Virus record (IMG/VR): IMGVR_UViG_3300013307_000675
Span: 1 to 30,126 of that record
Direction: 5' to 3' (one strand)
Source of the DNA: a virus
Length of the DNA: 30,126 nucleotides
Every line of letters begins with the position of its first letter. Position 1 is the first letter of the stretch. A model generated the notes under the pieces. The model was given only the letters and a program-made list of their open reading frames with translations, did no database searches and had not been told where the DNA came from. The position numbers and the translations under genes were made by a program. Positions 1 to 30,126 of the stretch are shown piece after piece.

Positions 1-1071
1 CTATACGCCATCGGCGAGCACGTACGGAGAGAACTGCACTACCTCCTCCCCGATCCAATCATTGATTGCCAGCAACCGGTCTTGCAGCGGCTTTACCTCG
101 TTGCGTGCGAACACCATTGCCGCTTTCTCTACGTCGCCAAAGCCGCCGGTGTTGGATGGAATGATGCCCATAAGCTGCGGTGGCACGCGATGCGCTGCGA
201 GCTGATCGTCGCGCGTCACGTTCTTGATGTTCCAAAACTCGTCCTTGGCAGCCACCTCTGACACCGGCAAGAGCTGAATCCCGTCCTTCTTGCCGTTGGG
301 TGCGTACATGAACAGGTTGCGGAAGTTGCCCGGACCCTTGGCGCTCTTCATCGCCTCGCGCAGGCGGTCAACGTCTTCCTGGCTGTGCGCCGCGTCGGTC
401 ATGTACAGGATGAAACCCGCGTGTGCCCCGTTCTTGTAGTAGCGCCGGCGGAACAGCGTGGCCGACTCGTTGAGCCACGTGGCATTGAGCGCTGAGAGGT
501 ATTCCGGGAGCCCGTACACCTCCTGGTTGATGTCTGGCTCCTGCAGGTGAAAGATCGTGCCAGGCGCGAACTCATGCGGCTGTTGGTAGCTCTGCACAAA
601 GTAATAGGTCGACAGGTCCAGGCCTCGCCTCATGTACTTCGCCAGGGCCGGCTGCAGCCCCATGCTGGAAGCGGCCCGACTGATGCGGTTTTCCAGGTAG
701 GCATTGCCGAACACCTGCCAGTCGAGCACGAAGCGCTCGAACGCCTGGCGGGACAACAGCTTGTGCGGGATGAACGTGCTCACCAGGATGTTGCGCTTTA
801 CAAAGATGGCGGAGCTGTGATGCGCCGCCGCGCGGAACGAGCGCGCCAGACCATCGAGTGGCATCGGGGGCTCGAACCACTTGCCCATGCGCATGCATTC
901 CACGTAGTCGAGCAGCTCGCGCCGGTCGAGTACTTCGATCGGATCGCCAAACGAAAAGGCCTCCGCGCGCGGCACGCGGTCGGTCTTTTGTTCGGCAGGC
1001 GCCTGGGCGTCGGCGACACGCCCGTGCGGGTTACTGGCGCCGGCGGCGCGGCGATTCTTGTTGCGGCTCAT
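1..1071 (-). CDS. Q: Phage portal protein, P2 gpQ type
   Basis: Portal of the capsid: a dodecameric ring at one capsid vertex through which DNA is packaged and to which the tail is joined. The 356-residue product matches the P2 gpQ / PBSX portal family in length (P2 about 344) and pattern: a polar basic N-terminus (MSRNKNRR), an early AFSFGDPIEVLDR segment, VFGNAYLE, GLPEYLSAL and a C-terminal stretch with RVPPQLMGIIP and GFGDVEKAAMVF. The start at 1071 is chosen because its ATG overlaps the terminase stop (ATGA, 1068-1071), the usual P-to-Q coupling; an upstream in-frame ATG at 1149 would run deep into the terminase. The TAG stop is bases 1-3, so the gene is just complete. It is the last gene of the leftward P-Q operon. 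Confidence 0.96.
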   Translation of the reverse strand: MSRNKNRRAAGASNPHGRVADAQAPAEQKTDRVPRAEAFSFGDPIEVLDRRELLDYVECMRMGKWFEPPMPLDGLARSFRAAAHHSSAIFVKRNILVSTFIPHKLLSRQAFERFVLDWQVFGNAYLENRISRAASSMGLQPALAKYMRRGLDLSTYYFVQSYQQPHEFAPGTIFHLQEPDINQEVYGLPEYLSALNATWLNESATLFRRRYYKNGAHAGFILYMTDAAHSQEDVDRLREAMKSAKGPGNFRNLFMYAPNGKKDGIQLLPVSEVAAKDEFWNIKNVTRDDQLAAHRVPPQLMGIIPSNTGGFGDVEKAAMVFARNEVKPLQDRLLAINDWIGEEVVQFSPYVLADGV

Positions 1072-2849
1072 GAGAACTCCAAAATGCTGGTGTTGGTCGC
1101 GCTCGCGCCTTCGATCGGTTCGTTGGAAAGCGCATGCATGGTTGCCCACGCCAGGTCAGCGTGGCTGATCTCTTCGGAGCGGCCGGCCTGGTAGGTGACG
1201 CGGCCACCGCCGGCGGTGACCGTCTTCTTGATTGCCATGAACGACGCGGCCAGGTCGGACCAACCGGCGTCGAACTCCAGCCGGCCTTTACTGATCACGT
1301 CGTAGGCCTTCAGCACCAGCGCCGTCTTCACTTCGACGCTGTAGGTGTAACCTTTCGCATCGGGGCGAACCTTCGTCACGATCTTGTAGACCGCGTCACC
1401 GATGCCGGTTCGGTCGACGCCGATGTGCGTCACGTTGTAGCGCTCGCACACGCGCAAGATGGCCGCGGCCTGCTCTTCGTAGTCGATCCCCTTGAACTGG
1501 TGTTTCTCCAGCACGCGGAACTTGCCGCCCGGCACCAGCGGCGGCGCGACCACCACAAGCGCAGCGCTGTCTCCGCCGCCACCGTTGGGGTCATAGCCGA
1601 CCCAGACTTGGCGGTAGCCGAACGGGCGCGGTGCGAACGGTCGGAAGTCGTCCCACACCTCCCAGCTATCCACCATGCCGCGCATGAGCAGTGACAGCGG
1701 AAACACCGACGCCGTGTCGTCCACGAACTCGCACATGAGTAGGTTGGCGTAGTCGAGGTCGCTGTACTCGCGCAGTAGCTGATCCAGATCGAACAGGTTG
1801 CAGCCGCCGCGCAGCGCGTCCTCCACCGTCACGATCTGACGCCACTGGCCGTCCGCGCATCGCATGCCATCACGCAACGCGGCATGGCTCACATCGAGCT
1901 TGATCTGCTTGTCCTTCGGCTTGCCCCGGTTGAAGAGCGTTCCTGACCAGAACGGATAGGCCTCGTGCGCCAAGCTGGAAGGTGTCGAGAAATACGTCTG
2001 CCGCCAGTGCTTGTGGATCGCCATGCCGGAGGCGACCTTGCGCAGCTCCTGGAAGCGCGGCACCCAGAAGTACTCATCGAAATACAGGTTGCCGTGATAG
2101 CTCTGGGCGGTGCGCGCATTCGTGCCTAGGAAGTACAGCGTGGCGCCGTTGGGCAGCACCAACGGATCGCCTTTCAGCTCGACGCCGGCGGCGTCCTTGG
2201 CGAACTGCACGATGTACTGCTTGAAGACGTGCGCCTGGGCCTTGCTAGCCGACAGGAAAATCTGATTACGCCCCGTGGTCAGGGCGTCGATGAAGGCCTC
2301 ACGCGCGAAATACCAGGTGGCGCCGATCTGTCGCGACTTCAGGATGTTGCGGATGCGCGCGGCCCGGCCAGCGCGATACCACACGTCCTGGTAGCCGAAC
2401 AGCGAGTCGTGGAACGCGTCGAGCAGCTTCTTCTGCTCTTCCGGGCTCACCGTGTTGCGCTCTGCCTTCTTCCGTGGCCCAGCATTGCGATTGGCCACCT
2501 TGGGGTTTAGGTCGCTCTCGTTGCCGCCGTCGCGGTAGCGCTCACGGCGCGCCAGGCTGTCGAGCTGCCGGCGCAGCAGATCGATCTCCTTGAAGTCGCG
2601 CCCCTCCTTCTTGTCCTTCGCGACCAGGCGCATCAAGCGCTCTTCGATCGTCAGCGCAACGCGTTCATCGGGCGTGGTGTCAGCCCACCCGTCGCGCCGC
2701 TTCCAACTGTGGATCGTCACCGGTTTGACGCCCAGCATTTCGGCGATGCGCGCCACGCGATAGCCCTGCCAGTACAGGGTGCGTGCGATGCGGCGCGGGT
2801 CCTTTTCCGGGTCGATCGTGAGAGAGGCAATGGCGGGGAGCGTAGTCAT
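1068..2849 (-). CDS. P: Terminase large subunit (ATPase/nuclease), P2 gpP type
   Basis: Packaging motor: ATPase that pumps DNA through the portal plus a nuclease that cuts cos together with gpM. 593 residues, almost the same as P2 gpP (590). Visible parts: an N-terminal helix-turn-helix for DNA binding (about 24-55, YWQGYRVARIAEMLGVKP), a P-loop-like segment ILKSRQIGATWYF, a Walker B-like NLYFDEYF, and a C-terminal RNase H-like nuclease with acidic residues in VGYDPNGGGGDS, GVDRTGIGD and SHADLAW. The ATG at 2849 is the only good start but no Shine-Dalgarno precedes it, and it lies 56 bp from the centre of the late-activator palindrome at 2894-2916, so the message may be leaderless. Divergent from scaffold gene O. 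Confidence 0.96.
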   Translation of the reverse strand: MTTLPAIASLTIDPEKDPRRIARTLYWQGYRVARIAEMLGVKPVTIHSWKRRDGWADTTPDERVALTIEERLMRLVAKDKKEGRDFKEIDLLRRQLDSLARRERYRDGGNESDLNPKVANRNAGPRKKAERNTVSPEEQKKLLDAFHDSLFGYQDVWYRAGRAARIRNILKSRQIGATWYFAREAFIDALTTGRNQIFLSASKAQAHVFKQYIVQFAKDAAGVELKGDPLVLPNGATLYFLGTNARTAQSYHGNLYFDEYFWVPRFQELRKVASGMAIHKHWRQTYFSTPSSLAHEAYPFWSGTLFNRGKPKDKQIKLDVSHAALRDGMRCADGQWRQIVTVEDALRGGCNLFDLDQLLREYSDLDYANLLMCEFVDDTASVFPLSLLMRGMVDSWEVWDDFRPFAPRPFGYRQVWVGYDPNGGGGDSAALVVVAPPLVPGGKFRVLEKHQFKGIDYEEQAAAILRVCERYNVTHIGVDRTGIGDAVYKIVTKVRPDAKGYTYSVEVKTALVLKAYDVISKGRLEFDAGWSDLAASFMAIKKTVTAGGGRVTYQAGRSEEISHADLAWATMHALSNEPIEGASATNTSILEFS

Positions 2850-2893
2850 GACGCAACGCTACCGGCCCCGCGCGCGCGTGCCACGCGGCGCCT

Positions 2894-2916
2894 GTTGTGG
2901 CGCGGGTTTCCACAAC
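2894..2916. promoter_or_regulatory. Late-activator (Ogr-type) palindrome between P and O
   Basis: GTTGTG-N11-CACAAC, a perfect dyad (extendable by one pair to TGTTGTGG/CCACAACA with a 9-bp spacer). The same element occurs before V and before FI. In P2, Ogr/Delta activators bind a TGT-N12-ACA dyad centred near -55 of each late promoter; here the TGT-ACA spacing is 13. Its centre (2905) is 56 bp from the P start on the left and 94 bp from the O start on the right, so one palindrome could serve both divergent late operons. Binding by the Ogr homologue at 23476-23724 is inferred. Confidence 0.7.
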
Positions 2917-2998
2917 ATCAACGCGTTGCCCGCGTGGGTGTCCGGCGCTGAAATGGCAACACCACCGAACTACCCGGACACCGACCACAGAGGACACC

Positions 2999-3832
2999 AT
3001 GCCCACCAAGTTTTTCCGCATTGCCACCGAAGGCGCGACGAGTGACGGCCGCGTGATCGACCGCGAGACGCTGGTCCAGATGGCGAAGAGCTACGACCCG
3101 AAGGTCTATACCGCCCGCGTCAACCTGGAGCACATCCGCGGCTATGACCCGGCTGGTCCCTTCAAGGCCTACGGCGACGTGGTTGCGCTGCGGACGGAAG
3201 AGGTGGACGGCAAGCTGGGCTTGTTCGCACAGATCGATCCCACCGAAGAGTTGGTGGCGATGACCAAGGCCCGTCAAAAAATCTTCTCGTCGATGTAGGT
3301 GCAGCCGAGCTTTGCCGACACCGGCGAGGCCTACCTGGTCGGTCTTGCCGTGACGGACAACCCTGCCAGCCTGGGCTGCGACGTGCTCAAGTTCAACGCG
3401 CAGGCGCCTGTGAATCCTCTGGCCGCGCGCAAGCTGGATCCCGCCAATCTGTTCACGGAAGTGGTCCCGGTCGAAGCCGATCTCTCGCAATCGGTATCTG
3501 CTGACCCCGCGCCTGTCCCGTCGCGCTTCGCCGACAGCATCAAGGCGCTCTTCTCCAAACAACGCAAGACGGACGACAGCACCGACGCACGCTTCGCTGA
3601 CGCACAGGAAGCGATTCAGACCGTAGCGACACAGGTGCAGACCATGGGGGAGCAGGTCGTTGCGGGCTTCAAGAGCATCAACGACCAACTGGCCGCGCTG
3701 AAGACCCAAAACGATCAGCGCGACCAGGCCTTCAACACGCTGAAGAACGGTATGGAGACCACCCCGGCATTCACGTCACGCCCGCCCGCAACTGGCGGCG
3801 ACGGCGCGGCCGACATCAAGACCGACTGCTGA
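2999..3832 (+). pseudogene. O: Capsid scaffolding protein/protease, P2 gpO type, interrupted by an in-frame amber codon
   Basis: P2 gpO is an internal scaffold whose N-terminal serine-protease domain matures the capsid. Residues 1-99 (2999-3298) hold the protease: D16 in TSDGRVI, H45 in NLEHIRGY and S98 in KIFSSM align with the P2 triad D19/H48/S107. The reading frame then meets TAG at 3296-3298 and resumes without shift from GTG 3299 as VQPSFADTGEAYLVGLAVTDNPASLG, the normal continuation of gpO; the rest carries the scaffold region to 3832. Readthrough would give 277 aa, close to P2's 284. P2-family members have Glu (SMEI/SMEV) at this place, so a single GAG to TAG change explains it. A Shine-Dalgarno (AGAGGA) precedes 2999; none is seen before 3299. 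Either a dead gene, suppressed amber, sequencing error, or a two-part product. Confidence 0.9.
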
Positions 3833-3884
3833 CCTGGCCACCGGACCCAGCACCACCACGAAGACCATCAACCGGAGTCAACAC

Positions 3885-4895
3885 ATGCGTAACAACACCC
3901 GCCGCCTCTACGATGCCTATGCGGCCGAAGTCGCGAAACTGAACGGCGTCGATCGCGTCGACGTGAAGTTCTCGGTCGAGCCGACCGTGCAACAGCGCCT
4001 GGAAGACAAGATCCAGGAATCCAGCGACTTCCTGAAGAAGATCAACTTCCACGGCGTGACCGAGCAAGAGGGCGAGAAGATCGGCCTGGGTGTCTCTGGG
4101 CCAGTGGCGAGCACGACCGACACCACCAAGCAGGATCGCCAAACGTCGGACATCTCCACGTTGGACGGTCGCAAGTACCGCTGCGAACAGACCAACTCCG
4201 ACACGCACATCACCTACCAGAAGCTGGACGCGTGGGCCAAGTTCCCGGACTTCCAGACGCGGATCCGCGACGCCATCATCCGCCGCCAGGCGTTGGATCG
4301 CATGATGATTGGCTTTCACGGGGTGAAGCGCGCACCGACGTCTGATCGTGCCGCCAACCCGATGCTGCAGGACGTCAACAAGGGCTGGCTGCAGACCATG
4401 CGCGAGCAAGCGCCGCAGCGCGTCATGAAGGAGGGAAAGACCGCCGGCAAGATCATCGGCGGCGGTGCCGGCGGCGACTACGCCAACCTGGACGCTCTGG
4501 TCTTCGACGTGGTGAACCACATGATTGACCCGTGGTACGCAGAAGACCCGGAGCTGGTCGTGGTGTGCGGTCGCCAACTGCTGGCCGACAAGTACTTCCC
4601 GATCATCAACCAGTCCAACCGCCCCACCGACGCCCTGGCAGTGGACCTGATCGTCAGCCAGAAGCGCATCGGCAACCTGCCTGCCGTGCGCGTGCCGTAC
4701 TTCCCGGCCAATGGTCTGTTGGTGACTCGCCTGGACAACCTGTCGATCTACTTCCAGGAAGGCAGCCGCCGTCGCACGATCGTGGACAACGCCAAGCGCG
4801 ATCGCATCGAGAACTACGAGTCGAGCAACGACGCGTACGTCCTTGAAGACCTGGGCTGCGCGGCATCGGCCGAGAACATCACGGTGGCCGCGTAA
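3885..4895 (+). CDS. N: Major capsid protein, P2 gpN type
   Basis: Main shell protein (HK97 fold in this family), assembled on gpO and normally trimmed by it. 336 residues (P2 gpN 357). Recognisable family stretches: MRNNTRRLYDAYAAEVAKLNGV at the start, FSVEPTVQQRLEDKIQESS, DFLKKINFHGVTEQEGEKIGLGVSG, and the C-terminal VEDLG-like end VLEDLGCAASAE. The N-terminal ~30 residues would be the cleaved propeptide by analogy with P2. A Shine-Dalgarno (CGGAG) precedes the ATG. The stop overlaps the gpM start (TAATG). Its maturation depends on the upstream protease, which is interrupted here. Confidence 0.96.
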   Translation: MRNNTRRLYDAYAAEVAKLNGVDRVDVKFSVEPTVQQRLEDKIQESSDFLKKINFHGVTEQEGEKIGLGVSGPVASTTDTTKQDRQTSDISTLDGRKYRCEQTNSDTHITYQKLDAWAKFPDFQTRIRDAIIRRQALDRMMIGFHGVKRAPTSDRAANPMLQDVNKGWLQTMREQAPQRVMKEGKTAGKIIGGGAGGDYANLDALVFDVVNHMIDPWYAEDPELVVVCGRQLLADKYFPIINQSNRPTDALAVDLIVSQKRIGNLPAVRVPYFPANGLLVTRLDNLSIYFQEGSRRRTIVDNAKRDRIENYESSNDAYVLEDLGCAASAENITVAA

Positions 4896-5617
4896 TGAGC
4901 AGCCCGGCCCGCAACCATTTCTTGCGGGCCTGCGCCGCCCGCGCGGCGCAGGCCGAGCAGGATTCGAATCCTTTGCAGAACGCATCTGGGTACGAACTCA
5001 TGCTGGCGCAGCTCGGTGAGCACAAGCGCCAGCTCAAGCAGATTCAGTCGGTCGAGCGCAAGGCAGAGGCCAAGCGCCGGATGCTGCCGGAGTACGCGGC
5101 TTGGATGGAGGGAGTGCTACAGGCCGACAGCGGCGCGCAGGACGACGTCTTCATGACCGTGCTGGTCTGGCACATCGACGCGGGGCAATTTGCTGCTGCG
5201 TTGCCGCTGGCCGCTTACGCGATCCGCCACAAGCTGACGATGCCCGACCAGTACAAGCGCACCACCGCCTGCCTCATCGCCGAGGAGTTCGCCAACATGG
5301 TGCTCAAGGCGCCGGACGCAATCCGACCGGAGGACGCCGGCGCGCTCCTGGAACTAGAGGCACTGCTGAATGGCGAAGACATGCCGGACGAGGTGCGCGC
5401 CAAGCTCCACAAGGCACTCGGCTACGCGGTCAGCCAAGCCGGCACCGGCATGGATGGCGCCACGGCGACCGCGCTGCGAGAACAGGCACTGGTGCACCTG
5501 CGTCGCGCCCTGGAGCTGCACGACAAATCCGGCGTGAAAAAGGACATCGAGCGCATCGAGCGCGAGATCAAGAACGCAGCCACGACCGGCGCCCAGGAGG
5601 GCGACGGGAAGAGCTGA
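4895..5617 (+). CDS. M: Terminase small subunit (endonuclease subunit), P2 gpM type
   Basis: Partner of gpP in cos cleavage and packaging start. 240 residues (P2 gpM 247). Family pattern: short polar N-terminus MSSPARNHFLR, a basic helical stretch QIQSVERKAEAKRRMLPEYAAWMEGVL, then VLVWHIDAGQFAAALPLAAYAIRHKL and KRTTACLIAEEFA, ending in a charged tail with KKDIERIEREIKNA. Start ATG overlaps the capsid stop (TAATG), so translation is coupled. Followed by a 97-bp gap with two competing hairpins before gene L. Confidence 0.95.
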   Translation: MSSPARNHFLRACAARAAQAEQDSNPLQNASGYELMLAQLGEHKRQLKQIQSVERKAEAKRRMLPEYAAWMEGVLQADSGAQDDVFMTVLVWHIDAGQFAAALPLAAYAIRHKLTMPDQYKRTTACLIAEEFANMVLKAPDAIRPEDAGALLELEALLNGEDMPDEVRAKLHKALGYAVSQAGTGMDGATATALREQALVHLRRALELHDKSGVKKDIERIEREIKNAATTGAQEGDGKS

Positions 5618-5642
5618 CACCGAGCGTGACCCCGCGCATCAG

Positions 5643-5687
5643 GCGGCACGGGGCAGTCTTCCGGCGTGCCGCGAAGCCTTGCCCCGT
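5643..5687 (+). other. Two mutually exclusive hairpins between M and L
   Basis: Two perfect 8-bp inverted repeats share bases 5648-5650. Stem A is GCGGCACG (5643-5650) with CGTGCCGC (5665-5672); stem B is ACGGGGCA (5648-5655) with TGCCCCGT (5680-5687). Only one can form at a time. No T-run follows, so this is not an ordinary terminator; it sits just before a gene (L) whose start has a poor Shine-Dalgarno. A switch or an RNA-processing site are guesses. Confidence 0.45.
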
Positions 5688-5714
5688 CCACCGCCTCCTC
5701 ATTCACATGACCCC

Positions 5715-6194
5715 ATGTCTTCATTCATCGCAGCTGCACCCGTGCCCGCGCCGGCACAACCTGGAGGGGAGCCGATCGGCAACGACGGCTTCTTCCCCGA
5801 TATCGACGTCGACCAGGCGTACGCCGCCATGCGCCTGGACGGCACCGTCACGCCGCAGCGCCTGCGCGCCTCGCTGGTGGAAGCGGTGATTTCGGTCAAC
5901 GCCGAGCTGGAGGCCTGGAAGGCGGCGCAAATGTCGTTCGGCCGGTTGACGCTGGCCGACGTGCCGGCGCCCAAGATCGATGGCCGCAGCGCACACCTTC
6001 ACCGCTACCACCGCGCCGTGCACTGCATGGCGGCCGCGTGGCTCATTGAGCGGTACCGGACGATCGACGCGACGGCCACGGGTGACCGCAAGGCCGAAGC
6101 CGAGAACCTGGGCGTCGATGACCTGCGCCGCGATGCGCGCTGGGCCATAAGTGACCTGATGGGTGTGAGCCGCACGACGGTGGAACTCATCTGA
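5715..6194 (+). CDS. L: Head completion/stabilisation protein, P2 gpL type
   Basis: Closes the filled head and prepares the connector for tail joining. 159 residues (P2 gpL 169). Family features are GFFPDIDVDQAYAAMRLDGTVT, then RLRASLVEAVISVNAELEAW, HLHRYHRAVHCMAAAWLIERYRTIDAT and the C-terminal ARWAISDLMGVSRTTVELI. The start at 5715 is chosen because it begins the conserved part; a TTG 36 bp upstream would only add a proline-rich stretch. Its Shine-Dalgarno is weak. The stop overlaps the X start (TGATG). Confidence 0.92.
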   Translation: MSSFIAAAPVPAPAQPGGEPIGNDGFFPDIDVDQAYAAMRLDGTVTPQRLRASLVEAVISVNAELEAWKAAQMSFGRLTLADVPAPKIDGRSAHLHRYHRAVHCMAAAWLIERYRTIDATATGDRKAEAENLGVDDLRRDARWAISDLMGVSRTTVELI

Positions 6195-6397
6195 TGCGCG
6201 TGCGAGCCATCCAGGGCGACACCGTGGACGCCATCTGCCAGCGGGTCTATGGACGCACGGCAGGCGTCACCGAGGCCGTCCTATTGGCCAACCCGGGCAT
6301 TGCCGATCTGGGGCCGATCCTGCCGCACGGAACCGAACTCGACATGCCCGACATTTCCCCGCAGCCGGCCGTGCAAATGGTCCAGCTCTGGGACTGA
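6194..6397 (+). CDS. X: Tail protein X (LysM-like)
   Basis: 67 residues, the exact size of P2 gpX. The sequence reads like a LysM-type fold: MRVRAIQGDTVDAICQRVYG, then AVLLANPGIADLGPILPHGTELDMPDI. gpX is an essential P2 tail protein of unclear exact place, probably near the baseplate. Starts inside the L stop codon (TGATG), as expected for the coupled L-X pair. Confidence 0.93.
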   Translation: MRVRAIQGDTVDAICQRVYGRTAGVTEAVLLANPGIADLGPILPHGTELDMPDISPQPAVQMVQLWD

Positions 6398-6412
6398 CCC
6401 CAAGGAACCCAC

Positions 6413-6826
6413 ATGGCTGAACCCATCTCCACCAGCTCCACCGCCACGCTCGCTGTGACGGGCGCCGGGGCGCTGTCCATCCTGCTGCCTGGCGTCGACC
6501 CGGGTGCCGTGCTTGGCGCCTTCGCCGGCGCTGCCGTCTTCGTGCTCAACAGCGGCGAACTAGGCACCGTTAAGAAGCTCGGCTTCCTGGCCGCGTCAAT
6601 CGTGGCGGGCCTGTTGTCGGCGCCGCTGGCTGCGGCGCTCATCGCCCGGGCACTGCCCACCAACACGGAAGTCAGCCAAGCCGTGGGGGCGCTGGTCGCC
6701 TCCGCCGTGGTGGTGAAGCTGCTGCTGGCGCTGATCCGCCTGGCCGACAACAGCGACCGGCTGGGGGCCGTCTTCAAGGGCATCAGCGGCAGTAGCGGCA
6801 CTAGCGACAAGGGAGGCAACCCATGA
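6413..6826 (+). CDS. Putative phage holin / membrane protein (first of two)
   Basis: 137 residues with several hydrophobic segments: about 12-30 (ATLAVTGAGALSILLPGV), 33-47, 55-80 (LGFLAASIVAGLLSAPLAAALIA) and 88-107 (VGALVASAVVVKLLLALI), and a polar Ser/Gly-rich C-terminus. It resembles the putative holin found at this place in many Burkholderia/Ralstonia P2-like phages. A good Shine-Dalgarno (AAGGA) lies 9 bases before the ATG. It overlaps the next gene by four bases (ATGA). With the following gene it probably forms a holin/antiholin or two-part holin pair; which one makes the hole cannot be told from sequence. Confidence 0.78.
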   Translation: MAEPISTSSTATLAVTGAGALSILLPGVDPGAVLGAFAGAAVFVLNSGELGTVKKLGFLAASIVAGLLSAPLAAALIARALPTNTEVSQAVGALVASAVVVKLLLALIRLADNSDRLGAVFKGISGSSGTSDKGGNP

Positions 6827-7134
6827 AAAACCTGTTCATCGTGCAGGCCGTGCTATGCGCGTTGATCGCGCTGCGCCTGCTGCTCTTCAAGCGCGAGGGC
6901 GCTGCGCACCGGCCCTGGGCGTCACGCCTCGCCTATGGCCTGGTGGTGCTCACGGGCGCCGTGACCATCGGCGTGCTGTTCGGCCGCTACGACTGGGCGC
7001 TGCTGGCGCAGAACGGCATCACGGCGGTTCTGTGCATCGCGGTCTTCGCGGTGCGCGGCAACGTGGTCGAGCTCTTTCGCATGGGCGGGACGGATTCGTC
7101 CTGCGTGGTGCGGTTTCTCCGGAGGTTGTCATGA
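6823..7134 (+). CDS. Putative three-TM phage holin (second of two)
   Basis: 103 residues. Hydrophobic segments at about 3-21 (NLFIVQAVLCALIALRLLL), 35-53 (LAYGLVVLTGAVTIGVLFG) and 58-76 (ALLAQNGITAVLCIAVFAV) give a three-TM layout typical of small phage holins of the 3TM type. Ends in a short basic tail. Starts in an ATGA overlap with the first membrane gene and itself overlaps the endolysin start by four bases, so holin and lysin are translated together. Confidence 0.82.
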   Translation: MKNLFIVQAVLCALIALRLLLFKREGAAHRPWASRLAYGLVVLTGAVTIGVLFGRYDWALLAQNGITAVLCIAVFAVRGNVVELFRMGGTDSSCVVRFLRRLS

Positions 7135-7937
7135 CGATTCTCAGACAAGGCAGCCTTGGCGCCGAAGTGCGCGAGCTGCAGCGCCTGCTGGCGGTGAAGG
7201 GCCTCAACGTGCCCGACACCGGCGAATACGGCCCGGAGACGGCCGCCGCCGTGCGGGCCGCGCAGGTGCGCTTTGGCCTGGTGGTCGACGGCATTGCCGG
7301 CCCCAAGACCCTGCAGGCGCTGCAGGACGGCGTACGCAGTCCGCGCCTGCTGACCGACGCCGACCTGATCGCGGCGGCTGACACGCTGGGCGTGCCGGTG
7401 GCGGCCGTCCGTGCGGTCAACGAGGTGGAGAGCCGGGGCAATGGCTTCCTGCCCGATGGCCGGCCCGTGATTCTGTTTGAGCGGCATGTGATGTATCGGC
7501 AGTTGCAGGACGCCGGCCGCGACGCGGATGCGCTCGCGCGCCAGTTCCCGAACCTCGTGAACCCCAAGCGCGGTGGCTACGTCGGCAAGGCGGGCGAGCA
7601 CATGCGTCTCTCCCAGGCGATCGCCATCGATGAGGCCTGCGCGCTGTCGTCCGCGAGCTGGGGCTTGTTCCAGGTCATGGCGTATCACTGGCAGCGCCTG
7701 GACTACCGTAGCGTGCAGGACTTCGTGGCAACCATGCGCACGAGCGAGGCCGCGCAACTGGAGGCCTTCGTGCGGTTCGTAAAAGCCGACCCGGCGCTGC
7801 TCAAGGCGCTGCGTGCCGGCAAGTGGGCCACCTTTGCTTCTGGCTACAACGGCGCCGATTACAAAGCGAACCTGTACGACGTGAAGCTCGAGCGCGCCTT
7901 CGAGCGCTACCAGGCAGAAGAACCGGTGGCGGCATGA
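7131..7937 (+). CDS. Endolysin: peptidoglycan-binding domain plus N-acetylmuramidase
   Basis: Breaks host peptidoglycan at lysis. 268 residues. Residues about 4-62 (GSLGAEVRELQRLLAVKG ... YGPETAAAVRAAQVRFGL) are a PG_binding_1 domain. Residues about 88-260 are an N-acetylmuramidase (DUF3380-type) domain; the likely catalytic glutamate is E100 in NEVESRGNGFL, followed by PVILFERHVMYR and SSASWGLFQVMAYHW. No signal peptide or signal-anchor, so it needs the holins for release. The ATG at 7131 follows a strong GGAGG; a longer in-frame ORF from 6855 is an artefact. P2's own lysozyme K is a different, smaller enzyme, so the lysin has been replaced. Confidence 0.93.
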   Translation: MTILRQGSLGAEVRELQRLLAVKGLNVPDTGEYGPETAAAVRAAQVRFGLVVDGIAGPKTLQALQDGVRSPRLLTDADLIAAADTLGVPVAAVRAVNEVESRGNGFLPDGRPVILFERHVMYRQLQDAGRDADALARQFPNLVNPKRGGYVGKAGEHMRLSQAIAIDEACALSSASWGLFQVMAYHWQRLDYRSVQDFVATMRTSEAAQLEAFVRFVKADPALLKALRAGKWATFASGYNGADYKANLYDVKLERAFERYQAEEPVAA

Positions 7938-8434
7938 ACCGCGCCGTCTTCATCGTCGTGCTGCTGGCCGTGGTTGCCGGGTTCGCCTGGTGGGCTAACG
8001 ACAGCTACACCACCGCCGTCGATCGCGCCGAGAAGGCCGAGACCACGGCCAGTGCGCTGCGCACGCAGCTCAAGAACACCCAGAGCGCCACGGTCACCGT
8101 CACGCAGTACGTGGACCGTGAGCGCGTCATCCGCCTCAAGGGCGACACCATTGTGAAGGAGGTCCCCCGCTATGTTCCGATCGAAGCTGATGCTGCCTGC
8201 GCTGTGCCTCGTGGCTTTGTGCGGCTGCACGACGCCGCAGCCGCCGGCACAGTGCCAGATCCAAATCCCGGAGGTATTAATGCGGCCCCCTCGGGCGTTG
8301 CACTCTCTGCCGTCGCCAGCACCGTTGCCGGCAACTACACCGACAGCCTTGCCAACAGCGAGCAATTGAAGACGCTGCAGCAGACCTTGCGCGACCAGGG
8401 CGTGACGATCATCGGCGAGGCCAGCGCACCATGA
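7934..8434 (+). CDS. Rz-like inner-membrane spanin (i-spanin)
   Basis: 166 residues. Hydrophobic anchor at 4-21 (AVFIVVLLAVVAGFAWWA) followed by a periplasmic helical stretch (about 26-70, VDRAEKAETTASALRTQLKN ...) as expected for an i-spanin that joins an outer-membrane lipoprotein and fuses the two membranes at the end of lysis. The nested lipoprotein gene at 8172-8369 supports this strongly. Overlaps the endolysin by four bases and ends over the R start. Confidence 0.87.
   Translation: MNRAVFIVVLLAVVAGFAWWANDSYTTAVDRAEKAETTASALRTQLKNTQSATVTVTQYVDRERVIRLKGDTIVKEVPRYVPIEADAACAVPRGFVRLHDAAAAGTVPDPNPGGINAAPSGVALSAVASTVAGNYTDSLANSEQLKTLQQTLRDQGVTIIGEASAP
8172..8369 (+). CDS. Rz1-like outer-membrane lipoprotein spanin (o-spanin), nested in Rz
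   Basis: 65 residues, wholly inside the Rz gene in another frame, the classic Rz/Rz1 layout. Residues 1-19 are a lipoprotein signal: basic MFRSK, hydrophobic LMLPALCLVAL and lipobox LCGC, with acylation expected on C19. The mature ~47 residues are proline-rich (TTPQPPAQC, PSPAPLP), typical of Rz1. A very good Shine-Dalgarno AAGGAGG ends about 9 bases before the ATG. It would sit in the inner leaflet of the outer membrane and bind the Rz C-terminus. Confidence 0.88.
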   Translation: MFRSKLMLPALCLVALCGCTTPQPPAQCQIQIPEVLMRPPRALHSLPSPAPLPATTPTALPTASN

Positions 8435-8865
8435 TGAAGGCCACCAGCCTGCGCGAGGCCTTGACGGCGGCCGTGCCGCACCTGGCCGCGCACCCCGATG
8501 CGCTGCACGTCTTTGTGGATGAGGGGAACGTGGTCGGTACCGGCGCGCGGTCGCTCGGCTTCGAGTATCGGTACACGCTGACGCTCATCGTGACTGACTA
8601 CCCGCACAGCTCAGACACGATCGTCGTGCCCGTGCTGGCCTGGCTGCGCACGAATCAGCCCGACACCTTCACCAATCCCGACAAGCGCGAAGACGCCTTC
8701 AAGTTCGAGGCGGAAATTCTCAATCACACGACGGTCGACATCTCCATCAAGCTCAAGCTGACCGAACGGGTGACGGTCAAGGTGGAAGGCGCCGGCTACC
8801 AGGTGGAACACCACCCCGAGCCCGTCAACGCGGAGGATGATCCGGCGAGCTGGAGGCCTGCGTGA
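8431..8865 (+). CDS. R: Tail completion protein, P2 gpR type
   Basis: 144 residues (P2 gpR 155). Family features: SLREALTAAVPHLAAHPDALHVFVDEGNV near the N-terminus, GFEYRYTLTLIVTDY, VVPVLAWLRTNQPD and DISIKLKLTERVTVK. gpR and gpS finish the top end of the tail so that it can join the head. Two ATG codons in a row (8431, 8434); the first overlaps the Rz stop. Followed by gpS in an overlap. Confidence 0.92.
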   Translation: MMKATSLREALTAAVPHLAAHPDALHVFVDEGNVVGTGARSLGFEYRYTLTLIVTDYPHSSDTIVVPVLAWLRTNQPDTFTNPDKREDAFKFEAEILNHTTVDISIKLKLTERVTVKVEGAGYQVEHHPEPVNAEDDPASWRPA

Positions 8866-9308
8866 GCGGGCTGCATGAGCTCGATGCCTACCTGGCCGGT
8901 CTGCTGGCCAAGCTGGACGCCCCGCAGCGGCGCCTGCTGGGCCGCGCCATTGCGGTGGAGCTGCGCCGGCGGCAGTCTGCTCGCATTGCCTCGCAGCGCA
9001 ACCCAGACGGAGCATCGTTCGAGCCGCGCAAGCCGCAGCTCCGCCATAAGCGCGGTAGCATCCGCCGTTCAATGTTCACTCGCCTGCGCATGGCGCGCTA
9101 TATGCGCATTGAGACAGACCCAAACACGGCTGTCATCACGTTCGCTGGCACCGCGCTACGCATTGCGACCGTCCACCATTTCGGGCTGCGCGATCGGGTT
9201 AGCAAGAACGGCCTGACGGCCAAGTACCCTGCGCGCGAATTGCTGGGGCTGAGCGAGGGCGATATAGAGCGGATTTTTGAGTTGGTTCTTACGGCTGTCG
9301 CCCACTAG
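8862..9308 (+). CDS. S: Phage virion morphogenesis (tail completion) protein, P2 gpS type
   Basis: 148 residues (P2 gpS 150). Shows the family pattern LDAYLAGLLAKLDAPQRRLLGRAIAVELRRRQSARIASQRNPDG, then RSMFTRLRMARYMRI and VHHFGLRDRVSKNG, and the end YPARELLGLSEGDIERI. Starts with GTG at 8862, overlapping gpR. Ends with TAG at 9306-9308; the opposite-strand moron ends in the same CTAG (9305-9308). It closes the first rightward late operon. Confidence 0.93.
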   Translation: MSGLHELDAYLAGLLAKLDAPQRRLLGRAIAVELRRRQSARIASQRNPDGASFEPRKPQLRHKRGSIRRSMFTRLRMARYMRIETDPNTAVITFAGTALRIATVHHFGLRDRVSKNGLTAKYPARELLGLSEGDIERIFELVLTAVAH

Positions 9309-9697
9309 CTGTGGCGTTGTGAGCTTGGATATGGTCCAAAGACGGCCAGTGGAACGATTGCCAAAGCATCAATTCGCTTGGCACCTGATCGGCCGGTGCA
9401 TCTCGCCAAAATGAACCATTCCAGCCATTCGGTCAGTCTTCGACATGTTGCGAGTCGCTGTTCGCCGGTCTGCCGTAGGAAGTTACTCACCATTGGCTGA
9501 GTGAGGCTGAACGAGATACGGGGGACGGCTTTATTGTTTCCATCTGTTATGACAGACCATTCTGCATGGACATCCAGGATGCTTGGCCGTTTCATCTCCA
9601 TTTGCAGGACCGCCCCATCCGGAAGGGCTCGTGCGATTGCGCGATGGAGTTCAGCCAACACTGTTCCCAGTGTCGGATCGTCGCTTGCGATCCCCAT
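9305..9697 (-). CDS. Hypothetical protein, likely moron/cargo gene between S and V
   Basis: 130 residues, unrecognised. N-terminal helical part (TLGTVLAELHRAIARAL), a middle beta-rich part (AVLQMEMKRPSILDVHAEWSVI, VPRISFSLTQPMVSNFL) and a helical C-terminal part (RRLTEWLEWFILARC). No signal peptide or membrane segment. It faces against the late genes, its base composition is visibly less G+C-rich than its neighbours, and it has its own Shine-Dalgarno (AGGAG, 8 bases before the ATG). The S-V gap is a known place for extra genes in P2-like phages. The overall layout faintly recalls the DUF3022 family, but that is a weak impression. It could act in superinfection exclusion or host modification; nothing in the sequence shows which. 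Confidence 0.75.
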   Translation of the reverse strand: MGIASDDPTLGTVLAELHRAIARALPDGAVLQMEMKRPSILDVHAEWSVITDGNNKAVPRISFSLTQPMVSNFLRQTGEQRLATCRRLTEWLEWFILARCTGRSGAKRIDALAIVPLAVFGPYPSSQRHS

Positions 9698-9738
9698 GTC
9701 ACATACTCCTGCGTTCGGCTTTTCGGTGTTGCACGATC

Positions 9739-9810
9739 ACCTGAACATAGACCATTCATAGCGTTGCAAATAGATCTAAATCAGCCAAGTGCTCTTTTGA
9801 CTGTTCAGGT
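9739..9810. repeat. Separated 9-bp inverted repeat upstream of the moron
   Basis: ACCTGAACA at 9739-9747 and its exact complement TGTTCAGGT at 9802-9810, 54 bp apart, in the 242-bp gap between the leftward moron and gene V. The gap is otherwise gene-free and also holds the late-activator palindrome at 9873-9895. The two half-sites could be operator copies for moron control, or chance. Confidence 0.4.
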
Positions 9811-9872
9811 AGGAGACGCCTTGTACCGGTGCTTGCTCGTCAGGGGGCGAAAGCTGCCAGTCGACGCCAGAC

Positions 9873-9895
9873 GTTGTGAACGGCCTCCACACAAC
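9873..9895. promoter_or_regulatory. Late-activator (Ogr-type) palindrome before V
   Basis: GTTGTG-N11-CACAAC, the same dyad as at 2894-2916. Its centre (9884) is 56 bp from the V start codon, the same distance as from the P start to its own copy. An alternating CG tract lies at 9915-9923, in the place of a core promoter. Likely starts the V-W-J-I-H-G transcript. Confidence 0.7.
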
Positions 9896-9939
9896 AACGA
9901 TTGCGTGACCACCCCGCGCGCGCACGGCACGCTGCGGGT

Positions 9940-10575
9940 ATGGATACCGCAGAACTCGCCCGCCTCTTAGAAAACCTCCTCCGCACCGGCCGCGTCGCCG
10001 AGGTGCGCCACACCAAGCCGCCGGCCGTGCGTGTGCGCACCGGTGGCATGACCACCACGTGGTTGCCCTGGTGCGAAGACCGCGCCGGCGGCACACGCAC
10101 CTGGAACCCGCCAACCGTTGGCGAGCAGGTCGTGCTGCTTGCCCCAAGCGGCGACCTGGCCAACGGCATCGTGCTGTGCGCCATCCCCTCGGACAGCGCC
10201 GACGTGCCGAGCCACGACGGCAATCAGACCGTGACCCTGTACCCGGACGGTGCATGGACCGCCTACGACCACGGCGCGGGCCTGTTGTCCGTCCACGGGG
10301 TCAACACCGTGTTCCTGGAGGCCGCCACCAGCGTGCTGGTGAAGTGCCCCGACACCACCTTCGACGGTGACGTGACCGTCAAGGGCAACGCCACGGTCCA
10401 AGGGCTGCTCGCCTTCCAGAACGGTATTGCCGGCCAGGGTGGCGAGAACGGCAACGTCATCACGGGCGACCTCACACACCGGGACGGCAAGCTGTCGTCC
10501 AACGGCGTGGTGCTCGACAACCACGGTCACGGTGCCGTGCAGCGCGGTGGTGACTGGACGGAGGGCACCAAATGA
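9940..10575 (+). CDS. V: Baseplate spike protein, P2 gpV type
   Basis: Membrane-piercing spike at the tail tip. 211 residues, the size of P2 gpV. N-terminal OB-like part (ELARLLENLLRTGRVAEVR ... VRTGGMTTTWLPW), the conserved PPTVGEQVVLLAPSGDL, then a beta-helical stem (FDGDVTVKGNATVQG ... GDLTHRDGKLSSNGVVLDN) and the HxH motif (H195, H197) that binds iron at the P2 spike tip. The ATG at 9940 begins the conserved part; the Shine-Dalgarno is poor, and by the -55 rule the transcript would begin at about this ATG. Overlaps W by four bases (ATGA). Confidence 0.95.
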   Translation: MDTAELARLLENLLRTGRVAEVRHTKPPAVRVRTGGMTTTWLPWCEDRAGGTRTWNPPTVGEQVVLLAPSGDLANGIVLCAIPSDSADVPSHDGNQTVTLYPDGAWTAYDHGAGLLSVHGVNTVFLEAATSVLVKCPDTTFDGDVTVKGNATVQGLLAFQNGIAGQGGENGNVITGDLTHRDGKLSSNGVVLDNHGHGAVQRGGDWTEGTK

Positions 10576-10919
10576 GCGGCTTGAACACCGCCACCGGCCG
10601 CGTCATTCGTGACCTAGCGCACATCTGGCAATCGGTGCGCGACATCCTCACGACGCCCATCGGCTCGCGCGTGATGCGCCGCGATTACGGCTCGCTCATT
10701 CCCGAGCTGATCGACCAGCCGATGAACCCGGCCACGCGCCTGCGCTTGATGTCCGCATCCGTCTCGGCCCTGGTGCGCTGGGAGCCGCGCCTGCGCATCT
10801 CGTCGGTGCAGTTCTCCATCGACGCAGAGGGCGCCGCCGTCATCGACATCGATGGCGAGCGCATCGACGGGCCGCGACGCGAAACCGTGCGCAATCTCAC
10901 CATCCCGCTGCGAGGCTGA
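10572..10919 (+). CDS. W: Baseplate assembly protein, P2 gpW type (T4 gp25-like)
   Basis: 115 residues (P2 gpW 115). Contains the gp25-like pattern: RDILTTPIGSRVMRRDYGSLIPELID, RLRLMSASVSALVRWEPRLRI and FSIDAEGAAVIDIDGE. In the family it links sheath and baseplate wedges. Starts in the V stop (ATGA); gpJ begins two bases after its stop. Confidence 0.95.
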   Translation: MSGLNTATGRVIRDLAHIWQSVRDILTTPIGSRVMRRDYGSLIPELIDQPMNPATRLRLMSASVSALVRWEPRLRISSVQFSIDAEGAAVIDIDGERIDGPRRETVRNLTIPLRG

Positions 10920-10921
10920 CC

Positions 10922-11827
10922 ATGGGCGCCCTGATCGACCTCTCGCAACTGCCGCCACCCAACGTGGTGGAAGCGCTCGACTACGAAACAATCCTTGCCG
11001 AGCGCAAGGCTGCGCTGATCGCACGCTACCCCGCCGACAAGCAAGCCGAGATTGCGGCCGTGCTGGCGCTCGAATCCGAACCGCTGACCAAGTTCCTGCA
11101 GGAGTCCGCCTACCGCGAGCTGTTGCTGCGCCAGCGCATCAACGAAGCCGCCCGCGCGGTGATGCTGGCCTATGCCGAACGGGAAGACCTGGAGCACATC
11201 GCCGCGCTCTTCGGGGTGCAGCGCCTGGTCATCAAACCGGCCGACCCGATCGCCGGGACACCAGCCGAGATGGAGAACGACACCGACCTGCGCCTGCGCG
11301 TGCAGCTCGCGCCGCAGTCGTTCTCGGTCGCCGGCCCGGAGGGCGACTACCGCTCGCACGCCCGCGATGCGGACGGCCGCGTTCTGGATGCGTCAGCCAC
11401 CAGCCCAAAGGAGGGCGAGGTCCGCGTCACCGTGCTCTCGCGTGAAGGCGACGGGACGGCCACGCCCGATCTGCTCGCCAAGGTCGAAGCCGCCTTGCGC
11501 TCGGAAGACATTCGGCCGCTGACCGACTACGTGACCGTGCAGTCGGCTGCGATCCTTCCCTACGATGTGGTGGCGATCCTCCACCTCTTCCCTGGGCCTG
11601 ACTCCAGCGTCGTGGTGGCCGAAGCGCTCAGGCGCTTGGCGATCTACGTGGAGGCCTGTCACCGACTGGGCCGCGTGGTCGCCCGCTCGGGGCTGGACGC
11701 TGCGCTGCACGTCGCCGGCGTCGAGCGCGTCGAGCTGCTGTACCCGGCCGAGGACATCCGCGCCGATCTGACCCAGGCCCCGTACTGCATTGGCGTCGAT
11801 GTCAAAACGGGAGCCCAGCGTGCGTAG
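10922..11827 (+). CDS. J: Baseplate assembly protein, P2 gpJ type (T4 gp6-like)
   Basis: Baseplate wedge component. 301 residues (P2 gpJ 302). Shows the gpJ pattern: LSQLPPPNVVEALDYETILAERKAALI, ALESEPLTKFLQESAYRELLLRQRINEAARAVMLAYA, DLEHIAALFGVQRL, and EGDYRSHARDADGRVLDASATSP followed by VRVTVLSREGDGTATPDLL. The stop overlaps the GTG start of I by eight bases. Confidence 0.95.
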   Translation: MGALIDLSQLPPPNVVEALDYETILAERKAALIARYPADKQAEIAAVLALESEPLTKFLQESAYRELLLRQRINEAARAVMLAYAEREDLEHIAALFGVQRLVIKPADPIAGTPAEMENDTDLRLRVQLAPQSFSVAGPEGDYRSHARDADGRVLDASATSPKEGEVRVTVLSREGDGTATPDLLAKVEAALRSEDIRPLTDYVTVQSAAILPYDVVAILHLFPGPDSSVVVAEALRRLAIYVEACHRLGRVVARSGLDAALHVAGVERVELLYPAEDIRADLTQAPYCIGVDVKTGAQRA

Positions 11828-12362
11828 CTTGTTGCCACCGAACGCAACGGAGCTGGAGCGCAACGCCACGGCCGTTGCCGGCGTCATCAGCGATCTGCCA
11901 GTGCCGCTGCGCACCCTCATCGACCCGGACACCATTCCCGCGCACCTGCTGCCGTGGCTGGCCTGGCACCTCGGCATCGACGCCTGGAAGGACTACTGGC
12001 CCGAGCAGGTCAAGCGCGCCCGCGTGCGCGCCGCGATCCCGATCGCGCGCAAGAAGGGCACGGCCGCAGCGGTGCGCGAAGTCGTGGCGTCCTTTGGCGG
12101 CAACATCGCGCTGCGCGAGTGGTGGCAGATGGAGCCCAAGGGGCGGCCGTACACCTTCGAGCTGGTGATGACGGTCAGCGAGCGCGATGACATCCCGTCG
12201 ACGGCGGATTTTGTGGCGGACATCGTGGCCGAGATCGACCGCACCAAGCCCGTGCGCGCGCATTACACGTTCACCCAGGGCTTCAACCGACGCGGAGGCA
12301 TCGGCGTTGCCGCCGGTATCCGCCCCGCCCTCTACGTTCGCCTTTCACTCACGGATGCCTGA
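11820..12362 (+). CDS. I: Baseplate/tail protein, P2 gpI type
   Basis: 180 residues (P2 gpI 176). Family pattern: LLPPNATELERNATAVAG, IDPDTIPAHLLPWLAWHLGIDAWKDYWPE, IPIARKKGTAAAVREVVASFGG and LREWWQM. GTG at 11820 is chosen as start: it directly precedes the conserved RSLLPPNATELE and has a GGGAG ribosome site 5 bases upstream; an ATG at 11790 would lie further inside J. Confidence 0.94.
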   Translation: MRSLLPPNATELERNATAVAGVISDLPVPLRTLIDPDTIPAHLLPWLAWHLGIDAWKDYWPEQVKRARVRAAIPIARKKGTAAAVREVVASFGGNIALREWWQMEPKGRPYTFELVMTVSERDDIPSTADFVADIVAEIDRTKPVRAHYTFTQGFNRRGGIGVAAGIRPALYVRLSLTDA

Positions 12363-12363
12363 C

Positions 12364-14301
12364 ATGGCTGGAGCACTTCTCAACATCACCGACGCGGGTC
12401 GCGCCGCACTCGTCAGCAACGACCACACCGCCACCAAGGTGTGCCGCGTCATGCAGATTGGCCTGGCCAACGCCCCCTTCCAGTTCGACCCCGGCATGAC
12501 GGTCATGCCCAATGAGATCAAGCGCGTCTATACGATGGCGGGCGAGAACGTGGCACCCGACACGATCCACGTCACAATTCGCGATGACAGTGCGGATCAG
12601 TTCACGCTTTACGGCTTCGGCCTGTACCTGCAGACCGGTGTGTTGCTGGGCGTGTACTGTCAAACCACACCCATCATGGAGAAATCCCCGATGGCCATGC
12701 TGATGTTGGCCGCCGATGTGGTGTTCAAGACGCTGGATGTGACTTCGCTCACGTTTGGCGATGCCAGCTTCAGCAACCCGCCGGCGACCACCGAGCGCCA
12801 GGGCGTGGTGGGATTGGCGACCCGGCTGCAGACCAGCGTGGGATTGGACACACAGCGCGCGGTGACACCCGATGGGCTCAATGCGCGCGTGGCCACGGAA
12901 GAGCGCACAGGTCTCGTGCAGCTCGCCACGGATGCCGATGTGAAGGCGGGCAAGGACGACACCAAGGCTGTCACGCCGAAGAAGCTCGGGGACCAGCTCG
13001 TCAAGAAGGCCGAGCTGGCCGGGTCCAACAAGCAGGCCTTCGCCGTGGCGCAGGCGAGCGCCGTTGAGCACGCGATCCCGCTCGGCCAGGCAGACGAACG
13101 CTATCCCACGCCCGCGTCCGTCAAAGACGCCAAAGACACGGCCACCGATGCGCTGACGACGGCCAAGGCGGCGTTGCCCAAGGCGGGCGGCGAGATGACC
13201 GGCATCATCGACATGGTGGGTTCATCCAATGAGCTGCGCTTTACCGACAGCCAGCAGCCGATCACCCTCGGGCGCTTTCGCATGGTGTCGTCCGGCCGCG
13301 CGCTTATTGTTGATCGCAACACGGCGACCAACGGCAACTTCTCCACGTTCCTGCGCCTGTTGCAGATCGACGGGATGGGCAGCGCCTCGCTCCCGGGGAC
13401 GGTCAACGCGGGCGGCGTCAAGACGCAGACGGGCGTCAACCTGCCGCCCTACAACAACGACGGCAAGGGCTTCCTGGAGTTCGGGGGCGACACCGTCCTC
13501 TGGCGGCTGTTCAGCTCGGGCGCGACCGGCGACCTGGTGCTGAACACGTACAACACGAACGGCACCAACAAGGCGCAGCCGCTGTTCATCAATTGGTCCA
13601 CCGGCCAGACCACGTTTGGCGCGCGCCCGAGTTTCGCGGGGGCTGTGCCCTGGGATTCAGACAACCTCAAGGCACCGCTGACCGCAGAAGGCGGCGCGCT
13701 CACCGCCAATAAAGGCCTTACGTTCGGCGTCGGCTATGGGCGCTCGGCGCTGGTCGTCTCATCCAACGGCACGGACTCCATCGGTGGTGCCTTTGCCGAT
13801 TGGAACGGCAACCGCACGCCCGCCCTACAGGTCGATACCCCGAGCAACGTCGGCGCGTATATGGGTATCCGCTGGACGCAGTGGGGCGTGCGCCACCTTG
13901 CAGCGATTGACTGCTACGCGGGTGGTAGCAATCTCTCGCAACCCTACGTTTCGATCCATGTTGGCACCACGCAGCATGCTCTCTCGATCAATGGAGCCGG
14001 CGAGCTGGTCACCAAAGGGGCCATCAAAGCCGGCGGAGATGGCGCCGTTCTGGCGACGAATGGCAACGTCTACATGTCGTGGGCCGGGCAGTGGCTCTCC
14101 GAGTACCTCACGAACCTGAACAACGGCAAAGCCGCGAACGGTGCGCAGTGCCAGTGGGCCAGCGGCATCGCGGAATTCGGTTCCGTCCCGACCGGTGAAT
14201 CGGGCGGCACGGCCGACCTGCCCGCACCGTGGGTCCTGGTCGGCCTGCGCAACACCTTCTATCGCCTCTACCTGCGCGCCGCGTGGCTGCGCAACCAGTG
14301 A
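12364..14301 (+). CDS. H: Tail fibre protein, P2 gpH type
   Basis: Receptor-binding fibre. 645 residues. The N-terminal ~145 residues (LLNITDAGRAALVSND ... GFGLYLQTGVLLGVYCQ) are the baseplate-attachment domain of gpH. Next come two collagen-like Phage_fiber_2 repeats: TERQGVVGLATRLQTSVG ... RAVTPDGL and EERTGLVQLATDADVKAG ... KAVTPKKL. The distal part (about 300-645) is Gly/Asn/Thr-rich and beta-type and should set host range; it ends in TFYRLYLRAAWLRNQ. Start 12364 (MAGALLNIT) is the family start; an ATG at 12355 is possible. An ORF start at 12187 is an artefact inside I. Confidence 0.93.
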   Translation: MAGALLNITDAGRAALVSNDHTATKVCRVMQIGLANAPFQFDPGMTVMPNEIKRVYTMAGENVAPDTIHVTIRDDSADQFTLYGFGLYLQTGVLLGVYCQTTPIMEKSPMAMLMLAADVVFKTLDVTSLTFGDASFSNPPATTERQGVVGLATRLQTSVGLDTQRAVTPDGLNARVATEERTGLVQLATDADVKAGKDDTKAVTPKKLGDQLVKKAELAGSNKQAFAVAQASAVEHAIPLGQADERYPTPASVKDAKDTATDALTTAKAALPKAGGEMTGIIDMVGSSNELRFTDSQQPITLGRFRMVSSGRALIVDRNTATNGNFSTFLRLLQIDGMGSASLPGTVNAGGVKTQTGVNLPPYNNDGKGFLEFGGDTVLWRLFSSGATGDLVLNTYNTNGTNKAQPLFINWSTGQTTFGARPSFAGAVPWDSDNLKAPLTAEGGALTANKGLTFGVGYGRSALVVSSNGTDSIGGAFADWNGNRTPALQVDTPSNVGAYMGIRWTQWGVRHLAAIDCYAGGSNLSQPYVSIHVGTTQHALSINGAGELVTKGAIKAGGDGAVLATNGNVYMSWAGQWLSEYLTNLNNGKAANGAQCQWASGIAEFGSVPTGESGGTADLPAPWVLVGLRNTFYRLYLRAAWLRNQ

Positions 14302-14311
14302 TACCGACACC

Positions 14312-14749
14312 ATGCTCACTCACGACGAACTGATCTATTGCATCCAGCAGCAGTACCCGGAAGCCGTCCACGGCACCAACCTGTGGGTCCTGCAGATGAT
14401 CGACCCCAAGACCGGCAAGCAACAGAAGGATGCCGAGATTTACGAATGGAAGCTCGGTACGCCAGCGCCCACCGCCAGCGAGCTGCAGGCGCTGGTCAAG
14501 AAACACGGCGCAGCAGCGCGCGCGTATGTGGCCGACCTCAATGCTCGCAACGAGCGCGACCGGCGCTTGAAGGCGGCCGATACGCTGGTCTACAAGGCGA
14601 TGGACACGGGCGATATGGAACGCATGCGCCTCGCTGGCCAGTACCGCCAGGCACTGCGTGACGTGACGACGCTGCCGGGCTTCCCCGATGCATTCGAGTG
14701 GCCGCAGGTGCCCGCAGGCCTCGCGGACCTCCTGCCGACCAACACCTAA
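14312..14749 (+). CDS. G: Tail fibre assembly chaperone, P2 gpG-like position
   Basis: 145 residues, directly after the fibre gene. The sequence (MLTHDELIYCIQQQYPEAVHG ... YEWKLGTPAPTASELQALVKKHG, then a charged helical part) does not strongly resemble P2 gpG itself but fits the small chaperones that follow fibres in this phage group, with a fibre-tip-like N-terminus and helical C-terminus. Such chaperones fold or trimerise the fibre tip. Function is mainly inferred from position. Confidence 0.75.
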   Translation: MLTHDELIYCIQQQYPEAVHGTNLWVLQMIDPKTGKQQKDAEIYEWKLGTPAPTASELQALVKKHGAAARAYVADLNARNERDRRLKAADTLVYKAMDTGDMERMRLAGQYRQALRDVTTLPGFPDAFEWPQVPAGLADLLPTNT

Positions 14750-14770
14750 ACCTGCTGGCGGTTCCTTCTT

Positions 14771-14793
14771 GTTGTAGCGGCTCGCCGCACAAC
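14771..14793. promoter_or_regulatory. Late-activator (Ogr-type) palindrome before FI
   Basis: GTTGTA-N11-CACAAC, the third copy of the late element with one half-site mismatch. Its centre (14782) is 92 bp from the FI start, close to the 94 bp seen for O. It should start the FI-FII-E-T-U-D transcript. Confidence 0.68.
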
Positions 14794-14824
14794 AGCGCGC
14801 GCGGGACATCCTCGCGCGCGCGCT
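14794..14824 (+). terminator. GC-rich hairpin between G and FI
   Basis: AGCGCGCGCG (14794-14803) pairs exactly with CGCGCGCGCT (14815-14824), with an inner GGA/TCC possible in the loop. No T-run follows, so it is not a textbook intrinsic terminator. It sits between two late operons and immediately behind the activator palindrome, so the same bases lie in the FI promoter region. May slow or end the V-G transcript. Confidence 0.4.
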
Positions 14825-14873
14825 GCATTCTTGGCCGGGACACATCCATCGTCGGACCCACCCGGAGGAATGC

Positions 14874-16049
14874 ATGCCCACCGACTACCACCACGGCGTA
14901 CGCGTCGTTGAAATCAACGAGGGCACTCGCCCCATCCGCACCATCGAGACCGCCGTGGTCGGCGTCGCTTGCACGGCCGATGATGCGGACATCGCCACCT
15001 TCCCACTCGACAAACCGGTCCTGCTCACCAACGTGCAGGCCGCTATCGGCCGCGCCGGCACCAAGGGGACGCTGGCGCGCACGCTGCAGGCGATCGCCGA
15101 CCAGACCAGCCCGCTGACCGTCGTGGTGCGTGTGGCGGAGGGCAAGGCCGAGAACGAGACCAACAGCAACCTCATCGGCACCACCACCGCCGAGGGGCGC
15201 TTCACGGGCCTGAAGGCGCTGCTGGCCGCGCGCAACCAGTTGGGCGTGACGCCCCGCATTCTGGCAGTGCCTGGGCTCGATACGCTGCCGGTGGCCACGG
15301 AGCTGGCCAGCATCGCGCAGAAGCTGCGCGCGTTTGGTTATGTGAACGCCGCAGGCTGCGCCACCAAGGAAGAGGCGACCACCTATCGGCAGAACTTCTC
15401 CGCGCGTGAGCTCATGATGCTGTGGCCAGAGTTCGTCGGCTGGGACACGGCCGCCAACGCCGAGCAGACACTCTGGGCCACCGCGCGTGCCGTGGGCCTG
15501 CGCGCCAAGATCGACAACGAAACCGGCTGGCACAAGACGCTCTCCAACGTGCCCGTCAACGGCGTGACGGGCCTCTCGCGCGACGTCTATTGGGACCTGC
15601 AGAACCCGGCCACCGATGCGGGCTATCTGAACTCGCACGACGTCACGACGCTGATCCGGCAAGAAGGCTTTCGCTTCTGGGGCTCCCGCACGTGCAGCAA
15701 CGACAAGCTGTACGCCTTCGAGAACTACACACGCACGGCACAGGTGCTGGCCGACACGATGGCCGAGGCGCACCTGTGGGCCATCGACAAACCGATGACG
15801 CCGTCCTTGGTGCGCGACATCGTGGCCGCCATCAACGCGAAGCTGCGCAACCTGGTGCGCAACGGCTACCTGCTCGGCGGCGAGGCCTGGTACGACCCGG
15901 CCGTGAATGACAAAGACTCGCTCAAGGCCGGGAAGCTGGCCATCGACTACGACTACACGCCGGTGCCACCGGTGGAAGACCTGACCTTCCGCCAGCGCAT
16001 CACCGACCGATACCTGATGCAGTTCGCCGACGCCGTGAAGGCGGCTTGA
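14874..16049 (+). CDS. FI: Tail sheath protein, P2 gpFI type
   Basis: Contractile sheath subunit. 391 residues (P2 gpFI 396). Family pattern: DYHHGVRVVEINEGTRPIRTIETAVVG, TADDADIATFPLDKPVLLTNV, GTLARTLQAIADQ, TGLKALLAARNQLGVTPRILAVPG, and SNVPVNGVTGLSRDVYWDLQ, with the C-terminal VPPVEDLTFRQRITDRYLM. GGAGGA before the ATG. First gene of the last late operon. Confidence 0.97.
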   Translation: MPTDYHHGVRVVEINEGTRPIRTIETAVVGVACTADDADIATFPLDKPVLLTNVQAAIGRAGTKGTLARTLQAIADQTSPLTVVVRVAEGKAENETNSNLIGTTTAEGRFTGLKALLAARNQLGVTPRILAVPGLDTLPVATELASIAQKLRAFGYVNAAGCATKEEATTYRQNFSARELMMLWPEFVGWDTAANAEQTLWATARAVGLRAKIDNETGWHKTLSNVPVNGVTGLSRDVYWDLQNPATDAGYLNSHDVTTLIRQEGFRFWGSRTCSNDKLYAFENYTRTAQVLADTMAEAHLWAIDKPMTPSLVRDIVAAINAKLRNLVRNGYLLGGEAWYDPAVNDKDSLKAGKLAIDYDYTPVPPVEDLTFRQRITDRYLMQFADAVKAA

Positions 16050-16076
16050 GCGCCACCCATCTGAGAAGGAATCACC

Positions 16077-16586
16077 ATGGCACTTCCCCGCATCCTGAAA
16101 CACTTCAACGTCTTCGCCGATGGTGTGACACACGCCGGCGAGACCGAAGAAATCGACCTGCCCAAGCTCACCCGGAAGGTCGAGGAATACCGCGCCGGCG
16201 GCATGAACGGCCCGGTCGAGATCGATCTGGGCAACGACAAGCTGGAGATGGAAACCACGTATGGCGGCCTGATGCGTGAAATCCTCCAGCAGTACGGCAC
16301 GACCACCATCGACGGCGCGATGCTGCGCTTCGCCGGCGCCTACCAGCGCGAAGACTCCGGCGAGGTCGATGCCGTGGAAATCATCGTGCGCGGCCGTCAC
16401 ACCGAGATCACCTTCGGCAAGGGCAAGGCGGGCAGCAAGGACCCCTTCAAGGTCAAGTCCTCGCTCACCTACTACAAGCTCACCGTCAACGGAGAAGAGT
16501 GGATCGAGATCGACCACGTGAACTTCATCGAGCGCGTGTTCGGCAAAGACCGCCTGGCCGAGCAGCGCAAGGCTATCGGCCTCTGA
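16077..16586 (+). CDS. FII: Tail tube protein, P2 gpFII type
   Basis: Inner tail tube subunit. 169 residues (P2 gpFII 172). Family pattern: MALPRILKHFNVFADGV, EIDLPKLTRKVEEYRAGGMNGPVEIDLG, MRFGG-like LRFAGAYQREDSGEVDAVEIIVRGRH and LTYYKLTVNGEEWIEIDHVNFIE. AAGGAATCACC precedes the ATG. Followed by a strong hairpin. Confidence 0.96.
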   Translation: MALPRILKHFNVFADGVTHAGETEEIDLPKLTRKVEEYRAGGMNGPVEIDLGNDKLEMETTYGGLMREILQQYGTTTIDGAMLRFAGAYQREDSGEVDAVEIIVRGRHTEITFGKGKAGSKDPFKVKSSLTYYKLTVNGEEWIEIDHVNFIERVFGKDRLAEQRKAIGL

Positions 16587-16602
16587 TCGCTTCACCACAC
16601 TG

Positions 16603-16623
16603 CGGCCCGTCCGGTACGGGCCG
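16603..16623 (+). other. Intercistronic hairpin between tube (FII) and E
   Basis: CGGCCCGT (16603-16610) and ACGGGCCG (16616-16623) form a perfect 8-bp stem with a 5-base loop CCGGT. No T-run follows. It divides the two high-copy structural genes (sheath, tube) from the low-copy chaperone and tape-measure genes, so partial termination or 3' protection of the FI-FII message would make sense; this is inference. Confidence 0.5.
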
Positions 16624-16658
16624 TTCACCCTGACTGACCTTTCAAAGCCAAGACCACC

Positions 16659-16985
16659 ATGGACCAACAGACCACCACCATCACCCTGGACAGCCCCCTC
16701 AAGCGCGGCGAGCAGGACATTGCCGTCATCACGGTGCGCAAGCCCGGCTCGGGCGAGCTGCGCGGCGTAAGCCTCATGGACCTGATGCGCATGGATGTGA
16801 CCGCACTGCACACCGTGCTGCCGCGTATCACCACGCCGACACTCACCACGGCCGACGTGAGCAAGCTGGACCCAGCCGACCTGGTGAAACTCGCCAGCGA
16901 GGTGACGGGTTTTTTGCTGCCGAAGGAGGCCCGCGAGGACGGCTACCCGAGCGAATCGAAGACGCCGCAGCCGACGTTGCAGTGA
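16659..16985 (+). CDS. E: Tail assembly chaperone, P2 gpE type
   Basis: 108 residues. Zero-frame product of the E/E' pair that coats the tape measure during tail assembly. Family pattern: ITLDSPLKRGEQDIAVITVRKPGSGELRGVSLMDLMRMDV, then PRITTPTLTTADVSKLDPADLVKLASEVTGFL. The slippery heptamer lies at 16910-16916 inside the gene; most ribosomes should pass it and stop at TGA 16983-16985. Confidence 0.94.
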   Translation: MDQQTTTITLDSPLKRGEQDIAVITVRKPGSGELRGVSLMDLMRMDVTALHTVLPRITTPTLTTADVSKLDPADLVKLASEVTGFLLPKEAREDGYPSESKTPQPTLQ

Positions 16986-17083
16986 TGTTCGGTTTCCGCC
17001 TGGAGGAGCTGTACGCCATGGGCGTCATGGAGCTGATGGAGTGGCGCGAACGCGCCCGCGAGCGTAGCGAGGCCCAGGAATGA
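16659..17083 (+). CDS. E': Frameshifted tail chaperone E+E' (programmed -1)
   Basis: At 16910-16916 the frame reads ..T TTT TTG, the same T_TTT_TTG slippery site described for P2 gene E. A -1 slip re-reads G16916 and runs open as GCT GCC GAA ... to TGA 17081-17083, giving 141 residues (P2 E+E' is 142). The extension ends in FGFRLEELYAMGVMELMEWRERARERSEAQE, the conserved GpE tail. The stop overlaps the T start (ATGA). In tailed phages the ratio of the two products is needed for correct tape-measure chaperoning. An independent 32-aa ORF from ATG 16985 is possible but less likely. Confidence 0.88.
16910..16916 (+). promoter_or_regulatory. Slippery heptamer TTTTTTG for -1 frameshift
   Basis: Zero frame is GGT TTT TTG CTG; a simultaneous -1 slip keeps good pairing for both tRNAs. 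The only such heptamer in E, in the correct phase, with the -1 frame open for 55 codons afterwards. A GC-rich stretch 3' of it (from about 16925) could form the stimulatory structure. Confidence 0.88.
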
Positions 17084-19740
17084 GCGACGCACGCCGCCTG
17101 CGCCTGGAGGTCGTGCTGCAGGCCGTGGACCGTGCCACCCGGCCGGTGCGCGACCTGCTCAAGGCCAACAACGAGCTGGCCCGCTCGATGAAGGCCACGC
17201 GCGACCACATGAAGGCGCTGGAGCGTGCGCAAGGGCTCACCGAGCAATTCGGCAAGCTGCGCGGCAGCATCCGCGAGACCACCACGGCGTTGCGGGAAGC
17301 GCGCGAGCGTGTTGGCCGGCTCACCCAGGCGGTGCAGGCGGCCGACTCGCCCAGCGCCCGCCTCACGCAAAACCTCGGCAAGGCCACGGCGGAGGCCGAA
17401 CGGCTGACCCGGAAGTTCCAGGCGCAGCGCGCCGAGCTCGTGGAGGTCCGCCAGCGCCTGCAGGACGCCGGGCGCGGCACCCAGACCATGGCGCAGTACC
17501 AGGAACAGCTACGGACGGCGACAGCCGCTGCCACGCATGCCCTGGCCGAACAAGACGCGCGCCTGAAGGCCCACAACGCCCGGGCACGCGCCCAGGCCGC
17601 CACCCAGCAGACCGCCGACAAGATTCGCGCTCGCGCCGGCAACCTGGCCGGCGCCGGCGCGGGCGCCTCGGTGGCTGGTATGGCGACAGGCGCCCCGATC
17701 TGGAAGGGCATCGGCGAATCGAAGCACTACGAGCTGGAGAAAGCACGCATCGGCGCGCTGGGCCTGGGTGACGCCGCGACCCAGGAATCGATCGCATTCG
17801 CCCGTCAGATGAAGGCCTACGGCGTGAGCCAGGTCGACAAGGCCGAGCTGATGCGCGACGCCGTGTCTGTGTTTGCCGATGCGCACCACGCGGAGATGGT
17901 GCTGCCCACGCTCGCCAAAATGAAGTTCGCCAACAAGGCCGTCTTCGGCCAGGCGCAGGGAGAAGACAACGAGCGCATGTTCCTGGACCTGCTCAAGGTG
18001 GTGGAGCTGCGCGGCGGCCTCTCAAGCCCTGAAGAGTTCAAGAAGCAAGCGGACATGATTCAGCGCGTCATCACCGCCACTGGCGGCCGCGTGCAGTCCG
18101 ACCAGTGGCTGCAGGTCATCAAGCGCGGCGGCCTGGCGGCCAAGGGCATGGAAAGCGAATCGTTCTTCTACGCGCTGGAGCCTCTCGTGCAAGAAATGGG
18201 CGGCAACACGGTCGGCACGGCCATGATGAGCGCGTACCAGAACCTGTACCAAGGCAAGACCACCAAGCGGACGTTGGGCAATCTGGACCGCCTGGGCCTC
18301 ATCGCTGATCGCAGCAAGGTCAAGGAAGACAAGGCCGGTCAGGTCTCGTTCATGGACCCGGGCGCACTCAAGGGCGCGGACGTGTTCCGCAAGAGCCAGT
18401 TCGAGTGGTTGGAAACCGTGCTGCTACCGACGCTCGCGGAGAAAGGCATCACGGGCCGCGACCAGGTGCTCGACGCGATTGGCGGCATCTTCTCCAACCG
18501 CACGGCGTCCAACCTGATGGCGCAGATGTACCTGCAGCGCGACCAGATTCACAAGAACATGCGCCTCAACAAAGGCGCGGACAGCATTGACCAGCTCGAC
18601 GCCCGGGCCAAGGCTTTGCCGCAGGGCAAGGAAGCGGAGGCACTCGCCCGCGTGCACGACCTCCAGAAGGAAATCGGCGAGAAGGTGCTGCCGCTGTACG
18701 CCAGCGCCTTGGAGTGGGTGGCGAAGGCGGCGGACGGTGTGATGAAGTTCATGCAGGAGAACCCGGGCCTGGCCAAGGCCATGGCGATAGGCGTCGGCAC
18801 CCTGGCCGCCGCGCTTCTGATCCTCGGCCCGATCATGCTGTCCATTGCCTCGGTGCTGGGGCCGTACGCCATGCTGGTGCTGATCATGGGCAAGGTCGGT
18901 GGGGTGGGCGGCATGTTGTCGGGCGTGCTGCAGGGCCTGGCTACTGCCTTCACGTGGGTGATGCGCGCGGTCGGGCTGCTGGGCCGGGCGCTGCTGATGA
19001 ACCCCATCGGCCTGGCGGTGACGGCCATTGCCGTGGCCGCCTACCTGATCTACGAGTATTGGGAGCCGATCAAGGGGTTCTTCCTGGGGCTGTGGGGCCA
19101 AGTCAAAGAGGCCTTCAACGGCGGCATCGTCGGCGTGGGGGCGCTGCTGCTCAACTGGTCGCCCCTGGGCCTGTTCCACGCTGCCTTTGCCACCGTGCTG
19201 CAGTGGTTCGGGATCGATATGCCGGCCAAGTTCACCGAGTTCGGCACCAACATGATTCAAGGCCTGGCCAACGGCATCAAGGGCGCCATCGGCTGGGTGG
19301 TGGATGCGGTGAGCGGCGTGGCCGATCGCACCATTGGGCTCTTCAAGGAGAAGCTGGGCATTCACTCCCCAAGCCGCGTGTTTGCGGCGCTCGGTGGCTT
19401 CACCATGGCGGGCCTGCAGGAAGGGCTTGCCGATGGCCAGAATGGACCGCTGGGCACGGTGCAGCGCATGGCATCAAAGATGGCCGGCATCGGCGCCGGC
19501 ATTGCGATCGGCAGCGCGCCCGCGATCGCTGCGCCTGTGTCGTTTGACACCCGGCCGCCGCTCACTGCCAGCGTTGGCACCACCGCAGCGCCGGCAGCCG
19601 CGGCGCCCATCACCATCAACATCTACCCGGCCGCCGGCGCTGACCCGCAGGCCATTGCACGCGCGGTGCACGACGAGCTGCGCAAGATCGAGAACCAGAA
19701 CGCAGCGCGTGCGCGCTCGCGTCTTGCTGACAGGGATTGA
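17080..19740 (+). CDS. T: Tail tape measure protein, P2 gpT type
   Basis: Sets tail length and later passes into the host envelope. 886 residues (P2 gpT 815), so the tail may be slightly longer. N-terminal ~190 residues are coiled-coil (KATRDHMKALERAQGLTEQF ... VEVRQRLQDAG). Middle part has the P2-like LEKARIGALGLGDAATQESIAFARQMKAYGVSQ. Residues about 560-675 are strongly hydrophobic with several membrane-type segments. The end is Ala/Pro-rich. Translation starts inside the E' stop (ATGA). Confidence 0.96.
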   Translation: MSDARRLRLEVVLQAVDRATRPVRDLLKANNELARSMKATRDHMKALERAQGLTEQFGKLRGSIRETTTALREARERVGRLTQAVQAADSPSARLTQNLGKATAEAERLTRKFQAQRAELVEVRQRLQDAGRGTQTMAQYQEQLRTATAAATHALAEQDARLKAHNARARAQAATQQTADKIRARAGNLAGAGAGASVAGMATGAPIWKGIGESKHYELEKARIGALGLGDAATQESIAFARQMKAYGVSQVDKAELMRDAVSVFADAHHAEMVLPTLAKMKFANKAVFGQAQGEDNERMFLDLLKVVELRGGLSSPEEFKKQADMIQRVITATGGRVQSDQWLQVIKRGGLAAKGMESESFFYALEPLVQEMGGNTVGTAMMSAYQNLYQGKTTKRTLGNLDRLGLIADRSKVKEDKAGQVSFMDPGALKGADVFRKSQFEWLETVLLPTLAEKGITGRDQVLDAIGGIFSNRTASNLMAQMYLQRDQIHKNMRLNKGADSIDQLDARAKALPQGKEAEALARVHDLQKEIGEKVLPLYASALEWVAKAADGVMKFMQENPGLAKAMAIGVGTLAAALLILGPIMLSIASVLGPYAMLVLIMGKVGGVGGMLSGVLQGLATAFTWVMRAVGLLGRALLMNPIGLAVTAIAVAAYLIYEYWEPIKGFFLGLWGQVKEAFNGGIVGVGALLLNWSPLGLFHAAFATVLQWFGIDMPAKFTEFGTNMIQGLANGIKGAIGWVVDAVSGVADRTIGLFKEKLGIHSPSRVFAALGGFTMAGLQEGLADGQNGPLGTVQRMASKMAGIGAGIAIGSAPAIAAPVSFDTRPPLTASVGTTAAPAAAAPITINIYPAAGADPQAIARAVHDELRKIENQNAARARSRLADRD

Positions 19741-19744
19741 CGAC

Positions 19745-20167
19745 ATGATGATGGCGCTGGGGCTGTTTGTGTTCAGCCTGGATACGGCCCCGTATTCCGA
19801 GTTTCAACGCCAGGTCGGCTGGCGCCACCCGGGCAACGCTCGCGTCGGCCGCCGGCCGTCACACCAGTACACCGGCCCGGACGACGAGACCATCACGCTG
19901 TCCGGCCGGCTCATGTCGGAGCTAACCGGCGGCGACCTGACGCTTGCCGTGCTGGAGCTCATGGGCGACACGGGCGACGCGTACACCCTCATCGAGGGCA
20001 CCGGGCGCTACTACGGCCAGTTCGTCATCGACAGCCTGGACACGAAGAAGTCGTACTTCTTCCAGGACGGCAAGGCGCGCGCGTGCGACTTCACCGTGAA
20101 GCTCACGCGCGTGGATGACGGGCTATTGTCCAAGATCGCCTCGACTGTCACCAAGGCGCTGCTGTGA
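19745..20167 (+). CDS. U: Tail protein, P2 gpU type
   Basis: 140 residues. Begins MMMALGLFVFSLDTAPY, as in P2 gpU (MMLALGMFVF); any of the three ATG codons at 19745, 19748 or 19751 could start it. Later features: WRHPGNARVGRRPSHQYTGPDDETITLSG, LTGGDLTLAVLELMGDTGDAY, IEGTGRYYGQFVI and FTVKLTRVDD. Probably the tail terminator-side/baseplate-side protein that works with D. The stop overlaps the GTG start of D. Confidence 0.95.
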   Translation: MMMALGLFVFSLDTAPYSEFQRQVGWRHPGNARVGRRPSHQYTGPDDETITLSGRLMSELTGGDLTLAVLELMGDTGDAYTLIEGTGRYYGQFVIDSLDTKKSYFFQDGKARACDFTVKLTRVDDGLLSKIASTVTKALL

Positions 20168-21282
20168 TTGAAGAACTGCTCACGGGCGGCCGCGAGCCAC
20201 GCCCGATCTATCGCCTGAAGGTGGGCAACAAGGACGTGACGGGCCGTTTCCAGAATCGGTTGATCGAGCTGACGCTCACCGACAACTGCGGCTTCGAGGC
20301 GGACCAGCTCGACATCGAGCTGGACGACAGCGACGGCTTGCTCGATCTGCCCGAGAAGGGCGTGCGTCTGTCGCTCTCGCTTGGCTGGGCGCATTCGGGC
20401 GTGGTGAACAAGGGCACGTACAAGGTGGATGAGCTGGAGCACACCGGCCCGCCCGATCGCCTCATCATCCGCGCACGCAGCGCGGAGCTCGATGGCGGCC
20501 TCACCACCCGCCGAGAAAACTCCTATGTCGGCAAGACAATCAGCGACGTGGTGCAGGCCATCGCCCTGCGCAACAAGTTCACGTGGCTGGTGGGCAAGAA
20601 GCTGGCCGACCAGTTGATTGCGCACGTCGACCAGACCGGCGAGTCGGACGCGAACTTCCTGTCACGCCTGGCGAAAGAGTTTGACGCGATCGCCACCGTG
20701 AAGAACGGCACGCTGCTCTTCATTCCCGCCGGCGAGCCGACCAGTGCGTCGGGCCTGACGCTGCCGACCGTCAGCATCACGCGGGCGTCGGGTGACACCC
20801 ACACCTTCAGCATTGCCGATCGGGAGAACTACAACGGCGTGAAGGCCTTTTACCAGGACACGCGCGCCGGCGTGCGCGGCGAAGTGGTCATTGATGCGTC
20901 CAATGCCACGGTTGTGAAAGAGAAGCCCACGCCCAAGGGCAAAAAGAAGCCCGAGACCGTGCAGGCCAATCCGAACCCGGACAATGTGAAGGTCCTGCGG
21001 CACACGTACGCGTCGAAGTCCAACGCCGAGCGGGCGGCCCGCAGCGAGTGGCGCAAGATTCAACGCGGTGTGGCGAGTTTCACCATCACGCTGGCGCGTG
21101 GCCGGGCCGAGTTGTTTCCTTCGCTGCACGCCAAGGTGAGTGGCTGGAAACCGCAGATCGACAACACCGGCTGGTCGGTCGGCCGCGTCGTGCATCGGCT
21201 CAACGGCAACGGTTACACCACGACGCTGGAGCTGGAGATCAAGCCGGAAAAGCTGGAAGAAGTAGGTACGCCCGAAGCATAA
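20164..21282 (+). CDS. D: Baseplate hub ('late control') protein, P2 gpD type
   Basis: 372 residues (P2 gpD 387). Hub of the baseplate (T4 gp27-like fold) between tube and spike. Family pattern: PIYRLKVGNKDVTGRFQNRLIELTLTDNCGFEADQLDIELDD, LDLPEKGVRLSLSLGW, LVGKKLADQLIAHVDQTGESDANFLSRLAKEFDAIATVKNG and TASLTIT-like SFTITLARGRAELFPSLHAKVSGWKPQID. GTG start at 20164 overlaps the U stop (GTGA). Last gene of the late operon. Confidence 0.95.
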   Translation: MIEELLTGGREPRPIYRLKVGNKDVTGRFQNRLIELTLTDNCGFEADQLDIELDDSDGLLDLPEKGVRLSLSLGWAHSGVVNKGTYKVDELEHTGPPDRLIIRARSAELDGGLTTRRENSYVGKTISDVVQAIALRNKFTWLVGKKLADQLIAHVDQTGESDANFLSRLAKEFDAIATVKNGTLLFIPAGEPTSASGLTLPTVSITRASGDTHTFSIADRENYNGVKAFYQDTRAGVRGEVVIDASNATVVKEKPTPKGKKKPETVQANPNPDNVKVLRHTYASKSNAERAARSEWRKIQRGVASFTITLARGRAELFPSLHAKVSGWKPQIDNTGWSVGRVVHRLNGNGYTTTLELEIKPEKLEEVGTPEA

Positions 21283-21623
21283 CGTTTTGCGCACGCGCAA
21301 AAAAAATGCGCCCTGCACGAGCGCAGGCGCTCCGGGGGCGCGCCTCAAACGCTGGGGGAGCACAGACCTTCCCTGGCGTTCAAGCAGTGTGATCCTTCCG
21401 GCGGGAAGCAGAATCCGCCATTTGAGGTAGGAATCGCTCCCTATTTCGCAGGATTGTCGCTGACCGCGTCTCCAGGCCATTTCGGAATTGAACGCGTCGG
21501 GGGCGCTCGAATAATATGTTGGTATGGGCGAGCCACGATCTGGGAAGGTTACATAGTGTTGTACCTCCGATACGGTACTTTCTCCCCACAAGCTGCCGAA
21601 CGCACTCGGGTGCCGCCAAGTTC

Positions 21624-21651
21624 TTGCCAACAAACCCGCTTACTGTATATT
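21624..21651 (+). promoter_or_regulatory. Sigma70-like promoter for a small RNA candidate
   Basis: TTGCCA (21624-21629), 16-base spacer, TATATT (21646-21651). The start would fall near 21658, about 60 bases before the intrinsic terminator at 21693-21718. No ORF follows. Confidence 0.45.
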
Positions 21652-21657
21652 TCGCCG

Positions 21658-21718
21658 GCAGACATGCCACCCACCCGGTGCTTGTCTATTCAGCCCGCTT
21701 CAAGCGGGCAATTTTTTT
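21658..21718 (+). ncRNA. Candidate ~60-nt phage small RNA
   Basis: Lies between a sigma70-like promoter and a terminator. The predicted transcript has a 5' hairpin (AGACA at about 21660-21664 with TGTCT at about 21684-21688, inner CACC/GGTG) and a 3' terminator hairpin (GCCCGC-TTCAA-GCGGGC) followed by AATTTTTTT, the shape of many Hfq-type small RNAs. It has no start codon with a ribosome site. Function unknown. Confidence 0.35.
21693..21718 (+). terminator. Intrinsic terminator downstream of D
   Basis: Stem GCCCGC (21693-21698) / GCGGGC (21704-21709), extendable by TT/AA across a small loop, followed by a run of seven T at 21712-21718. Plus strand. It would end the late FI-D transcript and/or the small RNA candidate. 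Confidence 0.82.
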
Positions 21719-21801
21719 GTGCGAAGCCGCTGGGTCTGGTGCTTGAAGTCGCTGCGGGGTGGTGACGTGTAGGACCCGTTTGCGGGCTCCTGGAACCCAT
21801 A

Positions 21802-22293
21802 TCACGAGCTGGCACTACGCCGCTTGGCGGCTTCTTCTGCGGGTTCCCAGAATGCGACGCCACCGGCAGGCGACGGCGCGCAAACATAGAGCTGGCTGTC
21901 CGCCATCCGGGCGACACCGCCAGGCGAATGAGCCTTGCCCTCGTGATGACACAAGCTGCCTTGCAGCGTGAGGGTGGGGTCGGATGCGGGTCCGCTGGCG
22001 ATCGTCATGTACGTAGCGACGGCCGATGCCATCAACGCCAACGCGCTGGTGGCAATCACCCACAGACGCATGCGCGTTTGCTGTTGGTGTGCGACGGCGC
22101 AGCTTGAACACTGCGCCAGTCGATTCATACGACCTTCCATTGCGAGGGACCTGGCATCGTTCATTGCCGCGCCGTGGTGGTGAATGTTGATCACGTTGCT
22201 TGTCTGGTTATTGGCTGTTGCCCCGTCGTGCGTGGCGTTGCCAGCGACAACCAGACCTGCATCCCCCTCAACTGATATGTGCTTCTCTTGCAT
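21802..22293 (-). CDS. Single-TM membrane protein of unknown function next to the repressor
   Basis: 163 residues, unrecognised. Residues 6-20 (ISVEGDAGLVVAGNA) followed by an Asn/His-rich stretch (VINIHHHG) form a short beta-type segment like that in the repressor tail. CSSC at 62-65. One clear membrane segment at about 76-99 (LWVIATSALALMASAVATYMTIA) after an Arg-containing stretch, suggesting N-in/C-out. The periplasmic part has C115 and C138 and could be disulphide-bonded. No signal peptide. The ATG at 22293 is forced by an in-frame TGA 15 bases upstream; no Shine-Dalgarno is seen. Next to an immunity gene and expressed from the lysogenic strand, a role in superinfection exclusion is plausible but unproven. 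Confidence 0.75.
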   Translation of the reverse strand: MQEKHISVEGDAGLVVAGNATHDGATANNQTSNVINIHHHGAAMNDARSLAMEGRMNRLAQCSSCAVAHQQQTRMRLWVIATSALALMASAVATYMTIASGPASDPTLTLQGSLCHHEGKAHSPGGVARMADSQLYVCAPSPAGGVAFWEPAEEAAKRRSASS

Positions 22294-22355
22294 CGGTTGT
22301 TGTTGTCATTGACCGCCCCGTGGCCGGGCGTTGAATACCGCCTGCAAGAACGCTC

Positions 22356-22401
22356 CCCAAAAACGAAAAGGCCCGCCGAAGTCATTTTCTAGTGGCGGGC
22401 C
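22356..22401 (-). terminator. Intrinsic terminator after the repressor gene
   Basis: On the minus strand GGCCCGCC (22401-22394) pairs with GGCGGGCC (22377-22370) across a 16-base loop, followed by TTTTCGTTTTTGGGG. It separates the repressor (22454-22870) from the membrane-protein gene downstream, so the latter would need readthrough or its own promoter. Confidence 0.75.
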
Positions 22402-22453
22402 TCCCTACTTACCTGTCCTGCATGGCGATGGCGCGCACGCGCATCGCTCGTTG

Positions 22454-22870
22454 TTAGCGCTTCTTCTTTCCCTTGCTCATATCGATGCTGACAGGGCCTG
22501 TCTGGTCGCCTTCAAAGTACTGGCCGACGTCGCCGCCGACGCGAATAGAAGCGCCCGACACCGGCTGCTGAAGTCCACTCAACGCGCCTAGCGCCGCCTG
22601 CTTTCCGCGCGGATCTAACGCGCGATACGTGGTGAGGCGTTCTTGCTCGTCAGGCTGCAACGTGGCGCCAGACAGCTCGCCAAACAGCACGTAGCCAACA
22701 TCTACTCCTGCCTTTGCAATCTGCACCAGGTAGTCCGCGTCAGGTCGGCGCAAGTCGCTCTCATAGTTGCCCTGAGCGTTCTTGTGGATGTTGGCAAACT
22801 CCGCAAATTGAGATTGGCTATGCCCGAGCCGTTTTCGCTCTTCACGCAAGCGGGTGCCAATGGTCGTCAT
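22454..22870 (-). CDS. Lysogeny repressor, XRE/Cro-C1 type HTH
   Basis: 138 residues. N-terminal helix-turn-helix domain about 4-60: RLREERKRLGHSQSQFAEFANIHKNAQGNYESDLRRPDADYLVQIAKAG. No LexA/S24 peptidase domain, so it should not be self-cleaved; control by the antirepressor downstream is likely instead. The C-terminal tail (IRVGGDVGQYFEGDQTG, 109-125) recalls the N-terminus of the adjacent membrane protein. Start 22870 (MTTIGTRL) is preferred to the in-frame ATG at 22897, because the latter lies within the operator/promoter region and adds a non-conserved stretch. Reads away from the early operon, the normal C/cox-type switch layout. Confidence 0.9.
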   Translation of the reverse strand: MTTIGTRLREERKRLGHSQSQFAEFANIHKNAQGNYESDLRRPDADYLVQIAKAGVDVGYVLFGELSGATLQPDEQERLTTYRALDPRGKQAALGALSGLQQPVSGASIRVGGDVGQYFEGDQTGPVSIDMSKGKKKR

Positions 22871-22914
22871 TTGTGTGTTCAATTCTTTGACATACACACA
22901 AACGTGTGCATAAT
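22871..22914 (+). promoter_or_regulatory. Early rightward promoter with embedded repressor operators
   Basis: TTGACA (22887-22892), 16-base spacer, CATAAT (22909-22914): a near-consensus sigma70 promoter for the early operon at 22955. Operator-like repeats overlap it: TTTGTGTGT (22871-22879) is an exact inverted copy of ACACACAAA (22894-22902), and TACACAC-AAAC-GTGTGCA (22893-22910) is a 6-of-7 dyad within the spacer. A bound repressor would hide the -35/-10 and also its own 5' region. Confidence 0.72.
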
Positions 22915-22954
22915 GGTGGTGTTGTGATTCACTAACCGCTCAAAGTATATCGCC

Positions 22955-23191
22955 ATGACTTTCCCCAAACGCCCCCGTTCTCGGGCGCCCCGGGGTGTGT
23001 GCTCAGACGACCGAATTCAAGTTGCCCTGATGCCAAACGAGTTGCGGGCGTTCGACGCACGGGCGGAGCGCGATTGCATCTCCCGTTCAGCCTTGGCTCG
23101 CTTGTTCATCCTTCTTGCTATGGGCGTCGACCCGGAAAAGCCTACGCCGCCCTCCAGACAACGTCACACAACTTCGATTGCGGAGGATTGA
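22955..23191 (+). CDS. Small ribbon-helix-helix-like DNA-binding protein (cox/cro position)
   Basis: 78 residues, first gene of the early operon. Residues 19-57 (DDRIQVALMPNELRAFDARAERDCISRSALARLFILLAMG) read as a beta strand plus two helices with the SRSALAR pattern of Arc/MetJ/CopG-type proteins; the flanks are basic and disordered. By position it takes the place of P2 cox, and may repress the repressor promoter. A MerR-like excisionase candidate exists elsewhere (28823), so excision need not be its job. Confidence 0.75.
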   Translation: MTFPKRPRSRAPRGVCSDDRIQVALMPNELRAFDARAERDCISRSALARLFILLAMGVDPEKPTPPSRQRHTTSIAED

Positions 23192-23194
23192 ACG

Positions 23195-23479
23195 ATGCGG
23201 CCGCCTCAATTGATCGAACACGCTTTGCGCCGAGCGCTGTCCGGCCCTAAGCGTCAGGAAGTAGCGCAGGCGCTCGGCTGGGACAACTCGGCCATGAGCC
23301 GTTTCCTCAACGGCGACCAAGGCGTCACCATCGACAAGATCGATACGCTCGTCCGGTTGGTGGGCTACATCCTTGTCACCTGCAAATATCTGGATGCCGT
23401 CGCCACTCTTGGTGAAGTCGGCATGTCTTGCGAGTGTGCCCGGCAAGGTCTGGGCGAATGCGGGAGGACCTCCCAATGA
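23195..23479 (+). CDS. CII-like transcriptional regulator
   Basis: 94 residues. Helix-turn-helix at about 19-40 (KRQEVAQALGWDNSAMSRFLNGDQG) followed by VTIDKIDTLVRLVGY, the layout of lambda CII-family activators. C-terminal part is Cys-containing (C79, C81, C89) and less typical. Strong Shine-Dalgarno GGAGG 8-9 bases before the ATG. Its stop overlaps the ogr start (ATGATG). Likely acts in the lysis-lysogeny decision on a nearby promoter; target not identified. Confidence 0.8.
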   Translation: MRPPQLIEHALRRALSGPKRQEVAQALGWDNSAMSRFLNGDQGVTIDKIDTLVRLVGYILVTCKYLDAVATLGEVGMSCECARQGLGECGRTSQ

Positions 23480-23724
23480 TGATCAAGTGCCCGCACTGCG
23501 GCACGCGTATGCACGTCCGCACAAGCCGTGAAGTGACCCTGCTATCGCGCGAGTTGTACGTGCAATGCCCCAACGTGGAATGCGCCTACACGTGCAAGGC
23601 CATTCTCTCCGCAATCCACACGATCGCACCGAGCATGAAGCCGAACCCCAAGGCTTATCTGCCGGCGGGCCGCACCCGCCTGCTGCTCGACAACCCGCTT
23701 CAGCTCGACCTGCTGAACGGCTGA
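23476..23724 (+). CDS. ogr: Late gene activator, Ogr/Delta-type zinc finger
   Basis: 82 residues (P2 Ogr 72). Four cysteines in the Ogr spacing: C5-x2-C8-x22-C31-x4-C36 (MIKCPHCGTRMHVRTSR ... YVQCPNVECAYTC). P2 Ogr binds zinc through these, contacts the RNA polymerase alpha subunit and switches on the late promoters. GGGAGG precedes the ATG. In P2 ogr lies behind D; here it is in the early operon, coupled to the CII-like gene, so late expression is tied directly to early transcription. Probable target sites: 2894-2916, 9873-9895, 14771-14793. Confidence 0.92.
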   Translation: MMIKCPHCGTRMHVRTSREVTLLSRELYVQCPNVECAYTCKAILSAIHTIAPSMKPNPKAYLPAGRTRLLLDNPLQLDLLNG

Positions 23725-23745
23725 CGGCCTAGCTGTCCCCCCCTT

Positions 23746-23793
23746 CCCCTCGCGTCCGCTTTCGCGCCTCTCACGGCGCGAGGGGCTTCTTTT
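23746..23793 (+). terminator. Possible terminator/attenuator between ogr and the antirepressor
   Basis: CCCCTCGCG (23746-23754) is an exact inverted repeat of CGCGAGGGG (23777-23785), with a 22-base loop that can fold further, followed by the T-rich CTTCTTTTG (to 23793). Plus strand. It may limit expression of the antirepressor and replication genes below ogr, or act as an antitermination point. Confidence 0.6.
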
Positions 23794-23816
23794 GCCCAAA
23801 AAACAGGAGTTTCAGC

Positions 23817-24374
23817 ATGCAATACCTTCACAACGATGCCGTTCTCGCGTTTGAAAACATCGAGTTTGATGTAGTGGATTTGCACAACGTGCCGTGGCTA
23901 AGGGGGCCCCAGATCGGGGCGGCCTTGGGGTATTCGAACGACCCCGCCAAAGACGTACGCAAGCTCTACGACCGCAACTCCGACGAGTTCACCGACGAGA
24001 TGACGCAGGTGGTCGACCTGCACACCGCCGGCGGCCGTCAGCCGGTACGCATCTTCAGCCCGCGCGGCTGTTACCTGCTCGGCATGCTGGCGCGCACTGC
24101 GCGCGCGAAGGCCTTCCGCGTGTGGGTGCTTGATGTATTGGAAGGGCGGTTGCCTCCGCGCCGGGTGGGCACGCTCACCATGCCGCAACAACTGGCCGCG
24201 CTGCGGTATCCGGGCGTGCTGGTCAAGGAGCTTGCCGCCGCTCGATCGCTTGCGGTGGCGATGGAGCTTTACGCCAACCTCGTACACATATCGCGGCCGT
24301 TGGGCATTCAGGCGCTGCCTATCGCCACGCTCGCTCCGATCGTGTCGCAGGGCAAATTGCCCGGCGTTGCTTGA
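23817..24374 (+). CDS. Phage antirepressor with BRO N-terminal domain
   Basis: 185 residues. Residues about 8-110 form a BRO-N domain: AVLAFENIEFDVVDLHNVPWLRGPQIGAALGYSNDPAKDVRKLYDRNSDEF, then IFSPRGCYLLGMLARTARAKAFRVWVLDVL. The C-terminal part (PQQLAALRYPGVLVKELAAARSLAVAMELY) is helical. Such proteins counter phage repressors or modulate early regulation. Good Shine-Dalgarno CAGGAG. Overlaps the next small gene (TGATG). Since the repressor lacks a cleavage domain, this protein is the best candidate for induction control. Confidence 0.88.
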   Translation: MQYLHNDAVLAFENIEFDVVDLHNVPWLRGPQIGAALGYSNDPAKDVRKLYDRNSDEFTDEMTQVVDLHTAGGRQPVRIFSPRGCYLLGMLARTARAKAFRVWVLDVLEGRLPPRRVGTLTMPQQLAALRYPGVLVKELAAARSLAVAMELYANLVHISRPLGIQALPIATLAPIVSQGKLPGVA

Positions 24375-24553
24375 TGGAAGCAGCTATGCGACAGCCCGTT
24401 GTCTTCATCGTGCGCCTTACCGCCGCAAACGGTGGGCGTCATCGCTACCTGGTCATCGACCGATCCAGCATCGGCGCCACTCTGCAGGTCCTCGCCCGCA
24501 CGGGCATCGAGCCGCGAGCCGTATCCGCCCGCCCCGCCAAGGGAGGTGCCTGA
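24374..24553 (+). CDS. Small hypothetical protein of the early operon
   Basis: 59 residues, unrecognised: a basic beta-alpha pattern (QPVVFIVRLTAANGGRHRYLVID, then SIGATLQVLARTGIEPRAVSARP). Starts in the antirepressor stop (TGATG at 24372-24376) or at the ATG 24386, which is preceded by GGAAG. Its stop overlaps the start of the next gene. The tight coupling supports it as real. Confidence 0.7.
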   Translation: MEAAMRQPVVFIVRLTAANGGRHRYLVIDRSSIGATLQVLARTGIEPRAVSARPAKGGA

Positions 24554-24792
24554 TGCTCGCGCTCATCAATCTGTGGATGGTGCTCACTGCGCTGGTGTCA
24601 GTTGCGCTGCTGAACTACTCCGGCCGCACGCAACGTTGGGGCGCTCTGGTTGGCCTACTCGGTCAGCCGGCCTGGCTGTACCTGACCCACGTCACCGGCG
24701 AGCCCGGCATGTTCACCGCCAGCCTCTTCTTCACCGTCTGCTACGGCCACGGCGTGTGGCGTGGCTTCTTGACCCGCGCCCGCCATGGCTAG
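24553..24792 (+). CDS. Small integral membrane protein, unknown function
   Basis: 79 residues. Hydrophobic segments at about 1-20 (MLALINLWMVLTALVSVALL), 29-45 (WGALVGLLGQPAWLYLT) and 53-67 (MFTASLFFTVCYGHGVW), so two to three TM helices, ending in a basic TRARHG tail. Strong Shine-Dalgarno AAGGGAGG. Starts inside the previous stop (TGATG). The placement in an early operon is not typical for lysis genes; exclusion or membrane-linked replication are open possibilities. Confidence 0.78.
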   Translation: MLALINLWMVLTALVSVALLNYSGRTQRWGALVGLLGQPAWLYLTHVTGEPGMFTASLFFTVCYGHGVWRGFLTRARHG

Positions 24793-24991
24793 GCCCGACA
24801 TCACAGAAGACGATGTGCGCTGGACGCACCGCTTCATGGGCATCCCCACGCCCTATGAGGCCATGTCTGCGCTTGTGCGCAGGACCGTCGAATCGGCTGC
24901 CAGCGCACTCGCCCCAAGGCTCCGTTGGCCTGCTGCCAAGACACAGGCCGTGGACTTTAAGCGCCGCGCCGCCGGTGACTTTGACGACTGA
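24785..24991 (+). CDS. Small hypothetical soluble protein
   Basis: 68 residues, unrecognised. Acidic N-terminus (ARPDITEDDVRWTHRFMGIPTPYEAMSALVRRTVES) and an Ala/Arg-rich second half ending in DFDD. No membrane segment. It starts within the membrane-protein gene (8-base overlap) without a clear Shine-Dalgarno, which points to translational coupling. Confidence 0.65.
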   Translation: MARPDITEDDVRWTHRFMGIPTPYEAMSALVRRTVESAASALAPRLRWPAAKTQAVDFKRRAAGDFDD

Positions 24992-25010
24992 TTTCTGCTC
25001 TTGCATCACC

Positions 25011-25328
25011 ATGAACAATCGCTTCCCTTTCAATATCAACACCGACGATTTGCCCCGTATGACCGACCAGGCCGTCGCCATGTCCTGGTACATCGTCCAA
25101 ACGTGGCCGGGCGCGTTCGGTGACGCTGCCCTCTGTGACCTGGTGGAGCGCATCGGCCACGAGATCGTCAACCGGTGGCTGCGCGGTGCCCCCATTCCTG
25201 TCTGGCGACGCTCCGGCCGTGACTATTACTACGCCGAGCTGTCCCGCTTCGCGCGGTGGGATGGCATGCGGTGGGTGGCGCTCGATGTGGCGGCAGCCGA
25301 TGCAGCTTCTGTTGTGGGTGACGTGTAA
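25011..25328 (+). CDS. Hypothetical protein upstream of the primase-helicase
   Basis: 105 residues, unrecognised. Trp/Arg-rich: MTDQAVAMSWYIVQTWPGAF, LCDLVERIGHEIVNRWLRG, APIPVWRRSGRDYYYAELSRFARWDGMRW. The stop overlaps the primase start (TAATG), so the two are made together and it may assist replication. The start 25011 is chosen because it begins the coupled stretch; the longer frame open to 24399 overlaps three other genes and is an artefact. Confidence 0.72.
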   Translation: MNNRFPFNINTDDLPRMTDQAVAMSWYIVQTWPGAFGDAALCDLVERIGHEIVNRWLRGAPIPVWRRSGRDYYYAELSRFARWDGMRWVALDVAAADAASVVGDV

Positions 25329-28105
25329 TGGCTTCTATCGACGAGCTGAAGCAGCGCATCGACCTGCACGACCTGGCCGAAAGGCTGGGCATCAAGCGCG
25401 GCCCGGGTGGCGACAAGGCGCTCTATCACTCACCGCTGCACGCCGACAAGAACCCGTCGCTGTCCATCTTCGTCAACCACCCGACGCACGGTACGGGCTG
25501 GAAAGACCACAGCTCGGGCGAAGGCGGCTCCTGCATCGACCTGGTGATGCTGGCGCACGGCTGCGACGTGTCGGAGGCGGTGAAGTGGCTGCACGACGCC
25601 TACGCCATTCCGCGTGACGTGCCCACGGGCCAGCAGGAACGCCGCGAGAAGTCCAAGGCCGAGTACATTGCCGATCGCTGTCTCGCAGACCGCGAGCACG
25701 CCCGCGAGTATTTGAAGGGCCGCGGCATTTCGGATGCGGCCATCGATGCCGCTTTCCGCGCGCGTACGCTGGGCTACAACGCTTGGACCTGCTCACGCCT
25801 GCAGCCAGGAGAAGTCGGCTACGGCGGGCCTGCGGCCGCGTTCATCGTCAAGTCGCTCAACACCAGCCAGGTGGTGGCCGTCGACATGCGTTATCTGGAC
25901 CCCGCGCAGAACGGCAACGTCAAGACGCAGAGCCAGGGAGAGAAGACCGGGCACGGCTGGACCTCCGACCCCGCGCGCCTGGCGCGTGCCCGTCGTGTAT
26001 TCCTGGTCGAGTCTGCCATCAACGCGCTGTCGATCGACACGTGCAATCTGCCAGGCGCAGCGGCGTTTGCCCTGCGCGGCCTGTCCAACGTCGACGGCAT
26101 CGACTTCTCGTTCCTGCAGGGCAAGCAGTGCGTCATCTGCATGGACAACGACGAGCCGTTCGGGCGGGAGCACCCGCGTGCTGGGCAACGCCCTGGCCCC
26201 GAGGCCGCATGGGCGCTGTATGAGCGCCTGACGGCGTTGAACATCAGCGCCATGCTGGTCGACCAGACCGAATGGGTACGCGGCCTGAACGACGACAAAA
26301 CGTCGGTCGAGTCGATCAACGATGTGAACGACTACCTGCAAGAGCACGGCGCCGAGCGGCTTGCCCGGGCACTGGACAAGTTCGAGCCGTGGATCATCGC
26401 CGGCATGGCGGGCGACGAGACGCGTCGCGGCCGGCCGCGCGTCTATCTGCCCGCGCATGACTTCGCGCAGTACTGGCGCTTCCGCGTGAAGCCCGACTTC
26501 ACCAGCTACGTCACCAAGATGGATCGGCAAGGCGAAGGTGATGTCGAGACGCCGGTGTATGCAGACCTGTGCGGCTTCCGAATCGCCTCCATCAGCCGCG
26601 TGTCGGTGGCCAGCGCCACGTCCACTATGACGGGCGATCCGGACCAGTCACCCACCGTGAATTTCGCAGTGTCCGTGCAAACGCCGCGCCACGGTGCGAA
26701 GCTGATCCGCCGGGTGATGATGGACGACCAGCTCCACAACACCGACCTGTGGGGCAAATTCGGCCCCATCTGGATGCCTGCCCCGTTCAAGCGCATGGTC
26801 AACATCCTGGAGCGCACGGCCGACCTCGGGGCGCGTGACGCGGCCAACTTTGTCGGCCTGGCCTGGCGTGATGGCAAGTTGATCGTCAACGAGGGGCCGG
26901 ACTGCTATTTCACCGAGCCAGAGAAGCAGTGCCCGTACCACAACCTCACCTTTCCCAGCGGCCCGAAGCAGGACGCCCGCACAGTGCTGGAGGCCTTCCA
27001 AGCGACGTTTAAGCAGAACGCCGCCACCATCCCCCTGGTGTGGGCGCTGGGTGGTCACCTGAAGGCGTTGTTGGGCTTCTGGCCACACATGACGGTGCAG
27101 GCCGACAAGGGCGCGGGCAAGTCGACGCTCATCAAGCGCCTGGAGCGCGCTCTAGCCTTCACGATGTTCTCGGGCCAGAGCCTGCAGACCGAATTCCGGC
27201 TGCTCACCAGCGTGTCACACACCAGCCACCCCGTGGGCTGGGAAGAGCTGTCCGCGCGCAGGCAGGAGATCATCGACAAGGCCGTGGGTCTGCTGCAGGA
27301 GAACTATCAGTACACCGTCACCAAGCGCGGCACCGACATGACGGAATACCTCATCAGCGCGCCTGTGATGCTGGCCGGCGAAGACGTGCCCGTGCGCAGC
27401 CTGCTCGGCAAGCTGGTGCGCACTACGCTCACCGGCAAGAAGGGGCCGATCATGCCCGACGACCTGCCGCGCTTCCCCGTCAAGCAGTGGCTGCAGTTCC
27501 TGGCCAGCCTGGACAAGGCCGTGGTCTTGGCCGAGTACAGGAAGATCCACGCCTACTGCACGCGCATGGCCCGGGCCTCGGGCCAGGACGAGGGCGCCAA
27601 GCGCATGCTGACCAACTATGCGGCGGTCATGACGGCCTGGTACTACCTGGCGGAGTTCGCTGGCATCCACCACAGCGCCGGCAACTTCATCAACGACCTG
27701 CTGGCCGAGATGAATACGCACATCGCCGAGACCAGCGCCGACCGCGAGCCCTGGGTGTGGATCATGGAGACCGCGCTGTCGGAAGTGGACGCCGGCAAGT
27801 TCTCGTTCCCGCACGCCTTTGACACCGTGGAGGGCGAGCGCTGCATCCTGCTACGCACCAGCCACATCATGGACCACATCGCGCACAGCAACCCGTTGCG
27901 CGAGAAGTGGAACAGCCTGCCGGTGAAGTCCGACCGCGTGTTCAAGAAGCAGCTCTACGGCGCCGGTGTGGTCGCAGGTGAGAAGGAAGTCGAGCGCACC
28001 ATCTTCAGCCGTCGCGTGGCGCACCTGACGCCGATTTCGCTCACACGCCTGGCGGGCTATGGCCTGTCGGTCGCGGTTCGGGAGGATGCCCATGTCCATG
28101 CCTAA
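25328..28105 (+). CDS. Primase-helicase fusion (CHC2-like, Toprim, P-loop helicase)
   Basis: 925 residues. Order: CHC2-like fold at about 30-90 (SPLHADKNPSLSIF ... GEGGSCIDLVMLAHG) with most canonical zinc ligands replaced; Toprim at about 222-300 with E228 in VFLVESAINALS and D273/D275 in CMDNDE; a central beta-rich region; P-loop ATPase at about 575-720 with Walker A ADKGAGKST (592-600) and downstream PVGWEELSARRQEIIDKA and VMLAGEDVPVRSLLGKLVR. It should unwind DNA and lay primers at the phage origin, replacing the P2 gpA initiator. Starts in the upstream stop (TAATG). Overlaps the next gene by 14 bases. Confidence 0.9.
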   Translation: MASIDELKQRIDLHDLAERLGIKRGPGGDKALYHSPLHADKNPSLSIFVNHPTHGTGWKDHSSGEGGSCIDLVMLAHGCDVSEAVKWLHDAYAIPRDVPTGQQERREKSKAEYIADRCLADREHAREYLKGRGISDAAIDAAFRARTLGYNAWTCSRLQPGEVGYGGPAAAFIVKSLNTSQVVAVDMRYLDPAQNGNVKTQSQGEKTGHGWTSDPARLARARRVFLVESAINALSIDTCNLPGAAAFALRGLSNVDGIDFSFLQGKQCVICMDNDEPFGREHPRAGQRPGPEAAWALYERLTALNISAMLVDQTEWVRGLNDDKTSVESINDVNDYLQEHGAERLARALDKFEPWIIAGMAGDETRRGRPRVYLPAHDFAQYWRFRVKPDFTSYVTKMDRQGEGDVETPVYADLCGFRIASISRVSVASATSTMTGDPDQSPTVNFAVSVQTPRHGAKLIRRVMMDDQLHNTDLWGKFGPIWMPAPFKRMVNILERTADLGARDAANFVGLAWRDGKLIVNEGPDCYFTEPEKQCPYHNLTFPSGPKQDARTVLEAFQATFKQNAATIPLVWALGGHLKALLGFWPHMTVQADKGAGKSTLIKRLERALAFTMFSGQSLQTEFRLLTSVSHTSHPVGWEELSARRQEIIDKAVGLLQENYQYTVTKRGTDMTEYLISAPVMLAGEDVPVRSLLGKLVRTTLTGKKGPIMPDDLPRFPVKQWLQFLASLDKAVVLAEYRKIHAYCTRMARASGQDEGAKRMLTNYAAVMTAWYYLAEFAGIHHSAGNFINDLLAEMNTHIAETSADREPWVWIMETALSEVDAGKFSFPHAFDTVEGERCILLRTSHIMDHIAHSNPLREKWNSLPVKSDRVFKKQLYGAGVVAGEKEVERTIFSRRVAHLTPISLTRLAGYGLSVAVREDAHVHA

Positions 28106-28826
28106 CACGCTGGCCACTGTGCCTTCCCCGTTCCATGCGGCCGCAGGCCGCTTCGTCACCTGCGCCTTGGCGCACTTCAGTCTGCCGGCCTGTGGCCGCG
28201 TTGTGGCTGTGCCTGGCGCCCACGGCGTGCCGTGCGGCAGCGTCCTGCAGGTGACGAGGTACGGCGCCGGCGGCGACCTGGTTGCCGTCTCCCCCGCACC
28301 CCCTTCAAGAGAGAGCCGGCCGGGAGCCTTCGGCCAGGCGCTGGAAGCGAGGGGCACGCATAGATTTTTTCAATGGGGGTGCACGGGCAGCGCAGAAAAC
28401 CCGTGGAAATCGACCCTCGGTCGCGCTAAGTCCTTGATTCTGGAAGCGATGCCGTCCACAAGTCGGGGCCGATTTTCCACAGGTTGCGGCCGTTTTTCCA
28501 CGGGTCGCGTTTCGGCCGCTTGCCCCGCTGCCCCTTCTTCCTCTCTCTCTAAATCATTGAAAGAGAAGAAGAACGAACAGGGAGAAAGGCAGGCATGGCG
28601 CGCGCATGGGCATCCACAGGTTAGGGCCGGTTTTCCACGGGTTGGGACACCTGCCTATTTTTTACTCCACGGATTCCACAGGTCGGAAAGGGCTAACTTG
28701 TGGAAACCCGTGGACGAGAAATCTTTTGGAATCAATCGGTTATGTCTGTGCGGGGGTGCAACCACGGATCCACAGGTTGCACTGCGTGTGGTCCCCTCGC
28801 GGGCCGGAAAAAGGGGGGCGTCATGA
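28092..28826 (+). CDS. Hypothetical ORF running through the iteron region
   Basis: 244 residues if complete. The ATG at 28092 has a good ribosome site (GGGAGG) and overlaps the primase end; the TGA at 28824-28826 overlaps the next start as ATGA, just like true gene pairs in this phage. The first ~75 residues (NTLATVPSPFHAAAGRFVTCALAHF ... GSVLQVTRYGAGGDLVAVS) look protein-like. From about residue 100 the codons coincide with the CCACAGGTT/CCACGGGT repeats and give low-complexity sequence (GRFSTGCGRFSTGR). Perhaps a short real protein whose frame happens to stay open, or an origin-overlapping gene. No family recognised. Confidence 0.45.
   Translation: MSMPNTLATVPSPFHAAAGRFVTCALAHFSLPACGRVVAVPGAHGVPCGSVLQVTRYGAGGDLVAVSPAPPSRESRPGAFGQALEARGTHRFFQWGCTGSAENPWKSTLGRAKSLILEAMPSTSRGRFSTGCGRFSTGRVSAACPAAPSSSLSKSLKEKKNEQGERQAWRAHGHPQVRAGFPRVGTPAYFLLHGFHRSERANLWKPVDEKSFGINRLCLCGGATTDPQVALRVVPSRAGKRGAS
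28456..28779. repeat. Iteron array, putative phage replication origin
   Basis: At least nine copies of a core CCAC(A/G)GGTT. CCAC begins at 28456, 28477 and 28498 (exact 21-bp period) and again at 28614 and 28635 (21 bp). The unit CCACAGGTT-NN-GGCCG-N-TTTT-CCACGGGT occurs in both groups. A second composite, CCACGGAT(T)CCACAGGT, occurs at 28667-28683 and 28762-28778. Inverted copies lie at 28699-28714, and one outlying copy at about 28398-28409. TTTTCCACA at 28473-28481 fits the DnaA-box consensus TTWTNCACA. An AT-richer stretch (28549-28575) lies between the groups. Adjacent to the primase-helicase gene. The layout is that of a theta origin; no experiment is implied. Confidence 0.65.
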
Positions 28827-29170
28827 CAGTGGTGAGCACCACGATTGACCTGTGCGGCGCTGCCAAGCTGCTGGGCGCACACCCTGAAACTGTGCGGCTC
28901 AAGGCCAAAGCTGGGGAGTTGCCGGGCCGCAAAGTCGGCAAGCGATGGATGTTTTCGACCATTGCCCTCGAACGTTACCTCGCCGGAGAATGGGTCCCGC
29001 GAGTTGTGCAGGGCGAACAGGCAAAGGAATGTGAGCCATGTCGCTCTTCAAACGCAAAGGCAGCAACAACTGGTATTACAAGCTCTACCCCCCTGGAGGC
29101 GGCACGCCGCTACAGGGCAGCACTGGAACCTGCGACCGCGCGCAGGCCCAGGAGTACCACGACCGCCTGA
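28823..29170 (+). CDS. Excisionase-like HTH (MerR/HTH_17) protein
   Basis: 115 residues. Residues about 8-54 (IDLCGAAKLLGAHPETVRLKAKAGELPGRKVGKRWMFSTIALERYLAG) are a winged helix of the excisionase/HTH_17 type. The remaining ~60 residues are low-complexity (Ala/Ser/Thr/Arg) and the last 44 codons overlap the integrase gene in another frame. Purine-rich ribosome site AAGGGGGG. Placed directly before int, it is the best candidate for the directionality factor (Xis). Confidence 0.8.
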   Translation: MTVVSTTIDLCGAAKLLGAHPETVRLKAKAGELPGRKVGKRWMFSTIALERYLAGEWVPRVVQGEQAKECEPCRSSNAKAATTGITSSTPLEAARRYRAALEPATARRPRSTTTA

Positions 29171-30126
29171 AGGTGGATCTGTGGAATCAGGCGAAGCTCG
29201 GGCAACGCCCGCGCTACACCTGGAACGACGCGGTGGTGCGATACGTGGAAGCACGCGCCGATCGCTCCAGCATCGAGACCACAAAGACGCATCTGCGCTG
29301 GCTTGATCGCCGGCTCTCTGGCGTCGAGCTGGCCGCGATCGGGCTGGATCGGATCGAAACGATTGCCGCCGCCAAACGCGCCGAACGGCGGACAGTGAAG
29401 ACCCGCGACGGTGTGAAGGAGCTGCCCGGTACGGTCAGTTCCGGTACGGTGCGGCGGGTCGTGGGCGTGCTGGTGGCGGTGCTGAACGCTGCGGCGGAAT
29501 GGGGGTGGATCGATGCCGCCCCCAAGATGAAGCGGCGGAAAGGCACGGCGAAGCGCATCCGGTGGCTGACGCCGGCAGAGGCGGAGCGGCTGCTTGGCGA
29601 GTTGCCCGAGCACCTGGCGGACATGGCGCGCTTCGCCCTGGAGACCGGGCTGCGGCGTGCCAACGTGACAGGCCTGCAGTGGTCACAAGTTGACCTGGTG
29701 CGCCGGGTTGCCTGGATTCATCCCGACCAGGCGAAGGCGCGCAAGGCCATCACCGTGCCGCTGTCGGAAACCGCCGTGGCGATCTTGCGACGGCAGTTTC
29801 CAAAGCCCCGACTGCCCGAACACGTAGACAAAGTGTTCGTGTACAGGGGTGCGCCGGTGTACCAGACCGTCACGGCGGCCTGGCGCAAGGCGCTGGTGCG
29901 GGCACAGATCAGCAACTTCCGTTGGCACGACCTGCGCCACACGTGGGCGAGCTGGCATGTGCAGCGCGGCACGCCGCTGCAGGTGCTGAAGGAGCTGGGC
30001 GGGTGGGAAACGATGGAGATGGTGCAGCGGTACGCCCACCTGTCGGCCGGCCACCTGGCGCAGTGGGTGGTGCCGCTTACCGAGACGCCGGAACAGGCGC
30101 CGGAGCTGAAGGTAGCTGCAATTTAG
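29038..30126 (+). CDS. int: Tyrosine site-specific integrase
   Basis: 362 residues, complete, TAG at the window end. N-terminal arm-binding part (MSLFKRKGSNNWYYKLYPPGG), core-binding helices about 60-170, catalytic domain about 175-345. Active-site residues: R206 (ETGLRRANV), K236 (ARKAITVPL), H297 and R300 (WHDLRHTWAS), W323 in place of the third His (LGGWE, common in phage integrases), nucleophile Y332 (VQRYAHLS). Shine-Dalgarno AAGGAA. It starts 133 bp inside the excisionase-like gene. attP should lie just downstream, outside this window. Confidence 0.96.
   Translation: MSLFKRKGSNNWYYKLYPPGGGTPLQGSTGTCDRAQAQEYHDRLKVDLWNQAKLGQRPRYTWNDAVVRYVEARADRSSIETTKTHLRWLDRRLSGVELAAIGLDRIETIAAAKRAERRTVKTRDGVKELPGTVSSGTVRRVVGVLVAVLNAAAEWGWIDAAPKMKRRKGTAKRIRWLTPAEAERLLGELPEHLADMARFALETGLRRANVTGLQWSQVDLVRRVAWIHPDQAKARKAITVPLSETAVAILRRQFPKPRLPEHVDKVFVYRGAPVYQTVTAAWRKALVRAQISNFRWHDLRHTWASWHVQRGTPLQVLKELGGWETMEMVQRYAHLSAGHLAQWVVPLTETPEQAPELKVAAI

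What the first reader, a model, noticed from the sequence alone, without database searches (positions are those of the whole stretch)
28456..28779. Iteron-type origin conserved at DNA level, not at protein level
A 21-bp period (two helical turns) at 28456/28477/28498 and 28614/28635; a 28-base composite unit present in both groups; another composite at 28667 and 28762; inverted copies; a DnaA-box-like TTTTCCACA; and an AT-richer stretch between groups. The two groups lie in different reading frames of the overlapping ORF (GRFSTGCGRFSTGR versus PQVRAGFPRVG), so the repeats are kept as DNA. P2 itself starts rolling-circle replication inside gene A; an iteron origin in a P2-like body would be a replaced replication module.
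Basis: partly seen in the sequence, partly recalled or inferred. Interest (0 to 1): 0.72.

Follow-up and report, generated by a model that had tools for sequence, protein, structure and literature searches.

The report
Phage replication origin co-evolving with initiator
A block of twelve short repeats beside the replication gene of a P2-like Ralstonia/Burkholderia phage is very probably where its DNA copying starts, and comparing over 100 relatives shows the repeats and the tip of the replication protein that should read them changing together, letter for amino acid.

Summary
The window has 12 CCACNNGT/CCACNNAT sites in 380 bp (maximum 3 in 300 simulated 30-kb sequences). They sit on a rigid scaffold with the window's only two IHF-consensus sites. 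Every relative with a primase at least 60% identical and enough flanking DNA keeps the array (115 of 115). It is an iteron origin, but what is conserved is spacing; the word changes at all sites together (TCCACRGGT, GCCACGAGT, GCCCCNAGT, TCCTCGG).

Word changes track the C-terminal winged-helix domain of the adjacent primase-helicase: residue 891 with base 0, 899 with base 6, 868-870 with base 7, and 820/822/843/898 with base 3. The base-3 switch needs about 11-12 changes on the tree. No class-specific marker lies in 6 kb upstream, primase 1-800, the spacer, or xis/int. The sole exception is a deleted prophage.

The protein models as a DnaG-type primase fused to an SCCmec-Cch/SaPIBov1-Rep-type initiator helicase. 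KS14-type plasmid prophages, with ParA, keep the array. No P2 gene A domain was found.

Corrections: the "DnaA box" here is an iteron, and the module is general to a known phage group. Novelty: new variant of a known kind. Binding and initiation remain to be shown at the bench.

The parts
25328..28105 (+). Initiator: DnaG-type (CHC2 zinc + TOPRIM) primase fused to a Cch/SaPIBov1-Rep-type helicase, 925 aa (phrog_5629)
   Evidence: Pfam Toprim_3 and Zn_ribbon_DnaG; phrog_5629 over full length; full-length model: residues 381-919 match SCCmec Cch 5dgk (Z 19.7) and 381-920 SaPIBov1 Rep 8tch (Z 17.7), about 104-360 match DnaG/T7 primases (Z about 17)
27743..28072 (+). Part of the same gene: C-terminal winged-helix domain (residues 806-915), inferred iteron reader
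   Evidence: Residues 820, 822, 843, 868-870, 891, 898, 899 covary with iteron letters; model pLDDT above 90 in this part; best PDB match SaPIBov1 Rep C-terminal domain, Z 8.4
28399..28406 (-). Iteron m0 (CCACGGGT)
   Evidence: position 3 switches with class in relatives
28427..28439 (-). IHF consensus site 'lead' AATCAAGGACTTA
   Evidence: exact WATCAANNNNTTR; exact at this place in 114 of 118 loci
28456..28463 (+). Iteron p1
   Evidence: 28 bp after lead in relatives
28477..28484 (+).
28498..28505 (+). Iteron p3
28536..28576 (.). AT-richer polypyrimidine/polypurine stretch around TCTCTCTAAATCATTGAAAGAGAAGAAG, candidate unwinding element
   Evidence: 116 bp after lead in nearly all relatives of the main group; 58% AT
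28614..28621 (+). Iteron p4
28635..28642 (+). Iteron p5
28653..28664 (+). Conserved GCCTATTTTTTA element
   Evidence: 109 bp after the polypyrimidine anchor in most relatives of the main group
28667..28674 (+). Iteron p6
28676..28683 (+). Iteron p7 (lineage-specific)
28696..28703 (-). Iteron m1
28706..28713 (-). Iteron m2
28730..28742 (+). IHF consensus site 'tail' AATCAATCGGTTA
   Evidence: exact consensus; exact at this place in 54 of 118 loci
28762..28769 (+). Iteron t1
28770..28777 (+). Iteron t2

Best explanation
The array at 28399-28777 is the phage's replication origin. The initiator is the product of the gene just upstream: a DnaG-type primase fused to a self-loading, SaPI-Rep/Cch-like helicase. 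Its C-terminal winged-helix domain binds the 12 short iterons as a positioned multimer. IHF bends at the two flanking sites would help wrap the complex. The AT-richer tract between the iteron groups would be melted, the helicase loaded, and primers made by the same protein. Shown by sequence: the anatomy, the conserved spacing, and letter-for-residue covariation between iterons and the C-terminal domain. Inferred: binding itself, IHF action, melting, helicase loading, and that replication starts here.
For: (1) All 115 relatives with primase identity of 60% or more and enough flanking DNA have the array. In the main group the blocks keep spacings of 116, 109 and 77/78 bp, while the word differs between lineages but is shared within an array. 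(2) In 16 loci all aligned iterons read CCCC (or CCCT) instead of CCAC/CCAT. In 107 primases only residues 820, 822, 843 and 898 separate the classes (balanced accuracy 0.995). In a 41-locus nucleotide alignment the near-perfect discriminating columns are those codons (with 816), base 3 of the 12 iterons and some letters beside them, with none in most of the spacer. (3) Association scan: class-specific 12-mers (difference 0.9 or more) occur only in primase 801-end and the array. (4) On a tree of primase residues 1-799 the switch needs about 11 changes, at least 3 forced; minimal pairs differ at only 23 of 925 residues. (5) Other pairs: 891 T/R/Q with base 0 T/G/C (118 of 118); 899 H/Y with base 6 G/A (111 of 114); 868-870 SDR with base 7 G (110 of 111). 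(6) Word class is independent of which excisionase follows. (7) KS14, shown to be a plasmid prophage (PMC3091744), and FLC5/FLC10, with ParA and no integrase in the stretches seen, carry the scaffold with TCCTCGG iterons. (8) The fold matches SaPIBov1 Rep and Cch; SaPI Rep binds iterons directly downstream of its gene with its C-terminal domain (PMC7581432). (9) No gpA family in the window.
Against: No binding, replication or copy-number data. One exception, L075, has the CCCC-type domain with a CCAC array; its primase has lost about 32 N-terminal residues in a deletion joined to other phage DNA. Below 60% primase identity only 4 of 17 loci show an array. The base 0/891 agreement rests on few tree changes (2). 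R843 relatives with a changed recognition helix read C or T at base 3, so 843 is not the sole determinant. Part of the covariation could be joint inheritance by recombination, although the spacer does not segregate by class. The C-terminal domain fold match alone (Z 8.4) is near the noise level of such searches.
Confidence: 0.87

Rival explanations
1. The primase-helicase binds the array, but as a control locus (copy-number or incompatibility element like P4 crr) or an autoregulatory operator for xis/int, and synthesis starts elsewhere.
For: The covariation shows co-evolution of protein and sites, not initiation. The array lies just upstream of xis/int in many loci.
Against: The array has an AT-richer tract flanked by iteron groups plus IHF sites. 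In KS14/FLC phages it lies beyond parA with no integrase next to it. In the TCCACRGGT loci no second cluster of the word occurs in the held 10-14 kb.
Confidence: 0.08
2. The repeats are integrase arm-type or excisionase sites of the recombination module.
For: xis-like HTH and integrase genes follow directly.
Against: Both iteron classes occur with both xis types (HTH17+int: 61 CCAC, 8 CCCC; HTH26: 12 and 7). No class-specific k-mers downstream. The scaffold persists in KS14-type plasmid prophages.
Confidence: 0.02
3. A DnaA-driven origin: the repeats are divergent DnaA boxes.
For: TTTTCCACA fits the relaxed box; 33 Burkholderia-group relatives have TTTTCCACA 62 bp upstream of the lead IHF site, kept even when all iterons switch to CCCC.
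Against: No canonical TTATCCACA in 118 arrays. Iteron letters change to CCCC or CCTC, which a conserved host DnaA would not follow.
Confidence: 0.02
4. No function; repeats are coding-sequence or low-complexity by-products.
For: An ORF (28059-28826) overlaps the array in this window.
Against: 12 sites against a maximum of 3 by chance; conserved spacing; no conserved frame; concerted word changes.
Confidence: 0.01

Closest known systems
SaPIBov1 Rep and its iteron origin (staphylococcal pathogenicity islands)
   Same: Self-loading helicase with a C-terminal origin-binding domain; iteron origin downstream of the gene (PMC7581432); fold match 8tch to residues 381-920, Z 17.7, and to the C-terminal domain alone, Z 8.4.
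   Different: Here a DnaG-type primase is fused N-terminally; the carriers are beta-proteobacterial phages; IHF sites are part of the scaffold; the element is a P2-like phage rather than a satellite.
SCCmec Cch helicase
   Same: Best match of the helicase half (5dgk, Z 19.7, Foldseek E 1.3e-10).
   Different: Cch is a separate helicase without fused primase; a different kind of element.
Satellite phage P4 alpha protein with ori/crr
   Same: Primase and helicase fused in one initiator (PMC7145576); from general knowledge also origin binding with short repeats as sites.
   Different: Helicase half here matches Cch/SaPIBov1 Rep best; relation to P4 alpha not established. One array seen here, not a separate ori and crr.
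P2 gene A rolling-circle origin
   Same: The virion genes of the window are of the P2-like kind.
   Different: No gpA family match in the window; the replication module is replaced.
KS5, KL3, AP3, Mana, KS14, FLC5, FLC10 (Burkholderia Peduoviridae)
   Same: Same primase family (67-76% identity); array found in KS5, KL3, Mana, KS14, FLC5 and FLC10.
   Different: Iteron word differs (GCCACGAGT type or TCCTCGG instead of TCCACRGGT); KS14 lysogenises as a plasmid, and KS14/FLC5/FLC10 carry the array beyond parA.

Membership tests
Iteron-type replication origin with cognate initiator | Array of short direct repeats at helical spacing | tested here: met
   21-bp periods, 12 sites in 380 bp, far above chance
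Iteron-type replication origin with cognate initiator | Linked initiator gene whose DNA-binding domain is matched to the repeats | tested here: met
   Covariation of C-terminal domain residues with iteron letters; physical binding not tested
Iteron-type replication origin with cognate initiator | AT-rich unwinding element and architectural-protein sites | tested here: met
   58% AT tract between groups; two IHF consensus sites; sequence features only
Iteron-type replication origin with cognate initiator | Supports autonomous replication in cis | not testable with these tools
   Only indirect: KS14 with this scaffold is maintained as a plasmid (PMC3091744)
Cch/SaPIBov1-Rep-type self-loading initiator helicases | Helicase fold | tested here: met
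   5dgk Z 19.7, 8tch Z 17.7 over about 440 residues
Cch/SaPIBov1-Rep-type self-loading initiator helicases | C-terminal winged-helix origin-binding domain | tested here: met
   8tch 452-561, Z 8.4, top of list
Cch/SaPIBov1-Rep-type self-loading initiator helicases | Sequence-level membership (DUF927 Pfam model) | tested here: not met
   No DUF927 match in any of 40 members at E 0.01; so it resembles the family by fold and layout but is not filed as a member by sequence
P2 gpA rolling-circle replicon | PF05840 gpA domain | tested here: not met
   No match in the window record
P4 alpha protein family | SF3/D5-type helicase fused to primase | tested here: inconclusive
   Cch/Rep rank first; D5-type chains appear lower in the Foldseek list; P4 alpha itself was not compared
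DnaA-dependent origin | Canonical DnaA boxes TTATCCACA | tested here: not met
   None in 118 arrays; relaxed TTTTCCACA only

The most novel reading that the evidence does not exclude
Iteron words are kept diverse by selection for compatibility: co-infecting or co-resident P2-like phages swap or mutate the initiator's C-terminal domain and the array as a matched pair to escape cross-recognition, like plasmid incompatibility groups. This would give a natural, decodable winged-helix recognition code (891 to base 0, 899 to base 6, 868-870 to base 7, 843/898 to base 3).
Probability: 0.35. Interest if true: 0.78.

Novelty: new variant of a known kind. Interest (0 to 1): 0.62.

Why it matters
It gives a widespread group of P2-like phages a testable origin and initiator; in the library I searched I found no description of either. 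It joins a DnaG-type primase with the SaPI-Rep kind of initiator. More than 100 natural variants, with a base-3 switch needing about 11-12 changes on the tree, make an unusually clean data set for reading how an origin and its initiator change specificity together, and whether phages use this as an incompatibility system.

Tried and rejected
Integrase/Xis sites: rejected because word class is independent of xis type. DnaA boxes: rejected for the array. Coding explanation: no conserved frame. Linkage as sole cause: nearly all of the spacer between the primase domain and the array lacks class-specific columns. A mutual-information ranking on 67 clustered loci gave a clear C-terminal signal for base 0 and base 7, weaker for bases 3 and 6 and none for bases 4 and 5, partly because clustering at 97% removed near-identical pairs that differ in class; exact cross-tables were used instead. 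A k-mer count for repeats was swamped by GC-rich words. A viral-contig scan for paired CCACRGGT sites was too loose; it gave arrays near other genes (L149, L224) whose primase, if any, lies outside the held DNA. Plasmid collection: only one match, a 2.4-Mb B. multivorans replicon. Sequence search of the C-terminal domain against PDB gave nothing.

Full report
WHAT IS THERE. The window is a 30,126-bp virus record with P2-like virion genes; a near-identical primase lies in Ralstonia pickettii SSH4 (97%, L082). Downstream of a 925-aa primase-helicase gene (25328-28105) lie 12 copies of CCACNNGT/CCACNNAT: starts 28399-, 28456, 28477, 28498, 28614, 28635, 28667, 28676, 28696-, 28706-, 28762, 28770. 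Simulated sequences of the same length never had more than 3 in 380 bp. The only two exact IHF consensus sites of the window flank the core (28427-, 28730+).

CONSERVED SPACING, CHANGING LETTERS. With the primase as query I fetched 80 viral and 57 genome loci and known Burkholderia phages. In most relatives of the main group the distances between lead IHF site, polypyrimidine tract, GCCTATTTTTTA and tail IHF site are 116, 109 and 77/78 bp, and iterons follow the lead at 28, 49 and 70 bp, also in distant members. The iteron word, however, differs between lineages and changes across an array together: TCCACRGGT, TCCACGAGT, GCCACGAGT, GCCACGGGT, GCCCCNAGT, TCCTCGG, TCCCGCAA. All 115 relatives with a primase at least 60% identical and enough flank have the array; three without it are contigs that end within 302 bp. 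Below 60%, 4 of 17 have a recognisable one.

WHAT READS IT. Sixteen loci read CCCC/CCCT in place of CCAC/CCAT at all aligned sites. Of 925 primase residues only 820, 822, 843 and 898 separate the classes. In a nucleotide alignment of 27 CCAC and 14 CCCC loci the near-perfect class markers are those codons (and codon 816), base 3 of the 12 iterons and some letters beside them; most of the roughly 360 bp between shows none. A k-mer scan finds class-specific words only in primase 801-end and the array, none in 6 kb upstream, primase 1-800, the spacer or downstream. Both excisionase types occur with both classes. On a tree of residues 1-799 the class needs about 11 changes, at least 3 forced by well-supported branches. 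Closest opposite-class pairs (L041/L032, L040/L029) differ at 23 residues, the diagnostic ones among them. The one misfit, L075, is a deletion remnant missing the primase start. Other letters behave likewise: residue 891 T/R/Q with base 0 T/G/C (118 of 118), 899 H/Y with base 6 G/A (111 of 114, about 7-8 changes on the tree), 868-870 SDR with base 7 G (110 of 111). Base 0 has only about 2 changes on the tree, so that pair is weaker evidence than its count suggests.

THE PROTEIN. Pfam sees CHC2 zinc and TOPRIM domains. The full-length model (pLDDT 85) places about residues 104-360 with DnaG and T7 primases and 381-920 with SCCmec Cch (Z 19.7) and SaPIBov1 Rep (Z 17.7). The C-terminal domain modelled alone finds the SaPIBov1 Rep C-terminal domain first (Z 8.4), a level that alone would be weak but agrees with the full-length match. 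By model numbering, 868-870 start the recognition helix, 891 and 898/899 lie in the wing strands, 843 caps the second helix, and 820/822 end the first. SaPI Rep binds iterons directly downstream of its gene with its C-terminal domain (PMC7581432).

MECHANISM. Most likely the C-terminal domains of an oligomer bind the iterons, IHF bends the flanks, the AT-richer tract at 28536-28590 opens, and the same protein unwinds and primes. The anatomy and the covariation are shown; binding, melting and start of synthesis are inferred. Independent support for an origin is that KS14, maintained as a plasmid (PMC3091744), and its relatives FLC5 and FLC10, with ParA and no annotated integrase in the stretches seen, keep the scaffold about 2.5 kb from the primase with TCCTCGG iterons. 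P2's own rolling-circle gene A family is absent from the window.

NOVELTY. In the open library I searched, the papers on KS14/KL3/KS5 and AP3 did not surface an origin, and no paper on this primase family's origin was found. Iteron origins read by a helicase's C-terminal domain are known from SaPIs; the DnaG-type fusion, the IHF scaffold, and the repeated matched switching of word and reader are the new parts.

LIMITS. No experiment was possible. IHF function rests on the E. coli consensus. Many loci are near relatives, so counts are not independent events; the tree-change numbers are the safer measure and come partly from quick trees.

Noticed in passing
33 Burkholderia-group loci such as L026, L020, L033: 62 bp upstream of the lead IHF site: A TTTTCCACA box stays unchanged in both iteron classes (19 CCAC loci, 14 CCCC loci), so it may be a true DnaA box; absent at that place in the window.
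   Followed up: partly
L149:12233-12600 and L224:1708-1870: Arrays with TCCACAGGT iterons and IHF-like sites next to a tyrosine recombinase, with no primase in the held DNA; possibly other phages or satellites using the same origin type.
   Followed up: partly
L083 and L086 (Burkholderia pseudomultivorans LMG 26883): Two co-resident prophages of one genome have different iteron words (GCCACGGGT and GCCACGAGT types), as an incompatibility idea would predict; L084/L087 in B. lata do not clearly differ.
   Followed up: no
L136, about 4.0-4.4 kb downstream of the primase: Seven CCTTGTCA repeats, several at 32-33 bp spacing, in a distant relative without the usual array.
   Followed up: no
L115 and L116, 2.0-3.1 kb downstream of the primase: Paired CAAGGTAG repeats about every 100 bp in two related distant loci.
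   Followed up: no
window 23817-24374: BRO-N antirepressor-like gene between the repressor region and the primase.
   Followed up: no
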